This document shows positions 1 through 64,000 of a stretch of DNA of 64,000 nucleotides, piece by piece. The stretch comes from Flavobacterium haoranii (lineage in GTDB: Bacteria; Bacteroidota; Bacteroidia; Flavobacteriales; Flavobacteriaceae): NCBI RefSeq assembly GCF_009363055.1, contig NZ_CP045292.1:496001-560000 (forward strand), written 5' to 3'. The position numbers and the translations under genes are program-made. The notes below the pieces were generated by a model. It saw nothing but the letters and a program-made list of their open reading frames with translations. It was not told the origin of the DNA and ran no database searches. The stretch's first letter is position 1; each line of letters starts with the position of its first letter.

Positions 1-489
1 GTTTCCTTAGTTGCTTTTTATGCTAATATAATTATAGGTTTAGATAAAGATAGTTATTCAGAATTAAGCGGAACTAAATATTTAACTACTGCTTCAAACA
101 TAATGACGCTAGCTCAAACTAGTGGTTATAAAGGATGGTCACAAAATGAGGGCAATAATAACAATCGTTATTTTCTTATTTCTGATTTAAATTCGAATAC
201 TTATCTACCTTATCGCAAAGCAATTTACGAATATCATTACAAAGGATTAGATGTAATGAATGAAGATTTAAAAAAAGGAAAAGAAGAAATTTTTAATGCA
301 ATAAAAACATTGTCGGCTCTTCAAAATATTAGACCAAATGCTTTATTAACAAGAATGTTTTTTGATGCTAAGACCGATGAAATAGTTTCAATTTTTACAG
401 GTGGTCCCGAAATGAATAATGCGGAGTTATTGACCATTTTAAATAGAATATCTCCTTTAAATTCTACTAAGTGGAATACTATTAAATAA
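1..489 (+). CDS. DUF4835 family protein, 3' part
   Basis: The frame is open from base 1, so this is the C-terminal 162 residues of a gene that begins before the window. The text around YANIIIGLDKDSYS, then GWSQ, NRYFLISDL, YHYKGLDVM and RPNALL, matches what I recall of the DUF4835 family, a secreted Bacteroidota protein usually encoded just upstream of recN. The family has also been named PorD in connection with type IX secretion; I recall this and cannot derive it from the sequence. The stop codon is 15 bases before recN, so the two are probably co-transcribed. Confidence 0.75.
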   Translation, partial: VSLVAFYANIIIGLDKDSYSELSGTKYLTTASNIMTLAQTSGYKGWSQNEGNNNNRYFLISDLNSNTYLPYRKAIYEYHYKGLDVMNEDLKKGKEEIFNAIKTLSALQNIRPNALLTRMFFDAKTDEIVSIFTGGPEMNNAELLTILNRISPLNSTKWNTIK

Positions 490-504
490 CATAAATTTTT
501 TGCT

Positions 505-2157
505 ATGTTATTATCACTTTCAATTAAAAATTACGCTTTAATAGAAAATTTAGAAATTCAGTTTTCTGATAAATTTTCAATTATTACAGGTGAAACGGGT
601 GCGGGTAAATCTATTTTACTTGGCGCTCTTGGTTTGGTTTTAGGAAATAGAGCCGATTTATCTTCTTTAAAAGATGATACTCAAAAATGTATAATTGAAG
701 CTGAGTTTTTAATTTCAGCTTATAATCTAAAAGAGTTCTTCAAACAAAACGATTTAGATTATGAAGAGTTAACTATTATCAGAAGAGAAATTTTGCCATC
801 AGGTAAATCAAGAGCTTTTGTGAATGATAGTCCGGTTAATTTAAGTGAATTACAAGAACTTGGGAATTATTTGCTAGATATTCATTCTCAACACCAAACG
901 AGAGAATTAATAGGTGAAGATTTTCAATTAAACTTATTAGATTTAGTTTCTCAAACAAGTGATTTATTAAGTGAATATAAAGTTAATTTAAAAGAGCTAA
1001 AACAATCAGAAAAAGAGTTGGCTAGTCTTTTAACTGATAAAGAATCACTTGTAAAAGAATATGATTATAATGCCTTTTTATTAGATGAATTAGTAAAGTC
1101 TAATTTAAAAGAAGGAGAATTAGAAGAATTAGAGCAAGAAGTAGAACAGTTGTCAAATGTGTCTTTAATAGAAGAAAATCTTTCTAAAATAGTTGGAATT
1201 TCTAATGAAGAAACAATTGGAATTATAACGCAATTAAAAGAAGCGAAAAATTCTTTTTCAAAAATTGATACATATTCAAAACTATATAAAGATTTACTTC
1301 AAAGATTAGATAGTATAATTATCGAATATCTCGATATTATTAAAGAAAGTGAAGTTTCTTTAGAGAAATTAGAACATAATCCAGAACGTTTAGAATTTGT
1401 AAATAATAAATTACAAATTATATATTCGCTATTTCAAAAACATCAAGTAAATAGTGTCGAAGATTTATTGCAAATACAAGAAGATCTTGAAGCTAAAGTT
1501 TTAAAAGTTGATGAATTTGATATTCAAATTCAAAAGTTAGAAAAACAAATTGAGGAATTAAATGTGAAGTTAAATTCTTTAGCTGCTTCTATTTCTCAAA
1601 AAAGAAAAGATAAGGCACCAAGTTTAGCTACAGAAATTCGAAATATTATATCTAGTTTAGGAATGCCAGATGCACAGTTAGAATTTGCCTTTACTCAATT
1701 AGATTCATTTGGTAAAAATGGCACTGATTTAATTTCGTTGAACTTTTCTGCAAATAAAGGTTCAAATTTGTCACCAATTAAAAAAGTGGCTTCTGGTGGA
1801 GAGTTATCAAGAGTAATGCTTGCTATAAAAGCTGTATTGGCTAATTATTCGAAATTACCAACAATTATTTTTGATGAGATTGATACTGGAGTTTCTGGAG
1901 AAATTGCAATAAAAATGGCGGAAGTAATGGATAAAATGAGCGATAAAATGCAAGTTTTTGCTATTACGCATTTACCTCAAATTGCTGCAAAAGGAAATCA
2001 GCATTATAAAGTATTTAAGTACAATCAAGGAAATACAACTTTCTCTGAAATTAAACTATTATCAAACGACGATAGAATTGTAGAAATTGCAGAAATGTTG
2101 TCTGGAAAGAATATTTCAGATTCAGCCTTAACACATGCAAAAAACCTTTTGAACTAA
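505..2157 (+). CDS. recN: DNA repair protein RecN
   Basis: SMC-like ATPase of double-strand-break repair by recombination, cytoplasmic. The protein has 550 residues, the normal RecN length. The N-terminus has a Walker A motif GETGAGKS at about residues 29-36. The middle (about 150-370) is rich in Glu, Lys and Leu and is a coiled coil. The C-terminal ATPase half has the ABC signature SGGELSR and the Walker B segment IIFDEIDTGVSG, followed by FAITHLPQIA. It lies 15 bases after the DUF4835 gene, an arrangement common in Flavobacteria. The identification is secure. Confidence 0.96.
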   Translation: MLLSLSIKNYALIENLEIQFSDKFSIITGETGAGKSILLGALGLVLGNRADLSSLKDDTQKCIIEAEFLISAYNLKEFFKQNDLDYEELTIIRREILPSGKSRAFVNDSPVNLSELQELGNYLLDIHSQHQTRELIGEDFQLNLLDLVSQTSDLLSEYKVNLKELKQSEKELASLLTDKESLVKEYDYNAFLLDELVKSNLKEGELEELEQEVEQLSNVSLIEENLSKIVGISNEETIGIITQLKEAKNSFSKIDTYSKLYKDLLQRLDSIIIEYLDIIKESEVSLEKLEHNPERLEFVNNKLQIIYSLFQKHQVNSVEDLLQIQEDLEAKVLKVDEFDIQIQKLEKQIEELNVKLNSLAASISQKRKDKAPSLATEIRNIISSLGMPDAQLEFAFTQLDSFGKNGTDLISLNFSANKGSNLSPIKKVASGGELSRVMLAIKAVLANYSKLPTIIFDEIDTGVSGEIAIKMAEVMDKMSDKMQVFAITHLPQIAAKGNQHYKVFKYNQGNTTFSEIKLLSNDDRIVEIAEMLSGKNISDSALTHAKNLLN

Positions 2158-2205
2158 TTTTTTTAATACTTTTGTTAATTAATAAACAAACATAAACCCA
2201 TAGAT

Positions 2206-3399
2206 ATGATTATTGAACCTAGAATGAGAGGATTCATTTGTTTAACAGCCCATCCAAAAGGTTGTGAGCAAAATGTGAAAAATCAAATTAAATATGTTAA
2301 ATCTAAAGGAAAAATAGATGGACCAAAGCGTGTTTTAGTTGTAGGTGCTTCTACAGGATTTGGACTAGCTTCAAGAATAACTAGTGCTTTTGGTAGCGAT
2401 GCAGCTACAATTGGTGTATTTTTTGAAAAAGAACCTGCACCAGGAAAAACAGCTACTCCAGGTTGGTATAATTCAGCTGCTTTTGAAGTTGAAGCTCACA
2501 ATGCAGGTTTATATGCTAAAAGTGTAAACGGAGATGCTTTTTCTAAAGAAGTAAAGGAGCAAGTTATAAACATGATTAAAGAAGATTTAGGACAAATTGA
2601 TCTTGTAATTTATAGTTTAGCTTCTCCAGTAAGAATGCATCCAGAAACTGGTGTTTTATATCGTTCTACATTAAAACCAATCGGACAAACTTTTACAAAT
2701 AAAACGGTAGATTTCCATACAGGAAATGTTTCACAAGTGTCTATCGATCCTGCAACTGAAGAAGATATTGCGAATACAGTTGTGGTTATGGGTGGTGAAG
2801 ATTGGAAAATGTGGATGGATGCCTTAAAAAATGCTAATGTTTTAGCCGAAGGAGCAACTACTGTTGCATATTCTTATATTGGACCAGAAGTTACTGAAGC
2901 TGTTTATAGAAAAGGAACTATCGGTAGAGCTAAAGATCATTTAGAAGCTACCGCATTTGAAATTACTGATGCTCTAAAAGATATTAATGGGAAAGGTTAT
3001 GTTTCTGTTAATAAAGCTTTAGTAACACAAGCAAGTTCTGCAATTCCTGTTATTCCATTGTATATCTCTTTGTTGTATAAAATTATGAAAGAAAAAGGTA
3101 TTCACGAAGGTTGTATTGAGCAAATTCAACGTTTATATGCTGATAGATTATATAGTGGAGGAGAAGTCCCAGTTGATGAAAAAGGGCGTATTAGAATTGA
3201 TGATTGGGAAATGAGAGAAGATGTGCAAAGTCAAATTGCAACATTATGGGGAGAATCTACAACAGAAAACCTTGTAGAAATTGGAGATTTAGCTGGTTAT
3301 AAGCAAGATTTCTTGAATTTATTTGGTTTCGGATTTGAAGGAGTTGATTATAATGCTGATACCAATGAAATGGTTATGATACCTAGTATTTCTTCTTAA
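2206..3399 (+). CDS. fabV: Enoyl-[ACP] reductase FabV
   Basis: NADH-dependent trans-2-enoyl-ACP (enoyl-CoA) reductase, the last step of each fatty-acid elongation cycle; FabV replaces FabI in many bacteria. The 397-residue length is typical. The dinucleotide-binding glycine motif GASTGFG is at residues 47-53. The FabV-type catalytic Tyr-x8-Lys is Y234...K243 in YRKGTIGRAK. The N-terminal IIEPRMRGFICLTAHPKGC is characteristic. A TACTTTTG box at 2167-2174 could serve as its promoter, and a rho-independent terminator follows. It appears to be a single-gene unit. Confidence 0.95.
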   Translation: MIIEPRMRGFICLTAHPKGCEQNVKNQIKYVKSKGKIDGPKRVLVVGASTGFGLASRITSAFGSDAATIGVFFEKEPAPGKTATPGWYNSAAFEVEAHNAGLYAKSVNGDAFSKEVKEQVINMIKEDLGQIDLVIYSLASPVRMHPETGVLYRSTLKPIGQTFTNKTVDFHTGNVSQVSIDPATEEDIANTVVVMGGEDWKMWMDALKNANVLAEGATTVAYSYIGPEVTEAVYRKGTIGRAKDHLEATAFEITDALKDINGKGYVSVNKALVTQASSAIPVIPLYISLLYKIMKEKGIHEGCIEQIQRLYADRLYSGGEVPVDEKGRIRIDDWEMREDVQSQIATLWGESTTENLVEIGDLAGYKQDFLNLFGFGFEGVDYNADTNEMVMIPSISS

Positions 3400-3430
3400 C
3401 CTTTTCTTAAGTTAATAAAAAATTAAAAAG

Positions 3431-3458
3431 CCTTGTTAAATCTAACAAGGTTTTTTTT
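3431..3458 (+). terminator. Terminator after fabV
   Basis: Eight-base-pair stem CCTTGTTA/TAACAAGG with a 4-base loop, followed by eight T residues. It lies just upstream of the left target duplication of the insertion sequence. Confidence 0.85.
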
Positions 3459-3470
3459 GTACAAAATCAA

Positions 3471-3479
3471 TTCTCAATA
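3471..3479. repeat. Left target-site duplication of the IS
   Basis: TTCTCAATA, identical to 4479-4487, directly abutting the left inverted repeat. Confidence 0.9.
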
Positions 3480-3520
3480 ACCCGTTGGGTGAAATTATTT
3501 GAAGAAAAATAAATTGATTA

Positions 3521-3577
3521 GATATTGGTCAAGATACTGAAATTCAGTATCTTGAAGTCGCAAAACAAACCAATATC
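3521..3577 (+). promoter_or_regulatory. Two-tier hairpin in the transposase leader
   Basis: An inner perfect 12-bp stem CAAGATACTGAA (3530-3541) / TTCAGTATCTTG (3543-3554) has a one-base centre. It is enclosed by an outer 9-bp stem GATATTGGT (3521-3529) / ACCAATATC (3569-3577). The outer stem ends one base before the transposase ATG at 3579. In other IS families such leaders hide the start codon in transcripts that read in from outside; that role is inferred here. Confidence 0.6.
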
Positions 3578-3578
3578 C

Positions 3579-4463
3579 ATGACAAATATAGTTAAAAATT
3601 ATTTTAGAGTTTTAGAAGTTATAAGTTCTTTGAGTTATGATTTAGAATTTAAATCAAATGTTGGAAGAAAAGCAAAAATGTCTGATTTAGAAGTAGTTGC
3701 ATTGAGTTTGACGGCTGAATTTATGTCTATTGATAGTGAAAACTCATTGTTTAAGCAAATAAACCAACCTGAAATTCCAAATTTATTAGAGCGAAGTCAG
3801 TTCAATAAAAGAAGAAGAAAGTTGTTCTTATTTTTAGAAGAGGTGAGAACCAAGCTAGCCAGAGAGTTTTTAGAATTTGAAGACTACTTTATTGTTGACA
3901 GTATGCCGTTGGAAATTTGTAAATTCTCACGTCATAATAGAATAAAAATCTGTAAAGATGAATTTGAAACTGCTCCCTCAAAAGGGTTTTGTGCTTCTCA
4001 AAACAATTGGTTTTATGGCTATAAACTTCATGGTGTTTGCTCTGTAGCTGGAGTTTTTCACTCGTTAGACATTACAAAAGCTGAAGTTCATGATGTTCAC
4101 TTTTTGAAAAACATAAAACAACAAATGTCTGATTGTGTGCTTCTTGGAGACAGAGGTTATTTATCAGAAAGCATTCAATTAGATTTATTTCAATCAGTAA
4201 ATATAAAATTAGAAACTCCTATGAGAACAAATCAAAAACAATATAAGCCACAGCCTTACATCTTTAGAAAATCAAGAAAAAGAATAGAAACTTTATTTTC
4301 ACAATTGTGTGACCAGTTTATGATTAGACGAAATTATGCCAAATCTTTTGAAGGTTTTAAAACTAGAATTTTAGCAAAAATAACCTCTCTAACTTTAGTT
4401 CAATATATCAATAAATTTATCTTTGATAGACCAATTAATAATATCAAAATTCAAATCATTTAA
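3579..4463 (+). CDS. IS982-family DDE transposase
   Basis: Transposase of the surrounding insertion sequence, 294 residues from the ATG at 3579. The frame is open further upstream (to 3525), but that part lies in a leader hairpin, so the internal ATG is preferred. The likely DDE acidic residues are D in IVDSMP, D in LLGDRGY and E in KRIETLFSQL. The basic C-terminal segment RKSRKRIETLFSQ...IRRNYAKS is typical of the family. The TAA stop is formed by the first three bases of the right inverted repeat. No frameshift is seen, so it may be active. Confidence 0.92.
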   Translation: MTNIVKNYFRVLEVISSLSYDLEFKSNVGRKAKMSDLEVVALSLTAEFMSIDSENSLFKQINQPEIPNLLERSQFNKRRRKLFLFLEEVRTKLAREFLEFEDYFIVDSMPLEICKFSRHNRIKICKDEFETAPSKGFCASQNNWFYGYKLHGVCSVAGVFHSLDITKAEVHDVHFLKNIKQQMSDCVLLGDRGYLSESIQLDLFQSVNIKLETPMRTNQKQYKPQPYIFRKSRKRIETLFSQLCDQFMIRRNYAKSFEGFKTRILAKITSLTLVQYINKFIFDRPINNIKIQII

Positions 4464-4478
4464 TTTCACCCAACGGGT

Positions 4479-4487
4479 TTCTCAATA
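4479..4487. repeat. Right target-site duplication of the IS
   Basis: TTCTCAATA, identical to 3471-3479, directly abutting the right inverted repeat. Confidence 0.9.
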
Positions 4488-4696
4488 ATATTTATGAAAG
4501 AATAATCACACATAAAAGAATATTTGTTATAAAATAAATCTAACATTTTTCTTACATTTTGTTAAACGTCTATATTTCAATTGATAGACTTTGTCTTTTA
4601 TCGTTAAAATTATACGTTTTAACGATTGTGTTTTTTTATAATTTCAAAAGTATATTAAAAAATTGTAAATTAGCACTAAACATTTAACAACAAAAC

Positions 4697-7600
4697 ATGA
4701 TGAAAAAAATTACTTTATGGCTATTTGCCTTACTTACGAGTTGGCAAATTAATGCCCAGTTTGGTTGCAGTAGTGCTGTAGTGATTGCAGACGGATATAC
4801 CGCAAGTAATATTACAACACCTGGTAATGGAGGAGTTGAAGATTGGAATGATAATCCAACAGGAACTTCTATTAATGCAAATTATTGGGATGATGATGTT
4901 TATTTGTTCCAATACACAGCAGGAGCAACAGATGAATTTATCTCGATGACAATTAATTCTGTTAATAGTTGGAATGGTATTGGTATTTTTACAACTTGTA
5001 CTGGTAATACCTTTTCTGGTGAATTGGATGCAGAAGGAACAACCGGTGCAAATTCTACAAAGACTGTTTCATCGGTTGTTACTGCAGGTCAAACAGTTTA
5101 TATTGCAGTTGGTCAGTGGGGAACCCCAAATGGTTTGAATTTTAGCGTAACAAATTTTTCGGTTATTTCTACAACTTCTGCTCCTGACTGTACTTCAATA
5201 ATTTCGCCTGCTGATGGTGCTAATAATGTGTCTTCAGGTTTAATTACATGGAGTCCAGTTGTTGGGCTTGTAACTGGATACAAATTAAATGTTGGAACAA
5301 GTGCAGGAGCAACAGATGTTTTAAATGGAGCAGATGTTGGAAATGTAACTTCATATAATATCGGTACTTTGACAGGAAGTACTACATACTATGTAACTAT
5401 TATTCCATACAATGCAAATGGAGACGCTACAGGTTGTACCGAAACATCTTTTAGTTCTTGTTTCATTAACGTAGCTCCTTGGACATACGATGTAGAAACA
5501 GCAGCAGCTACTACGAATTCAACCATTGCTGATTGTTGGTCTTCAAATCCAACAGGTACAACGTCTGCTTTTAGATGGAATGTAGATGATAACGGGGGAA
5601 CTCCTTCAGGGACTACTACTGGACCTTCAGGTGCAAATTCTGGAGTTAAATACTTTTATACAGAAGCCTCTAGTGGTACAACTGGAGCAGTTGCAGAATT
5701 GTATACACCTTTTGTTGACTTATCAGCTTTAGCAGATCCTTCATTACAATTTTACTATCACATGCGTGGTGTTAATATGGGAGAACTCCATATAGATATT
5801 TTTGATGGCACTACATGGACTGACGATGTGTTAGTAATTACTGGTGAGCAACAAACTGCTGCAACTGATCCTTGGAATTTAAGTGTAGTAAGTTTATCGG
5901 CATATTCTGGTAACACAGTTCAAGTAAGATTTAGAGGTGTTAGAGGAGCTGGATTTGAAGGAGATATTTCTTTGGATGATATTTCATTTGCAGAAGCCCC
6001 TGCTTGTTTCGATCCAATTAATTTAGTAGCATCAAATGTAACTTCATCGAGCGTAGATTTTCAATTTGATGATGCTTCAGGAGGTAATCAATTTGACTTT
6101 TGGTATGTTGTGCAACCAGCAGGTACGGGAACATCTGGAACTTTAGTAGAAAATTACTATGATCCTGGTTTTGGTTTCCCAATGACTATAACATGTACTG
6201 ATGTTGATAATGATTGTGCAAATACAGGATTGCAACCTAACACGGCTTATGAAATCTATGTGAGAGCAGATTGTAGTTCAAATTGGGTAGGTCCAATTAA
6301 CTTCACTACTTCTTGTGTTGCCATAACTGCATTACCTCATCAAGAAGGTTTTGACGATGCTTTAATGCCTTCTTGTTGGAATACAGCTTTAATAACTGGT
6401 ACAACAAATTGGGCACCAGACGACACAAATGATGGAGTGCCTTCACCAAGAACTGGTGCTAGATTTGCTGGTAAATCTTGGTCGGGTGATAATGATAGCG
6501 CATTATTAATAAGTCCTCCATATAACTTAAGTGCATATTCTACAGATCAAGTTAGATTGAATGTATGGGTATATAGAAGCGCAAATGGGATAGCTGCAGA
6601 TAGAATAACTTTTTTTGCTAATACTTCGCCTAATGTAACAGGAGCTACTACTTTAGTAGAGGTTCCATTAGCAATATCTCAAGCTCCAACTGTTCCATCT
6701 GCTGGATGGTACAATTATATTGTAGATTTACCAATGTCATTTAATACTATTGGTGATTTTTACATCATTGCAAGAGGGGTAACAACTTCTTCGTTTTCGT
6801 CTTATTCTGTTGGTTTCGACGATTATTCTTTAGAATTAACTCCTTCAAGTCCTCCAGTATGTGCTTCAAATATTGTGGCAACACCAGATGCTTCTTGTGG
6901 AAATTATGCGACTGTAATTACTTGGGATGCGACACCAAATGCAGAAGGATATTATTTAACTATTGGAACTTCTAGCGGGAACAACGATGTTATTGATAAT
7001 CTAGATTTAGGTAATGTAACTACATATAATTTCACAGGAAATCATAATTCAACATATTATTATACATTAGTTCCTTATAATGGGGTTGGTCCTGCAACTG
7101 GTTGTACTGAAATGTCATTTACAACTTCAGCTAATGGTTGTTATTGTATTTCTAATCCAACTTCTGTGGATGGTCAAGGAATTACTAATGTTCAAATTGT
7201 TACAACTGATTTTGCTAATACTGTTAATAGTTCTCCAGTTTACAATGATCATACTGCAACAGTAGTGGACATGGCACAAGGAATTAATAATAATGTTCAA
7301 ATTTCTTTTGATACAGGATTTGGATATGATTATAATATTGTAATTTGGATAGATGCAAATGATGATTTTAATTTAGATGCATCTGAAATTGTTTATACTG
7401 GACTAGCACCAAATACACCAATCATAACATTTGATGCTTCATTTGTGGTACCTAATTCGGTACCGCTTGGTCAACATAGAATGAGAATTATTGCTACAGA
7501 TGCATTACAAACTCCTTCTAATCCTTGTTATTCTGGAACGTATGGAGAAACAGCTGATTTTACTATTAATGTTGTCGCACCATCTTGTACACCTCCTGCT

Positions 7601-8518
7601 TTTGCAAGTACTACAGTATCTCATGATTGTGCAAATGGTAACTTTAATGTAAATGTAGATGTAACAGATTTAGGAAATGGAAGTCCTTCTATTTCTGATG
7701 GTACTACTTCTTGGCCAGTTTCAGCAACAGGTGTTATTGCGGTTGGTCCATTTAATTACGGAACTCCTGTAACTCTAACATTACTTCACGGTTCAGATAA
7801 CGTTTGTAATGTTACGATTGGTACATTTAATTATGCAGTTTGCCCACCAGCAAATGATGAATGTGTGAACGCAGAAAGTTTAACAGTAGGGGCAATCTTT
7901 GCTGATAATTCGGTAGTAGGTACAAATGATGGAGCAACTGCTTCTACTGGAGCTCCTGCACCTGGATGTGCAAGTTATTCAGGAGGAGATGTTTGGTATT
8001 CTGCTGTTGTTCCAGCTTCTGGAAGCTTAACATTTGAAATGAATTCTCAATCTGGAGGTATTACTGACGGAGCTGGGGCGGTATATTCAGGTTCTTGTGG
8101 AGCATTAACATTATTAGATTGTGATGACTATTCAAGTTCAGATCCAAATGATATGCCTTTAATTGAGGTAACAGGACGTACACCAGGCGAAGTTCTTTAT
8201 TTTAGAGTTTGGGAATATGGTAATAATTCATTCGGAGAGTTTTTAGTTTCTGCATATGATGCGTCTTTAAGCACAAATGTTTTTGAAAACAATAACTTTA
8301 GAGCTTATCCTAACCCAGTTAAAGATGTTTTAACATTGGAATATTCTTCAGATATTACATCTGTAACAGTTTTTAATATGTTAGGTCAACAAGTTATTAC
8401 AAGAAGTTTAAATGCTACCTCAGCGAATATTGATATGTCTCAATTAAATGCAGGTGCTTATTTAGTATCTGTAAAAATGGGAGATGTTGAAAAAACTATC
8501 AAAGTTGTAAAACAATAG
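4697..8518 (+). CDS. Large type IX secreted multidomain (adhesin-like) protein
   Basis: Predicted extracellular or surface protein of 1273 residues. It begins with a signal peptide (about 1-20, MMKKITLWLFALLTSW) and ends with a type A type IX sorting domain (about 1203-1273: YPNPVKDVLTLEY, VFNMLGQQV, LNAGAYLVSVK). Between them come a PPC-like domain, a fibronectin-III-like domain (about 165-255), a MAM/choice-of-anchor-J-like jelly roll (about 255-430), another Fn3 (435-545), a second jelly roll (545-715) and an Fn3 resembling the first. After these come a GEVED-like domain (about 815-960) and a second PPC-like domain (1050-1190). No catalytic motif is visible, so adhesion or glycan binding is inferred. 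The insertion sequence lies just upstream. Confidence 0.85.
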   Translation: MMKKITLWLFALLTSWQINAQFGCSSAVVIADGYTASNITTPGNGGVEDWNDNPTGTSINANYWDDDVYLFQYTAGATDEFISMTINSVNSWNGIGIFTTCTGNTFSGELDAEGTTGANSTKTVSSVVTAGQTVYIAVGQWGTPNGLNFSVTNFSVISTTSAPDCTSIISPADGANNVSSGLITWSPVVGLVTGYKLNVGTSAGATDVLNGADVGNVTSYNIGTLTGSTTYYVTIIPYNANGDATGCTETSFSSCFINVAPWTYDVETAAATTNSTIADCWSSNPTGTTSAFRWNVDDNGGTPSGTTTGPSGANSGVKYFYTEASSGTTGAVAELYTPFVDLSALADPSLQFYYHMRGVNMGELHIDIFDGTTWTDDVLVITGEQQTAATDPWNLSVVSLSAYSGNTVQVRFRGVRGAGFEGDISLDDISFAEAPACFDPINLVASNVTSSSVDFQFDDASGGNQFDFWYVVQPAGTGTSGTLVENYYDPGFGFPMTITCTDVDNDCANTGLQPNTAYEIYVRADCSSNWVGPINFTTSCVAITALPHQEGFDDALMPSCWNTALITGTTNWAPDDTNDGVPSPRTGARFAGKSWSGDNDSALLISPPYNLSAYSTDQVRLNVWVYRSANGIAADRITFFANTSPNVTGATTLVEVPLAISQAPTVPSAGWYNYIVDLPMSFNTIGDFYIIARGVTTSSFSSYSVGFDDYSLELTPSSPPVCASNIVATPDASCGNYATVITWDATPNAEGYYLTIGTSSGNNDVIDNLDLGNVTTYNFTGNHNSTYYYTLVPYNGVGPATGCTEMSFTTSANGCYCISNPTSVDGQGITNVQIVTTDFANTVNSSPVYNDHTATVVDMAQGINNNVQISFDTGFGYDYNIVIWIDANDDFNLDASEIVYTGLAPNTPIITFDASFVVPNSVPLGQHRMRIIATDALQTPSNPCYSGTYGETADFTINVVAPSCTPPAFASTTVSHDCANGNFNVNVDVTDLGNGSPSISDGTTSWPVSATGVIAVGPFNYGTPVTLTLLHGSDNVCNVTIGTFNYAVCPPANDECVNAESLTVGAIFADNSVVGTNDGATASTGAPAPGCASYSGGDVWYSAVVPASGSLTFEMNSQSGGITDGAGAVYSGSCGALTLLDCDDYSSSDPNDMPLIEVTGRTPGEVLYFRVWEYGNNSFGEFLVSAYDASLSTNVFENNNFRAYPNPVKDVLTLEYSSDITSVTVFNMLGQQVITRSLNATSANIDMSQLNAGAYLVSVKMGDVEKTIKVVKQ

Positions 8519-8540
8519 TTATTATATAAATTAATTATTG

Positions 8541-8575
8541 AAAAGTCTCGATGAAAATCGGGACTTTTCTTTTTT
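8541..8575 (+). terminator. Terminator after the type IX secreted protein
   Basis: Stem AAAAGTCTCGAT/ATCGGGACTTTT (one T-G pair) with loop GAAA, followed by a T-rich tract. An upstream frame extension of the next gene would run through this hairpin, which argues for the later start chosen there. Confidence 0.8.
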
Positions 8576-8603
8576 AAGATTATCTTTGAAGAAATTTTTA
8601 CAG

Positions 8604-9602
8604 ATGTATTATTCTTTAATTATTCCTGTTTATAATAGACCAGATGAAATTGATGAACTTTTAGCTAGTTTATTAAATCAAGATTATAAAAAGGATTTTG
8701 AAATAGTAATTATTGAAGATGGTTCCAGTATTTCCTGTGCATCCATAATAAAAAAATATACTGATAAATTATCAATTTCTTATTATTATAAATCCAATTC
8801 GGGACCAGGAGATTCTAGAAATTACGGAATGCGAATTGCTAAAGGTAATTATTTTATAGTTTTAGATTCCGATTGTATTTTACCTAACAATTATTTATCA
8901 TCTATTGATGATAATTTAAGGAATAAGTTTGTAGATTGTTTTGGTGGACCAGATAAGGCTCTAGATTCATTTTCTGATATTCAAAAAGCAATTAATTTTT
9001 CAATGACCTCTTTTTTAACAACAGGTGGAGTTAGAGGAGGAAGTGAAAAAGTTGGAAAGTTTCAGCCAAGAAGTTTTAACATGGGAATTTCTAAAGAAGC
9101 TTTCTTAAAATCTGGCGGGTTTGGAAATATTCATCCTGGTGAAGATCCTGATTTATCTATCCGACTTTGGAACTTAGGTTTTGAAACCGCTTTATTTAAA
9201 GATTCTTATGTGTATCATAAAAGACGAATTGATTGGAACAAATTTCACACGCAAGTGAGTAAATTTGGAAAAGCACGACCAATTCTAAATTCGTGGTATC
9301 CATCATATTCAAAAATTACCTTTTGGTTTCCTAGTTTGTTTCTTTTCGGATTCATTTTTTCTTTAGTTATAGCTTTTAAATTTCCTTATTTATTTTATTG
9401 TTACGTGCTTTATTTCGTATTATTAGGCATCTTGTCGTTAATACAAAATAGAAGTTTCAAAATTGCGTTCTATAGTATTGTAGCCACTGTGATACAGTTT
9501 TATGGTTACGGGATGGGTTTTTTTAAATCGTACGTAAAGATTTTTATTTTGAAAAAAGCACCTAGAGAAGCTTTTCCTGAACTTTTTTTTGATGTAAAAT
9601 GA
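8604..9602 (+). CDS. Glycosyltransferase family 2, membrane-anchored
   Basis: GT-A fold glycosyltransferase that probably transfers a sugar from a nucleotide donor to a cell-surface glycan or lipid; acceptor unknown. It has 332 residues from the ATG at 8604; the frame is open back to 8538, but that stretch is a terminator hairpin. The start reads MYYSLIIPVYNRPDEIDELL, then IVIIEDGSS, NSGPGDSRNYG and VLDSDCILP (the DxD-like metal site), and GEDPDLSIRL. Three hydrophobic segments near residues 235-325 anchor it in the inner membrane. Its TGA overlaps the coaE ATG (ATGA), so the two genes are translationally coupled. Confidence 0.85.
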   Translation: MYYSLIIPVYNRPDEIDELLASLLNQDYKKDFEIVIIEDGSSISCASIIKKYTDKLSISYYYKSNSGPGDSRNYGMRIAKGNYFIVLDSDCILPNNYLSSIDDNLRNKFVDCFGGPDKALDSFSDIQKAINFSMTSFLTTGGVRGGSEKVGKFQPRSFNMGISKEAFLKSGGFGNIHPGEDPDLSIRLWNLGFETALFKDSYVYHKRRIDWNKFHTQVSKFGKARPILNSWYPSYSKITFWFPSLFLFGFIFSLVIAFKFPYLFYCYVLYFVLLGILSLIQNRSFKIAFYSIVATVIQFYGYGMGFFKSYVKIFILKKAPREAFPELFFDVK

Positions 9603-10186
9603 CTAAAATAATTGGACTTACTGGCGGAATTGGAAGTGGAAAATCTACTGTAGCAAAGTATTTAATTTCTAAAGAAATTCCTGTTTATATAGCTGATGAT
9701 GAAGCTCGAAAATTAATGCAATCAAAAGCAGTTATAAATGCTATTGTTAAAGTGTTTGGTCCCGAAGTTTTAGCTTATGATGGTTTGCTTGATAGAAAAG
9801 CATTAGCAAATATTGTTTTTAATGATAAAGAAAAATTAGCACTTTTAAATGGTATTGTTCACCCAAAAGTTAAAAAGCATTTTGAAGCTTGGATAGAAAA
9901 AAATAAAACTCATCCATTTGTAGTTAAAGAAGTTGCAATTTTGTTTGAAACCCAAGGACATTTACAATGTGATAAAACTATTTTAGTTACAGCTCCACTT
10001 GATGTAAGAATTGAACGAACGATGAAAAGAGATGATGTAACAAAAGAGGAGGTTTTACTACGAATAAAAAACCAACTTCCCGATGAAGAAAAGGTAAAAT
10101 TAGCTGATTATGTAATTCAGAATATTAATTTAGAAGATACTTATAATCAAATAGATGAGTTGTTAAAAGATTTATATAAAATGTAA
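9599..10186 (+). CDS. coaE: Dephospho-CoA kinase
   Basis: Last step of coenzyme A synthesis: ATP-dependent 3'-phosphorylation of dephospho-CoA, in the cytoplasm. The protein has 195 residues, the usual CoaE size. The P-loop GLTGGIGSGKS is at residues 6-16. ADDEARKLM and the later RIERTMKRD also fit the family. The start overlaps the glycosyltransferase stop by four bases. Confidence 0.95.
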   Translation: MTKIIGLTGGIGSGKSTVAKYLISKEIPVYIADDEARKLMQSKAVINAIVKVFGPEVLAYDGLLDRKALANIVFNDKEKLALLNGIVHPKVKKHFEAWIEKNKTHPFVVKEVAILFETQGHLQCDKTILVTAPLDVRIERTMKRDDVTKEEVLLRIKNQLPDEEKVKLADYVIQNINLEDTYNQIDELLKDLYKM

Positions 10187-10244
10187 AAAATTATATAATT
10201 GTTAATCTTTGGTTAATGTATTTTAACAATAAATGTTAAAAAGT

Positions 10245-10252
10245 TAAATTTG
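10245..10252 (+). promoter_or_regulatory. TAnnTTTG box before the histidine kinase
   Basis: TAAATTTG is a perfect match to the Bacteroidota -7 element. The histidine-kinase ATG begins six bases after it, so a transcript starting at the usual distance would be nearly leaderless. No well-spaced TTG was found. Confidence 0.4.
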
Positions 10253-10257
10253 TAGTG

Positions 10258-11841
10258 ATGAATAAAAAAAGATTCCGATTATTAGTTATTTTAATGAGCT
10301 TGTCTCTAATTGGAATTATATTAGTTCAGATATATTGGATTAATACGTCATTAAAAAATAATGATGAACAATTCAAATATCATGTTCAGCAAGTTATTGG
10401 TAATGTAGCCGAGAAAATTAACAATAAAGAATTAAAAAAGTTTATTGCTCAGGTTACGCATTTAAAAGATAGTACCGGTAAAGTTCCAGAAGAAAACGTA
10501 TTAAAACAAATTCTCTTTTTAGAACAAGACAGTAATACAAACGAGACTATTATTTATACAAATACCTTAATTGCTGAAAATTACAATGCTAATGGTTCGT
10601 TCTTTGATAAGAATTTAGACTCTGTAAATGTTGGTAATTTAGTTGCTAATAGAAAAACAGAAATCTATAACGGAAATTCAGTAGATAATAATAGTCTAGA
10701 ATACAATCCAAAGCCTGATGTTACCATTCAAAAGTCGGGAAAAATTCCAAGTATTGATAAAGCTTATTTCGAATCGGTTTATAAAGATATTTTATCGTTA
10801 CGACCTATTCAACAAAGAATTAATAGTGAAGAATTAAAAAAACTATTAAAGCAAGAGCTTGATCGATATGGAGTTAAAACTCCTTTTGAATATGGTATTT
10901 ACAGCAACGGATTGGCTACAAAAGTTAGATCAGATCGTTTTAAATATGATAAAAGATTAACTTACGGAATTCCTATTTTTCAAGATAGCGATGGCTTAAC
11001 GCAATATCAATTATTGGTTACTTTTCCACAAAAGAGTAAGTTTTTGTTTTCATCAATTTTAGGAATATCAGCATTATCACTATTATTTACATTAATCATT
11101 GTAGTAACTTACTGGAGTGCACTAAACCAGTTATTGAAACAAAAACAAATTTCTGAAATTAAAACAGATTTTATCAATAACATGACGCACGAGTTTAAAA
11201 CACCTATTGCTACTATAAATTTAGCTTTAGATGCTATTAAAAATCCTAAAGTTATAGAAGATAAAGAAAAAGTACAACGTTATCTTCAAATGATAAAAGA
11301 TGAAAATAAAAGAATGCACGCTCAGGTTGAAAATGTATTGAGAATATCGAAACTCGAAAAAAACGAATTAGATATTATGAAAGAGCCAGCCGATGTTTTA
11401 GAAGTTCTTGAGAATGCTATAGAACATGTAGGTTTAATTATTGAGGACAGACAAGGTTCAATAACGACTCATTTTAATGCACCGAGAACTACAATCTTGT
11501 TAAACGAAGTGCATTTTACTAATGTATTGGTAAACATACTTGATAATGCTATTAAATATTCGCCTGAAGCTCCAATTATAGATGTATTTACAGAGAATAT
11601 CAAAGATTTTATAGTAATAAAAATACAAGATCAAGGCTCGGGAATGAGTAAAGTTGCTCAAAAAAGAGTATTTGAGAAATTTTATAGAGAACATACAGGT
11701 GATGTTCATAATGTTAAAGGTCACGGATTAGGATTGGCTTATGTAAAGCAAATTGTAGAGGACCATAACGGAGAAATATTTGTTGAAAGTGAAAAAGGTA
11801 AAGGAAGTACATTTATATTGAAAATGCCTTTAATAAATTAA
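10258..11841 (+). CDS. Sensor histidine kinase (RprX-like)
   Basis: Inner-membrane sensor kinase of the two-component system formed with the next gene. Transmembrane segment 1 is at about residues 8-28 (LIGIILVQIYWI), an extracytoplasmic sensor region at about 29-260, and segment 2 at about 262-285. The HisKA domain has phospho-acceptor His311 in NNMTHEFKTPIA. The HATPase domain has N-box NILDNAIKYS, G1 DQGSGM and G2 GHGLGLAYV. The ATG at 10258 is preferred over the in-frame GTG three bases earlier. The N-terminus resembles the Bacteroides RprX type. The stimulus is unknown. Confidence 0.92.
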   Translation: MNKKRFRLLVILMSLSLIGIILVQIYWINTSLKNNDEQFKYHVQQVIGNVAEKINNKELKKFIAQVTHLKDSTGKVPEENVLKQILFLEQDSNTNETIIYTNTLIAENYNANGSFFDKNLDSVNVGNLVANRKTEIYNGNSVDNNSLEYNPKPDVTIQKSGKIPSIDKAYFESVYKDILSLRPIQQRINSEELKKLLKQELDRYGVKTPFEYGIYSNGLATKVRSDRFKYDKRLTYGIPIFQDSDGLTQYQLLVTFPQKSKFLFSSILGISALSLLFTLIIVVTYWSALNQLLKQKQISEIKTDFINNMTHEFKTPIATINLALDAIKNPKVIEDKEKVQRYLQMIKDENKRMHAQVENVLRISKLEKNELDIMKEPADVLEVLENAIEHVGLIIEDRQGSITTHFNAPRTTILLNEVHFTNVLVNILDNAIKYSPEAPIIDVFTENIKDFIVIKIQDQGSGMSKVAQKRVFEKFYREHTGDVHNVKGHGLGLAYVKQIVEDHNGEIFVESEKGKGSTFILKMPLIN

Positions 11842-11849
11842 ATAAAATT

Positions 11850-12548
11850 ATGGAAGCTAGAAGAATATTATTGGTAGAAGACGATCCAAATTTTGGAGCC
11901 ATTTTAAAAGATTATTTAGTAATGAATGACTTTGATGTTACATTGGCTAAAAATGGAATGGAAGGCTTCGAAAAATTTAAAAAGGATAGTTACGATTTAT
12001 GTATACTAGACGTCATGATGCCTTATAAAGATGGTTATACTTTAGCTCGTGAAATTCGTGAAAAAAATCAGGAAGTGCCTATTATTTTCTTAACTGCTAA
12101 AACAATGAAAGAAGATGTTTTAAAAGGTTATAAAGTTGGTGCCGACGATTATTTAAATAAACCATTCGATTCAGAAGTGCTTTTAATGAAAATTAAAGCA
12201 ATCATGCAAAGAAAGGCTTCAGAAGTTAAACCTGATAATTCTAAATTTGAATTTATTATTGGTAAATTCCATTTAAATTCAAAATTACGTTTCCTTTCAT
12301 ACGGTACTGAAGAACCAGTTAAACTTTCTCCAAAAGAATGTGAACTTTTAAAAATGTTAGCATTGCATGAAAATGATTTAATGCCAAGAGAATTAGCGTT
12401 AACAAAGATTTGGAGAGATGATAATTATTTTACTTCTCGTAGTATGGACGTTTACATTGCAAAACTGAGAAAGTATCTTAAACGAGACGAAAACGTAGAA
12501 ATCTTAAACATTCATGGTGAAGGTTTCCGTTTAGTTGTAAAAAAATAA
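11850..12548 (+). CDS. OmpR/PhoB-family response regulator (RprY-like)
   Basis: DNA-binding partner of the upstream kinase, eight bases after it. The receiver domain (about 1-120) has acidic residues in LLVEDDPNFG, phospho-acceptor Asp54 in CILDVMMPYKDG, Thr in FLTAKT and Lys in YLNKPFD. The C-terminal winged helix (about 135-232) has LSPKECELLKMLALH, SRSMDVYIAKLRKYL and LNIHGEGFRL, typical of OmpR/PhoB. It has 232 residues and is full length. Targets cannot be read from the window. Confidence 0.95.
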   Translation: MEARRILLVEDDPNFGAILKDYLVMNDFDVTLAKNGMEGFEKFKKDSYDLCILDVMMPYKDGYTLAREIREKNQEVPIIFLTAKTMKEDVLKGYKVGADDYLNKPFDSEVLLMKIKAIMQRKASEVKPDNSKFEFIIGKFHLNSKLRFLSYGTEEPVKLSPKECELLKMLALHENDLMPRELALTKIWRDDNYFTSRSMDVYIAKLRKYLKRDENVEILNIHGEGFRLVVKK

Positions 12549-12558
12549 ATTGATAATT

Positions 12559-12671
12559 AAAAGGTTTTTTAAGTAGAGTCTTGTCAATCTGAATTTATTT
12601 CAGATTCTAAAAAAAGATTCCGAAACAAGTTCGGAATGACAAATTTGAGATTCTAGCTTAAAAAACCTTTT
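12559..12671. terminator. Convergent terminator enclosing a dispersed repeat
   Basis: A perfect 15-base inverted repeat AAAAGGTTTTTTAAG (12559-12573) / CTTAAAAAACCTTTT (12657-12671) brackets the space between the converging response-regulator and thioesterase genes. It can act on either strand. Its long loop holds a copy of the TGTCA repeat. Confidence 0.6.
12582..12641. repeat. TGTCA-type dispersed inverted repeat, intergenic copy 1
   Basis: Imperfect inverted repeat with 27-base arms. The left arm starts TGTCAATCTGAATTTATTTC and the right arm ends ACAAGTTCGGAATGACA. A close relative is at 17332-17394, and related shorter units lie inside the YggS gene. It probably belongs to a short dispersed palindromic repeat family of Flavobacteria. 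Confidence 0.7.
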
Positions 12672-13397
12672 TTATTTGTAGTTCAATTGTAAAGCAAAAC
12701 AAACTTTATCTTCTTTAGAAATTGAAAAGCTGTTTTCAAATTGTTTTATAGTAGCTTTATCGTTAAGAGAAAGTTCCTTTAAAAAGTTCATTTCGAAAGA
12801 GCTAATTTTTTGATTCAGAACATCTTTTGGATTAATTAAATTCAAACACCATTCTAAATATTTTACGTTATTTACATGATTAACAACATCTAAATCAGAA
12901 AGATGAACTTCTCTTTCAAAGATGGTTTTATTAATGTTTTGTAGATTCACTTTATCAACACTGCTTTCAGTTGCTTTAATGGGAAATTTTTCAAAATGTT
13001 CATGAGCAACAGCAAGAGCATCTGGTCTTCTAGTTTTGGTATTAAAAATTGCCCACAAAGTTTCGCAACCCACAATTTTCTCATCATTCAAATACATTTC
13101 CAAACATCTTATTGAACGAGAATTCTCTAACGAATTAATCCAGGTTTTTACAACAACTGTATCATTCCATTTTGGAAGCTTTTTTATTTCAACCAACATT
13201 CTACTCAAAACCCAAGTTTGATTATGTGGCATCATGTCTTTAAAACTAATTCCACCTAATTCGGCGTGTTTTCCAGCAGTTAGCTGTAATAAATTACACA
13301 AATCGGTATATTTTAAATAACCGTTTGGATAACAATGTAAAAAATTGATTTCGTGTTTTTGTTCAAATTTTGAAGTAAATTCTGGATAAATAGGCAT
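12672..13397 (-). CDS. Acyl-ACP thioesterase (FatA-like)
   Basis: Predicted to hydrolyse acyl-ACP to free fatty acid in the cytoplasm. It has 241 residues as two hot-dog halves. The N-terminal half has LLQLTAGKHAELGGISF and MMPHNQTWVLSRMLVEI. The linker has WAIFNTKTRRPDA. The C-terminal half has LDVVNHVNNVKYLEW, holding the conserved Asn/His region of plant-type acyl-ACP thioesterases. It lies downstream of miaA, separated by 16 bases of AT-rich repeat. The family assignment is firm; chain-length preference is unknown. Confidence 0.85.
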   Translation of the reverse strand: MPIYPEFTSKFEQKHEINFLHCYPNGYLKYTDLCNLLQLTAGKHAELGGISFKDMMPHNQTWVLSRMLVEIKKLPKWNDTVVVKTWINSLENSRSIRCLEMYLNDEKIVGCETLWAIFNTKTRRPDALAVAHEHFEKFPIKATESSVDKVNLQNINKTIFEREVHLSDLDVVNHVNNVKYLEWCLNLINPKDVLNQKISSFEMNFLKELSLNDKATIKQFENSFSISKEDKVCFALQLNYK

Positions 13398-13413
13398 GTA
13401 TATAAATTATAAA

Positions 13414-14346
13414 TTATGAATTATGAATTTTTGAATTTATTAAATGTATAATATCATTTGTATCAGTTTTATAATCGAACCAATTGGTGTTTTCGGTTCT
13501 TTTAAACCAAGTAATTTGGCGTTTTGCAAATCGGCGTGTATTCATTTTAATTTGTTCGACAGCAAAATCTAGTGTAGTTTTTTCATCTAAATAATCAAAA
13601 ATTTCTCGATAACCAACAGTTTGTAAGGCATTTAAGTTTTTGTAAGGATATAATGCTTTAACTTCTTCTAAAAGTTCTTCCTTCATCATAATATCAACAC
13701 GTTGGTTAATTCTATCATACATAATTTCTCTATCGGCTTGTAATCCAATAATTATTGGAACAAAGTTTCTTTCGTTTTTTCGTTTTCCAATAAATGAAGA
13801 ATAAGGTTTTTGCGTTCCCAAACAAACTTCTACAAATCGTTTCATACGTTGCGGATTGACTAATGTTTGGGGATTTTCGGTTTCTAATTTTTGATAATAT
13901 TCTAAATCTAAGTCTTTTAAAGCCGATTGTAAATATTCAATTCCAAGTTCGTCATATTTTGAATTGATTTCATCTCTAACCGAAGCATCAATATCAGGAA
14001 ATTCATCAAAACCTTTTAAAACAGCATCAACATATAAACCACTTCCGCCCACAATAATTTGCACGTTATTGGTTTTAAATAATTCATCTAATTTTTGTAA
14101 AGCTTCAACTTCAAAATCACCAACAGTATAATGTTCAAAAATGGATTTGTTTTGTATAAAATGATGTTTGGCAGTCGCTAATTCTTCTTCATTCGGAACT
14201 GCAGTTCCAATTTTCATTTCTTTAAAAAATTGGCGACTATCGCACGAAATAATTTCACAATTGAAATGTTGTGACAATTTTATGCTTAAAGCTGTTTTTC
14301 CAATGGCTGTTGGACCAATTATGGTAATTAAGTAGTTATTCATCAT
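13414..14346 (-). CDS. miaA: tRNA dimethylallyltransferase
   Basis: Transfers the dimethylallyl group to A37 of tRNAs that read UNN codons. It has 310 residues. The P-loop GPTAIGKTALS is near residue 10, followed by ISCDSRQFFKEMKIGTA, VGGSGLYVDAVLKG and the C-terminal QTVGYREIFDYL and TRRFAKRQITWFKR. Two adjacent ATGs (14346, 14343) are possible; both overlap the 3' end of the ion-channel gene by about ten bases, so the pair is co-transcribed. The last residues fall in a low-complexity ATTATGAA repeat. Confidence 0.95.
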   Translation of the reverse strand: MMNNYLITIIGPTAIGKTALSIKLSQHFNCEIISCDSRQFFKEMKIGTAVPNEEELATAKHHFIQNKSIFEHYTVGDFEVEALQKLDELFKTNNVQIIVGGSGLYVDAVLKGFDEFPDIDASVRDEINSKYDELGIEYLQSALKDLDLEYYQKLETENPQTLVNPQRMKRFVEVCLGTQKPYSSFIGKRKNERNFVPIIIGLQADREIMYDRINQRVDIMMKEELLEEVKALYPYKNLNALQTVGYREIFDYLDEKTTLDFAVEQIKMNTRRFAKRQITWFKRTENTNWFDYKTDTNDIIHLINSKIHNS

Positions 14347-15175
14347 TTAATTCACTTCCGCAATTATAACAATAACTCGCATTGTTTTGATGACCTTCTA
14401 CACCACAATTAGAACATGGATGTTGTTTTGGTTTTTGTTCCTCTTTTTTACTGTTTAAAGCAATTTCAGAAGTTATAATTCCGGTAGGAACGGCAATTAT
14501 TCCGTAACCTAAAATCATTACAAAAGAAGCTAAAAATTGTCCTAAAGGTGTTCCTGGAGAAATATCCCCATACCCAACAGTAGTTAAGGTTACAATGGTC
14601 CAATAAATACTTGTGGGTATACTTGTAAATCCGTTCTCAGGTCCTTCAATAACATACATCATAGAACCAATAAAAACAGTACTTATTAGTACAAAATATA
14701 TAAAAACAAAGATTCTACCTCTACTTGCAATTAATGCGTCAATTAAATGTATAGATTGTCCAGTAAATTGAGGATGATTTAATATTTTAAACAAGCGAAT
14801 TAATCTAAAAGCTCTAACAATTGTAAGAACACTTGTCCCTGTTAAGAAGAGTGATAAATACATAGGTAAAACGGCAATTAAATCGATAATTCCGTAAAAA
14901 CTAAAAATGTATTTCCAAGGTTTCTTTAGCGATACAATTCTTAAGATATATTCAACAGAAAAGAAAAAAGTTATTACCCATTCTAGAATTATAATTTGGT
15001 TGTGATATTTTGCATCAAGACTTTGAACAGTTTCTAGCATTACCAAAATTACACTTAGTAGAATTACACCAAGTAAAACTAAATCAAAAAGTCTTCCAGC
15101 TGGAGTATTGGTACCATAAATAATGATATTAATTTTTTGCTGGAGCGATTCCCATTTTGACTTTTTAGTGATCAT
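14336..15175 (-). CDS. Voltage-gated K+ channel with C-terminal zinc ribbon
   Basis: Six-transmembrane ion channel of the inner membrane, 279 residues. S4 is visible as TIVRAFRLIRLFKIL, with Arg every third residue. The pore has the K+ selectivity filter TLTTVGYGDISPG. The C-terminal tail of about 35 residues carries two CxxC pairs (CSNCG and CYNCG), so it is a probable zinc ribbon. It is the first gene of a tight pair with miaA. The gene starts 18 bases from the stop of the exonuclease gene. The channel call is secure; the role of the ribbon is unknown. Confidence 0.9.
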   Translation of the reverse strand: MITKKSKWESLQQKINIIIYGTNTPAGRLFDLVLLGVILLSVILVMLETVQSLDAKYHNQIIILEWVITFFFSVEYILRIVSLKKPWKYIFSFYGIIDLIAVLPMYLSLFLTGTSVLTIVRAFRLIRLFKILNHPQFTGQSIHLIDALIASRGRIFVFIYFVLISTVFIGSMMYVIEGPENGFTSIPTSIYWTIVTLTTVGYGDISPGTPLGQFLASFVMILGYGIIAVPTGIITSEIALNSKKEEQKPKQHPCSNCGVEGHQNNASYCYNCGSELNDE

Positions 15176-15192
15176 GACACAAAAATAAAGAT

Positions 15193-16551
15193 TTAAAATG
15201 AAACAACCTTCACTTTATGTTTCTTCATGTAGCTTTGAATAATGGTTTTAATATCTCGGTTATGTTGCATAGGAATGATTAGATTTTTTAAAATATCAAT
15301 ATTGGTAATTTGATAATTTAAATCGTAAAAGCAATAACCTTTGTAAATTCCATTTTCAACTAAAATAGCACTTTTTTCTTCGATAGTTCTGCCTTTATCT
15401 ACAATTACCATGTTATTATTTTGAAACGAATTTTCTTTTATATATTCATTCACACGAATATTGTATAATTCGGGTTGTTCTTTATCGATACAAGCGCCAT
15501 AACATTGTTTAATGTCATATTGAAAGCAACTTTTTTTAGTATCGTACAAACCGTTAATTTTTTGGCATAAATTATACTTTTCGGTTACTTTGAAAAGAAA
15601 AGCTTTTCCTTCAGCTTGAGTTGAAAACGAAGTAATTTCTTTTTTACGACCATCTGCTTTTTGAACTTTTAAAGCTAGATATCCTTTTTCTGTTTTTTCC
15701 TGATACAATGCCCATTGAAAAATAGTTCTTCTTTGCGCACGGTTGTAAATAGGTTTATTAATTTTTATTTCTTCGCTTTCTTTTAAAAGAGCAATTAACT
15801 CGCTACCTGTTTCTTCATAGGTAACCGCATATACATCGCGTTGTATTTTTTTACTTTTATTTGAAGAACCTGTAAAATGTTGATTTACACGTTTTTTTAT
15901 ATTCTTACTTTTACCAATATAGATTACATCTCCTTCTTCATTATGAATATAGTAAATACCAGTTTTTGAAGGTAGATTTTCGACAATATCTAATAATTTT
16001 GGAGACATTCCTGACTTTACTTCAGTCTTAACAAAGCTTTTTACAATTTCTTTTTCTTTGTCTTTTGAAAGTAGTAATTTGAATAATTTCACTGTTGCCA
16101 TAGCATCACCACTTGCGCGGTGTCTATCGGCAATAGGAATTCCAAGTCCGCGAACTAATTTTCCTAAACTATATGATTTTTGTTCCGGAATTAGTTTTTT
16201 AGCTAATTCAACGGTACAAAGTGTTGGTTTATTGTAATCGTAACCCAAACGTTTAAATTCAGTTCTAATAACTCGGTAATCGAAAGAAGCATTATGAGCT
16301 ACCACTACACAACCTTCTGTAATTTCGATAATTCTTTTGGCAACTTCATAAAACTTTGGCGCACTACGCAGCATAGCACTATTTATGCCAGTAAGTTTAA
16401 CCACAAATGGTTGGATAGGTTTTTCAGGATTTACTAAACTAATAAACTGATCTACTACTTCGTGACCATCGAATTTATAAATAGCAATTTCGGTAATACC
16501 TTCCTCGTTGTATTGACCACCAGTTGTTTCTATGTCGAGTATTGCGTACAA
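15193..16551 (-). CDS. DEDDh exonuclease / GIY-YIG endonuclease fusion
   Basis: A 452-residue protein that joins a DnaQ-type 3'-5' exonuclease (about 1-165) to a UvrC/Cho-type GIY-YIG nuclease (about 195-280). Exonuclease motifs: ILDIETTGG (Exo I), HNASFDYR (Exo II), HRASGDAMAT (Exo III). GIY-YIG motifs: TGIYYIHNEEGDVIYIGKS, then KKRVNQHF. The C-terminal 170 residues have a Cys-containing segment (CFQYDIKQCYGACIDK) like the region after GIY-YIG in UvrC. This architecture is known in Bacteroidota and Actinobacteria and is often annotated as DNA polymerase III epsilon. A role in DNA repair is inferred. Confidence 0.9.
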   Translation of the reverse strand: MYAILDIETTGGQYNEEGITEIAIYKFDGHEVVDQFISLVNPEKPIQPFVVKLTGINSAMLRSAPKFYEVAKRIIEITEGCVVVAHNASFDYRVIRTEFKRLGYDYNKPTLCTVELAKKLIPEQKSYSLGKLVRGLGIPIADRHRASGDAMATVKLFKLLLSKDKEKEIVKSFVKTEVKSGMSPKLLDIVENLPSKTGIYYIHNEEGDVIYIGKSKNIKKRVNQHFTGSSNKSKKIQRDVYAVTYEETGSELIALLKESEEIKINKPIYNRAQRRTIFQWALYQEKTEKGYLALKVQKADGRKKEITSFSTQAEGKAFLFKVTEKYNLCQKINGLYDTKKSCFQYDIKQCYGACIDKEQPELYNIRVNEYIKENSFQNNNMVIVDKGRTIEEKSAILVENGIYKGYCFYDLNYQITNIDILKNLIIPMQHNRDIKTIIQSYMKKHKVKVVSF

Positions 16552-16621
16552 ATTTTATTTAAAGATTAAATGATTAAAAAATTAAAAGACAATTTTTAAA
16601 TCTTTAAAATTTTTCAATATT

Positions 16622-17317
16622 TCAATTTCTGCTTCCAAATATACTACTTCCAATTCGAACCATTGTACTTCCGCATGAAATTGCTAGTTCATAATCGCCA
16701 CTCATGCCCATTGAAAGTGTATTTAATTTTATATTGTCACACTGAGCGGAGTCGAAGTGTCTTTTAAATTTATCGAAAAGTGACTTTAAATATTGAAATT
16801 CCTTTTTCACTTGATTTTGATCTTCTGTAAATGTAGCCATTCCCATTAAACCAACAATACGAACATTTTTAAATTCATTATTGTCACTTCGAGCGGAGTC
16901 GAGAAATTGTTTAAGTATCTCTTCCAATTCCTTTTCATCTAAACCAAACTTCGTTTCTTCATCGGCAATATGAACTTGAAGTAAACAATCGATTACTCGA
17001 TTGTTTTTAGCCGCTTGTTTGTTGATTTCTTGCAATAATTTCAAACTATCAACGCCATGAATTAAACTTACAAAAGGTGCAATCAATTTGGCTTTACGCG
17101 ATTGTAAATGTCCTATAAAATGCCATTCAATATCATTGGGAAGTTGGTCGTGTTTTTCGACTAATTCTTGTACATAATTTTCTCCAAAAATACGTTGACC
17201 AGCATTGTAAGCTTCCATTAAGTCGGCATTGGGTTTTGTTTTAGAAACTGCCACCAATGTAACTTGTTCTGGTAATGAAGATTTTATTTTATTTAGGTTT
17301 TGTTGGATTGAAGACAT
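16622..17317 (-). CDS. YggS-family PLP homeostasis protein with repeat-derived inserts
   Basis: Cytoplasmic pyridoxal-phosphate-binding protein with a single alanine-racemase-like barrel; it balances free PLP and shows no racemase activity in studied homologues. It has 231 residues. Key segments: VAVSKTKP (PLP lysine), FGENYVQEL, WHFIGHLQSRKAK, VGLMGMAT, LSMGMSGDYELAI and GSTMVRIGSSIFG. Two loops carry extra residues, LDSARSDNN and HFDSAQCDN, encoded by dispersed TGTCA/GGAGTC repeats at 16882-16905 and 16735-16762. Both keep the frame, so the protein is probably functional. Confidence 0.93.
   Translation of the reverse strand: MSSIQQNLNKIKSSLPEQVTLVAVSKTKPNADLMEAYNAGQRIFGENYVQELVEKHDQLPNDIEWHFIGHLQSRKAKLIAPFVSLIHGVDSLKLLQEINKQAAKNNRVIDCLLQVHIADEETKFGLDEKELEEILKQFLDSARSDNNEFKNVRIVGLMGMATFTEDQNQVKKEFQYLKSLFDKFKRHFDSAQCDNIKLNTLSMGMSGDYELAISCGSTMVRIGSSIFGSRN
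16735..16762. repeat. GCGGAGTC dispersed repeat inside the YggS gene, copy 1
   Basis: The plus strand reads TGTCACACTGAGCGGAGTCG followed by AAGTGTCT. Read on the gene strand it encodes HFDSAQCD in frame. Confidence 0.75.
16882..16905. repeat. GCGGAGTC dispersed repeat inside the YggS gene, copy 2
   Basis: The plus strand reads TGTCACTTCGAGCGGAGTCG followed by AGAA. Read on the gene strand it encodes LDSARSD in frame, in the same reading phase as the other copy. Confidence 0.75.
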
Positions 17318-17331
17318 AATTATAGTTTTTT

Positions 17332-17394
17332 GTCAAGCTGAATTTGTTTCAGATTCTGAAAATTTTAAAGATTCTGAAACAAGTTCAGAATGAA
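17332..17394. repeat. TGTCA-type dispersed inverted repeat, intergenic copy 2
   Basis: Arms of about 19 bases: TGAATTTGTTTCAGATTCT and the near complement of TGAACTTGTTTCAGAATCT, around an AT-rich centre. It begins TGTCAAGC. It lies between the DUF1015 and YggS genes, directly upstream of the YggS start, and may form a hairpin in the transcript. Confidence 0.7.
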
Positions 17395-17451
17395 AGTTTG
17401 TTTCTATATTCTATTTTCTTAAAAATTAAATTGCTTAGTTTTTGGCTATTA

Positions 17452-18669
17452 CTAAAGTTCATAAACCACTAATCCACTTCTAAACTTAGGTTCAATGTAT
17501 GTTGATTTGGGTGGCATAATTAAATTAGCATCAGCAATAGATTTAATTTCATTTACATCAATTGGGAATAATGTAAAACCAATTTCAAACGCTCCTTCGT
17601 CTATAATTTCTTTTATTATGGTAATTGATTGTTTTCCAGGAATATAGTCGATTCTTTCATCATTTCTTAAATCATCTATTCCTAAAATAGGATGTAAAAC
17701 ATAATCGTATAAAATTTGCGCATCTAAATTTTCTAAAATCGACGTTTCTTGATTACTCTTTTTGAAGAATAAAGCATAAAAACTTCCATTTAAATACATA
17801 CCAAATTCTCCTTTTTCAGTTGGTTTCCAAAGTTCTTGTTGCTTTGAAACAATTATGAAATGCTCTTCTAAAAGTTTTAAAAAATCTTCTACAGAATGTT
17901 GATTTAAATCGCGAATTACTCGGTTGAATTCATAGATTTTAACATTACTTTCGGCAATTAGAAAACTCAAGAAATGGTCTAAATTTGGATTTCCTAAATG
18001 TTTGTCTTCATCATGAAGTAAATCAGCCGAAGCAGAACGGTGATGTCCATCAGCAATATATAAATCGGGAATAGCATCGAAGTGTTCTTTTAACCATTCA
18101 ATTTCATTCTCGGTATCAATTTTCCAAAGCGTGTGTTTTTCTCTAGTTGTAGTAGAAAAGCAGTATAGCGGTTTGTTTTTCTTTTTTAAAGAAATCCACG
18201 TGTTAAGTTCAATACTATCGGGATAAGTTATTAAAACAGGTTCAGTATTAAAACGTGTTTGGTGTAAATATTCTTTAAATAATTCTACTCGATATTGAAG
18301 AGTGTCTTCGTGCTTTTTAATGTGATTGTCTTTGTAATCTTGAACCGAAGTTCCTGCTAAAATTCCAGTAAAACTGTTGGTTTTAGTTTTAATTTCGTAC
18401 AAATAAAAAATAGGTTTTTCTTCTGTAACGAAAATACTATCTCGTTTAAAATCTTGAAATTTTAAGGCTACTCCTTTAAAACGTTTGTCCCAACTTATTT
18501 TTTGAGAATGAACATAAGCAGGATTAATAACATGTAAAAATGAATACGGATTAAAATTTAACCAAGCGGCTAATTCTGCTTGACTATAATCGTCATAATT
18601 TCTACAAGTTACTAATGAAACTTTGTCTTCTGCAGGACGAACTGCTTTAAAAGGAATAATTTTAGCCAT
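17452..18669 (-). CDS. DUF1015 family protein
   Basis: A 405-residue conserved protein of unknown biochemical role. The family hallmark is visible in the middle: IPDLYIADGHHRSASADLL, with a DGHHR motif that looks like a metal or nucleotide site. IIPFKAVRPAEDKV at the N-terminus and LIMPPKSTYIEPKFRSGLVVYEL at the C-terminus are also typical. No signal peptide, so cytoplasmic. It lies between 3-hydroxybutyryl-CoA dehydrogenase and YggS on the same strand. Confidence 0.9.
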   Translation of the reverse strand: MAKIIPFKAVRPAEDKVSLVTCRNYDDYSQAELAAWLNFNPYSFLHVINPAYVHSQKISWDKRFKGVALKFQDFKRDSIFVTEEKPIFYLYEIKTKTNSFTGILAGTSVQDYKDNHIKKHEDTLQYRVELFKEYLHQTRFNTEPVLITYPDSIELNTWISLKKKNKPLYCFSTTTREKHTLWKIDTENEIEWLKEHFDAIPDLYIADGHHRSASADLLHDEDKHLGNPNLDHFLSFLIAESNVKIYEFNRVIRDLNQHSVEDFLKLLEEHFIIVSKQQELWKPTEKGEFGMYLNGSFYALFFKKSNQETSILENLDAQILYDYVLHPILGIDDLRNDERIDYIPGKQSITIIKEIIDEGAFEIGFTLFPIDVNEIKSIADANLIMPPKSTYIEPKFRSGLVVYEL

Positions 18670-18690
18670 TTTTTATTTAGTTATCAGTCT

Positions 18691-18734
18691 CAGTCACAGT
18701 AATCAGATTTTACTGTGACTGAAAACTGTGACTG
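18691..18734. repeat. Palindromic CAGTCACAG repeat
   Basis: Perfect 12-bp stem CAGTCACAGTAA (18691-18702) / TTACTGTGACTG (18710-18721), followed by a further half copy AACTGTGACTG (18724-18734). It lies between two minus-strand genes and has no T-tract, so it looks more like a dispersed palindromic repeat than a terminator. Confidence 0.6.
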
Positions 18735-18735
18735 T

Positions 18736-19626
18736 TTACTTTAAAAATTGCTTTGCAATTTTTTCCGCTTTTTTACTTTCTGAATAATCATAGAAACCTT
18801 CACCAGATTTCACTCCTAATTTTCCTGCCATTACCATATTAACTAATAACGGACAAGGAGCATATTTAGGATTTTTAAATCCGTTGTACATTACGTTTAA
18901 AATAGATAAACAAACGTCAAGTCCAATGAAATCTGCTAATTGTAATGGTCCCATTGGGTGCGCCATTCCAAGTTTCATAACAGTATCAATTTCAGCAACA
19001 CCACCAACTCCGTTGTACAAAGTTTCGATTGCTTCGTTAATCATTGGCATTAAAATTCTGTTAGCTACGAATCCTGGATAATCATTAACCTCTGTTGGAA
19101 CTTTTCCTAATTTAATAGATAAATCCATGATAATTTTTGTTACTTCATTTGAAGTATTATACCCACGAATAATTTCAACCAATTTCATAATTGGCACCGG
19201 ATTCATAAAATGCATACCAATTACACGTTCTGGATGAACTACAGCTGCTGCAATTTGTGTAATAGAAATTGAAGAAGTATTAGTTGCTAAAATAGTATTA
19301 TGATCGCAAATTTCACTTAATTGTTTGAAAATTTTAAGTTTTAAATCTACATTTTCTGTTGCAGCTTCAACAACTAAATCGCAACCTACAACACCATCTT
19401 TAACATCAGTATAAGTAATGGTGTTTCCGATAGTTTTCATTTTATCTTCTTCAGAAATACTACCTTTTGCAACCATTCTATCTAAGTTGGCAGCAATTGT
19501 ATTCATACCTCTTTCAATAGCGGCTTCCGAAATATCAATTAATTTTACTGTAAATCCTGATTGTGCAAATGTGTGAGCAATTCCATTACCCATTGTTCCT
19601 GCACCTATAACTGCGATTGTATTCAT
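18736..19626 (-). CDS. 3-hydroxybutyryl-CoA dehydrogenase
   Basis: NAD(P)-dependent oxidation of 3-hydroxyacyl-CoA in fatty-acid or butyryl-CoA metabolism, cytoplasmic. It has 296 residues. The N-terminal Rossmann motif GAGTMGNGIAHTFAQSG binds the cofactor, ATNTSSISIT is conserved, and the catalytic His and Glu lie in GMHFMNPVPIMKLVEIIRG. NDYPGFVANRILMPMINEA and HPMGPLQLADFIGLDVCL mark the C-terminal domain. It is a single-function dehydrogenase without the hydratase domain of FadB. Confidence 0.93.
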   Translation of the reverse strand: MNTIAVIGAGTMGNGIAHTFAQSGFTVKLIDISEAAIERGMNTIAANLDRMVAKGSISEEDKMKTIGNTITYTDVKDGVVGCDLVVEAATENVDLKLKIFKQLSEICDHNTILATNTSSISITQIAAAVVHPERVIGMHFMNPVPIMKLVEIIRGYNTSNEVTKIIMDLSIKLGKVPTEVNDYPGFVANRILMPMINEAIETLYNGVGGVAEIDTVMKLGMAHPMGPLQLADFIGLDVCLSILNVMYNGFKNPKYAPCPLLVNMVMAGKLGVKSGEGFYDYSESKKAEKIAKQFLK

Positions 19627-19690
19627 TATAATTTTGTGAATTTTATTTGACTTAATTATTATTTAATTGGCATATTGACTTATTGGCACA

Positions 19691-20659
19691 TTATTTTTTC
19701 TCCATTGATTCAATAATCATGTAAGCGACACGCAATGCTTCCGTTCCATCTTGTAACGTAACAATTGGAGTGCTATTATTATTGATAGCATCAGCGAATG
19801 TTTCCAATTCATCTAAAATAGCATTGTTAGCACTTACTTGCGGATTATCGAAATAGATTTGTTTTTTTAAACCTTCCGCATTTTGAAGAATCATATCGAA
19901 ATCTCCTGGAACTTCTGGAGCATCTTTCATTTTAACCACTTCACAAATTTTGTCTAAGTAATCAACTGAAATGTAAGCATCTTTTTGAAAGAAACGCGAT
20001 TTACGCATATTTTTCATTGAAATTCGGCTTGAAGTTACATTGGCAACACAACCATTTTCAAATTCGATACGTGCATTTGCAATATCTGGAGAATCTGAAA
20101 TTACAGCAACGCCACTAGCGTTAACCGATTTTACTTTCGATTTCACAACACTTAAAATAGCATCAATATCGTGAATCATTAAGTCTAAAACTACTGGAAC
20201 ATCAGTACCTCGAGGATTAAATTCAGCTAAGCGATGCGTTTCAATAAACATTGGGTTTTCAATTTTATCTTTAACTGCTGTAAACGCAGGATTAAAACGT
20301 TCTACATGTCCCACTTGTCCTTTTACACCATATTCTTTTGCTAGAGCAATAATTTTTTCGGCTTCAGCAACTGTATTAGAAATAGGTTTTTCAATAAAGA
20401 TGTGTTTTCCTGCTTTAATAGCTTCAACTGCACAATCAAAGTGAGATAGAGTAGGTGTTACAATATCTACAACATCTACAGCAGCTATTAATTCAGCAAT
20501 GGTATCAAATTTTTTATAACCAAATTCGTTAGAAACTTTAGTAGCATTTTCTTCAAAAGGATCGTAAAACCCTACTAATTCATATTTTGAAGATTGATTT
20601 AATAATCTTAAGTGTATTTTTCCTAAGTGGCCTGCACCTAGTACGCCAACTTTTAACAT
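19691..20659 (-). CDS. Gfo/Idh/MocA-family oxidoreductase
   Basis: NAD(P)-dependent oxidoreductase of 322 residues, probably acting on a sugar or related polyol; the substrate cannot be read from sequence. The Rossmann motif GVLGAGHLGKIHLR is at the N-terminus. FIEKPISNTVAEAEKI carries the conserved EKP lysine, and GHVERFNPAFTAV and MIHDIDAIL are typical of the second domain. It is the first gene of the minus-strand run and diverges from pcm. Confidence 0.9.
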   Translation of the reverse strand: MLKVGVLGAGHLGKIHLRLLNQSSKYELVGFYDPFEENATKVSNEFGYKKFDTIAELIAAVDVVDIVTPTLSHFDCAVEAIKAGKHIFIEKPISNTVAEAEKIIALAKEYGVKGQVGHVERFNPAFTAVKDKIENPMFIETHRLAEFNPRGTDVPVVLDLMIHDIDAILSVVKSKVKSVNASGVAVISDSPDIANARIEFENGCVANVTSSRISMKNMRKSRFFQKDAYISVDYLDKICEVVKMKDAPEVPGDFDMILQNAEGLKKQIYFDNPQVSANNAILDELETFADAINNNSTPIVTLQDGTEALRVAYMIIESMEKK

Positions 20660-20756
20660 ATTGAATAGTTTTCAACAAAAATAGAAATAAATTGATAAAA
20701 ATTCATTGATAATTGTGTTTTAGTTTTCTAATTTCGCAAGGAGTAATTTATAGAAA

Positions 20757-21401
20757 ATGTTAAAAGATACTTCAAAACATCAAGGGCTTCGAAATAAACT
20801 GGTTACACAACTAGAAGAGAAAGGTATTACCGATAAAAATGTGTTAGAAGCGATTCGAAATATTCCGAGACATCAGTTTTTAGAATCGAGTTTTGAAGAT
20901 TTTGCTTACCAAGATAAAGCTTTCCCTATTGCAGCAGGGCAAACTATTTCTCAACCTTATACTGTTGCGTTTCAAAGTCAGCTTTTAGAAGTAAAAAAAG
21001 GCGACAAAATTCTGGAAATAGGAACAGGAAGTGGCTACCAATGTGCCGTTTTATGCTTAATGGGTGCGCAAGTTTTTTCGATTGAAAGACAAAATGAATT
21101 ATTCAAAAAAACGTCTTTGTTATTACCTAAAATGGGAATTAGACCAAAAAAACTAATTTTTGGTGACGGTTATAAAGGTTTAGAAACAGAAGCACCTTTT
21201 GATAGTATTATTGTAACCGCAGGAGCGCCATTTATTCCGCAACCATTAATGGCACAATTAAAAATTGGTGGAAAATTAGTAATTCCTTTAGGTGAAGAGC
21301 ATCAAATTATGACAATGTTGGTACGAAAAAATGAAACACAATTCGAAAAACACGAATATGGTGAATTTCGTTTTGTACCGTTACTAGAAAATAAAAATTA
21401 A
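20757..21401 (+). CDS. pcm: Protein-L-isoaspartate O-methyltransferase
   Basis: Repairs isoaspartyl residues in damaged proteins using S-adenosylmethionine. It has 214 residues. The substrate-side segment IPRHQFLESSFEDFAYQDKAF and AAGQTISQPYTVAFQ are diagnostic. The SAM-binding motif I is ILEIGTGSGYQCAVL, followed by VTAGAPFIPQPLMAQLKIGGKLVIPLG. No signal peptide, so cytoplasmic here. It converges with the HTH gene, with stop codons adjoining. Confidence 0.95.
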   Translation: MLKDTSKHQGLRNKLVTQLEEKGITDKNVLEAIRNIPRHQFLESSFEDFAYQDKAFPIAAGQTISQPYTVAFQSQLLEVKKGDKILEIGTGSGYQCAVLCLMGAQVFSIERQNELFKKTSLLLPKMGIRPKKLIFGDGYKGLETEAPFDSIIVTAGAPFIPQPLMAQLKIGGKLVIPLGEEHQIMTMLVRKNETQFEKHEYGEFRFVPLLENKN

Positions 21402-21767
21402 TTATCTAAGATTTGTTAATTTTTGTTTTAGAATTTCAAGTTCATCTAATATTGAGGTAATTTCTTTTTCTTTTGAAGAGTTTCCTACTTCAATTCCTTT
21501 TTCTTGAAGAATTTCAGTAATTGCTTGAATAGCAAACGGATTCAAATCGAAATTATGATCGAGTTTTACTTTGTACCAAGCTACTAATAATTGCTTTAAG
21601 TCGATTTCTAATAGTTGTGCAAGAGTTTGGATCTGTTTTTTGGTTGGAATTCGATAACCGTTTTCAAATTTGCTAATCAAAGCTTGGTCAATATCAGCTA
21701 GTTCAGCTAATTTTCTGGTTGAAAATCCCATGTTTTCGCGACTACTTTTAAGCAAATTTTTCATCAT
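21402..21767 (-). CDS. XRE-family helix-turn-helix regulator
   Basis: Small 121-residue DNA-binding protein. The N-terminal Cro/CI-type HTH reads GFSTRKLAELADIDQALISKF then ENGYRIPTKKQI. The second half is a charged helix ending in a possible coiled coil (LDELEILKQKLTNL). Its first ATG overlaps the smpB stop (TAATG), so it is translated with smpB. Targets are unknown. Confidence 0.85.
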   Translation of the reverse strand: MMKNLLKSSRENMGFSTRKLAELADIDQALISKFENGYRIPTKKQIQTLAQLLEIDLKQLLVAWYKVKLDHNFDLNPFAIQAITEILQEKGIEVGNSSKEKEITSILDELEILKQKLTNLR

Positions 21768-22219
21768 TAGAAACTCTTTTTAATGCGATCCAAATCGCGT
21801 TTAGTATCACGATCTTTCATAGTTTCGCGCTTGTCATAATTTTTCTTACCACGGCAAAGAGCAATTTCGAGTTTAGCTAAACCTTTTTCGTTTGTAAATA
21901 AACGTAATGGAACGATAGTTAAACCTTTATTTTCAGAATCTTTTTCTAGTTTACGAAGTTCCTTTTTATTTAAAAGTAGTTTTCGTTCACTTTTAGCTTT
22001 GTGATTATAGTGTGTTCCAAAAAGGTATTCTTCTATATTAGAATTGATTACAAATAATTCGCCATTGTTGAATTCACAAAAACTTTCAGCAATTGAAGCT
22101 TTACCTAATCGAATCGATTTAATTTCTGTTCCGGTTAAAACTATACCAGCAGTATATTTATCTAGAATTTCGTAATCGAATCGAGCTCTTTTATTTAATA
22201 TGTTAACTTGTTTTTGCAT
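21767..22219 (-). CDS. smpB: SsrA-binding protein
   Basis: Binds tmRNA and delivers it to stalled ribosomes for trans-translation. It has 150 residues. Typical segments: [48 protein letters not shown] and the basic C-terminal tail [19 protein letters not shown]. Its RNA partner ssrA is in this window at 35293-35687. The downstream HTH gene overlaps it by one base. Confidence 0.97.
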
Positions 22220-22312
22220 AGGGAGGCAAATTTAAACAAAAGGAATGAATATTTACACAGAACATTTTTTTGAACTATGATTTAAATCAGTTTTTACTTA
22301 ACTACAAGACAA

Positions 22313-22320
22313 TACCTTTG
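22313..22320 (+). promoter_or_regulatory. TAnnTTTG box before the OmpW gene
   Basis: TACCTTTG is a perfect match to the Bacteroidota -7 element, 28 bases before the presumed ATG at 22348. That spacing favours the upstream ATG (with the signal peptide) as the natural start. Confidence 0.45.
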
Positions 22321-22347
22321 GACTATAATTAAAAAATCACAAAACAA

Positions 22348-23003
22348 ATGAGAAAATATTATTAACCGTTTTATCGGTATTAGCATTAAATGCTATGGCG
22401 CAAGAAAAAGAAGATGTAAAAGTTAACGATTTTAAAAAATGGCAAGTTCGCTTAAGAGGTGTTGGAGTTGTGCCAACTGAGAGCGCTACAATTGGTGTTA
22501 TTGGTGGAGATGTAAATATTTCTAATTCATTTATTCCAGAATTAGACTTTACTTACTTTTTTACTGAGCACATTGCTGCTGAATTAATTTTAGGTACTAC
22601 AAAACACGATGTACAAGCTGTAGAAACTGCTGCTGGTAATGTAGATTTGGGAAGTGTTTGGTTATTACCTCCAACATTAACAGCTCAATACCACTTTTAT
22701 GCTACAAATGATAAAGTATTAAAACCTTATATAGGAGCTGGTGTTAACTATACTATTTTTTATAATTCAAAATCAGGTGCAGTTGCTGATGTAAAATATG
22801 ATAATGCATTAGGTTATGCAGCTCAAGTAGGTTTCGATTTAATGCTTAATGATAAATTTTTCATAAACGTAGACGCAAAACGTTTGTTTTTGAATACAGA
22901 TGTTACTGTTGATGCTTCTAACCTTGCACCAGGATTAAGTATTCCTTCGGATGTAGATATTGATCCATGGTTATTTGGTATGGGAATTGGTATGAAATTT
23001 TAA
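22348..23003 (+). CDS. OmpW-family outer membrane protein, signal peptide frameshifted
   Basis: Eight-stranded outer-membrane beta-barrel of the OmpW family. The intact frame from 22395 (MAQEKEDVK...) gives 202 residues with TYFFTEHIAAELILGTTKHDV, LLPPTLTAQYHFY and KPYIGAGVNYTIFYN, typical of OmpW. The upstream ATG at 22348 runs into a stop after five codons. Adding one A to the AAAA run at 22353-22356 restores MRKILLTVLSVLALNAMAQ, a good signal peptide, and a protein of about 218 residues. As written, the product would lack its export signal. A sequencing error is possible. Confidence 0.82.
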
Positions 23004-23022
23004 CGGGAAGTTGGTTAGTTTT

Positions 23023-23057
23023 AAAAAGTCACTCTTTTGGGTGACTTTTTTATTTTT
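23023..23057 (+). terminator. Terminator after the OmpW gene
   Basis: Ten-bp stem AAAAAGTCAC/GTGACTTTTT with an 8-base loop and a T-rich tail. Confidence 0.85.
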
Positions 23058-23107
23058 ATAAATAAAAAATTTATTAAATTTATAGTAAACTAACCAAACT
23101 AATAATT

Positions 23108-23389
23108 ATGACTGCTAATTTTCAAATTATAGATAAAGAAGAAGTTGGTTCTTTATCTTTCCCAAATCAGGAAGTTTTAGGTGATGCTCACCAAATTTTA
23201 CAAAGAAAAACAGATTTAGAGAGGGCTTTAACCTTAGGAAACTTAGAACATTTAAAAATGAAAATTTATTTTGAAGATGATGTAAGTGCGCGCGTTGTGG
23301 AAACAACAGTATGGGGCGTTACTTCAGATAGAATTATATTGAAGCAAGGAGTTGTAATTCCGATTAATAGAATTCACAAAATCATTTAA
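23108..23389 (+). CDS. Conserved hypothetical protein (93 aa)
   Basis: I do not recognise a named domain. The protein is small, soluble and mixed alpha/beta, with a helical middle (DAHQILQRKTDLERALTLGN) and a beta-rich C-terminus (ETTVWGVTSDRIILKQGVVIPINRIHKI). No signal peptide or membrane segment. Good coding character, its own spacing and flanking terminators on both sides support a real single gene. Confidence 0.75.
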   Translation: MTANFQIIDKEEVGSLSFPNQEVLGDAHQILQRKTDLERALTLGNLEHLKMKIYFEDDVSARVVETTVWGVTSDRIILKQGVVIPINRIHKII

Positions 23390-23392
23390 ATG

Positions 23393-23420
23393 AAAAATCC
23401 CTCAATTTGAGGGATTTTTT
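23393..23420. terminator. Bidirectional terminator
   Basis: AAAAATCCCTC/GAGGGATTTTT stem between the 93-residue gene and the converging aldose-epimerase gene; A and T tracts on both sides allow it to serve both. Confidence 0.85.
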
Positions 23421-23421
23421 A

Positions 23422-24264
23422 TTATAAAGTAATTTCTATTTTATTTTCTTTTATTTCATTCGGATTTAAAATAGTAATTCCACTTTTATTAAAAATGTTT
23501 CCATTTGTATCAAAATTATCAGCATAACCATTCCAAGGTTCAATACAAATAAAAGGAGCATTTTCTTTTGTCCAAATTCCTAAATGAGGAAAATTAGTTA
23601 ATTTGAATTTTAAATAAAGATTATTATTTTTCAACAGACTAAACTCATTAGAATGAAATTCTTTTAAAACCAAAGCATCCACTTTAAAATGATTGTAATT
23701 GAGTGGTAATTTATTTTGGTCTAAACTAATAGTATTTGTTTTTTTACTATACAATTCATTTTCTAAAGAATGAAAAGTAAGTTCATTATCATTTGGAAAC
23801 TCTAAACTATAATCTTTAATATTCTCAATTTTAAAAGCGGGATGCGCTCCAATTGAATATGGCATTTGGTATTGAGATAAATTTTTTGTTTCGTAAGTTA
23901 ATGTAATTTGATTTTCAATAATTTCATAACTCAATTTTAACTGAAAATGGTAAGGGTAATTAATAAAAGTCGTTGCATTAGATATCAACTGGAATACAAC
24001 TTTATTTTCAGTTTTTTCTATTATTTCAAATTCGTAATCGCGTGCAAAACCATGTCTAGGTAATTTGAATGTACCTTCATTATTATGGTATTCATCACTT
24101 TTTAAACGTCCTACAATTGGAAACAAAATAGGAGAAGTTTTGTTCCAATATTTTTCGTCAATTTCCCAAATGTAATCTTGATTATTTTTAGAAAGTTGAA
24201 CAAGTTCAGCTCCTTTTGAATTAATAGTTGCTGATAAGATGTGATTTGAAATTGTTTGTAACAT
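23422..24264 (-). CDS. Aldose 1-epimerase family protein (LacX-like)
   Basis: Galactose-mutarotase-like beta-sandwich protein of 280 residues, expected to interconvert anomers of a sugar or sugar phosphate. Visible features: KGAELVQLSKNNQDYIWEID, WNKTSPILFPIVGRLK, LPRHGFARDYEF with the conserved His, YSIGAHPAFKI with a second His, and FICIEPWNGYAD with the likely catalytic Glu. Its ATG overlaps the stop of the GNAT gene (TAATG). The substrate is unknown. Confidence 0.88.
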   Translation of the reverse strand: MLQTISNHILSATINSKGAELVQLSKNNQDYIWEIDEKYWNKTSPILFPIVGRLKSDEYHNNEGTFKLPRHGFARDYEFEIIEKTENKVVFQLISNATTFINYPYHFQLKLSYEIIENQITLTYETKNLSQYQMPYSIGAHPAFKIENIKDYSLEFPNDNELTFHSLENELYSKKTNTISLDQNKLPLNYNHFKVDALVLKEFHSNEFSLLKNNNLYLKFKLTNFPHLGIWTKENAPFICIEPWNGYADNFDTNGNIFNKSGITILNPNEIKENKIEITL

Positions 24265-24824
24265 TATTTAATAAATTCTCTTTTTAAAATGCCATATTTT
24301 ACAGTATCACAAAATTCATTGTTATAGAAGAAATCTTCTACAAAATGAGCTTCTTTTCGGAAACCACTTTTAATTAAAACTTTTTCAGAAGCTATATGTC
24401 TAGAATCAATTACAGCTTCAATTGAATGAAAATTTAGGTTTTCAAAAGCAAAGTGTAAAAGCCTTTTTACGGCTTCTGTTATATAACCTTTTCCCCAATA
24501 TTCGGGCATTATCATATAGCCTAATTCTGTTCTGAAATTTTCGGGTTGCGTCCTGTAAAAACCTATAATTCCAATGCACTTGTCGTTTTCTCTTTCAGTA
24601 ATAGCCCAATTGATATCGACATTTTCATCAATTTTGTTGTTGATGATTTTTATGTGCTCCAAAGCTTCTTGTAAAGTTGTTGCCAAAGGACGCGGAATAT
24701 ATTTCATGATTTCTGCATTTCCTCTTAGTTTTAGAATTTCTGGAGCATCTTCATTATTTAATTTTCGGAAACTTAGTCTTTCAGATTCTAAATTAGGAAA
24801 CGGATTAAAATTGAGCTGTAGCAT
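24264..24824 (-). CDS. GNAT-family N-acetyltransferase (RimJ/RimL-like)
   Basis: A 186-residue acetyl-CoA-dependent transferase. The N-terminus LESERLSFRKLNNEDAPEIL is typical of the RimJ/RimL group. The acetyl-CoA loop is in ELGYMIMPEYWGKGYITEAV, followed by NLNFHSIEAVIDSRHIASEKVLIKSGF. It precedes and overlaps the aldose-epimerase gene by one base. The acceptor (protein N-terminus or small molecule) cannot be told. Confidence 0.88.
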   Translation of the reverse strand: MLQLNFNPFPNLESERLSFRKLNNEDAPEILKLRGNAEIMKYIPRPLATTLQEALEHIKIINNKIDENVDINWAITERENDKCIGIIGFYRTQPENFRTELGYMIMPEYWGKGYITEAVKRLLHFAFENLNFHSIEAVIDSRHIASEKVLIKSGFRKEAHFVEDFFYNNEFCDTVKYGILKREFIK

Positions 24825-24964
24825 TAAAATAGAATAGTTTTTATGGTTGTTTACAAATTTAGAAAAGTTATAGATTAAAATTTTGTAAAATCACATTAAA
24901 ATGATGTAAAGAGTTCTTGAACTAACCGATTTAAATTTGTCTTAACAATATTAAATTAAATGAT

Positions 24965-25342
24965 ATGAAAAATTTAGGTGTATTATTAGTTGCTGTTTTA
25001 TCGTTTATTTCGTGTAAAAATACAGATAAGTCGTCTGACGAATTAGCTAAAGAAGCTACAATAGATTCTATTAAAATGGAAATGGAAAAGCAAAGAATAA
25101 TAGATTCAGTACAAAGAGCAGAACAAGAAAAGGTAGTTTATGTGAATCAAAATACAACAACCACAACAGAAAGAAAAGGTTGGAGTAATACGGCAAAAGG
25201 AGCAGTTATTGGGGCAGGTGTTGGAGCAGCAACTGGACCTATTGTAAGTAAAAAGAAAGGAGAAGGAGCTATAATTGGAGGTTTAGCTGGAGCAGGAATC
25301 GGAGCCGGTACAGGAGCAATTATAGACGGTAAAAAAAAATAA
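24965..25342 (+). CDS. Glycine-zipper lipoprotein
   Basis: A 125-residue lipoprotein. The signal peptide MKNLGVLLVAVLSFISC ends in a lipobox cysteine near residue 17. A charged helical linker follows (DSIKMEMEKQRIIDSVQRAE). The C-terminal half is a glycine zipper: GAVIGAGVGAATGPIVSKK and GAIIGGLAGAGIGAGTGAII, patterns that insert or pack in membranes. Function unknown; such proteins are common envelope or stress lipoproteins. Confidence 0.8.
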   Translation: MKNLGVLLVAVLSFISCKNTDKSSDELAKEATIDSIKMEMEKQRIIDSVQRAEQEKVVYVNQNTTTTTERKGWSNTAKGAVIGAGVGAATGPIVSKKKGEGAIIGGLAGAGIGAGTGAIIDGKKK

Positions 25343-25371
25343 AAAAGCTTGACAGTGTCAAGCTTTTTTTA
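25341..25371 (+). terminator. Terminator after the glycine-zipper lipoprotein
   Basis: Stem AAAAAAGCTTGAC/GTCAAGCTTTTTT with a very short loop and T-tract, directly after the stop codon. Confidence 0.85.
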
Positions 25372-25649
25372 TTTATAAAATTGTAAAATATGTATCCTAA
25401 AATTGTTAATATTATACATTTTTTGTAATATATTAACAATTGCTTTGTTTAATTTTTTTTTGACTGAATTTTAATCTATTTGACATATAAATAACATGAA
25501 ATTAAAGTATTAGACATAAGTTATTTAACCATAGTTAATTGTTTTGATTTGTACCTTTAGTAACCTAAAAAAAAATAGTAACTAAAAAGGGGAAGTAATT
25601 ATTAAGCCTTGCTATTAATCTCAATTATCAATCAAAAATCAAAAACATT
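25372..25649. other. AT-rich intergenic stretch without a gene
   Basis: No open frame of note on either strand. It holds a perfect 11-bp inverted repeat ATTGTTAATAT (25402-25412) / ATATTAACAAT (25430-25440). A TACCTTTA box near 25551, one base off the TAnnTTTG consensus, may belong to the promoter of the following gene. Confidence 0.5.
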
Positions 25650-26183
25650 ATGAAAACACTTATTCTAATTTTTATTTGCTGTGTTGCACCGTTGTGTTAT
25701 TCTCAGACAGATGCAAGTAATTCTTCACAAGCTGAAGAATTAGATTTAAATGAACTCCCAGAAATCGTTATTAGTAAAATTGGTGACGATTTTTCTATTT
25801 ATTTACCTGATAAAAATCCTGATTTAGGAGTTAGAAATATGCAAAAGTATTTTGTTGCTTATGATTTAGGAAAGGATTATGAAGGTTATGATACTTATTT
25901 AGTGATGATGAAAAATGATAAAGGTACTCTAACAGCTTCATATAATGAGAAAGGAAAATTAACTAGAGTAGTTGAAAAGTATGAAAATGTAAAGTTACCA
26001 AATGAAGTTATTGTTGCTGTAACACGAAACTTTCCTGGTTGGGCAATTGCTGAAGATAAGTTTCATTATTCACAAACAGATGGCGATATCACTAAAAAAC
26101 AATATCATGTAAAAATCAAAAAAGACAACAAATTTAAAAAGTTAGTAATTGATCCAAATGGAGAAATTATTAGTGGATTATAA
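25650..26183 (+). CDS. Exported PepSY-like protein
   Basis: A 177-residue protein with a signal peptide (MKTLILIFICCVAPLCYSQ) and no other membrane segment, so probably periplasmic. The C-terminal half, KLPNEVIVAVTRNFPGWAIAE then KKQYHVKIKKDNKFKKLVID, resembles the PepSY-like beta-lactamase-inhibitor fold of small Bacteroidota proteins. The role is unknown. A terminator follows directly. Confidence 0.7.
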   Translation: MKTLILIFICCVAPLCYSQTDASNSSQAEELDLNELPEIVISKIGDDFSIYLPDKNPDLGVRNMQKYFVAYDLGKDYEGYDTYLVMMKNDKGTLTASYNEKGKLTRVVEKYENVKLPNEVIVAVTRNFPGWAIAEDKFHYSQTDGDITKKQYHVKIKKDNKFKKLVIDPNGEIISGL

Positions 26184-26209
26184 TTTATAAATAAACCAAC
26201 CAAAACTAA

Positions 26210-26242
26210 AAAACGCACCTTAAAAGTGCGTTTTGTTTTTTT
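26210..26242 (+). terminator. Terminator after the PepSY-like gene
   Basis: Stem AAAACGCAC/GTGCGTTTT with a T-rich tail; it lies between converging genes and may also serve the DUF4199 gene. Confidence 0.8.
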
Positions 26243-26250
26243 AATTTTTA

Positions 26251-26757
26251 TTATTTTTTCTTAAAAATCAATCCACCAATTAATGAAAAAATAATTCCTA
26301 ATGGAAGTATTTCAGCATAAGTTAAAAGAATTATAAAAGCTGGATTTTTATACCATTCTTTCATCATATTCATTTCTTCAGTTTTGCTAGCTATTTCTTC
26401 AGGAGTAGCTGTTTTTGCCATTTTATTTAGGACCATCTCGCTGTATTGTTCCATAAAATTTGGAAAAAAGTTATAATAGATAACAAGCCAAACTAAAACA
26501 TAAATAGTTGAAATTAATAAAGCAATTTTTAATCCTGTTAGAAATGCTTTTCCAAATGTGATTATTCCATTTTGTGCTTCACGTTGTTGTTTAATTCCTA
26601 AAAATAAAAATGAGAAAGCAAGAATCATACTTGCAAAACCTACAATTTCACTAGGTTCATTTGTTGGATTATTTTTCATGTACATCGTCATTCCAGCCAT
26701 TACTAGAGAAACTGCAATACCTCCAAAAATTCCATTTCGTAGTATAATATTTTTCAT
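26251..26757 (-). CDS. DUF4199 family membrane protein
   Basis: A 168-residue integral membrane protein with four hydrophobic segments, near residues 10-27, 38-55, 75-97 and 140-165. Segment order and the ITFGKAFLTGLKIALLISTIYVL region fit DUF4199, an inner-membrane family of unknown function common in Bacteroidota. A second DUF4199 gene is at 58687-59148. It lies downstream of the clpB terminator. Confidence 0.8.
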   Translation of the reverse strand: MKNIILRNGIFGGIAVSLVMAGMTMYMKNNPTNEPSEIVGFASMILAFSFLFLGIKQQREAQNGIITFGKAFLTGLKIALLISTIYVLVWLVIYYNFFPNFMEQYSEMVLNKMAKTATPEEIASKTEEMNMMKEWYKNPAFIILLTYAEILPLGIIFSLIGGLIFKKK

Positions 26758-26786
26758 AATTTGTTGGGTTTAGTTTCTCAAATATA

Positions 26787-26820
26787 TAAAAAAACACCCG
26801 ACAATAAATGCCGAGTGTTT
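26787..26820 (-). terminator. Terminator after clpB
   Basis: On the minus strand an 11-bp stem AACACTCGGCA/TGTCGGGTGTT (two wobble pairs) is followed by a run of T. Confidence 0.75.
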
Positions 26821-26863
26821 CTAACAAACCAATCAAACTAATTATGTATGAAAAAACTATTTT

Positions 26864-29455
26864 TTATTCTTGATTTCTAAAAACTAATTTTCCGTCGAAA
26901 CTATCTAGTAAAATAATGCTATCGGTTGTTATTTTACCCGATAAAATCTCTTTAGAAAGTTCGTTTAAAACTTCTCTTTGAATGACTCTTTTTACAGGTC
27001 TTGCTCCAAATTCAGAATCAAAACCTTTTGTTGCTAAATAATCTATAGCCTCTGGAGTAGCATCCATTGTAATGTGTTGGTGTGCTAACATTTTAGTAAC
27101 ACTTTTTAATTGTAAACCAACAATTTGTTTAATATTAGCTTGCGTAAGTGGAGTGAACATTACAATTTCATCAATACGATTAATAAACTCTGGTCGAACC
27201 GTTTGTTTTAATAATCCTAGAACTTCCACTTTCGCAGCTTCAGCAGCGGCTTCAACACTTCCCTTCAAGTTTTCAAATTTCTCTTGAATAATATGACTTC
27301 CCATGTTAGAGGTCATAATTATAATAGTGTTTTTAAAATCGGCAACACGACCTTTATTATCCGTTAAGCGACCTTCATCTAAAACTTGTAACAATATATT
27401 GAAAGTATCTGGATGCGCTTTTTCAATTTCATCTAACAATACAACTGAATAGGGTTTTCTACGAACCGCTTCTGTTAATTGTCCGCCTTCATCATAACCA
27501 ACATATCCTGGAGGTGCACCAACTAAACGACTTACACTATGACGTTCTTGATATTCACTCATGTCGATTCGTGTAATTGCATTTTCATCATCGAAAAGAT
27601 ATTCAGCTAATGCTTTAGCTAATTCGGTTTTACCAACACCAGTTGTTCCTAAGAATAGGAAAGAACCAATTGGTTTTTTTGCATCTTGTAAACCAGCGCG
27701 ACTTCTACGAACAGCATCACTAATTGCTTCAATAGCTTCTTCTTGACCCACTACACGTTTGTGTAATTCGTCTTCTAATTTTAATAATTTTTCACGCTCA
27801 CTTTGCAACATTTTTGTTACTGGAATTCCCGTCCATTTAGCCACAACTTCTGCAATATCATCGTGTGTAACTTCTTCTTTAATTAAAGTTTGCCCTTGTT
27901 GATTTTCTTGTAATTCTTTTTGTAAAGTATCTAATTTTTCTTGAGCTTCTTTAATTTTTCCGTAACGTAATTCAGCAACTTTTCCATAATCGCCTTCACG
28001 TTCAGCACGTTCAGCTTCCAATTTGAAATCTTCAATTTCTTGTTTTACACTTTGAATATTTTCAACAACATCTTTCTCCGATTTCCATTTAGCAAAAATC
28101 TCGTTACGTTCTTCTTTTAAATTCGCTAATTCAAGATTCAATGTTTTTAATTTTACATCATCATTCTCTCTTTTAATCGCTTCTATTTCAATTTCTAATT
28201 GCATTATTTTGCGGTCCAAAACATCTAATTCTTCTGGTTTCGAATTGATTTCCATGCGCAATTTAGAAGCCGCTTCGTCCATTAAGTCAATGGCTTTATC
28301 CGGAAGAAAACGATTGGTAATATAACGTTGAGATAATTCAACTGCAGCAATAATAGCATCGTCTTTAATGCGAACTTTGTGATGTGTTTCGTATTTCTCC
28401 TTAATACCACGTAAAATTGAAATTGCACTCTCCGTATCCGGTTCATCGACCATTACTTTTTGGAAACGTCTTTCTAACGCTTTGTCTTTTTCAAAATATT
28501 TTTGGTATTCATCTAAAGTCGTAGCACCAATAGCTCTTAGTTCTCCACGAGCTAAAGCTGGTTTTAAGATGTTTGCAGCATCCATTGCACCTTCGCCACC
28601 ACCAGCACCTACTAATGTGTGAATTTCGTCAATGAATAACACAATTTCTCCATCACCAGTAGTAACTTCTTTTACAACCGATTTTAAGCGTTCTTCGAAT
28701 TCTCCTTTGTATTTTGCACCTGCAATAAGCGCACCCATATCTAGCGAATAGATGATTTTATCTTTCAAGTTTTCAGGAACGTCTCCATCTACGATTCTGT
28801 GCGCTAAACCTTCTGCAATAGCTGTTTTACCAACACCAGGTTCACCAATTAACATTGGGTTATTTTTAGTTCTACGTGTTAAAATTTGTAAAACTCTACG
28901 AATTTCTTCATCACGACCAATAACAGGATCTAGTTTTCCGTTTCTGGCTAATTCACAAAGGTTTTTAGCATATTTATTTAATGCATTGTATGTTTCTTCA
29001 GCAGAAGCTGAGGTTACGCGTTCGCCTTTACGTAATTCGGCAATGGCAGCTTCTAATCCTTTTTCGGTTACACCTTGATCTTTTAAGATTTGTGCAACTT
29101 TGCTTTTCGATTTAAAAATGGCTAGAATTAAATGCTCAATTGAAACATATTCGTCATTCATTTTTTTAGCAATGATGTTAGTTTCAGTTAAAGTTGAGCC
29201 AGCATCTCGAGAAAGCATAATTTCTCCACCACTAACTTTTGGAAAACTTTGTAAAGTGCTGTCTAAAATTTGTTTAAATAAGTCAACATTTACGTTTAGT
29301 TTTTTCAAAAGAAACGGCGTAACATTTTCATCAACTTCTAAAATACCTTTAAAAATGTGTTCATTTTCTAGTTGTTGATGTCCGAAACCCTGCGCAATTT
29401 GTTGTGCTTGCTGTAAGGCTTCTTGCGATTTAATAGTTAAGTTTTTTAAGTTCAT
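26864..29455 (-). CDS. clpB: ATP-dependent chaperone ClpB
   Basis: Hexameric AAA+ disaggregase working with DnaK. The 863-residue length is normal. The N-terminal Clp-N repeats (about 1-145) are present. AAA-1 has [14 protein letters not shown] and [14 protein letters not shown]. The coiled-coil middle domain is at about 400-530. AAA-2 has [16 protein letters not shown] and [12 protein letters not shown]. The C-terminus has [19 protein letters not shown]. It lacks the IGF/L loop of ClpA/ClpX and carries the middle domain, so it is ClpB. It diverges from ytxJ, with inverted repeats in the shared spacer. Confidence 0.97.
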
Positions 29456-29540
29456 ATATAAAATTCTCCTTTCAAGTTATTATTAAGTTGTTTTACTAAC
29501 TTTGCTTTGATTAAGTCAATTTATGTTCCAATGTAAAAAA

Positions 29541-29596
29541 TAAGACAAAATGACTGATTTTAAGTATTTTATAATTTATTAATCAGTCAAAATGTC
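29541..29596. promoter_or_regulatory. Inverted repeat between clpB and ytxJ
   Basis: TGACTGATT (29551-29559) and its complement AATCAGTCA (29581-29589) form 9-bp arms. GACA and TGTC blocks extend the symmetry on each side. It lies in the spacer between the divergent heat-shock and redox genes, so it is a candidate operator; no known regulator is matched. Confidence 0.4.
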
Positions 29597-29613
29597 GTAA
29601 AATCTGACAAAAG

Positions 29614-29997
29614 ATGAGTTTTTTTGATAAAATATTTGGTAGAGAGAATAACGAAGTAAATTCAAATGTAAATTGGATTCCTTTGACAGCTATATCTCAA
29701 TTAGATGAAATTGTAGAAAATTCGAAAAATAAAACAATAGTGATTTTCAAACACAGTACACGTTGTAGTATTAGTAGGTTTGCTTTAAAACAATTTGAAA
29801 ACGAATATAGTTTAGAAGATAAAGTAGATTTATATTTTCTAGATTTATTGAATTATCGTGAAGTTTCAAATGAAATTACCAATCGTTTTCAGGTGGTGCA
29901 TCAATCGCCACAATTACTAATAATTAAAAATGGAGTTGCAGTTTATGATGCTTCGCATAGTGATATTCAAGCCGAAGTTTTAGGAAAATATGTATAA
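29614..29997 (+). CDS. ytxJ: Bacillithiol system protein YtxJ
   Basis: Monothiol thioredoxin-fold protein (127 residues) linked to bacillithiol redox chemistry; proposed to remove bacillithiol from mixed disulfides. IVIFKHSTRCSISRFAL carries the active-site Cys, with Ser at the second position as in the family, and VVHQSPQLLII carries the cis-proline. The N-terminus MSFFDKIFG is typical. It implies that the organism makes bacillithiol, as many Flavobacteria do. Confidence 0.88.
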   Translation: MSFFDKIFGRENNEVNSNVNWIPLTAISQLDEIVENSKNKTIVIFKHSTRCSISRFALKQFENEYSLEDKVDLYFLDLLNYREVSNEITNRFQVVHQSPQLLIIKNGVAVYDASHSDIQAEVLGKYV

Positions 29998-29998
29998 C

Positions 29999-30027
29999 AA
30001 AAAAGCAACTCATTTGAGTTGCTTTTT
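29999..30027. terminator. Bidirectional terminator after ytxJ
   Basis: AAAAAGCAACTCA/TGAGTTGCTTTTTT stem between converging genes. Confidence 0.85.
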
Positions 30028-30030
30028 TGT

Positions 30031-31215
30031 TTATCGTCTAAACTTGTTATTCGTAATAATACTTTTGAGCTTGGCTTTTAAATCTTCACCAGTATCAAAA
30101 ATCATTTGTTCGTTTGTAGGGAAGGGAACAGCTCTTCTGTCGAAATATTGATAATAATTTTCGTCACAAGCACGTTTATCACCATTGTAATTTGCATAAA
30201 TGTATTCAAATACAAATTCACTTGTAACAGGAAAAGCATCAATTAATTGATTTGTTCTAAAATCAATATAATCAACTTTTGCGGTAACTTGGCACGATTT
30301 AAATTGTGTAAATTCATAAATGTTTATCGAAATCGTTTTAAGATTGTCTACTTTTATTGGGTTACCTAAACTATCTTTTACAATATTACCATTAGCATCA
30401 ACAAGGTTTTTTACACCATCTTTAATTTGTTTTTCTTTAATAAATTGTTTCTCTCGAATTTGTTCTGGAGACATATTTATTCCACGAAAATTAACAATCA
30501 TTCCATAATCATAATTAATGTTTTTTTGACGATTGTTATGGTAAACAGTCCATTTATCATTTAACCCATAAGTACTAAAGTCTAATAAATCGTCTTGTAA
30601 ACGTTGCGGAATAACCATGTTTGTTTCATTCTTAGTATAAACATTAACAAAATCGGTTCCTTTTAATTGCGCCTCGTCCATTAAAGCACGAACATCTTTA
30701 TAATTAGGATTCAATTTGTCTAAATAACTTAAATCATCAAAAGCCTGACGAAAATCTAATTTGTTTTTAGAAGTCATCAGTTTTTTAGCATTGGCATACA
30801 AGTAACCAGATAAATTAGTTTTACTAGAAATTAACTCATCAGAATAATCATCCATGGGAAAAATAGCATTTCTACCTTCTTTAATTAAAGGTAAAGGCAA
30901 AATAGGTTTTATTCTTTCTTGTCTATTGTGTAATTGATTATAAAGATTAAAAACACGCTCATAATTTATAGGATTATTTTCTTTAATCAATAAATTTAAA
31001 GAGGATAAATCGCGTTGTTTAGCCTTAGCAAAAGCCTCTTCCAGCAAATACACATAATCTTGTTTGCCTTTAGCGGTTTTATTTGTTCTAAGTGCATTTA
31101 CTGCTTTTTCTATAGCGGCATCATAATTTCCGTTACTTAATAACGATTGTGTAGATTTAACACCACTGCACGAAGCAATTATTGCGAATAAAAATAGTAG
31201 GATAATTTTTCTCAT
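30031..31215 (-). CDS. Hypothetical lipoprotein
   Basis: A 394-residue lipoprotein from the ATG at 31215 (MRKIILLFLFAIIASC); the in-frame ATG 12 bases earlier would only lengthen the signal peptide. The lipobox is IASC. The N-terminal part has helical repeat character (LLSNGNYDAAIEKAVNALRTNKTAK, AFDDLSYLDKLNPNYKDVRALM), reminiscent of TPR units; the C-terminal half is beta-rich. I recognise no named family. A possible structured RNA element lies just upstream. Confidence 0.75.
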   Translation of the reverse strand: MRKIILLFLFAIIASCSGVKSTQSLLSNGNYDAAIEKAVNALRTNKTAKGKQDYVYLLEEAFAKAKQRDLSSLNLLIKENNPINYERVFNLYNQLHNRQERIKPILPLPLIKEGRNAIFPMDDYSDELISSKTNLSGYLYANAKKLMTSKNKLDFRQAFDDLSYLDKLNPNYKDVRALMDEAQLKGTDFVNVYTKNETNMVIPQRLQDDLLDFSTYGLNDKWTVYHNNRQKNINYDYGMIVNFRGINMSPEQIREKQFIKEKQIKDGVKNLVDANGNIVKDSLGNPIKVDNLKTISINIYEFTQFKSCQVTAKVDYIDFRTNQLIDAFPVTSEFVFEYIYANYNGDKRACDENYYQYFDRRAVPFPTNEQMIFDTGEDLKAKLKSIITNNKFRR

Positions 31216-31252
31216 AAATAGAATCATTTAGGCAAAGATAAAATTTTTTAGA

Positions 31253-31330
31253 AGCCAACTCCTGCTGTCCGTTATATCTTTTTGTTTCAAAGCACAAAAC
31301 AAAAAGGATGCCACTTCCATCAGGGCTAAA
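31253..31330 (-). ncRNA. Structured intergenic element, possibly Flavo-1 RNA
   Basis: Read on the minus strand it begins TTTAGCCCTGATGGAAGTGG. A strong 10-bp hairpin CTTTTTGTTT/AAACAAAAAG follows, then GATATAACGGACAGCAGGAG. This conserved-looking unit recurs between genes in Flavobacteria as I recall it, and may be the Flavo-1 RNA motif; the name is from memory. It lies after the fahA terminator and before the lipoprotein gene. Confidence 0.5.
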
Positions 31331-31360
31331 AAAAACGCCGAATTAATTTCGGCGTTTTTT
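31329..31360 (-). terminator. Terminator after fahA
   Basis: AAAAAACGCCGAA/TTCGGCGTTTTTT stem with a T-tract on the minus strand. Confidence 0.85.
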
Positions 31361-31363
31361 AAA

Positions 31364-32647
31364 TTATTTTATTTCAACTGCGGGAAGCAGTTTCGAAGAA
31401 CATTCTCCAAAGCCTAATCTTGTTTCGCCGTTGTCGCAATAACCTCTGATGATTACTGTATCATTATCATTAATAAATTTACGCTCACTTCCGTCGTTCA
31501 TTTTAATTGGGTTTTTACCGCCCCAAGTTAATTCAAGCATCGAACCAAAGCTATCTTCTGTTGGTCCAGAAATTGTTCCACTTCCCATCATATCTCCCGA
31601 GTTTACTCGACATCCGTTTACTGTATGATGTGCTAATTGTTGCGACATAGTCCAATACATATATTTGAAATTAGAGTTTGAAACTACAGTTTCTACTTCG
31701 TTTTCTGGTTGTATTGCTACCTGCAAATTAATGTCAAAGGCATGTTCGCCCTCTTGTTGTAAATAAGGGAAAGGTTTTGGGTTTTGCTCAGGACTTTTTA
31801 CTCTAAAAGGCTCTAAAGCATCTAAAGTAACAATCCATGGAGAAATTGAAGAAGCAAAGTTTTTTGCTAAAAATGGTCCTAGTGGTACATATTCCCATTT
31901 CTGAATATCACGAGCACTCCAGTCATTAAATAAAACCATACCAAAAATATAATCTTCAGCTTCAGCAACAGGAATTGGTTCTCCCATCAAGTTAGCATCA
32001 GTAGTTATAAAAGCAGTTTCTAATTCAAAATCTACTAATTTTGAAGGACCAAAAATAGGTTGTGTTTCCCCAGCAGGTAACGTTTGTCCGTTTGGTCTTC
32101 TTACAGGAACTCCACTTGGTACAATGGTAGAACTTCTTCCATGATAACCTACAGGAATATGTAACCAATTTGGTAATAAAGCATTTTCAGGATCTCGGAA
32201 CATTTTTCCTACGTTTGTAGCATGTTCTTTGCTACTGTAAAAATCAGTATAATCGCCAATTTGAACGGGTAATAACATTTCAATTTCAGAAACGTCAAAA
32301 AGAATAATATCTCTGTGTTCTTTGTTATCTCTTAATTTCGGATTTTCGGCATCAAATAATTCCGCAAGACGGTTTCTCACTAAACGCCATGTTTTCTTTC
32401 CATCCGAAATAAAGTCGTTCAGTGTATCTTGCATAAACATATCGTCAGTTAACTCAATTCCATCAAAATAATGTAAGCGTTGTAAAGCGCCCATATCAAT
32501 GGCAGTGTTACCAATTCTTGTGCCTATTGTGATATCGTCATTTTTTGTTATAAAAACACCAAAAGGAATATTTTGAATGGGGAAATCGCAATCATTTGGA
32601 ACTTCAATCCAAGATTTTCTTTTCGGGTCGTTTGCTATATTTGGCAT
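31364..32647 (-). CDS. fahA: Fumarylacetoacetase
   Basis: Last step of tyrosine breakdown: fumarylacetoacetate to fumarate and acetoacetate. It has 427 residues from the ATG at 32647 (MPNIANDPKRKSW); an in-frame ATG 39 bases earlier is less likely. Family features: FGVFITKNDD, YTDFYSSKEHATNVG, GYHGRSSTIVPSGVPVRRP, DFELETAFI with metal-binding acids, NDWSARDIQKWEY and GDMMGSGTISGP. It diverges from glyA. Confidence 0.95.
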   Translation of the reverse strand: MPNIANDPKRKSWIEVPNDCDFPIQNIPFGVFITKNDDITIGTRIGNTAIDMGALQRLHYFDGIELTDDMFMQDTLNDFISDGKKTWRLVRNRLAELFDAENPKLRDNKEHRDIILFDVSEIEMLLPVQIGDYTDFYSSKEHATNVGKMFRDPENALLPNWLHIPVGYHGRSSTIVPSGVPVRRPNGQTLPAGETQPIFGPSKLVDFELETAFITTDANLMGEPIPVAEAEDYIFGMVLFNDWSARDIQKWEYVPLGPFLAKNFASSISPWIVTLDALEPFRVKSPEQNPKPFPYLQQEGEHAFDINLQVAIQPENEVETVVSNSNFKYMYWTMSQQLAHHTVNGCRVNSGDMMGSGTISGPTEDSFGSMLELTWGGKNPIKMNDGSERKFINDNDTVIIRGYCDNGETRLGFGECSSKLLPAVEIK

Positions 32648-32758
32648 AATATGTTGTTGGTTTGTTGTTGAAAAATTATGAATCAAATATAAACTTTACC
32701 ACCTATTTAACAAACCTTTTTCGTAATTTTGACCAAATTTTAACGAATTTCTATAAAA

Positions 32759-34033
32759 ATGCAACGCGACGAACAAATTTTTGACCTAATTCTTGACGAA
32801 CAAGATAGACAACAACACGGAATTGAACTAATTGCATCTGAAAACTTTGTAAGTGAACAAGTGATGGAAGCTGCAGGTTCAGTATTAACCAATAAATATG
32901 CTGAGGGATATCCTGGTAAGCGTTATTATGGAGGATGTGAGGTAGTTGATATCGTAGAACAAATTGCAATTGATAGAGCAAAAGCATTATTTGGGGCTGA
33001 ATATGTGAATGTTCAACCGCATTCGGGTTCTCAGGCCAATACAGCAGTATTTGCAGCTTGTTTGCAACCCGGAAATAAAATTTTAGGTTTCGATTTATCT
33101 CATGGTGGACATTTAACGCATGGTTCCCCAGTTAATTTTTCTGGTAAATTATATAATCCCGTATTTTATGGAGTTGAAAAGGAAACAGGACGTTTAAATT
33201 ATGATAAAATTCAAGAAATTGCTTTAGCAGAAAAACCAAAATTAATTATTGCTGGTGCCTCTGCTTATTCTCGTGATATGGATTTTAAACGTTTTAGAGA
33301 AATTGCCGATAGTGTTGGCGCTCTTTTGCTAGCCGATGTTTCACATCCTGCAGGTTTAATTGCTAAAGGTTTATTAAGTGATCCTATTCCTCATTGTCAT
33401 ATTGTTACTACTACTACTCACAAAACATTACGTGGACCAAGAGGTGGTATGATTATGATGGGGAAAGATTTTGAAAACCCTTGGGGTTTTAAAACTCCAA
33501 AAGGAGAAATAAAGATGATGTCAAATTTATTAGATATGGCAGTTTTTCCTGGAAATCAAGGTGGACCTTTAATGCATATTATCGCTGCAAAAGCGGTTGC
33601 ATTTGGTGAAGCTTTAACCGAAAACTTTTTCAATTATACTTTACAAGTTCAAAAAAATGCAAAAGCAATGGCAGATGCATTTGTAAAAAGAGGTTATGAT
33701 ATTATTTCTGGAGGAACCGATAATCATATGATGCTAATTGACCTGCGAAATAAAAATATTACAGGAAAAGAAGCTGAAAATGCATTAGTAAAAGCTGAAA
33801 TTACAGTGAACAAAAATATGGTTCCTTTTGATGATAAATCACCATTTGTTACATCTGGAATTAGAGTAGGAACTGCAGCTATTACAACTCGAGGAATGGT
33901 AGAAGCAGATATGGAGACTATTGTTGCGTTTATAGATAAAGTAATTTCTAACTATACAGATGAAGATATATTAGAACAAGTTGCTGATGAAGTAAACGAA
34001 TTTATGGCAGATAAACCAATGTTTGTTTTTTAA
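32759..34033 (+). CDS. glyA: Serine hydroxymethyltransferase
   Basis: PLP enzyme that converts serine and tetrahydrofolate to glycine and methylene-THF. It has 424 residues, full length. Visible motifs: [43 protein letters not shown], the PLP lysine in [15 protein letters not shown], and [22 protein letters not shown] box at 32724-32731, a perfect -7 match, is about 28 bases before the start. A terminator follows. Confidence 0.97.
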
Positions 34034-34063
34034 TTGAAAAATTAAATGATTTAAATATAAAAT

Positions 34064-34093
34064 AAAAATCCGAGCATTGCTCGGATTTTTTTA
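34064..34093 (+). terminator. Terminator after glyA
   Basis: AAAAATCCGAGCA/TGCTCGGATTTTT stem with T-tail. It is followed by short direct repeats of TTCTTATTTGTAATT up to the converging peptidase gene. Confidence 0.85.
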
Positions 34094-34138
34094 TTTTGTA
34101 ATTTGTAATTTTCTTATTTGTAATTTTCTTATTTGTAA

Positions 34139-35166
34139 TTACTTTCCATCTCTATCTACCTTAATTTTTTCAGGTCGGTTTGCAAGCTCCCAAGCCAGAG
34201 CAAATGCTAATTGAGCTCTTTTTGCTAAAGCATCGTATTCAATTTTATCTGGAGTATCTGTTGGCATATGATAATCGGCATGAATACCATTAAAAAAGAA
34301 AATTGCAGGAATACCGTGTTTCGCAAAATTATAATGATCAGAACGATAATAAATTCTTTCGGGATCATTTCGGTCATTATATTTATAATCCAAATCCATT
34401 TTGGTGTATTTTTTATTCATTTCTTCATTTATTGTATGAAGTTCAGAACTTAATCTATCTGATCCAATAACATAAACATAATTGTTAGTATTTGTGTGAA
34501 GTGTATCACGACGGCCTATCATGTCAATGTTGATATCGGCAACAGTTTTATCAAGAGGAAATAATGGATTTTGAGAATAATATCTAGAACCGTGTAACCC
34601 ATGTTCTTCACCTGTTACATGTAAAAATAAAATTGATCTTTTTGGTTTAAAGCCATCTTTTTCGGCTTGTTTAAAAGCTTGAGCTATTTCTAATAAAGCA
34701 ACAGTTCCAGATCCATCATCATCAGCTCCATTATAAACTTCACCATTTTTCATTCCTACATGATCATAATGTGCCGAAACGACAACAATTTCATCTTTTT
34801 TATCAGTTCCTTCTATAAAAGCCCAAATATTTTCAGAATCGGGAAGCTTTGGAGCAAAACCTCTAGCCATGAATTCAGCAGGAACTTTTTGGTACCAACT
34901 ATCAGCAGTAGCAGGATGGTTAATTCCATTTTTTTGATATTGTTCAATTAAATATTTTCCTGCTTTTTTTGTCCATCAGACCCTGTGTCACGTCCTTCAT
35001 TTTCATCAGAAGCTACAATGTACAGATGAGTTTTAAGTTCGTCTGCTGTTATAGATTCTAAATATTTATTAACATCTGCTTGTCTATTAACTTTTATTGG
35101 AGAACAACTAATAGTAAATAAGGCAAAAGAAAAAATAGAGGTTAAAAGTATTTTATTTTTTTTCAT
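34139..35166 (-). pseudogene. M28-family metallopeptidase, frameshifted
   Basis: Zinc aminopeptidase-like lipoprotein split by a one-base deletion. The 5' part (35166-34948) encodes signal peptide and lipobox (SFALFTISC) and the start of the PA/M28 region (HLYIVASDENEGRDTGSDGQ). The rest, 34965-34139, continues in another frame with VSAHYDHVGMKNGEVYNGADDDGSG, GEEHGLHGSR, NIDMIGR and SDHYNFAKHGIPA, which carry the zinc ligands. Adding one A to the seven-A run at 34965-34971 restores about 342 residues. The junction is also a dnaX-type slippery heptamer A AAA AAG in the right frame, so -1 frameshifting is conceivable; a sequence error is simpler. Confidence 0.85.
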
Positions 35167-35257
35167 TCATTAATGTTTTTTGTAAATGTAAACTATTTGT
35201 AGGTTTTAAAATAGAATGTTACAATTTTAATTGTTAAAAATGAGGTTAATAGACGAA

Positions 35258-35291
35258 AACCCTGTAAAATTATTACTTTACAGGGTTTTTA
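35258..35291. terminator. Terminator of ssrA
   Basis: Stem AACCCTGTAAA/TTTACAGGGTT flanked by T-rich sequence on both strands; on the minus strand it lies directly after the tmRNA 3' end. Confidence 0.8.
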
Positions 35292-35292
35292 G

Positions 35293-35687
35293 TGGAGTCG
35301 CCGAGAATCGAACTCGGGTCCAAACAAGCAATCGAAGAGCTTTCTACACGCTTAGTTTTCACTTAGATTTTCGACTAAAAGCTAGACTGAAAACCGTCAC
35401 TTTTAGCTTAGCTTTACAAGTGTCAAAGTGGATTTAAAGCTTTACCACTTCTAGGTTTACTTTTACGGTTCCCCAAAACCAAACGCCATAAACCAAGGCT
35501 TTTGAGGAGAATCTAGCTTTCCTACCTCGTAGGAACTAGGCAAATCTTACTATAATTCAGATTAAGCAGCTAAAGCGTAATTATTTTCGCCGTTTAAAGT
35601 TCGTATAGCAGATATTTACGAGCCTACCATACTTGGCTCGACGTGCTTACTAATCAATTTCACTCGCTGTCAAAACCAGTCGACCCC
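35293..35687 (-). ncRNA. ssrA: Transfer-messenger RNA (tmRNA)
   Basis: Rescues stalled ribosomes with SmpB. The 5' end GGGGTCGACTGG pairs with the 3' end CGACTCC plus discriminator A. The T-arm GGACCCGAGTTCGATTCTCG is intact. The tag frame is at 35562-35591: GGC GAA AAT AAT TAC GCT TTA GCT GCT TAA, giving GENNYALAA. The 3' CCA is not encoded (the genome reads CTA after the discriminator), so it must be added by nucleotidyltransferase. Length is about 395 nt before CCA addition. Confidence 0.95.
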
Positions 35688-35775
35688 AGTTTTAAAGTGT
35701 AACTGTAAATAAATCATTTATCAGTATCGCAATTTCTGCGCCAAAATTACATTTTTAATTGAAAATAAAAAAATA

Positions 35776-35806
35776 TTGCAGAAACCTTTTGCGAATGTTA
35801 TATTTG
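35776..35806 (+). promoter_or_regulatory. Promoter of the AlaDH-like gene
   Basis: TTG at 35776-35778, 20 bases, then TATATTTG at 35799-35806: a full match to the Bacteroidota -33/-7 promoter, 26 bases before the ATG. Confidence 0.65.
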
Positions 35807-35832
35807 CGGTACAATCAAACTACACCTAAAAA

Positions 35833-37035
35833 ATGAAATTCGGAATTATTAAAGAACGAAAAAACCCTCCTGATAGAAGAGTTGTTTTTTCTCCCGATGA
35901 ATTAGTAAATTTTAAAACAAAATATCCACAAGCTGAAATTGTTGTCGAGTCATCTGATATTAGAGTTTTTAATGACGATGCCTATATCGAAAAAGGAATT
36001 TCGATTTCACAAGATTTATCAGATTGTGATGTTTTAATTGGAGTGAAAGAAGTTCCAGTTGAAGCACTTATTCCAAATAAAAAATACTTTTTCTTTTCTC
36101 ACACTATTAAAAAGCAGCCTTATAACAGAAAATTACTTAAATCAGTTTTAGAAAAAAATATAGAATTATTTGATCATGAAACAATTGTTGATGAAAATAA
36201 TTCACGTTTAATAGGATTTGGACGTTACGCTGGAATTGTTGGTGCCTATAATGGTATTAGAGCTTTTGGAATTAAATATGAATTATTTGATATTCCTAAA
36301 GCTGAAACATTACCAGATCAAAATGCTTTGATTGAAAGATTACGTAAGAATAGATTACCAAATATTAAAATTGTTCTTACAGGTAGTGGAAAGGTTGCTT
36401 ATGGCGCTAAGGAAATGCTTGATGCAATGAAAATTAAACAGGTTGCTCCTTCAGATTATGTAAGTAAAAGTTATGACCAACCTGTTTATACGCATGTTGA
36501 TGTTTTAGATTATAATAAACGTAAAGACGGACAAGTTTTAGATAAATACGATTTTTATAATAATCCTCTAGAATATACTTCCGATTTTGAAAAATTTTCT
36601 GATGTTTCAGATATTTTTATGGCAGGTCATTTCTATGGAAATAATGCTCCAGTTATTTTAACCAGAGAAATGTTACGTTCGCCTAAATGTAAATTAAAAG
36701 TTGTTGCCGATATTTCTTGTGATATTGACGGACCTGTTGCTTGTACAATTCGTTCAAGTACAATTGCAGAACCAATTTACGGTTACTTACCAAGCGAACA
36801 TAAAGAAGTTCCATTTACACACCCATCAGCAATTGTTGTTATGGCAGTTGATAATTTACCTTGTGAGTTACCAAAAGATGCAAGTGAAGGATTTGGAGAA
36901 GTGTTTTTAGATAAAGTGATTCCTGCTTTTTTTAATAATGATGCTGATGGTATTTTAGAAAGAGCTAAAATTACCGAAAATGGAAAACTTACACCACGAT
37001 TTGATTATCTACAAGATTATGTAGATGGAAAATAA
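35833..37035 (+). CDS. NAD(P)-dependent oxidoreductase, AlaDH/saccharopine dehydrogenase-like
   Basis: A 400-residue dehydrogenase with an alanine-dehydrogenase/transhydrogenase-type N-terminal domain (MKFGIIKERKNPPDRRVVFSP, typical KE-R-P-RRV pattern) and a Rossmann domain (VLTGSGKVAYGAKEML). VADISCDIDGPVACTIRSST and TIAEPIYGY resemble lysine-forming saccharopine dehydrogenase, so amino-acid metabolism is likely. The exact substrate is not certain. It has its own promoter and terminator. Confidence 0.8.
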   Translation: MKFGIIKERKNPPDRRVVFSPDELVNFKTKYPQAEIVVESSDIRVFNDDAYIEKGISISQDLSDCDVLIGVKEVPVEALIPNKKYFFFSHTIKKQPYNRKLLKSVLEKNIELFDHETIVDENNSRLIGFGRYAGIVGAYNGIRAFGIKYELFDIPKAETLPDQNALIERLRKNRLPNIKIVLTGSGKVAYGAKEMLDAMKIKQVAPSDYVSKSYDQPVYTHVDVLDYNKRKDGQVLDKYDFYNNPLEYTSDFEKFSDVSDIFMAGHFYGNNAPVILTREMLRSPKCKLKVVADISCDIDGPVACTIRSSTIAEPIYGYLPSEHKEVPFTHPSAIVVMAVDNLPCELPKDASEGFGEVFLDKVIPAFFNNDADGILERAKITENGKLTPRFDYLQDYVDGK

Positions 37036-37054
37036 AGATTAAAAAATAATAATG

Positions 37055-37088
37055 AAATCCTGATTGTAACAATCAGGATTTTTGTTTT
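37055..37088 (+). terminator. Terminator after the AlaDH-like gene
   Basis: AAATCCTGATTGT/ACAATCAGGATTT stem with a T-rich tail, directly before the promoter of the next gene. Confidence 0.8.
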
Positions 37089-37104
37089 TGATAGGACTCT
37101 ACTT

Positions 37105-37134
37105 TTGATATTTACCTTACTTCATTTATATTTG
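37105..37134 (+). promoter_or_regulatory. Promoter of the PUL regulator
   Basis: TTG at 37105-37107, 19 bases, then TATATTTG at 37127-37134: a textbook Bacteroidota promoter, giving a short leader before the ATG at 37154. Confidence 0.7.
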
Positions 37135-37153
37135 ATATAGATTTTTACACATT

Positions 37154-39900
37154 ATGTTGAAAAGAACTTTCCTTTATATATTTTTTCTGTTTTTTACTTT
37201 AGTAATTAAAGCACAAGAAGTTTTACCATTAGTAAAAAATTATACTAAGCAAGATTATAATGGTGATAATCAAGTTTGGAATCTTACTCAAGGAAAAGAT
37301 AATGCTATGTATTTCGCTAATAATGGTTTTTTATTGCGATATGATGGTGTTAAGTGGGAAAAATATACATTACCAAATCAGTCTATAATTCGATCAGTTT
37401 ACTCTTTTGAAGATAAAATTTATACAGGATCTTATAATGAATTTGGATATTGGAAAAGAGTAGACGGAAAAATGGTTTATACTTCTGTTTCTGGACCAAA
37501 AAAAGTTTTCAAAAATTACACAAATAGTGAAGAAATATGGAAAATATTTAACGTTGGTAAAACTTTGTATTTTCAATCTTTTAATGAACTTTTTGTAGAT
37601 AATGGTAAAGCAATTAAGAAGATTAATTTTCCTTCACAAATTTCCTATTGTTTTGTTTTAGACGATGAAATTTATGTTGCAACCGTTAGAAAAGGTGTTT
37701 ATAAGTTTAAAAATAACGATTTTCAAAAAGTTGATTATTTTTCTGCAGTAGATGATAATATTGTCCACGGTATTGAAAAGAATGAAAACGATATTTATAT
37801 TTTCACCCAAAAAAATGGTGTTTTTATTAGTAAAAATAATGGAAATGCGATTCCTTGGACTCATGATATCAACGAAAAATTAAAATCTCAAATTGTTATT
37901 TCTGCCAAAATTTTAGATCATAAGCTATTTATTGGAACAGCTTTTAACGGATTGTATGTAGTTGATTTAAATTCGCAATATTTCTACAATATCAATAGGT
38001 CAAATGTTTTAAAAAATAATTCAGTTTTAAATGTATTTGCAGATAAAGAAAAAATATTTGGCTTGGCTTAGATAATGGGATTTCTCATATTGTTCAAAAT
38101 TCTCCCTATAAAATTTTTGCTGATTATTCAGGCCAATTAGGAACAGTTTATGCGCTTGCAAAATATAATAATGGATTTTTAATTGGATCAAATCATGGTG
38201 TTTTTGAAGCTAATGATAAAAAAATTAGACTAATTCCAAATTCTCAAGGTCAAGTTTGGAATGTTTTAAAAATCAATAATGATTATATAATTGGACACAA
38301 CGAAGGAACTTTTTTATATGCCAATGAAAGTTATAAAAGGATTAATGATTTAACTGGAGGTTGGAAACTACAAAAAGATAAATATTCAAACGATTATATT
38401 CAATCAAATTATACCGGATTGTATAAATATGTAAATGGAGATTTTTCTAAAGCTATTAAAATTAATGATAGAACAAAACCAGTAAAGGATTTTCTACAAA
38501 TAAGCGAACACATTTTTATTTATACCGATAGTTATCGAGGTTTATTTAAATTAGAATTGAATCGCGATAACAGTATCAAAAAAATTACAAATCTTTCAGA
38601 AGAAAATAAAATTGATAATGATTATAATGTAAAAATGTTTCAATATAAAGGGACTGAATTATTTTATATTAACAATTCTTGGTACTCTTTAGATATTGTA
38701 AACGACAAATTAATTTTAAATGATCAGTTTAATAAAGCTTTTAAAAATGTTCAAGAGCTTATAAGTATAGATGATAGTCATTTTTTAATAAATAAAAATG
38801 GAGTTCTATACATAATTAACCAAGTTAAAGATGCTTTTGTTTGGACTCCAATTCCCCTAGAGTATTATCAAGGAAAGCTAATCAATAATGAAACAAAGAT
38901 TTTTCAATTAGATAATAAGTTTTTGGTAAATATGGATGATGGTTTTTTAATGATAGATTCTATTCAAACGAAAAATCGCAACCAAAAAATTAGAATTGAA
39001 GCCTTTAATTCAGAAAATGGGATAGTTAATGAAGGTGATAATATTTCATACAAAGAACAATTAAAAGTATATGTTATTTCCGAATATTTTGGAAGCAATA
39101 AAACACTCTTATATTATAAAGTTGACGATGAAGAACTACAAACTCTAGAAAATGGATTTATTGATCTAAAAAATTTATATAGTGGTAGCCATACAATAAC
39201 CATTTATAATTCAAATGATGGTGATTTTAATAAAATAGCAGCATATAGTTTCAATGTTCTAAATCCTTGGTATTTTTCATTTTGGATGAAATTGGTATAT
39301 TTCTTATTAATTTCAGGTATATTTTATTTGTATTATAAATGGAATAAAATAAAGTATTATCAAAAATTAAAGCTTAAGGAAGAGGAATTACGACATAAAA
39401 ATGAAATTCTTCGTTTAGAGATTGAAGCTGATAATAAAATTAAACTTCAAGAATACGAAAAACATTTACTTGAAAATCAAGTACAAGTGAAAGCAAATGA
39501 ATTGGCAAGTAAGTCTTTATCTATCGTGAAACAAACAGAGTTAATAGAAAGTATTCAAAATATTTTAGATACAGAAACTACTACATCAAGTTTAAAGAAT
39601 AAAATAGGTAAAGCGATAAAAATCAATTCATTAAATAAGAACGAATGGAAGTCTTTTGAAGATAACCTACTTAAAAGCAATGAAGATTTTGTCAAAGAAT
39701 TATCAAAACGATATCAAAATCTTACTTCAAAAGATATCAAATTATGCATCTATTTAAAGATGAATTTATCTTCCAAAGAGATTGCTCCTTTAATGAATAT
39801 AAGCTATAGAGGAGTCGAATTACATCGTTATCGCTTGCGTAAAAAGCTTGATTTAGATCCATCAGTTAACCTAAATTTGTTTATGAATAATATATTTTAA
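37154..39900 (+). pseudogene. SusR-like PUL regulator (propeller, Y_Y_Y, LuxR-type HTH), frameshifted
   Basis: Single-protein membrane regulator expected to sense glycan fragments in the periplasm and control the adjacent locus. After a signal sequence comes a beta-propeller of ligand-sensor repeats (about 30-650), a Y_Y_Y domain, a transmembrane helix (FWMKLVYFLLISGIFYLYY), a coiled coil and a C-terminal LuxR-type HTH (LTSKDIKLCIYLKMNLSSKEI). The first frame ends at 38071. Adding one A to the run at 38049-38054 continues it as DKEKNIWLGLDNGISHIV and restores about 915 residues. Either the regulator is inactive here or the base is a sequencing error. Confidence 0.85.
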
Positions 39901-39986
39901 GTGATAATTTTTTATTAAAATATTATTTTTTTATAGCTTTTTTTTACGTTTTTATAACACATCATTAATACATCAAATTTATATTT

Positions 39987-40017
39987 AATAACACTCTTTT
40001 TGAGTGTTATTTTTTTA
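39987..40017 (+). terminator. Terminator after the PUL regulator
   Basis: AATAACACTC/GAGTGTTATT stem with a 5-base T loop and a T-tail. It separates the regulator transcript from susC. Confidence 0.85.
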
Positions 40018-40091
40018 TGTAAATAATTGATATTAAATACTTTAAATAAAATATGATGTGTTTTGATGTAGTAATGTAGTGTAATAAATAA

Positions 40092-40122
40092 TTGTTAATA
40101 CAACGTTGTAGTTGTAATTTTA
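40092..40122 (+). promoter_or_regulatory. Promoter of susC with a palindrome in the spacer
   Basis: TTG at 40092-40094, 20 bases, then TAATTTTA at 40115-40122 (one mismatch to TAnnTTTG). The perfect 12-bp palindrome TACAACGTTGTA at 40099-40110 lies inside the spacer and is a candidate binding site for a regulator. Confidence 0.5.
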
Positions 40123-40151
40123 GCCTATAAAACCTTAACAAAATTTTACAA

Positions 40152-43151
40152 ATGAGACAAATTTTATTATTTATTTCATTACTCATTTTACCATTTGTTT
40201 CTTTTTCACAAGAGATAAAAGGTAATGTAGTGGATGATCAAGGTAATCCCTTAATAGGTGTTACCATACATGCCTCTCAATCTGATAAATATACCACAAC
40301 AGATTTTGACGGTAATTTTGCTCTTGAAGCAAAGCAGGGTGAAGATGTTGTTTTCACTTTTATTGGTTTTGAAACATTAACAATGAAAGCTGCTCAAAAT
40401 ATGCAAGCAGTATTAAAGGAAAGTGTTACACAACTTGAAGACGTGGTAATGATTGGTTATGGTACTGCAAAAAAACGAGATTTAACTGGTTCAATAGTTA
40501 GTATTAAAGGTGAAGAAGTAGCTGATAAACCAAATAACAATGTTCTTAACTCATTACAAGGTAAAGTAGCTGGTTTACAAGTTGTGAATTCTGGGCAACC
40601 TGGTTCTGAACCAGATGTACGTATTAGAGGAACTATCAGTTTGTATCAAACTAAACCTTTGTATGTAGTTGATGGTATTTTTACTGATAATATTGATTTC
40701 ATTAACCCTAGTGATATTGCATCATTAGAAGTTTTAAAAGATCCATCTTCATTATCAGTATTTGGTGCTCGTGGTGCAAATGGTGTAATTTTAGTTACAA
40801 CTAAAAGAGCTAAAACAGGTGAGACTTTAATTAATTATAATACTTCAGTTGGTTTTAAGAGTATTACAGGACAACCTGATATGGCAAACGCTTCTCAGTT
40901 CAAAACTTTATATGAGATGCAAAGAGAAAATCAAGGTATAGCTCCTTACTCTTATTATAATTTATATGCTGCCGATACTGATTGGGTTGATACTATAGCT
41001 AATGATAATGCATTATTCTATAATCATAACATTTCATTTTCTAACTCAACAGAAAATAATAAAATATATGCTGGTTTTGGATATTCAAACGAAGAAGGTT
41101 TAGTAAAAAATGAATTATATAAAAAATTCACAGCTAATTTAAATGATGAATTAACACTTAAAAAGAATTTAAAATTAGGTCTTAATTTAAACTTTTTAGA
41201 TGCTCGTTTACCAAGATTAGGCAATTTTACTAGTGCAATAAATTCAACTCCAATTGTTGCACCTTATAATAATGCTTTAGGTGTATATAATCAATTACCT
41301 ACTGAAATGGGAGGTGCACAATTAGGGAATCCTCTTTTAGAAGTGGAAGGTAAAAATGGTACACAATTAAATAGAGATACTCGTTTTGTAGCAAATGTTT
41401 ATGCAGAATTAAAATTTTTAGAACATTTTACATTGAGAGGAGCTTATTTAGCTGATTTAGATTATAATAAAGGTAGAGGATATACTCCCGTTTTTAATGT
41501 TTATGCTGCAGAATCTGACGACTTAACGGCTTATGGATCTAATTTATTAACAAAAGTTAATCAATACAGCAATTATAAGCAAAACTTACAGCAAGATTAC
41601 ACATTATCTTATAAGAATACTTTTGGAAAGCACAATGTAACTTTATTAGCAGGTCATACTCGATATGAAGAATATTTTTCTGCTATGAGTGGTACTGTTT
41701 CTCAATATGCACCAAATTATAATGCAGATGGAGTGGATACAAATCAAATTCCTAATGATCCAAGATGGTGGTATTTAAATGTATTTCCATATGGAGATCC
41801 TACAACTAGATTGTCAAATTCTTCTCAATGGGATAGAGCTACTTTATCTTATTTAGGTCGTGTTCTTTATAACTATGACGGAAAATACATGGTTAATGCT
41901 TCGTTAAGACGTGATGATTCTTCAGAAATTAGAAAAGCACAAAACTTCTGGGCTGTTGGTGCTGCTTGGGAAATTTCTAAAGAGAATTTCTTTAAAAATG
42001 ATTATGTAAGCTATTTAAAAATAAAAGGCTCAATAGGTGAACAAGGTAATCAATTTACATCATTACATTATCCAACTTATCCACTTTATGTATCAGGTCA
42101 AAGTGCTGTGTTTGGTGAAAATCTTGTTCCTGCAAATATTTTAGCTTACAGAGTTAATCCAAATTTAAAATGGGAAACAGTTTTCTCAAAAGAAATAGGA
42201 TTTGAAGCTACTGCTTTTAATAACAAATTATCATTAGAAGTAAATTATTATGATAAAACTACTGATGGTTTATTGGCATATATTACTACTTCAACGGATG
42301 AGTTTTATGGTAACGTAGGTGAAGTTAAAAATAATGGTTTTGAGTTTGTTGCTTCTTGGAAAAATGAAGTTAACGACAAATTTAATTATTCAATTTCAGG
42401 GAACTTAACTACGATGAATAATAAAGTAGTGAGTTTATATGATGATGGGTTTGACTATTTTTCTAACCCTACTAGAACTATTGCAGGACAACCTATTAGT
42501 TCTTTTTATGGTTATATTGTAGAAGGTGTTTATCAAACTGAAGCAGATGTATTATTATCGCCTACAAGTAATGTTGGAAATTATGGAGTAGGTGACTTAA
42601 AATTCAAAGATGTAAATGGTGATGGTATAATTACTGCTGACGATAGAACTTATATAGGTAATCCAACTCCAGATTTTACTTATGGTTTTTCAGCTAATTT
42701 AAATTATAATAATTGGAGTTTAGGATTAGATTTTCAAGGTGTTTATGGTAATGAAGTTTATAGAAATTGGGGTAATGGTTCTACATATGCTCAATTTAAC
42801 TATAGAACAGCACGCTTAAATGCATGGAACGGACCAGGAACTTCAAATTGGGAACCTCAAGTTAATGATGCCTCTGGTTATAATTCAATGGCTTCTACTT
42901 ACATGGTTGAAGACGGTAGTTATTTACGTTTAAGAAATGTTCAGTTAGCATATAATTTTAATGCTTCATTTTTAGATAAATTAAGTATTAAGAGTTTAAA
43001 AATGTTCTTAAATGCTCAAAATATGGTGACTTGGAGAAATAATTCAGGATTTACTCCAGAATTTGGTGGTAGTCCAACTCAATTTGGTGTAGATAATGGT
43101 TCATACCCAATTCCAGTTATTACTACTGTAGGTTTAAATGTTACTTTTTAA
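40152..43151 (+). CDS. SusC/RagA-family TonB-dependent receptor
   Basis: Outer-membrane importer for oligosaccharides, 999 residues. Signal peptide (about 1-20), CarboxypepD-reg-like domain (IKGNVVDDQGNPLIGVTIHA, about 22-100), plug domain (DVVMIGYGTAKKRDLTGSIV, PLYVVDGIFTDNI, VLKDPSSLSVFGARGANGVI) and a long beta-barrel ending in VITTVGLNVTF. It pairs with the SusD gene 11 bases on, which should cap the barrel. It is the first gene of the structural part of the glycan locus. Confidence 0.96.
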   Translation: MRQILLFISLLILPFVSFSQEIKGNVVDDQGNPLIGVTIHASQSDKYTTTDFDGNFALEAKQGEDVVFTFIGFETLTMKAAQNMQAVLKESVTQLEDVVMIGYGTAKKRDLTGSIVSIKGEEVADKPNNNVLNSLQGKVAGLQVVNSGQPGSEPDVRIRGTISLYQTKPLYVVDGIFTDNIDFINPSDIASLEVLKDPSSLSVFGARGANGVILVTTKRAKTGETLINYNTSVGFKSITGQPDMANASQFKTLYEMQRENQGIAPYSYYNLYAADTDWVDTIANDNALFYNHNISFSNSTENNKIYAGFGYSNEEGLVKNELYKKFTANLNDELTLKKNLKLGLNLNFLDARLPRLGNFTSAINSTPIVAPYNNALGVYNQLPTEMGGAQLGNPLLEVEGKNGTQLNRDTRFVANVYAELKFLEHFTLRGAYLADLDYNKGRGYTPVFNVYAAESDDLTAYGSNLLTKVNQYSNYKQNLQQDYTLSYKNTFGKHNVTLLAGHTRYEEYFSAMSGTVSQYAPNYNADGVDTNQIPNDPRWWYLNVFPYGDPTTRLSNSSQWDRATLSYLGRVLYNYDGKYMVNASLRRDDSSEIRKAQNFWAVGAAWEISKENFFKNDYVSYLKIKGSIGEQGNQFTSLHYPTYPLYVSGQSAVFGENLVPANILAYRVNPNLKWETVFSKEIGFEATAFNNKLSLEVNYYDKTTDGLLAYITTSTDEFYGNVGEVKNNGFEFVASWKNEVNDKFNYSISGNLTTMNNKVVSLYDDGFDYFSNPTRTIAGQPISSFYGYIVEGVYQTEADVLLSPTSNVGNYGVGDLKFKDVNGDGIITADDRTYIGNPTPDFTYGFSANLNYNNWSLGLDFQGVYGNEVYRNWGNGSTYAQFNYRTARLNAWNGPGTSNWEPQVNDASGYNSMASTYMVEDGSYLRLRNVQLAYNFNASFLDKLSIKSLKMFLNAQNMVTWRNNSGFTPEFGGSPTQFGVDNGSYPIPVITTVGLNVTF

Positions 43152-43162
43152 TAAAATTGATT

Positions 43163-44641
43163 ATGAAAAATATAAATAAGATAAAATTCTTTGCTTTAGC
43201 TTCTTTACTTGCATTAGGAGTAGCTTCATGTGATGATGATTTTTTAGATAGAAAACCATTAGGTAATGCCGCAGCAGGTGATTTACCAGGTGGTGGTTTT
43301 GAAGAAAGAACATTTGGTCTATATGGTTTAATGAGAACTTCTGATGGGGTTACAAATATTCCTAGATTGTTCTTTCAAAGTATTCGCTCAGATGATGCTA
43401 TGAAGGGAAGTACTTCTTCTGATGCTTCTTTACAAGGAAATATTTTTGATGGTTTTCAATATAATGCAACAGAGACTTGGATTACTCTAGCGAATTGGAA
43501 AGGACATTATAACGTTATTTTTGAATGCAATGATATTATTACTGATATTGATGCAATTGAAAATCCAGATAATGCAACCCTTGGTTTTAAAGCAGAAGCA
43601 ATGGCACTGCGTGCATTCTGTTATTTCGATTTAAGAAGAGATTTTGGTGAAGTTCCTATTATCCTTAATAAAGTTGAAGTTCCTTCTGATGGTATTGCTC
43701 CTAAATCTACAGTTGCTCAAGTTGATGCTCAAATAATTAGCGATTTAGAGTTTGCTAAAGATTACTTGCCAACGGCTTGGTCTGCTTATCCTGGTAGAGC
43801 AACAAAAGGTTTCGCACAAACATTATTAGCAAAATTATATTTATATCGTCAAGAGTGGCAAAACTGTATTGATCAATTAAACGATGTAATGACTTATGGT
43901 TATGCTTTACATAATGATTTTGTTGAATTGTTTTTACAAGATGGTGATAATTCAACTGAGTCTGTTTTTGAAATTCAATTTTTGCGTTTAGCAGGAGTTA
44001 ACTATTCAAATAATTATTGGGAAGTTCAAGGAGTACGTGGTACAGGTTCTTGGGATTTAGGATGGGGTTTCAATGTTCCTACTCAAAATTTAGTAGATGC
44101 TTTTGAAACTGGAGATCCTAGAAGAAATGCAACTATTCTTTATTCAGGTCAAGGAGATGGTTATGGTTTAACAGTGCCAGATTTTCCTCCATTAGCACAA
44201 CCTTATTGGAATAAAAAAGCATATAGTTTACCAAGTGAAAGATCTCAGTTTTCTGAAAATAAAAACCATTGGGCAAATATCAAAATTATGCGTTATGCAG
44301 ATGTTTTATTAATGTATGCTGAAGCATTAAATGAATTAGGACAATCTTCAACAGCTATTGATTATATCAACCAAGTTAGAGCTAGAGCTAGAGGAGGAAA
44401 TGTAACAGTATTACCAGATGTAACATCAACAGATCAAGCAACAGTTAGAGATGCAATTAAGCACGAAAGAAGAATTGAGTTTGCTATGGAAGGTGAAAGA
44501 TTCTATGATTTAGTTCGTTGGGGAGATGCTACTACAGTTTTAGGACCATTGGGTTACCAAGCTAGAAACGAGTATTATCCAATCCCTCAATCTGCTATAG
44601 ACCAGTCTGGTGGAGTTTTAATTCAAAATCCAAATTATTAA
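43163..44641 (+). CDS. SusD/RagB-family lipoprotein
   Basis: Surface glycan-binding lipoprotein that lids the SusC barrel. It has 492 residues from the ATG at 43163 (MKNINKIKFF); the TTG start six bases earlier is unlikely. Lipobox in LLALGVASCDDDFLDRKP. Typical features: AEAMALRAFCYFDLRRDFGEVPI, GRATKGFAQTLLAKLYLYRQEW (TPR-like), RYADVLLMYAEALNELG and RRIEFAMEGERFYDLVRWGD. It lies directly after susC. Confidence 0.96.
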   Translation: MKNINKIKFFALASLLALGVASCDDDFLDRKPLGNAAAGDLPGGGFEERTFGLYGLMRTSDGVTNIPRLFFQSIRSDDAMKGSTSSDASLQGNIFDGFQYNATETWITLANWKGHYNVIFECNDIITDIDAIENPDNATLGFKAEAMALRAFCYFDLRRDFGEVPIILNKVEVPSDGIAPKSTVAQVDAQIISDLEFAKDYLPTAWSAYPGRATKGFAQTLLAKLYLYRQEWQNCIDQLNDVMTYGYALHNDFVELFLQDGDNSTESVFEIQFLRLAGVNYSNNYWEVQGVRGTGSWDLGWGFNVPTQNLVDAFETGDPRRNATILYSGQGDGYGLTVPDFPPLAQPYWNKKAYSLPSERSQFSENKNHWANIKIMRYADVLLMYAEALNELGQSSTAIDYINQVRARARGGNVTVLPDVTSTDQATVRDAIKHERRIEFAMEGERFYDLVRWGDATTVLGPLGYQARNEYYPIPQSAIDQSGGVLIQNPNY

Positions 44642-44649
44642 TAATTGTT

Positions 44650-44676
44650 TTGGAACAGTTCTTTGAGCTGTTCCAA
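44650..44676 (+). promoter_or_regulatory. Hairpin between susD and the LamG gene
   Basis: TTGGAACAG/CTGTTCCAA stem with a 9-base loop. It has no long T-tract, so it may be an mRNA-stabilizing or attenuating element rather than a full terminator. Confidence 0.5.
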
Positions 44677-44692
44677 TTTAAAAATATTCATT

Positions 44693-45580
44693 ATGAAAAT
44701 AAATTCAATTGTTTTATCAAAAGTAAGCGTATTTATTGCGACAACTTTTTTATTAGTTGGATGCCAAAATATGGATGAACCGGCTTTAGGAGACTACCCA
44801 ACAGACGAGGCAAATATTCCTGCAGGAGATTTAAGATTTTTTGTTCCTTTCGATAAGGAGGCAGATTTAATCAGATTTAAATTTGCAGAAGATTTATCGG
44901 GATATCCTTGTTTTACACCTGATAATTCTGTTTCTCAAGAAGAAGGTGTTAATTCTGGAGCATTCAAAAGCGGAGCTTCAGGTTCATTTTTGAAGTATTT
45001 AAATGCAAATGACTTTGCAACTGTTGCAGAAAGCTTTACAGTTTCTCTTTGGGAAAAAAGAGATGGACAAACAAAAAATAATACAGGTGCAAATGGTCCT
45101 GAGTATCCTTTTAGTTTTACAGTTAAGAATGGATATCATTGGTCAGGTTCAAATTTCTTTTTATTATTAGAAGGAGATAATTCTGGATGTGCTGTTAAAG
45201 TTGTTGTAGCAACTGGTGATAATGGTTCAGGTGCAGCTTCTGCAGATACATGGTTAACTTGGGAAGGAGCAGCATCAATTCCTGGGTTATTAGATAACGA
45301 ATGGCATCATTTAGTATTTGTTTACGATGCAACAACTTCTGGTTTAACGTTTTATAAAGATGGTGTTGCAATTGGTACTAAAACTTGGGGAAGTCATGGA
45401 CCAATTAATTTCATGAATTCAGCTGTAACAAGCTTCAGAATTGGTTGTGGTCCAGGGTCTAGTTTTACTACTGGTGATTGGTTATCTTCTTCATGGAAAG
45501 GAAGTTTAGATCAATTTAGATTGTATGCAACAGCATTATCTGCAAGTGAAGTACAAGATTTATATACCAATAATAACTAA
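44693..45580 (+). CDS. LamG-domain surface lipoprotein
   Basis: Probable surface glycan-binding protein of the locus, 295 residues from the ATG at 44693; the frame opens 48 bases earlier in a hairpin. Lipobox in FLLVGCQNMDEP. The rest is one concanavalin/LamG-like jelly roll: FTVSLWEKRDGQ, NEWHHLVFVYDATTSGLTFYKDGVAIG, and the terminal WKGSLDQFRLYATALSASEV. No catalytic residues are seen. Its position third after SusC/SusD fits a SusE/F-like binding role. Confidence 0.85.
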   Translation: MKINSIVLSKVSVFIATTFLLVGCQNMDEPALGDYPTDEANIPAGDLRFFVPFDKEADLIRFKFAEDLSGYPCFTPDNSVSQEEGVNSGAFKSGASGSFLKYLNANDFATVAESFTVSLWEKRDGQTKNNTGANGPEYPFSFTVKNGYHWSGSNFFLLLEGDNSGCAVKVVVATGDNGSGAASADTWLTWEGAASIPGLLDNEWHHLVFVYDATTSGLTFYKDGVAIGTKTWGSHGPINFMNSAVTSFRIGCGPGSSFTTGDWLSSSWKGSLDQFRLYATALSASEVQDLYTNNN

Positions 45581-45590
45581 TTATAATTTT

Positions 45591-45616
45591 TTAGCCTGTC
45601 ATCATTGGCAGGCTAA
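45591..45616 (+). promoter_or_regulatory. Hairpin between the LamG and GH144 genes
   Basis: Ten-bp stem TTAGCCTGTC/GGCAGGCTAA with one T-G pair and a 6-base loop, followed by a weak AT tract; probable attenuator or partial terminator inside the operon. Confidence 0.5.
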
Positions 45617-45632
45617 ATTTTAAAATTTCAAA

Positions 45633-47000
45633 ATGAGAATTTTAAACTACATTTTTATTTTTTTGCTTTTTTCTTCTGTAAGTTGTTCTGATAATAGTGG
45701 AAATAGTGATGGTGCAACTACTCCAGAACCAACACCTTTATCGGATGACGAATTAATGAATTTAGTACAACGCGATGCTTTTAAATATTTCTGGGATTAC
45801 GCTCATCCTAATAGTAAGTTAGCTAGAGAACGTTACGTTGTGAATGATCCTGCTTTCGATCAAAATATCGTAACTACTGGTGGTTCAGGTTTTGGTCTTA
45901 TGACAATTTTAGTTGGTATTGAAAGAGGTTTTGTTCCTAGAACAGAAGCTGTTGCAAGATTAACTACAGCATTAAATTTTTTAGAGAATGCTGACCGTTT
46001 TCATGGAGCTTGGCCACACTGGATGGATGGAAATACAGGAAACGTAATTCCTTTCGGAACAATGGATAATGGAGGAGATTTAGTTGAAACTGCTTTTTTA
46101 TGTGAAAGTTTTATTTGTATTCGCGAATATTTCAAAAATGGAAATACTCAAGAGCAAGCATTAGCTCAAAAAGCAGATGATTTATGGAAAGGTGTAGAAT
46201 GGTATTGGTATACCAAAGGGGAAAATGCATTATACTGGCATTGGTCACCAAATTATGAGTGGCAAATGAACTTTAAATTAGAAGGATATAATGAATGTTT
46301 AGCAGCTTATATTATGGGAGCAGCTTCACCAACTCATAGTATTCCAAATGAAGCCTATCACCAAGCTTGGGCTAGAAATGGTGCCATCGTAAGTTCTGGA
46401 ACTAAATTTGGAATTCCACTTATTTTTAATCACAACGGAGCAAATGGAACTGTCGGACCTTTATTTTGGGCACATTATTCGTATTTAGGCTTAGACCCAA
46501 GAGGTCTTTCAGATCAATATGCGAATTATTGGAATTTAAATAAAAATCATACAGAAATTATCTACCAACATTGTGTTACAAACCCAAACAATTATACAGG
46601 TTACAGCAATAAATGTTGGGGATTAACGGCTAGTTATACGCGTAATTCTGATGGTTCTACAGGTTATACTGCACATCAGCCAAGTAATGATACTGGTGTC
46701 ATTACACCTACAGCAGCATTATCGTCATTTCCCTACACACCAACAGAGTCTATGCGTTTTCTTAGATATTTATACGAAGAAAAGAAAGATCAATATGTTG
46801 GCGTTGCCGGACCTTATGATGCGTTTTCACCTAAATACAGTTGGGTAACTCAAAGATTTTTGGCTATCGATCAAGGTACAATTGCACCAATGATTGAAAA
46901 CCATAGAACTGGATTATTATGGAATTTATTCATGCAAGCGCCAGAAGTAAAAACAGGTTTACAAAACTTAGGATTTTCATCAACTCAACACGGATTTTAA
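45633..47000 (+). CDS. GH144-type lipoprotein (glucoamylase-like; putative endo-beta-1,2-glucanase)
   Basis: A 455-residue lipoprotein (lipobox FSSVSC). The alpha/alpha-barrel shows LMNLVQRDAFKYFWDYAHP, GGSGFGLMTILVGIERGFV, FHGAWPHWMDGNTG, DNGGDLVETAFLCES, WHWSPNYEWQM and YTPTESMRFLRYLYEE. This is the group long annotated as glucoamylase family (PF10091), whose characterized bacterial members became GH144 endo-beta-1,2-glucanases. The reaction is therefore probably cleavage of beta-1,2-glucan at the cell surface. The stop overlaps the next start by one base. Confidence 0.85.
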   Translation: MRILNYIFIFLLFSSVSCSDNSGNSDGATTPEPTPLSDDELMNLVQRDAFKYFWDYAHPNSKLARERYVVNDPAFDQNIVTTGGSGFGLMTILVGIERGFVPRTEAVARLTTALNFLENADRFHGAWPHWMDGNTGNVIPFGTMDNGGDLVETAFLCESFICIREYFKNGNTQEQALAQKADDLWKGVEWYWYTKGENALYWHWSPNYEWQMNFKLEGYNECLAAYIMGAASPTHSIPNEAYHQAWARNGAIVSSGTKFGIPLIFNHNGANGTVGPLFWAHYSYLGLDPRGLSDQYANYWNLNKNHTEIIYQHCVTNPNNYTGYSNKCWGLTASYTRNSDGSTGYTAHQPSNDTGVITPTAALSSFPYTPTESMRFLRYLYEEKKDQYVGVAGPYDAFSPKYSWVTQRFLAIDQGTIAPMIENHRTGLLWNLFMQAPEVKTGLQNLGFSSTQHGF

Positions 47001-47695
47001 TGAGAAAAATTATTGCCCTTATTGCCCTATTTTTATTTAATGATATTTTAGCTCAAGATGTATCTGCCAAATTTGAAACCTCGATTTCAACAAATTATTC
47101 GTATCAATATGCTTTGCATAAACCTAAAGGAAAAGAGAAAAAGCCATTAATCATTTTCCTTCATGGTTCTGGTGAAAAAGGAGAAGATGTAGAATTGGTA
47201 AAAGTTCACGGTCCGTTTAAGTATTTAAAAACGCACGAAATTGACGCTTATGTTTTGGCACCTCAATGTCCAAAAGAAGTGTATTGGGAACCAGAATCTT
47301 TGTACCAATTAATTCAAAAAATAATCAAAGATAACAAGAACATCGACGAATCAAGAATTTACCTAACCGGTTTAAGTATGGGAGCTTGGGGAGCTTGGAA
47401 TTTAGCTTTTGCGCATCCAGATATGTTTGCAGCTTTGGTACCAATTGCTGGTTTTGTAGATCGTGTACCTATGATTGAAAACTGTAAAATTGGAGAAATC
47501 CCAACGCGTATTTTCCATGGATTAGTTGATGATGTAGTCGATGTACGCTATTCGATTGATATTTATAAAAAATTAAAAGGTTGTGCCAAAGATATTGAGT
47601 TAACCATTTTTGATGATGCTAATCACGATAGTTGGTCAAGAGTGTATGATAATCCAGAAATCTATGAGTGGATGTTAAAACAGAAAAAGAACTAA
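47000..47695 (+). CDS. Exported alpha/beta-hydrolase (esterase)
   Basis: A 231-residue secreted serine hydrolase. The ATG at 47000 overlaps the GH144 stop (TAATG) and starts a signal peptide, MRKIIALIALFLFNDILAQ; an upstream extension of the frame inside GH144 is rejected. The oxyanion region is LIIFLHGSGEKGED, the nucleophile Ser is in GLSMGAWGAW, the acid is in HGLVDDVVDV and the His in DDANHDSW. It probably removes an ester substituent from the glycan; which one is unknown. Confidence 0.85.
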   Translation: MRKIIALIALFLFNDILAQDVSAKFETSISTNYSYQYALHKPKGKEKKPLIIFLHGSGEKGEDVELVKVHGPFKYLKTHEIDAYVLAPQCPKEVYWEPESLYQLIQKIIKDNKNIDESRIYLTGLSMGAWGAWNLAFAHPDMFAALVPIAGFVDRVPMIENCKIGEIPTRIFHGLVDDVVDVRYSIDIYKKLKGCAKDIELTIFDDANHDSWSRVYDNPEIYEWMLKQKKN

Positions 47696-47720
47696 AACCA
47701 GAATAAATTAAAAATTACCA

Positions 47721-50030
47721 ATGAAACTAAGAACAATTAGTCTTTTTGTGGCAACAGTTTTGCTTTCAACTGCTACTTTTGCTCAAAAGAAAAATAAACA
47801 AAAAACAATTCCTTCAAAAGACGTTTTAGTAACAGAGTTGTTATCTAAAATGACTTTAGAAGAAAAAATAGGTCAGTTAAATTTACCAAGTGCTGGTGAA
47901 TTTACAACTGGTCAAGCTACCAATTCAGATATTGGTGGAAAAATTGAAAAAGGATTAGTAGGAGGATTATTCAATATAAAATCAGTAGCACGTATTAGAG
48001 ATGTGCAAAAAGTTGCTGTAGAAAAAAGCCGTTTAAAAATTCCATTGATTTTCGGAATGGACGTCATTCATGGGTACGAAACTACGTTTCCAATTCCTTT
48101 GGGATTATCATGTAGTTGGGATATGAATCATATTAAAACATCGGCTCAAATTGCAGCTAAAGAAGCAAGTGCTGATGGAATTAACTGGACATTTTCTCCA
48201 ATGGTTGATATTTCTCGTGATCCACGTTGGGGTAGAGCATCAGAGGGTTCAGGTGAAGATGCATATTTAGGAAGTCAAATTTCTAAAGCAATGGTTCACG
48301 GTTATCAAGGGAATAGTTTAATGGACAACAACACTATTATGGCTTGTGTAAAACACTTTGCTTTATATGGTGCGCCAGAAGCTGGTAGAGATTATAATAC
48401 GGTTGATATGAGTCACATTCGTATGTATAACGAATATTTCCCACCTTATAAAGCGGCTGTTGATGCCGGTGTTGGTTCAGTAATGGCGTCTTTCAATGAA
48501 ATTGATGGTGTTCCGGCGACAGGAAACAAATGGTTAATGACTGATGTTTTACGTAACCAATGGAAATTCAATGGTTTTGTGGTAACAGATTATACAGGAA
48601 TCAACGAAATGATTGAGCATGGAATGGGCGATTTACAAGCGGTTTCTGCTTTAGCAATGAATGCTGGAATTGATATGGATATGGTGGGTGAAGGTTTCTT
48701 AACTACACTTAAAAAATCTGTTGAAGAAGGAAAAGTTCCAATGGCACAGTTAGATGCTGCGGTTAGACGAATTTTAGAAGCTAAATACGATTTAGGTCTT
48801 TTCCATGATCCGTATAAATATTGCGATGTTAAACGAGCTAAAACTGAAATTTTTACAAAAGAAAATCGTCAAATTGCGCAAAATATTGCTGCTGAATCTT
48901 TTGTATTGTTGAAAAACTCAAAATCTGTTTTACCATTACAAGCCAATCAAAAAGTAGCATTAGTTGGTCCTTTGGCAATTGCTCAAAAACACATGCCTGG
49001 AACTTGGAGTGTAGCAACTAATTTCGATACGCCAATTACCTTAAGAACAGCTTTAGAAGCTAAATTAGGTCAAGCCAATGTAAATTATGCTATGGGTTGT
49101 AATTTTGATTATGATCCGGCATTTGTTGAAAAAGCAGGTTTCTTCGGAAAACCATTGCCAAGCGATAGTAGAGCGAAAGAAGTGCTTTGGGCAGAAGCTT
49201 TAGAAGCTGCTAAAAAATCGGATGTTATTGTATTTGCAATAGGTGAAGGTGCAGAATTAAGTGGAGAATCGAGTAGTAGAACCAATCTTCAAATTCCGCA
49301 AGCACAAAAAGATTTATTAAAAGAATTGAAAAAAGCGAACAAACCTATTGTTTTGGTTTTATTCAATGGACGTCCTTTAGCGATTACAGAAGAAAATGAA
49401 TTAGCAGATGCTATTTTAGATGTTTGGTTCCCTGGAACTGAAGCGGGTCCTGCTATTACTGATGTTTTATACGGAACAGTAAATCCTTCAGGAAAATTAT
49501 CAATGACATTCCCTAGAAATGTTGGACAAGTGCCTATTTTCTACAATCATAAAAATACAGGAAGACCTTTAAGTTTAGAAAAAACACAAAAAGGTGAATT
49601 CGAAAAATTCCGTTCTAATTATTTAGACGTTCCTAACACACCATTATTCCCATTCGGATATGGTTTAAGTTATACTTCTTTCGATTATTCTAACTTTAAA
49701 GTCTCGTCAAATACGTTATCAAAAGGTGGAAAAATTACCGTTTCTGTTGATGTGAAAAACACTGGGAATTTTGATGGTAAAGAAGTTGTACAATTATACA
49801 TCAGAGATTTAGTAGGTTCTGTTACAAGACCTGTTAAAGAATTAAAAGGTTTCCAAAAAGTAGCTATTAAAAAAGGAGAAACAAAAAACATCAGTTTTGA
49901 ATTGACTGAGGAAGATTTAAAATTCTATAATTCTAATTTAGATTTTGTTGCTGAAGCTGGAGAATTTGAAGTTTTTGTAGGAACCAATTCGGATACCCAA
50001 ATGAAATTAAAATTTGAGTTAGTAAAATAA
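47721..50030 (+). CDS. bglX: GH3 beta-glucosidase (BglX-like)
   Basis: Periplasmic exo-glycosidase, 769 residues with a signal peptide (about 1-21). The GH3 N-terminal barrel has PLIFGMDVIHGYETTFPIPLG, SEGSGEDAYLG and VKHFALYGAPEAGRDYNTV; the nucleophile Asp is in GFVVTDYTGINEM. The C-terminal GH3 sandwich has LLKNSKSVLPL and the C-terminal Fn3-like domain has LFPFGYGLSYTSFDY and KNTGNFDGKEVVQLYI. It is expected to degrade the oligosaccharides released by the GH144 enzyme. It is 25 bases after the esterase gene, with no hairpin between. Confidence 0.95.
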   Translation: MKLRTISLFVATVLLSTATFAQKKNKQKTIPSKDVLVTELLSKMTLEEKIGQLNLPSAGEFTTGQATNSDIGGKIEKGLVGGLFNIKSVARIRDVQKVAVEKSRLKIPLIFGMDVIHGYETTFPIPLGLSCSWDMNHIKTSAQIAAKEASADGINWTFSPMVDISRDPRWGRASEGSGEDAYLGSQISKAMVHGYQGNSLMDNNTIMACVKHFALYGAPEAGRDYNTVDMSHIRMYNEYFPPYKAAVDAGVGSVMASFNEIDGVPATGNKWLMTDVLRNQWKFNGFVVTDYTGINEMIEHGMGDLQAVSALAMNAGIDMDMVGEGFLTTLKKSVEEGKVPMAQLDAAVRRILEAKYDLGLFHDPYKYCDVKRAKTEIFTKENRQIAQNIAAESFVLLKNSKSVLPLQANQKVALVGPLAIAQKHMPGTWSVATNFDTPITLRTALEAKLGQANVNYAMGCNFDYDPAFVEKAGFFGKPLPSDSRAKEVLWAEALEAAKKSDVIVFAIGEGAELSGESSSRTNLQIPQAQKDLLKELKKANKPIVLVLFNGRPLAITEENELADAILDVWFPGTEAGPAITDVLYGTVNPSGKLSMTFPRNVGQVPIFYNHKNTGRPLSLEKTQKGEFEKFRSNYLDVPNTPLFPFGYGLSYTSFDYSNFKVSSNTLSKGGKITVSVDVKNTGNFDGKEVVQLYIRDLVGSVTRPVKELKGFQKVAIKKGETKNISFELTEEDLKFYNSNLDFVAEAGEFEVFVGTNSDTQMKLKFELVK

Positions 50031-50054
50031 ATTGTTTAGTTTAAATTGAAAGTG

Positions 50055-50087
50055 CCCTTTGGTAGTAATGCTAAAGGGTATTTTTTT
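50055..50087 (+). terminator. Terminator-like hairpin after the GH3 gene
   Basis: CCCTTTGGT/GCTAAAGGG stem (two wobble pairs) and a seven-T tail. It would reduce or stop transcription into the last two genes of the locus. Confidence 0.65.
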
Positions 50088-50100
50088 AAGATCTAAAAAG

Positions 50101-51855
50101 ATGAAAAAAATTATTTTAGTAATCGTTTTACATTTTGCTTTTCTAAGTTTAGCTCAGCAAAAAACCTTTTGTAATCCAATCAATGTAGATTACGGATATA
50201 CACCATTTAAAAGTTTTTCGGCTCAAGGAAAACATCGTGCCACAGCCGATCCGGTAATTGTAAATTTTCAAAATAAATACTTTTTGTTTTCAACCAATCA
50301 AGAAGGCTATTGGTGGAGTGACGATATGTTGCACTGGAAATTTGTATACCGAAAGTTTCTTTTAGACGACAAATACACACACGATTTAAATGCGCCGGGA
50401 ATTTTTACTATGAAAGATACGATGTATGTTTATGGTTCAACTCATGAGAAAGATTTTCCAATTTGGAAAAGTACTAATCCAACAAAAGACGATTGGCAAA
50501 TAGCTGTCGATACATTAAAAGTAGGAGCATGGGATCCTGGTTTTTTATACGACGAAGAAAAAGATAAATTGTATTTATATTGGGGTTCAAGTAACGAATT
50601 TCCATTAATGGGAACCGAATTAAATACCAAAACATTACAATCAGATGGTTTTGTAAAACCGATGTTGACTTTAAAGCCTGAAGATCATGGTTGGGAACGT
50701 TTTGGCGAATACAGCGATAATACGTTTTTGCAACCTTTTATGGAAGGTGCTTGGGTAACCAAATACAAAAACAAATATTACCTACAATATGCAGCTCCCG
50801 CAACTGAATTCAGTGGTTATGCCGATGGTGTGTACGTGAGTTCAAATCCATTAGAAGGTTTTGCTTACCAACAACACAATCCGTTGTCGTATAAACCCGG
50901 AGGTTTTGCTCGTGGTGCTGGTCATGGTGCAACATATCAGGATAATTTTGGGAATTGGTGGCATGTTTCTACTATTATTTTGGGACAAAAAAACAACTTC
51001 GAAAGACGTTTAGGGATTTGGCCAGCCGGTTTCGATCAAGATGATGTCATGTATTGTAACACGGCTTATGGCGATTATCCAACGTTTATTCCGGAATATG
51101 CAAAAGGGAAAGATTTTACTAAAGGTTTATTTGCTGGATGGATGTTGTTAAATTACAATAAACCTGTTCAAGTTTCATCGACTTTAGGAGGATATTCGCC
51201 TAATTATGTGGTTGATGAAGACATGAGAACCTATTGGAGTGCCAAAACAGGTGAAAAAGGCGAGTGGTTTCAAACCGATTTAGTTGAAGTTTCTACTGTA
51301 AATGCAATCCAAATTAATTATGCCGATCAAGATGTAGAATTCTTAGGAAAAAGTCAAGGTGTATTTCATCAGTACAAAATTTGGGCTTCAAATGATGGTA
51401 AAAAATGGGAATTGGCTGTAGATAAAAGCAAAAATAATACAGATGTTCCGCATGATTATATTGAATTGGCAAAGCCAATAAAAGCACGCTATTTGAAATT
51501 GGAAAACCTAAAAATGCCAACAGGAAAATTTGCTTTGAGCGGTTTCCGTGTTTTTGGGAAAGGAAATGGAAAAGCTCCGGAAAAAGTGGAAAATTTCATG
51601 GTTTTACGCGCTGATAAAGCTAAATTTGGCGAAAGAAGAAGTTCTTGGATTCGTTGGAAACAAAACAATTTAGCTGACGGTTATGTGATTTATTTCGGGA
51701 AATCGCCTGATAAATTATACGGAAGTATCATGGTGTATGGGAAAAACGATTATTTCTTTACAGGAATGGATAGAACCGATACCTATTATTTCCAAATTGA
51801 AGCCTTTAATGCCAATGGAATTAGCGAAAGAACAGAAGTTATAAAAGTAGACTAA
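50101..51855 (+). CDS. GH43-like propeller protein with discoidin and Fn3 domains
   Basis: A 584-residue exported protein from the ATG at 50101 (MKKIILVIVLHFAFL); an upstream frame extension crosses a terminator. The N-terminal five-bladed propeller resembles GH43 (ATADPVIVNFQNKYFLFST, WDPGFLYDEEKDKLYLYWG, GARGAGHGATYQDN region). A F5/8-type discoidin/CBM32 domain follows (about 350-485: YVVDEDMRTYWSAKTG, ARYLKLENLKMPTG), then an Fn3 domain. The substrate is unknown; it could be debranching or another glycosidase. It overlaps the next start (TAATG). Confidence 0.82.
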   Translation: MKKIILVIVLHFAFLSLAQQKTFCNPINVDYGYTPFKSFSAQGKHRATADPVIVNFQNKYFLFSTNQEGYWWSDDMLHWKFVYRKFLLDDKYTHDLNAPGIFTMKDTMYVYGSTHEKDFPIWKSTNPTKDDWQIAVDTLKVGAWDPGFLYDEEKDKLYLYWGSSNEFPLMGTELNTKTLQSDGFVKPMLTLKPEDHGWERFGEYSDNTFLQPFMEGAWVTKYKNKYYLQYAAPATEFSGYADGVYVSSNPLEGFAYQQHNPLSYKPGGFARGAGHGATYQDNFGNWWHVSTIILGQKNNFERRLGIWPAGFDQDDVMYCNTAYGDYPTFIPEYAKGKDFTKGLFAGWMLLNYNKPVQVSSTLGGYSPNYVVDEDMRTYWSAKTGEKGEWFQTDLVEVSTVNAIQINYADQDVEFLGKSQGVFHQYKIWASNDGKKWELAVDKSKNNTDVPHDYIELAKPIKARYLKLENLKMPTGKFALSGFRVFGKGNGKAPEKVENFMVLRADKAKFGERRSSWIRWKQNNLADGYVIYFGKSPDKLYGSIMVYGKNDYFFTGMDRTDTYYFQIEAFNANGISERTEVIKVD

Positions 51856-52685
51856 TGAAAAAGCTTGTTTTTTTATTTCTTTGGATTCCCACAATGGTTT
51901 TGGCTCAAAACGATTTGAGTGTGATGAGCTATAATGTGCGTTTGGGTTCGGCTGAAGATGGTGAAAACAGTTGGGATTTTCGCAAGGAAAAAGTAGCCGA
52001 ATTAATAGGCTATTACGAGCCTGATTTCTTAGGAATGCAGGAAGTTCAGAAAATGCAATTAGATTATTTGTTGGAAAATCTTTCGCAATACAAATTTATT
52101 GGTTTACCAAGAGAAAATGGGGAATTTGCAGAATATTCGTGTATTTTTTATAATGCCGAAAAGTTTAAAGTTTTAGAATACAAATCCTTTTGGTTGTCTG
52201 AAACCCCAAACGAAATGTCTAAAGGTTGGGATGCTGCTTGTCATCGAATTGTAACCTATGGATTATTTCAGGATAAAAAGAGCAAACAGAAATTTTGGAT
52301 TGCCAACACACATTTAGATCACATGGGCATGAAAGCGCGTGAAGAATCGGCGAAAATGTTAGTTGAGTTTTCTAAAGAGTTGAAAACTAAAAAAAATATT
52401 CCGTTTATTTTAACAGGAGATTTTAATGCTGAGCCAAATGATAAGGTTATTTCAATTTTAAAAGATACTTTAGTTGATAGTTATACAAGTTCAAATAAAA
52501 AGCCTTATGGACCCAAAGGCACTTGGAATGGATTTAAATTTAATGATAAAATTGAAACTCGTTTAGATTATATTTTTTATACCAAAGAGAAAAGTTTAAC
52601 AGTTGGATCGATTTCAATAATAGACGATTTTTACGATTTTAAATATCCAAGCGATCATTTACCAGTTTTGGTTCATTTTAAATAA
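51855..52685 (+). CDS. Exported EEP-family phosphodiesterase
   Basis: A 276-residue member of the endonuclease/exonuclease/phosphatase superfamily with a signal peptide (MKKLVFLFLWIPTMVLAQ). Metal and catalytic motifs: MSYNVRLG, GMQEVQ, IANTHLDH, LTGDFNAEP, RLDYIFY and YPSDHLPVLV. Export and its place at the end of a glycan locus argue against a DNA-repair role and for hydrolysis of a phosphodiester or related group on the glycan; this is inference. It is coupled to the preceding gene by a one-base overlap. Confidence 0.85.
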   Translation: MKKLVFLFLWIPTMVLAQNDLSVMSYNVRLGSAEDGENSWDFRKEKVAELIGYYEPDFLGMQEVQKMQLDYLLENLSQYKFIGLPRENGEFAEYSCIFYNAEKFKVLEYKSFWLSETPNEMSKGWDAACHRIVTYGLFQDKKSKQKFWIANTHLDHMGMKAREESAKMLVEFSKELKTKKNIPFILTGDFNAEPNDKVISILKDTLVDSYTSSNKKPYGPKGTWNGFKFNDKIETRLDYIFYTKEKSLTVGSISIIDDFYDFKYPSDHLPVLVHFK

Positions 52686-52688
52686 AAT

Positions 52689-52720
52689 AAAAAGGGATTA
52701 CAATTTGTAATCCCTTTTTT
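52689..52720. terminator. Bidirectional terminator closing the glycan locus
   Basis: AAAAAGGGATTACA/TGTAATCCCTTTTT stem between converging genes. Confidence 0.88.
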
Positions 52721-52722
52721 AA

Positions 52723-53043
52723 TTAATTCCAAAGTGTACCATCTAAACCAAGTATAGTCCCTATCCATATAAAGTATACGAATACAAGTATGCTTAATAG
52801 TATTCGTAAGAGTTTCGCAAAACTATTTTGAATAGAAAACGTGTTTATTAAATAACAACACGCACCTCCAAAAGCTCCAGCAATCGGTGTAATAATTAAA
52901 GGTCGCACAAACCAATATTCGTTCCATTCTGGTTTTGGTTGATCTACACTTAAAATGATGAAACCAACAAAAGTTAAAGCTATTATGTAGCCCAAAGCCA
53001 TCATACTAACTAGATATTTTTTATTTATAAATTCAATTTTCAT
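52723..53043 (-). CDS. Small membrane protein (hypothetical)
   Basis: A 106-residue protein with three hydrophobic segments (about 11-32, 49-68 and 82-101) and the motif DQPKPEWNEYWFVRPLIITP between the first two. Similar small proteins occur in Bacteroidota next to creD; some are annotated as potassium transporter KefB, which the length does not support. It is the last gene of the CreD cluster. Confidence 0.7.
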   Translation of the reverse strand: MKIEFINKKYLVSMMALGYIIALTFVGFIILSVDQPKPEWNEYWFVRPLIITPIAGAFGGACCYLINTFSIQNSFAKLLRILLSILVFVYFIWIGTILGLDGTLWN

Positions 53044-53054
53044 AATTCTATTTT

Positions 53055-54408
53055 TTAATTGTTATTCCAATCAATTTTTCTTGAGAAATACATTACCGCT
53101 CCTAAAATTAAGAATAATCCAATACTTCCTACTAATAAAGCGTAATCTTCTAACTGAATAATTACATAAATAAAGCTATAAAGTAACGTTAGTGCACCTG
53201 TAATAAACAATGGAAACTTCTTATTTTTCAATACAGATATCGAATATAATAACAACATTACAATAACTGAACTAGCAGCAATGGAATAAGCAATCATAAA
53301 ACTTGAATGTTCGGTTATTGAAATTAGTAATGTGTAAAACATAATTAAAGCTAAACCAATCATCGTATATTGAAAAATATGAATGTTTATTTTACTGATG
53401 GTTTGAATTAAAAAGAAAATTAAAAATGTTAAACCAATTACTAAAATTCCATATTTAGAAGCTCGTTCGTTCTGTTGGTATTGATCAACCGTTTCAATTA
53501 GTTTAGCTCCATAAGAATATTCATTTAAATTAGGAATCTTCTCTGTATATTGTTGTGCAAAAGGTCTGTTAACGTGAATTAGTTTCCAATCGGCGTGAAA
53601 ACTTTTGTTTGTAATGTTTTTCGTTGTATCAAGTGGCGCATAATTTCCAATAAATGACGGAGAATTCCAGTTGGCATCAATACTTGTTTTGGTTGTTTTA
53701 CCAATAGGAATAAATTCAATTGAATTGCTTCCGTTGTATTGTATATCAAAGTTAAAATCTAAATTGGCAATAGAATCGAGGTTGAAATTTTTGGTTTCCA
53801 AAACATCAAAATTATTTTTAGATTCTCCATTGGTTTCCAAAGTAAATTTTTTACCATTAAGTTTAATAAACAAATCACTTTTTATACTTTTTAAGTTTGA
53901 AGTTCTAATTTGAACTGTAGCTTTATCCCAAAGTACATTTTCGGGTTTAATACCAAGTTTTTCAAAGTTGAGTTCTTTAAAATTTCCATTAACACCAACA
54001 TTCGCTTTAAAAACTATTGGTTTATAAAGTCCGAGTTTTAGTTTATCAACTTTATCAACTTTTGTTGTGTGATTGAGTTCGAATGGGAAGAAATAAGCAT
54101 TTTGTGTGTAGGCATATTTTTTAATGGTTTTCTCTTTAGTTTTTTTCATCTTTTTCTTCAGTTTGAGAGTAAATCTTATACGGAACTTTTAAAACAGGTC
54201 CCATTAAATTTATAGTATCTCCCCAAGAATTTGTGACTTTAATTGTTGCTTCATTTTTTCTTTCTGATCGTTCTCTAATAAGATCCTGAACTAATGTTAA
54301 CGGAATTAATAAAACTAAAGTTAAAATTCCTACCATCATCATTTTGGCAGTATTTGTTTGAAACCAAGTTGATCTTTCAAATGTTTCTTTTTCTGTTTGA
54401 TTTTCCAT
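53055..54408 (-). pseudogene. creD: CreD-family inner membrane protein, frameshifted
   Basis: Cell-envelope protein of the CreD family. The 5' frame (54408-54136) encodes the N-terminal transmembrane segment (MMMVGILTLVLLIPLTLVQDLI) and MGPVLKVPYKIYS. The second frame (from 54149 or upstream, to 53055) encodes the extracytoplasmic domain (YFFPFELNHTTKVDKV, SYGAKLIETVDQYQ) and five or more membrane helices. The two overlap by 14 bases. Deleting one A from the seven-A run at 54140-54146 fuses them into about 450 residues, the normal CreD length. Either an indel, an error or two coupled half-proteins. Confidence 0.82.
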
Positions 54409-54418
54409 GATTTTGTGT

Positions 54419-54724
54419 TTATAATGTTCTTAATGTGATGAATAAATAAAATGTCGCTATTGGAATATTAGCTAGTAAAATGAGTAAGCGAATAACATAC
54501 ATTTCATATTCTTTGAGGTTTAGAAATAATTTGATTATTAAAATTACAGCCGCTAAAAGATTTACTAAGAAAGTGAGTACGACATAGAAGTAGCCAGTTA
54601 TTATTACAAATTCATTTTTTGGGAGTACTAAGTGAATTACTAATAATAATGTTCCTAAAGCCAATGAAACTAACATGAGTTGAGTTGTTGGGTATAAGTT
54701 TTTAAACTGTTTTAGTTCGTTCAT
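54419..54724 (-). CDS. Small membrane protein (hypothetical)
   Basis: A 101-residue protein with three hydrophobic segments (about 12-32, 38-62 and 74-97). No recognised domain. It sits between the Coq4-like and creD genes with gaps of 2 and 10 bases, so it is part of that operon. Confidence 0.7.
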   Translation of the reverse strand: MNELKQFKNLYPTTQLMLVSLALGTLLLVIHLVLPKNEFVIITGYFYVVLTFLVNLLAAVILIIKLFLNLKEYEMYVIRLLILLANIPIATFYLFITLRTL

Positions 54725-54726
54725 AA

Positions 54727-55182
54727 TTATTTGATATTAAAAATTGATTGAATTGAATTTGTGGGTTGGTGTAATAATCTAAAAAAGTCTAAATCATAGA
54801 ATTGATAGGCGTTTTTTCCTCTTTTGTAGCAATCGATAAAACTTTTATAATGATTAGGGTAAAAGACGATTCCTGTTGAAATAACTATAAATACAAACGG
54901 ACTTTTTTTACCATTTCCCAAAAGGTAAAATTGCATGTAAACTTCTTCTTTAACAGTCGTACCAATTTTCGTTAATACATGAAAAATATCGTGTTCTTCC
55001 AAACTATCTTGTACTTGGTAGTTGTTAGTTAATAAAAATTGCCCTAAATCGTGACCTAAGCTTCCTGTTTCATTTTGTAACAATGAGCTTACGGTAACTC
55101 CCCAAGGTTCATTATTTTTAAAGAAAAACGAGTAGGGGATTTTGATAGTTCTGTACAGAAATTCGATTATTTTATCTTTCAT
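54727..55182 (-). CDS. Coq4-like protein
   Basis: A 151-residue soluble protein with the Coq4-type zinc motif HDxxHx11E: EEHDIFHVLTKIGTTVKEE. SLGHDLGQFLLTNNYQ and YKRGKNAYQFYDLDF also resemble Coq4, a protein of ubiquinone synthesis. Bacteroidota use menaquinone, so the role here is not the classical one. The ATG follows a copy of the AAAGTACTTTG operator directly. Family call is from motifs only. Confidence 0.65.
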   Translation of the reverse strand: MKDKIIEFLYRTIKIPYSFFFKNNEPWGVTVSSLLQNETGSLGHDLGQFLLTNNYQVQDSLEEHDIFHVLTKIGTTVKEEVYMQFYLLGNGKKSPFVFIVISTGIVFYPNHYKSFIDCYKRGKNAYQFYDLDFFRLLHQPTNSIQSIFNIK

Positions 55183-55204
55183 AAAGTACTTTGTATTTCA
55201 AAGT
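55183..55204 (-). promoter_or_regulatory. Putative operator AAAGTACTTTG-N5-CAAAGT, copy 1
   Basis: Plus-strand AAAGTACTTTG (55183-55193), TATTT, CAAAGT (55199-55204), abutting the Coq4-like ATG. Read on the minus strand, TAACTTTG overlaps the outer half site and is a perfect -7 box, so a bound protein would block the promoter. Confidence 0.6.
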
Positions 55205-55223
55205 TAAATGGTAAAAAAATATA

Positions 55224-55520
55224 TTATTGACCTGATATTAATTTTTCTAATGCTTCAATATGTTCCTGAAACGCTTTTTTTCCAGCTTTTGTTGCTATGT
55301 ATTTAGTGTTAGGTTTTCTTCCAATAAATTGCTTTTCAACTACAATGTAATTTTCAGCTTCCAAGGCTTTAGCATGACTGGCAAGATTACCATCAGTAAC
55401 ACCAAGAATTTCTTTAAGCGAGGTGAAATCAGCACTTTCATTAACCATCAATACCGACATAATCCCCAAACGAATTCGGTGATCAAAAGCTTTGTTGATA
55501 TTTTGGATAATGTTTTTCAC
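55224..55520 (-). CDS. Winged-helix transcriptional regulator
   Basis: A 98-residue DNA-binding protein of the HTH_34 (MarR/ArsR-like) type: FDHRIRLGIMSVLMVNE, SLKEILGVTDGNLASHAKALEA (recognition helix) and VVEKQFIGRKPNTKYIATKAG (wing). Such regulators often accompany creD in Bacteroidota. The shared palindrome upstream of its operon and of the next gene is the obvious candidate target, inferred from position. Confidence 0.88.
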   Translation of the reverse strand: MKNIIQNINKAFDHRIRLGIMSVLMVNESADFTSLKEILGVTDGNLASHAKALEAENYIVVEKQFIGRKPNTKYIATKAGKKAFQEHIEALEKLISGQ

Positions 55521-55547
55521 TATTTTCTACAAAAATAAGATTTGTTT

Positions 55548-56159
55548 TTATTGGTTTCTATCATATTTAAAATACATAATGCTTCCATACAAAATATGAG
55601 CAACACCAAAACCTAAAACCCAAAACCAAAGTCCGTAACCAGAAAATTCTACAGCAACCAAACCTAATATAATTTCGGTAATTCCTAAATAACGTACGTC
55701 CCTTAATGTATATTTACTAGCACTAAAACAAGCTAAACCATAAAACAAAAGTGTTATAGGAGCAATTAAGCCATAATAGCCATTACGAAGTAAAAGTAAA
55801 GCAAAAATACCGCCAGCAACTAATGGAATTGCAAAATTGATAAGTAATCTTTTTGATGAAGTATTCCAAACTTTTTCATTATTCTTCTTTGCCTTTTTAA
55901 CAGTTAAAATATAAGCAGTAACTAAAGAAGCAAATAAAGTAACAAATGCGGTAAGCACGATCTTTTTAAATACTAAACTTTCTAATGTAATGAATCTATC
56001 ATAATGATTATTGATAAGATGATTTACATAGAGCGCACCAATAATTGCATAAATACCAGCTAATATTCCAGAAAGTCCACTCAAAGAGAAAAATTGAGTC
56101 GAACGATTCATAATATCCTTAATTTCTTTAATGTCGTTTAAGTATTTGCTTGCTTCCAT
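55548..56159 (-). CDS. Polytopic membrane protein (hypothetical)
   Basis: A 203-residue protein with about six hydrophobic segments after a charged N-terminus (MEASKYLNDIKEIKDIMNRST). No named domain recognised. It is the first gene of the CreD cluster, 27 bases before the winged-helix regulator, and follows a copy of the AAAGTACTTTG operator. Similar proteins precede such regulators in other Flavobacteria as I recall. Confidence 0.75.
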   Translation of the reverse strand: MEASKYLNDIKEIKDIMNRSTQFFSLSGLSGILAGIYAIIGALYVNHLINNHYDRFITLESLVFKKIVLTAFVTLFASLVTAYILTVKKAKKNNEKVWNTSSKRLLINFAIPLVAGGIFALLLLRNGYYGLIAPITLLFYGLACFSASKYTLRDVRYLGITEIILGLVAVEFSGYGLWFWVLGFGVAHILYGSIMYFKYDRNQ

Positions 56160-56162
56160 GTT

Positions 56163-56184
56163 AAAGTACTTTGAAAAACAAAGT
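56163..56184 (-). promoter_or_regulatory. Putative operator AAAGTACTTTG-N5-CAAAGT, copy 2
   Basis: AAAGTACTTTG (56163-56173), AAAAA, CAAAGT (56179-56184), three bases before the ATG of the first gene of the cluster. The same two blocks and the same 5-base spacing occur in copy 1; the spacer bases differ. Confidence 0.6.
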
Positions 56185-56271
56185 AAGTATAAAAAATTAT
56201 TTCTACCAAATATTTTTCAAAAAAAAACCAACATTAAATTGGTCACTATAAAAAAATAATAAAATTATGAA

Positions 56272-56350
56272 ACACCCCTAAAGTCCCCTCAAGGGACAGT
56301 TCTTATTTTAATCTGCTATAATTGTCCCCTTGAGGGGACTTTAGGGGTGT
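56272..56350. repeat. Long hairpin repeat, ACCCCTAAAGTCCCCT type
   Basis: Arms of about 28 bases, starting ACACCCCTAAAGTCCCCTCA and complementary to the right arm ending GGGGACTTTAGGGGTGT, with one bulged base, around a 24-base centre. It is far richer in GC than its surroundings. This core is a recurring intergenic palindrome of Bacteroidota as I recall. Confidence 0.8.
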
Positions 56351-56375
56351 AAATTTGAAAAGTGTAATATCTAAT

Positions 56376-57224
56376 TTAAATTCTAAAGATTCCTCCAAAA
56401 GCAATGGTTCTTTGTAAAAACCAAAAATGTTGTTCAGCGTGATCGTCTTTACTTTGTGTAGTTCTAATGTCATTCATTTCAATATAACCACCTTTTAACT
56501 CAGCTTGAATAAAGAAATATTTTAAGAAAGTTAAGTTTAATCCAGCTTTTGCCGATAAACCAAAACCAGCTACATGAAATTGATCGTATCTTTCTTTATC
56601 AAGTAATGTTGTATTTGTTTTTGGGTAAATAAATCCACCACCTAGACCTTCAGTTAAATTGATTTGTAATTTATCAGTATTTAATGTTTTACTGAAAAGT
56701 TTACTAATATCATCTACTCTAGAAAACTCAGTATTTACATAATTTAAACCATCAGTATGTTCAAAAAGTAAAAAGTCTTCATCAAGAGTTAATTCATCTG
56801 CAGTTGGATTTTCATTATAAGATCCTGCATTTGGATAATACCCACTGTAATGAACTCTTCTGTCGTTATACATTACATATTTCATGTGATCGAAACCAAT
56901 CGAAATATTGTAGTGATCTGAAATAAAATAACCCATTCTAAAGTTCGTTTGAGGGATGGTCATTCTACTAGGGTTGATGTAATCGATATGCCAACCTTTA
57001 GGTTTGTCATGTGCTTCTACATCGTAAATGGTAAAATCATAATCTTTTCCAACAAATCGAATATCCGATTTTGTATAGTTAGCTCTATTTCCTCCCCAGA
57101 AGATATAAAACTTTCCTTTGTTGTGAGCGGTGTATTTTTCAGGTGCTTCTACTATTTCTTGCGAAAAGGTGTACTGTGAAAAAACACAAAAAGATAGTAC
57201 AACCATTAGAAATGATTGTTTCAT
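56376..57224 (-). CDS. Putative outer-membrane beta-barrel protein
   Basis: A 282-residue exported protein (signal peptide about 1-21, ending YTFSQ). The body alternates polar and aromatic residues, as in beta-strands: GKFYIFWGGNRANYTKSDI, NFRMGYFISDHYNISIGFDHMKYVMY, GFGLSAKAGLNLTFLKYFFIQAELKGGYIEM. It ends with a short hydrophobic strand (TIAFGGIFRI). Probably an outer-membrane barrel; function unknown. Confidence 0.72.
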   Translation of the reverse strand: MKQSFLMVVLSFCVFSQYTFSQEIVEAPEKYTAHNKGKFYIFWGGNRANYTKSDIRFVGKDYDFTIYDVEAHDKPKGWHIDYINPSRMTIPQTNFRMGYFISDHYNISIGFDHMKYVMYNDRRVHYSGYYPNAGSYNENPTADELTLDEDFLLFEHTDGLNYVNTEFSRVDDISKLFSKTLNTDKLQINLTEGLGGGFIYPKTNTTLLDKERYDQFHVAGFGLSAKAGLNLTFLKYFFIQAELKGGYIEMNDIRTTQSKDDHAEQHFWFLQRTIAFGGIFRI

Positions 57225-57333
57225 ATATGTAAAAAAATGTTTGTTAGTAGGGCATACATGTTATCGCTTTTTCGGGATTTGTAATACAAATTCGATTTTA
57301 TTTGCGATTTCATTTAAATTTAAAAAATATAGG

Positions 57334-58152
57334 TTAAAATTGATTTACGGTTTTTCTAATAGCGACTAATTTTTTCATTAAACCTTCAAAGTAATCTAAG
57401 TGTAACATATTAGCGCCATCACTTTTTGCATTTGCAGGATCAAAGTGTGTCTCAATAAAAATTCCATCAACACCTACAGCAATACCAGCTTTAGCAATAG
57501 TTTCAATCATATCAGGACGACCACCAGTTACACCACTTGTTTGATTAGGCTGTTGTAATGAATGTGTTACATCAAGTACAGTTGTACCAAATTGTTTCAT
57601 TGTGGGAATTCCTCTAAAGTCTACAATCATATCTTGGTAACCAAACATTGTTCCTCTATCAGTAATCATGAAGTTTTCATTATTACAGTCTAAAACTTTT
57701 TGTGCTGCATGTTTCATACTTTCAGGACTCATAAATTGTCCTTTTTTAAGATTTACTGTTTTTCCAGTATTTGCAGCAGCAACTACTAAATCAGTTTGGC
57801 GAACTAAAAATGCAGGAATTTGTAATACATCTACATATTCTGCTGCCATAGCCGCATCTTCATTGGTATGTATGTCTGTTACAGTTGGAATACCAAATTC
57901 TTTCGAAACTTTATTTAAAATTTTTAAGGCTTTTTCGTCACCAATTCCTGTAAAACTATCTACTCTAGAACGATTTGCTTTTTTAAAAGATCCTTTAAAA
58001 ACATAAGGAATTTTTAAATCGTCAGTAATTTTTACAAGTTTTTCTGCTATTTGCATAGCCATTTCTTCTCCTTCAATTGCACATGGACCAGCTAAAACAA
58101 AGAAATTTCCACTGTCAGTATGTTTAATTTGAGGTATGTTGTTTAAATTCAT
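57334..58152 (-). CDS. kdsA: 3-deoxy-8-phosphooctulonate synthase (KDO-8-P synthase)
   Basis: Condenses arabinose-5-phosphate and PEP to KDO-8-phosphate for lipopolysaccharide; confirms a Gram-negative envelope. It has 272 residues. Diagnostic segments: FVLAGPCAIEGEEMAM, YVFKGSFKKANRSRVDSFTG, TDIHTNEDAAMAAEYVDVLQIPAFLVRQTDL, MITDRGTMFGYQDMIVDFR and DVTHSLQQPNQTSGVTGG. The gene is separate from the two upstream lipoprotein/DUF4199 genes by about 70 bases. Confidence 0.97.
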   Translation of the reverse strand: MNLNNIPQIKHTDSGNFFVLAGPCAIEGEEMAMQIAEKLVKITDDLKIPYVFKGSFKKANRSRVDSFTGIGDEKALKILNKVSKEFGIPTVTDIHTNEDAAMAAEYVDVLQIPAFLVRQTDLVVAAANTGKTVNLKKGQFMSPESMKHAAQKVLDCNNENFMITDRGTMFGYQDMIVDFRGIPTMKQFGTTVLDVTHSLQQPNQTSGVTGGRPDMIETIAKAGIAVGVDGIFIETHFDPANAKSDGANMLHLDYFEGLMKKLVAIRKTVNQF

Positions 58153-58222
58153 GTTGTCTATTTTTTCGGTTGCAAAGATACTAACAATTGTTATTTTTTT
58201 GATGCTACAATTGTTACAAAAT

Positions 58223-58687
58223 TTATTTTTCTATTTCTGTTATTGGTTTAATATTGAATCCTTTAGGACAAAGTATTTTACCTTTTTCATAAATATTAAA
58301 ATGTAACGTCACTTTTTTAGGATTATTTTTAAAAGTTACTTCATAAATACCAAGTGTTCCTGCTCCCATAGTATTGTGAGTTGTAGGAAACGGGCAGCAA
58401 GTATCAATTTTTTCATATTTTTCAATGGGTTCATTATTCGGACCAACTAAACCATTAAAAAAGTATCCAATATAAATACTTTCTTGTCTTTCTAACATGA
58501 GACCAATATTGATAGGATAATCAGAATCATATCCATATTTCATATCGTTAGCATATTCTGTAAATTGAAAAGCTTTATTAATAACTTTTGGTTTCACCGC
58601 TGTTTCATCTACGTTTTTTAATGTAGATTTTGTACTAGTACAACTAGTAATTACTAGAACGGCGAAAATGTAAAGAATCTTTTTCAT
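58223..58687 (-). CDS. Hypothetical lipoprotein
   Basis: A 154-residue lipoprotein (MKKILYIFAVLVITSC, lipobox ITSC). The rest is beta-rich with a Cys pair in KIDTCCPFPTTHNTMGAGTLG and KGKILCPKG. Homologues beside kdsA are sometimes named after KdsA, which seems to be a carry-over error. Function unknown. Its start overlaps the stop of the DUF4199 gene. Confidence 0.75.
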   Translation of the reverse strand: MKKILYIFAVLVITSCTSTKSTLKNVDETAVKPKVINKAFQFTEYANDMKYGYDSDYPINIGLMLERQESIYIGYFFNGLVGPNNEPIEKYEKIDTCCPFPTTHNTMGAGTLGIYEVTFKNNPKKVTLHFNIYEKGKILCPKGFNIKPITEIEK

Positions 58688-59148
58688 TATTTATTTTTTA
58701 AAAAATAACTAACTATAGCAGCAATTACTACACCAAACGATAATTTATCGAAAATGTTGTTTTTTACAAATACACCAATGTTATATTGAAAATCTGCTAT
58801 TTCTTTATTGCTTGAAGCTCTTTTGGCTAATTCAAAAAAATCGGGTGACAAATAAGTAAATGTTATGTAAACTATTAAACTAGAGGTTAAAGCTATAAAA
58901 AAGGAAGCAATAATACCACTAGTTGTAGCTTGTTTCCAATTGATATTTCCTTCAAAAATTTTCTCTTTCTTTTCTTTAATTTGGAAGTAGTAAATAATAA
59001 CTGCTACAAAGACAAATAGTAAATTAAATAGTGATTCGTAAACAACTTTAGTTGAATGAAAACCTAATGATTTTTCTAAAAACATCCATAATAAATAGAT
59101 TGCCGCATACCATAAAGACCATTTTATTTCAACTGAATATTTGTTCAT
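58687..59148 (-). CDS. DUF4199 family membrane protein
   Basis: A 153-residue protein with four hydrophobic segments (about 11-29, 38-56, 75-98 and 135-150). The NWKQATTSGIIASFFIALTSSLIVYITFTYLSP region and overall order fit DUF4199; it is a relative of the gene at 26251-26757. It is coupled by a TAATG overlap to the lipoprotein gene. Function unknown. Confidence 0.78.
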   Translation of the reverse strand: MNKYSVEIKWSLWYAAIYLLWMFLEKSLGFHSTKVVYESLFNLLFVFVAVIIYYFQIKEKKEKIFEGNINWKQATTSGIIASFFIALTSSLIVYITFTYLSPDFFELAKRASSNKEIADFQYNIGVFVKNNIFDKLSFGVVIAAIVSYFLKNK

Positions 59149-59192
59149 TTTGTAATTTTAATTTTAGCTCAAAGATACTGTTTTTATTGGAA

Positions 59193-59223
59193 TTGTTTTT
59201 AACCTTATCGATGCGTATCTTTG
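59193..59223 (+). promoter_or_regulatory. Promoter of the YeeE/YedE pair
   Basis: TTG at 59193-59195, 20 bases, then TATCTTTG at 59216-59223; ATG at 59242. It supports the shorter start for the first gene, because the longer frame begins inside the -7 box. Confidence 0.65.
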
Positions 59224-59241
59224 CAATTAAAAATTGCTGTT

Positions 59242-59799
59242 ATGAATTATTTATTGGGAACTTGGCATTGGTCAATTTCAGGTTTTTTAATTGGCTTAGT
59301 AATGCTAATTCTAATTTATTTCGGAAAAAGTTTCGGAATGTCTTCAAATTTGAGAACAATTTGTACTATGTTAGGTGCTCAAAAATTCTCTGATTTTTTT
59401 AAGTTCGATTGGAGAGAACAAAAATGGAGTTTAGCTGTTATTCTTGGAGCTATTTTAGGAGGATTTATTGCAATTCAATTTTTGAGTAATAATGAAATAG
59501 TTGATTTAAATCCTAAAACAGTTGAAGCGCTACAAAATTACCATATAGATTATGAAAAAGGGAAATTGTTACCTGAAACTCTATTTTCATTTGAAAATAT
59601 TTTCACATTAAAAGGTATTGCAATTTTATTTTTAGGAGGAATTTTAGTTGGTTTCGGAACGCGTTATGCTGGAGGTTGTACTTCTGGACATGCAATTTCT
59701 GGATTAAGTAATTTACAAATTCCGTCACTTATTGCAGTAATAGGATTTTTTGTTGGTGGTTTGATTATGGTGCATTTAATTTTTCCTTTAATTTTTTAA
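59242..59799 (+). CDS. YeeE/YedE-family sulfur transporter subunit
   Basis: Inner-membrane half-transporter of 185 residues (start MNYLLGTWHWSISG). Five or so hydrophobic segments. The family signature GTRYAGGCTSGHAISGLSNLQ holds the conserved cysteine that passes sulfur species in studied YeeE proteins (thiosulfate). It ends in TAATGATG, shared with the next gene. Transport of thiosulfate or a persulfide-like sulfur form is inferred. Confidence 0.88.
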   Translation: MNYLLGTWHWSISGFLIGLVMLILIYFGKSFGMSSNLRTICTMLGAQKFSDFFKFDWREQKWSLAVILGAILGGFIAIQFLSNNEIVDLNPKTVEALQNYHIDYEKGKLLPETLFSFENIFTLKGIAILFLGGILVGFGTRYAGGCTSGHAISGLSNLQIPSLIAVIGFFVGGLIMVHLIFPLIF

Positions 59800-60215
59800 T
59801 GATGAAGTTATTTAGATTTTTTGCTGTTGGTATAATTTTCGGAATTGTTTTAACAAAATCTGAGGCGGTTTCTTGGTATAGAATTTTCGAAATGTTCCGT
59901 TTTGAATCATTTCACATGTACGGAATTATTTGTACCGCAATTGTAACGGGTATTATTGGTTTACAAATTATCAAAAAGATGAGAGTTAAAGATTTTAATG
60001 GTTATCCTATAATGATTGTTGAAAAAGAAAAAGGTTTCTACCGATATGTAATTGGCGGTTTGTTATTTGGATTAGGCTGGGGACTTGTAGGAAGTTGTCC
60101 TGGACCAATATTTATTTTAATAGGAACTGGAGCTTTATCAATGATTATTGTTTTAATTGGAGCAGTATTAGGAACATTCCTGTATGGAATTATAAAAGAT
60201 AAATTACCTCATTAA
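59799..60215 (+). CDS. DUF6691/YeeE-type transporter subunit
   Basis: The second half of the split transporter, 138 residues, four hydrophobic segments. The matching signature is GGLLFGLGWGLVGSCPGPIFILIGTGAL with the conserved Cys-Pro. Its ATG overlaps the previous stop, so the halves are made in equal amounts. A palindrome starts at its stop codon. Confidence 0.87.
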   Translation: MMKLFRFFAVGIIFGIVLTKSEAVSWYRIFEMFRFESFHMYGIICTAIVTGIIGLQIIKKMRVKDFNGYPIMIVEKEKGFYRYVIGGLLFGLGWGLVGSCPGPIFILIGTGALSMIIVLIGAVLGTFLYGIIKDKLPH

Positions 60216-60233
60216 TGTGACTAAAGTCACATT
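60214..60233. promoter_or_regulatory. CRP/FNR-like palindrome or terminator
   Basis: AATGTGACT (60214-60222), AA, AGTCACATT (60225-60233) contains TGTGA-N6-TCACA, the exact E. coli CRP consensus. It overlaps the stop of the transporter gene and is followed by T residues, so it could also end that transcript. It is centred about 43 bases before the start point expected from the next -7 box. Confidence 0.5.
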
Positions 60234-60252
60234 TTTTGTTTGTAGTTAGTTT

Positions 60253-60260
60253 TAAATTTG
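60253..60260 (+). promoter_or_regulatory. TAnnTTTG box before the metal chaperone gene
   Basis: TAAATTTG, a perfect -7 match, with TTG at 60236-60238. The ATG is 18 bases downstream. Confidence 0.5.
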
Positions 60261-60278
60261 TTTTCAAAATATTTAAAA

Positions 60279-60548
60279 ATGGAAGCAAAAATTATAATTC
60301 AAAACCTTAAATGTGGTGGTTGTGCCAATACTGTTACTAAAAATTTAATGCAATTAGACGGAGTTTCTAATGTAATGGTTAATGTAGAAGAGAGTTCTGT
60401 TTCTTTCGAATTTGACTCGGAAGCAAATCTTACAGAAGTTAAAAACACTTTAAATCGCTTAGGATATCCTGAAGATGGAGAAGTAAATTCGCTATCATCT
60501 AAAGCAAAATCATATGTAAGTTGCGCTGTTGGAAAAATATCAAAATAA
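60279..60548 (+). CDS. Heavy-metal-associated (HMA) domain protein
   Basis: An 89-residue cytoplasmic copper-chaperone-like protein from the ATG at 60279; the frame opens 21 bases earlier inside the -7 box. The HMA fold is present with the metal-binding CxxC in NLKCGGCANTVTKNL and the later VSNVMVNVEESSVSFEF and LNRLGYP. A short tail (about 70-89) carries another Cys (YVSCAVGK). It lies next to the sulfur transporter pair; metal and partner unknown. Confidence 0.88.
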   Translation: MEAKIIIQNLKCGGCANTVTKNLMQLDGVSNVMVNVEESSVSFEFDSEANLTEVKNTLNRLGYPEDGEVNSLSSKAKSYVSCAVGKISK

Positions 60549-60665
60549 TTTCATAAGTTTAGCTTATTTAGAATTATTTTAAATTTTGTTTTGTAAGTTT
60601 TTTTTCTTAAAAGTTTCTTAAAAAATGTTTTTATTTGCAGCATAACTTTTAAAAAATTATTACAA

Positions 60666-61082
60666 ATGAAAAAAATTCTATTCTTATTCGTTTCTGCCTT
60701 AACATTAGGTTTAACATCATGTAGTAAAGATGATGGAGATTCTGCATCAATTGTTGGTTCTTGGGAATATTACCAGGAGGGTTTCAATTATAGTGGGCAA
60801 GAAGAATTAGGACTTCACAGTCATGATTGTACATCAAATAAAGATTATCTAGTTTTTAATGAAGATGGTACAATGACAGAATATTTTTATGATATGGATT
60901 GCGATGTTTATGCTGGTTCTGGAACATGGTCTAAAGATGGAAAAAATTTAACAGTTACACTTTATGGAGAAACTGAAACAGCTAAAATTGAAAAATTATC
61001 TTCTTCTATTTTAAAAGTAAGTATTACTTATAATGAAGGTGGTGAAAGTTATCAATTTATCCAAGTTTTCCAAAGAAAATAA
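60666..61082 (+). CDS. Lipocalin-like lipoprotein
   Basis: A 138-residue lipoprotein (MKKILFLFVSALTLGLTSC). The beta-rich body has the lipocalin-like start SIVGSWEYYQEGF, then YLVFNEDGTMTEYFYD and GTWSKDGKNLTVTLYG, as in the short lipocalin-like proteins of Bacteroidota (PF13648). Ligand unknown. Confidence 0.82.
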   Translation: MKKILFLFVSALTLGLTSCSKDDGDSASIVGSWEYYQEGFNYSGQEELGLHSHDCTSNKDYLVFNEDGTMTEYFYDMDCDVYAGSGTWSKDGKNLTVTLYGETETAKIEKLSSSILKVSITYNEGGESYQFIQVFQRK

Positions 61083-61096
61083 TTGCAAGTTAAATA

Positions 61097-61128
61097 AAAA
61101 AAATCCCGATGAAAATCGGGATTTTTTT
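61097..61128. terminator. Bidirectional terminator before clpS
   Basis: AAAAAAATCCCGAT/ATCGGGATTTTTTT stem with loop GAAA between converging genes; it ends at the clpS stop codon. The CGATGAAAATCG core equals that of the terminator at 8541-8575. Confidence 0.85.
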
Positions 61129-61402
61129 ATTGTATTTCAGCGCTCAAACCAGCATCGAGTAAAGCACTGCATTTGGGTTGTAGCTCTTTAATTGATCCTG
61201 TTTTTACAGTACATTTTCCTGTGTAATGTACTAAAATTGCACATTGTTCTGCTTGCAAAGGATCGTGTTCACAAACCTTAATTAAAGTTTCAATCACATG
61301 ATCAAAAGTATTTACATCATCATTAAATAAAATAATTTCGTTAAGATTGTCAACTAATTCTTCTACTAAAACTTCTTCTTGTACTTTTTCTATTGTGCTC
61401 AT
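61127..61402 (-). CDS. clpS: ATP-dependent Clp protease adaptor ClpS
   Basis: N-end-rule adaptor that feeds substrates to the ClpAP-type protease. It has 91 residues. Core motif: IILFNDDVNTFDHVIETLIKV, where the NDD...T segment forms the substrate pocket, followed by AEQCAILVHYTGKCTVKTG. It lies 24 bases after prmA. Confidence 0.92.
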   Translation of the reverse strand: MSTIEKVQEEVLVEELVDNLNEIILFNDDVNTFDHVIETLIKVCEHDPLQAEQCAILVHYTGKCTVKTGSIKELQPKCSALLDAGLSAEIQ

Positions 61403-61426
61403 AACCTGTAAATTAATTCTTCAAAT

Positions 61427-62266
61427 TTAAGAATTTTTATTATATTTTAATGACATCCAGTTGTTTCTAACAATATCTTTTTCGAAAGTTAAACCTTTAG
61501 AAACACAACTTGCATTTATAGCTTCAAAATCTTCGGTGTAAAATCCGCTTAAAAATAATATTCCATTTTCATTTAAACAATCTACATAGGTTTGCATATC
61601 GTTTAAAAGAATGTTTCTATTAATATTGGCAATAATTACATCATACTTTTTTCCAACTAATAATGAAGCATCTCCTTCATAAACCGAAATTTGTTTACAA
61701 TTGTTACGCTCTGCATTTTCAATTGAATTCAAATAACACCAATTATCAATATCTATAGCATCTATTGGTTGTGCTCCTTTCATTTCTGCTAAAATTGCTA
61801 AAATTGCAGTTCCGCAGCCCATGTCTAAAGTTTTTTTGCCAACTAAATCGGTTTCTAATAAGTGCTGAATCATCATATGCGTAGTTTCATGATGTCCAGT
61901 ACCGAAACTCATTTTAGGTTCAATAACAACTTCATATTCAGCATTAGACTTTTCATGAAATGGTGCACGAACATAACATTTTCCATCAACATCAATAGGA
62001 GTGAAATTCTTTTCCCATTCTTCGTTCCAATTTACTTGCTCTATCTCTTCAAACTCATAAGAAATTTTAAACTCCTCATTTCCTAAAATATAAACATCGT
62101 CTAAAATGTTTTCGTTCCAAAACTCTTTTTGTATGTAAGCCGAAACTCCATTTTCAGTTTCAATAAAACTTTCAAAAGGTAATTCTCCTAATTCGGCAAC
62201 TAATATTTCAGAACCTAGTTCTTTTGGTTCAACCGTAAAATGATAACCAATGTATATGTTTGACAT
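61427..62266 (-). CDS. prmA: Ribosomal protein L11 methyltransferase
   Basis: SAM-dependent trimethylation of L11. It has 279 residues. The N-terminal substrate-binding domain (about 1-110) is less conserved. NEEWEKNFTPIDVDGKCYVRAPFHE and the SAM site MSFGTGHHETTHMMI, TLDMGCGTAILAILAEM and VIIANINRNILLND follow. It is normally one gene before clpS in Flavobacteria, as here. Confidence 0.94.
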   Translation of the reverse strand: MSNIYIGYHFTVEPKELGSEILVAELGELPFESFIETENGVSAYIQKEFWNENILDDVYILGNEEFKISYEFEEIEQVNWNEEWEKNFTPIDVDGKCYVRAPFHEKSNAEYEVVIEPKMSFGTGHHETTHMMIQHLLETDLVGKKTLDMGCGTAILAILAEMKGAQPIDAIDIDNWCYLNSIENAERNNCKQISVYEGDASLLVGKKYDVIIANINRNILLNDMQTYVDCLNENGILFLSGFYTEDFEAINASCVSKGLTFEKDIVRNNWMSLKYNKNS

Positions 62267-62345
62267 CCTTATTTTTTTTGCAAATTTAGTTAAACTATAA
62301 GATTTGCTAAAATTTTTTATTTTTGCACGCTAAAACAACACAACA

Positions 62346-63566
62346 ATGAAACTTTTTAGCTATTTACTACTATTCCTATTCTCAGTAATAGGCTTTTCGC
62401 AAGAAAAAAATGATTCTTTAAAAACTTCCAACGATTTAAAATTAGCTGCATTACCTTATTATAATTATGGTAAAGGATTAGGAATAACTTCAGCAGATAG
62501 TTTATTTCAGTTAAATATTCGTTTTAGAATGCAAAATAGGGTAACTTATTTTAATGAAGAAGGAAAAGATAATAGATATGAAGCACATATTAGAAGATTA
62601 CGACTTCGTTTTGATGGTTATGTTTATAATCCTAAATTTATATATGTAATTCAGCTTTCTTTTGCTCCTGGCGATGTAGGCGAAGTTCATGAAGGTGAAA
62701 ATATTAATATTATTAGAGATGCGGTATTTTATTACCGACCAAACAAACACTGGAACATTTTATTCGGACAAACAAAACTTCCAGGAAACCGTCAACGTGT
62801 AAATTCTTCTGGAGCTTTACAATTAACAGATCGTTCTATTAATAATGCAAAATTTACTATCGATAGAGATTTTGGAGTTCAAGTTTATTATTTACAAGAA
62901 TCTCCAGAAAAATTCTCTTACAATGTAAAAACAGCAATTTCGAAAGGAGATGGAAGAAACTGGACACAAACTTCTGATGATGGAGTTGCATTAACTGGTA
63001 AAGTAGAGTTATTTCCTTTTGGAAGTTTTACTAAAAATGGTATTTACTTTGAAGGCGATTTAGTTCGTGAGAAGAAACCAAAATTAATGTTATCTGGTGT
63101 TTTTCAACAAAATAACAGAGCTGTAAGAACAAATGGTCAACTTGGAGTATTACTTTTTGAACCAAGAACAATGAAATCTTATTTTGCAGATTTAATGTTT
63201 AAATACAATGGTTGGGCTTTTATGTCGGCTTATATGCAAAGAGAATCAAAAGATTTAATTACTTATAATCCAGATGATTTTACCGATTTTAATTATGTTT
63301 TTGCTGGAAAAGGGATGGATTATCAATTGAGTTATTTATTTAGAAACGATTACGAATTAATTGGTCGTTTTTCAAATCAGTTTGTAGATAAAGAAATTAG
63401 AGTTTTTACACCAGATACCAAACAATATAGTTTAGGAGTAACCAAGTATATTAGAGAACATGCATTTAAACTTCAAGCAGAAGTAACTATGGATGAAAAA
63501 ACATATTATGATGGAACTACAAAAAATAATTGGTACGTAAGAGCTCAGCTTGAAATAGGAATTTAA
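62346..63566 (+). CDS. Phosphate-selective porin (OprO/OprP-like)
   Basis: Outer-membrane beta-barrel of 406 residues with a signal peptide (MKLFSYLLLFLFSVIGFSQ). The OprO/OprP pattern is visible: FQLNIRFRMQNRVTYF, YEAHIRRLRLRFDGYVYNPKFIYVIQL, VFYYRPNKHWNILFGQTKLPGNRQRV, and the closing strand NWYVRAQLEIGI. A TATTTTTG -7 box is at 62318-62325. The name implies phosphate or anion uptake, but specificity is not shown by sequence alone. Confidence 0.88.
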   Translation: MKLFSYLLLFLFSVIGFSQEKNDSLKTSNDLKLAALPYYNYGKGLGITSADSLFQLNIRFRMQNRVTYFNEEGKDNRYEAHIRRLRLRFDGYVYNPKFIYVIQLSFAPGDVGEVHEGENINIIRDAVFYYRPNKHWNILFGQTKLPGNRQRVNSSGALQLTDRSINNAKFTIDRDFGVQVYYLQESPEKFSYNVKTAISKGDGRNWTQTSDDGVALTGKVELFPFGSFTKNGIYFEGDLVREKKPKLMLSGVFQQNNRAVRTNGQLGVLLFEPRTMKSYFADLMFKYNGWAFMSAYMQRESKDLITYNPDDFTDFNYVFAGKGMDYQLSYLFRNDYELIGRFSNQFVDKEIRVFTPDTKQYSLGVTKYIREHAFKLQAEVTMDEKTYYDGTTKNNWYVRAQLEIGI

Positions 63567-63616
63567 TGTAGCTTATCCATTTCTTTTGGCTACCTTTGCT
63601 CTAATATTTAAAAATT

Positions 63617-64000
63617 ATGCTAAACATAGGTCAATACAATACTTTAAAAGTATTACGACATACAAAAGTGGGTTTGTTCTTAGGAGACGAAGAAAATGAT
63701 GTACTTTTACCAAATAAGTATGTACCAAAAGAATATTTTATTGGTGACGAAATGAACGTTTTTGTTTATTTAGATCACGAAGAACGTCCTGTTGCAACGA
63801 CACTTAGACCTTATGTAAAACTTAATGAGTTTGCACATTTAAAAGTGAATTTCATTAATAAATTTGGAGCATTTTTAGATTGGGGATTAGAGAAAGATTT
63901 GTTCGTTCCCTTTAAGGAGCAAGCAGTTAACATGGAAGTAAATAAACGCTATTTAGTTTATGTTTACTTAGATGAACAAACAAATCGTTTAGTTGCTACA
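63617..64000 (+). CDS. CvfB-like S1 RNA-binding protein, 5' part
   Basis: The ATG at 63617 opens a frame that runs off the window (128 codons). It begins MLNIGQYNTLKVLRHTKVGL, followed by FLGDEENDVLLPNKYVP and FIGDEMNVFVYLDHEERPVATTL; then INKFGAFLDWGLEKDLFVP, an S1-like strand pair. This matches the CvfB/YitL family of S1-domain proteins, linked to virulence and RNA binding in Firmicutes. A TACCTTTG -7 box is at 63591-63598. Confidence 0.85.
   Translation, partial: MLNIGQYNTLKVLRHTKVGLFLGDEENDVLLPNKYVPKEYFIGDEMNVFVYLDHEERPVATTLRPYVKLNEFAHLKVNFINKFGAFLDWGLEKDLFVPFKEQAVNMEVNKRYLVYVYLDEQTNRLVAT

Follow-up and report, generated by a model that had tools for sequence, protein, structure and literature searches.

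A gene cluster of Flavobacterium haoranii that very probably digests beta-1,2-glucans of other bacteria, with a phosphoesterase that suggests a phosphate-decorated food

The window, which is the whole stretch of 64,000 nucleotides analyzed here, contained a complete polysaccharide utilization locus (PUL) for beta-1,2-glucan, comprising a regulator and an operon in the order SusC-SusD-LamG-GH144-esterase-GH3-GH43-EEP. The initial annotation had named SusC/SusD, a LamG protein, a GH144-type protein, an esterase, a GH3 enzyme, a GH43-like/discoidin protein and an EEP enzyme, and all of them were recovered in their places by ORF listing and family scans. The features of the locus were as follows:

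37154..39900, + strand: LuxR-type regulator in two ORFs, 37154-38071 and 38419-39900 (GerE 23 bits, slightly below the cut-off of 23.5)
39987..40011, + strand: hairpin with a T tail, between the regulator and susC (hairpin scan)
40152..43151, + strand: SusC-type TonB-dependent outer-membrane transporter (TIGR04056, 774 bits)
43157..44641, likelier start 43163, + strand: SusD-type surface glycan-binding lipoprotein (PF07980, 147 bits)
44645..45580, likelier start 44693, + strand: LamG-domain lipoprotein, probable surface glycan-binding protein (PF13385, 57 bits)
45633..47000, + strand: GH144 endo-beta-1,2-glucanase lipoprotein (PF10091, 255 bits; 5gzh, 541 bits; E152 and E221)
likelier start 47000, end 47695, + strand: putative secreted alpha/beta-hydrolase esterase (PF02230, 52 bits; PDB 3doh and 4q82)
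47721..50030, + strand: GH3 beta-glucosidase, BglX-type (PF00933, PF01915 and PF14310; PRK15098, 924 bits, cut-off 666; 5xxl, 1032 bits)
50059..51855, likelier start 50101, + strand: GH43 enzyme with F5/8 (discoidin) and C-terminal domains (PF00754; GH43 by profile and fold)
51855..52685, + strand: secreted EEP-family phosphoesterase, last gene of the operon (PF03372, 59 bits; 3mpr and 4c1r; GH144-linked clade)
52689..52719, listed on the - strand: palindromic hairpin 3' of the EEP gene, likely the end of the operon (hairpin scan)

The likelier starts were read off the N termini. With the esterase taken from 46997, the junctions from SusC to EEP measured 5, 3, 52, -4, 25, 28, and -1 nt, so that the EEP gene overlapped the GH43 gene by one base, and the operon was flanked by the hairpins at 39987-40011 and 52689-52719. 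Terminator-like sites showed no excess over shuffled sequences (7 vs. 6.2), and promoter-like sites were uninformative (76 vs. 81.7). Judged by eye from the N termini, the SusD, LamG and GH144 proteins were lipoprotein-like, and the esterase, GH3, GH43 and EEP proteins were of the ordinary secreted type. Adjacent susC and susD genes shared one operon with carbohydrate-active enzymes, which is the organization of a SusCD-type PUL. The genome was a single contig of 2.87 Mb. This PUL held one of only two SusD_RagB matches in the genome, and the bacterial glucan may therefore be an important food.

The LuxR-type regulator at the 5′ end was absent from the finding of the initial annotation. The window was 97.6% identical to locus L002 across 20.6 kb, and in L002 the regulator was one ORF of 918 aa. 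It was split here since the window was one A short in an A run at ~38053 relative to L002, which was the sole indel in 35.8–54.1 kb of the alignment. In 19 of the 21 relatives where it was labeled, the regulator was intact as an ORF of 914–941 aa; the remaining two were a 236-aa piece (L031) and a piece at a contig end (L034). A homopolymer artefact may account for the split. There was likewise a broken-looking M28 peptidase at 34139-34870 and further upstream. Two explanations were considered for both genes: a true disruption or small indel errors in the assembly, and we lean toward the latter.

On sequence grounds, the protein at 45633-47000 could firmly be assigned to GH144, as the initial annotation had supposed. 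PF10091 had no other match in the genome. Its similarity to the solved endo-beta-1,2-glucanase 5gzh extended over nearly the full length; 5gzk scored 541 bits as well, and these two ranked at the top of seven solved relatives, the most distant of which was 8xul (XCC2207, 118 bits). We take both chains to be CpSGL, and the DNGGDLVE motif presumably matches the residue numbering of that enzyme. The acidic residues E152 and E221 aligned with E142 and E211 of CpSGL; the window enzyme thus shared near-full-length similarity and both catalytic Glu with CpSGL and differed in the host species. In CpSGL these residues are the candidate base and acid, and the characterized GH144 enzymes are beta-1,2-glucanases (PMC12102758), so membership in this family points to a beta-1,2-glucan backbone as the target.

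The GH3 protein was a beta-glucosidase of the BglX type, in agreement with the initial annotation, and it matched 5xxl over residues 27–766. We take 5xxl to be BT_3567, a beta-glucosidase for beta-1,2-gluco-oligosaccharides. The linkage preference cannot be taken from this score, because four other GH3 structures (3u48, 3u4a, 5tf0, and 9urf) scored slightly above 5xxl. In the GH43-like/discoidin protein, Pfam detected only the discoidin part, and GH43 membership came from the profile and from a five-bladed propeller fold with an Asp-Asp-Glu triad.

The four best solved relatives of the EEP protein were 3mpr, 4c1r, 3g6s, and 3l1w, and the nearest were 3mpr and 4c1r, the latter named a mannosyl-6-phosphatase (~161–162 bits). 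With these two in first rank, the EEP domain appeared to be closest to a carbohydrate-acting phosphatase, and the name of 4c1r suggests a monoesterase rather than a phosphodiesterase. The two proteins belong to the same fold family; however, the named sugar of 4c1r is mannose, and that of the window enzyme is presumably glucose. A 30-row tree placed the window EEP in a clade of nine rows (support 99/99), every one of which came from a GH144 locus. Its clade mates were L002, L003/L100, L004/L092, L024, and L086, with L140, of another family, as the outermost row. The EEPs from GH30 PULs formed a separate clade together with one other (L175), and those of L109, L112, and L116, whose loci also contained a sulfatase, formed a third.

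A total of 133 loci were fetched (33 named and 100 from two genome draws), and 132 of them had a GH144 ORF, with L092 and L100 as duplicates of L004 and L003. Counts covered the stretch of neighboring genes on the GH144 strand. EEP and GDPD (glycerophosphodiester phosphodiesterase) were counted at a cut-off of 150 bits, and this cut-off and the gap rule dropped some genes, such as the EEPs of L123 and L125. A GDPD was found in 22 of the 132 loci and an EEP in 12 rows, which represented 10 distinct loci; none of the 132 had both, and 98 rows had neither. A sulfatase was present in 12 loci and GH97 in 16. The 40 loci of the same genus, including two that were not PULs (L090 and L091), comprised 19 with GDPD, three with EEP and 18 with neither. 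SusC, SusD and GH3 were each found in 38 of them, GH43 in 34 and the esterase in 32. SusC/D, GH3, GH43 and the esterase were thus mostly retained beside GH144 in this genus, and this conservation excluded a chance assembly.

The GH144 tree contained 103 rows, which a 9 kb rule sorted into 71 with neither enzyme, 22 with GDPD and 10 with EEP. On this tree, five changes were needed for the GDPD label and six for the EEP label, of which the starred branches forced five and five. Because the labels changed several times, the repeated links of phosphoesterases to GH144 reflect more than one inherited event. The associations clustered strongly on the tree, and gains and losses were indistinguishable. 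From at least 230 unlabeled ORFs in the GH144 loci, 57 were scanned with Pfam and gave 56 families. The commonest among the scanned ORFs were GDSL lipase (9), LamG (8), SSF symporter (4), BD-FAE (3), and carboxylesterase domains (3); among the 25 commonest of the 56 families, the only further phosphatase-like one was that of HAD hydrolases, with two members.

The phosphoesterases were linked to the glucanase above chance and above other PULs. Across 20 Flavobacterium genomes, nine of 36 GDPDs lay within 10 kb of a GH144 gene, compared with 0.16 expected under random placement, and four of 102 EEPs lay in GH144 operons, compared with 0.49 expected within 10 kb; neither chance figure corrects for common descent, and the four exclude the EEP of G078, which lay 9.5 kb from GH144 on the opposite strand. 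A PUL-type GDPD, 77–83% identical to that of L020, occurred in nine of the 20 genomes and adjoined GH144 in all nine. A paralogue of 50% identity was located elsewhere in G053. Matches to the EEP, GDPD and esterase were absent from all 20 control SusD loci (E 1e-5). These controls were hand-picked, at about every fourth of the best-scoring matches listed and skipping GH144 loci; they came from 10 genomes, and some were mutual orthologues (e.g., L185, L186, and L188).

Ten of the 16 other EEP regions of Flavobacterium (L164–L179) were PULs in which a GH30-type cluster stood together with GH3, and one of those GH30s was confirmed by Pfam. The remaining six, including L174, in which the G078 EEP was fetched again, showed no SusC/D in the stretch. 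The EEP homologues in GH30 PULs weigh against specificity for beta-1,2-glucan loci. The EEP was rejected as an exclusive marker of such loci, since GH30 and GH16 loci carry it too.

In the class-wide draws of 396 genomes each, relatives of the window EEP were found in 27 genomes, its own included (E 1e-60), and GDPD in 37 (E 1e-40). GDPD and EEP were adjacent in G252, G248, and G303, which belong to three other genera. The corresponding loci (L230, L231, and L232) shared the order SusC, SusD-type gene, GDPD-GH16 fusion and EEP; L230 additionally contained GH3, and there an unlabeled ORF of 508 aa took the place of SusD. Both PF03009 and PF00722 were present in all three fusions scanned. Such fusions beside EEP in SusCD loci indicate that both phosphoesterases are part of beta-glucan breakdown, also beyond beta-1,2-glucan. 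Six more GDPD frames of 504–516 aa were seen among the class-wide GDPD matches.

Digestion of beta-1,2-glucans from other bacteria is very probably the task of this gene cluster, and the extra EEP phosphoesterase suggests a phosphate-decorated form as the food. OpgG (PF04349) had no match in the genome; the glucan is therefore probably foreign and unlikely to be self-made via the OpgG route. Natural osmoregulated periplasmic glucans (OPGs) are beta-1,2-glucans with beta-1,6 branches that carry succinate, phosphoglycerol and phosphoethanolamine, and alpha-1,6-cyclised glucans are often succinylated or acetylated (PMC11842490). We consider it somewhat probable that the PUL serves beta-1,2-glucans with anionic substituents, for example OPGs or cyclic glucans that other bacteria release. 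The cell compartments and the order of steps that we infer are as follows. The SusD, LamG and GH144 lipoproteins at the surface would bind and cut the glucan, and the oligosaccharides would enter through SusC. Within the periplasm, acyl groups would be taken off by the esterase and phosphate-containing groups by the EEP enzyme; GH43 would remove one further residue, and GH3 would convert the remainder to glucose. GH97 of sister loci might handle alpha linkages.

The hypothesis of a decorated glucan, put forward in the initial annotation, thus gained comparative support in part. The recurrence of two unrelated phosphoesterase families in GH144 loci fits a phosphate-bearing glucan; on the other side stand the mannosyl-6-phosphatase 4c1r as the closest named relative, the EEPs in GH30 PULs, the 71 of 103 GH144 tree rows with neither enzyme, and the rejection of sn-1-glycerophosphoryl groups by GlpQ-type GDPDs (see below). 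It is possible, though we regard it as doubtful, that this is an ordinary PUL for undecorated linear or cyclic beta-1,2-glucan, in which the esterase and EEP are general accessories and the EEP recovers phosphate from periplasmic sugar phosphates or other phosphate esters. The 98 GH144 rows without EEP and GDPD agree with this, as do the EEP homologues in other glucan loci. However, the two families recurred in the operon, never jointly, and were absent from the control SusD loci, and three loci had a GDPD-glucanase fusion.

A different glycan, with some beta-1,2-glucosyl linkages plus other sugars attacked by GH43 (and by GH97 in relatives), is unlikely as the target. GH43 stood beside GH144 in most loci of the same genus and GH97 occurred in some GH144 loci, and a beta-1,2-galactosidase is known from a GH144 PUL of B. 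xylanisolvens (PMC11739564), but the window GH3 is of the beta-glucosidase type and the characterized GH144 enzymes act on beta-1,2-glucan. That the EEP is a secreted nuclease unrelated to the glucan is highly improbable: PF03372 includes nucleases and there were weak NCBIfam matches to exodeoxyribonuclease III (~29–33 bits vs. cut-offs of at least 99), but nuclease-type chains such as nocturnin and a yeast Ccr4-type protein reached at most 40 bits vs. 162 for the best relative, the best solved relatives were the four named above, and its clade was GH144-linked.

Beyond the anionic beta-1,2-glucan proposed for this locus, we tentatively suggest that Bacteroidota have a class of PULs whose targets are bacterial beta-glucans with phosphate decorations. 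In these, EEP and GDPD would be alternative or successive strippers of phospho groups; GH144 loci would have acquired them several times, and in other beta-glucan loci they would be combined with GH16 or GH30. If so, charged glucans from the periplasm of Proteobacteria would be recycled by such bacteria as a source of both carbon and phosphorus. The phosphoglycerol of OPGs derives from phosphatidylglycerol and is hence sn-1. GDPDs of the GlpQ type are specific for sn-glycerol-3-phosphoryl groups and reject sn-1-glycerophosphoryl groups (PMC7086022). The GDPDs of the sister loci would therefore have another stereospecificity or act on another group, and if the proposed class is real, they must accept the sn-1-glycerophosphoryl enantiomer that characterized GlpQ rejects. 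LpgD of S. aureus was rejected as a precedent for a GDPD acting on sn-1 head groups, since it yields lysophosphatidic acid whatever the head group (PMC10404611). The EEP here, and the GDPD and GDPD-GH16 proteins in relatives, offer handles on how the charged groups are removed. The locus bears on which substrate the frequent GH144 PULs use in nature and on whether bacteria eat each other's periplasmic glucans.

The GH144 type of PUL is already known, and its phosphoesterase-bearing variant is apparently undescribed. A literature search, conducted mostly outside subscription journals and supplementary files, found no published description of phosphoesterases in GH144 PULs, and the literature searched yielded no system of enzymes by which native charged periplasmic glucans are used. 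GH144 PULs were described as a frequent class that targets beta-1,2-glucans; where marine members carry a sulfatase, the target was read as a decorated (sulfated) glucan (Lapebie et al., 2019; PMC6499787). That study, in its available passages, used CE, GH and PL families together with sulfatases and peptidases to sort PULs, and its remark on phosphodiesterases concerned loci without CAZymes; because the grouping used other families, phosphoesterases in GH144 PULs would have been invisible to it. A Maribacter cluster was reported in the order GH3-GH144-GH144-SusCD-sulfatase (PMC8072126). These Bacteroidetes PULs have SusCD, GH144, GH3, the beta-1,2-glucan target and the idea of a decorated glucan in common with the window, whereas the window has an EEP where the marine ones have a sulfatase, plus the esterase and GH43. 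The PUL of B. xylanisolvens shares SusCD, GH144 and an accessory enzyme inactive on plain beta-1,2-gluco-oligosaccharides; as far as the available passages describe it, this PUL has the galactosidase, a GH35 enzyme, where the window has GH43, EEP and the esterase (PMC11739564).

In 26 of the 40 GH144 loci from the same genus (for example, L065, L067, L073, and L088), the gene run contained a secreted M28-type peptidase homologue after GH43 or GH97. In the census of gene runs, GH97 adjoined GH3 in 16 of 132 GH144 loci; the GH97-bearing loci included L005–L009, L012, L017, L074, L086, and L098, and GH97 might target alpha linkages there. Two genes in the window had broken reading frames:

34139-35200, M28 peptidase, frame broken
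37154-39900, LuxR-type regulator, frame broken

These two genes were separated by ~3 kb. Both genes may be genuinely disrupted, or the assembly may contain small indel errors at these sites.

Besides the match in the window PUL, the genome held only one SusD_RagB match, which was located in a locus that also encoded a SusE-type protein (L180; C1:2755000-2771000). Relatives contained up to 43 such matches per genome.

GH30, GH3, and EEP occurred together in PULs of other Flavobacterium genomes (L164, L165, L167–L169, L173, and L176–L179), some of which additionally possessed GH16 or GH5. SusCD loci from three genera each encoded a GDPD-GH16 fusion protein with an adjoining EEP gene:

L230:6867-8444, GDPD-GH16 fusion protein
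L231:6829-8403, GDPD-GH16 fusion protein
L232:5324-6886, GDPD-GH16 fusion protein
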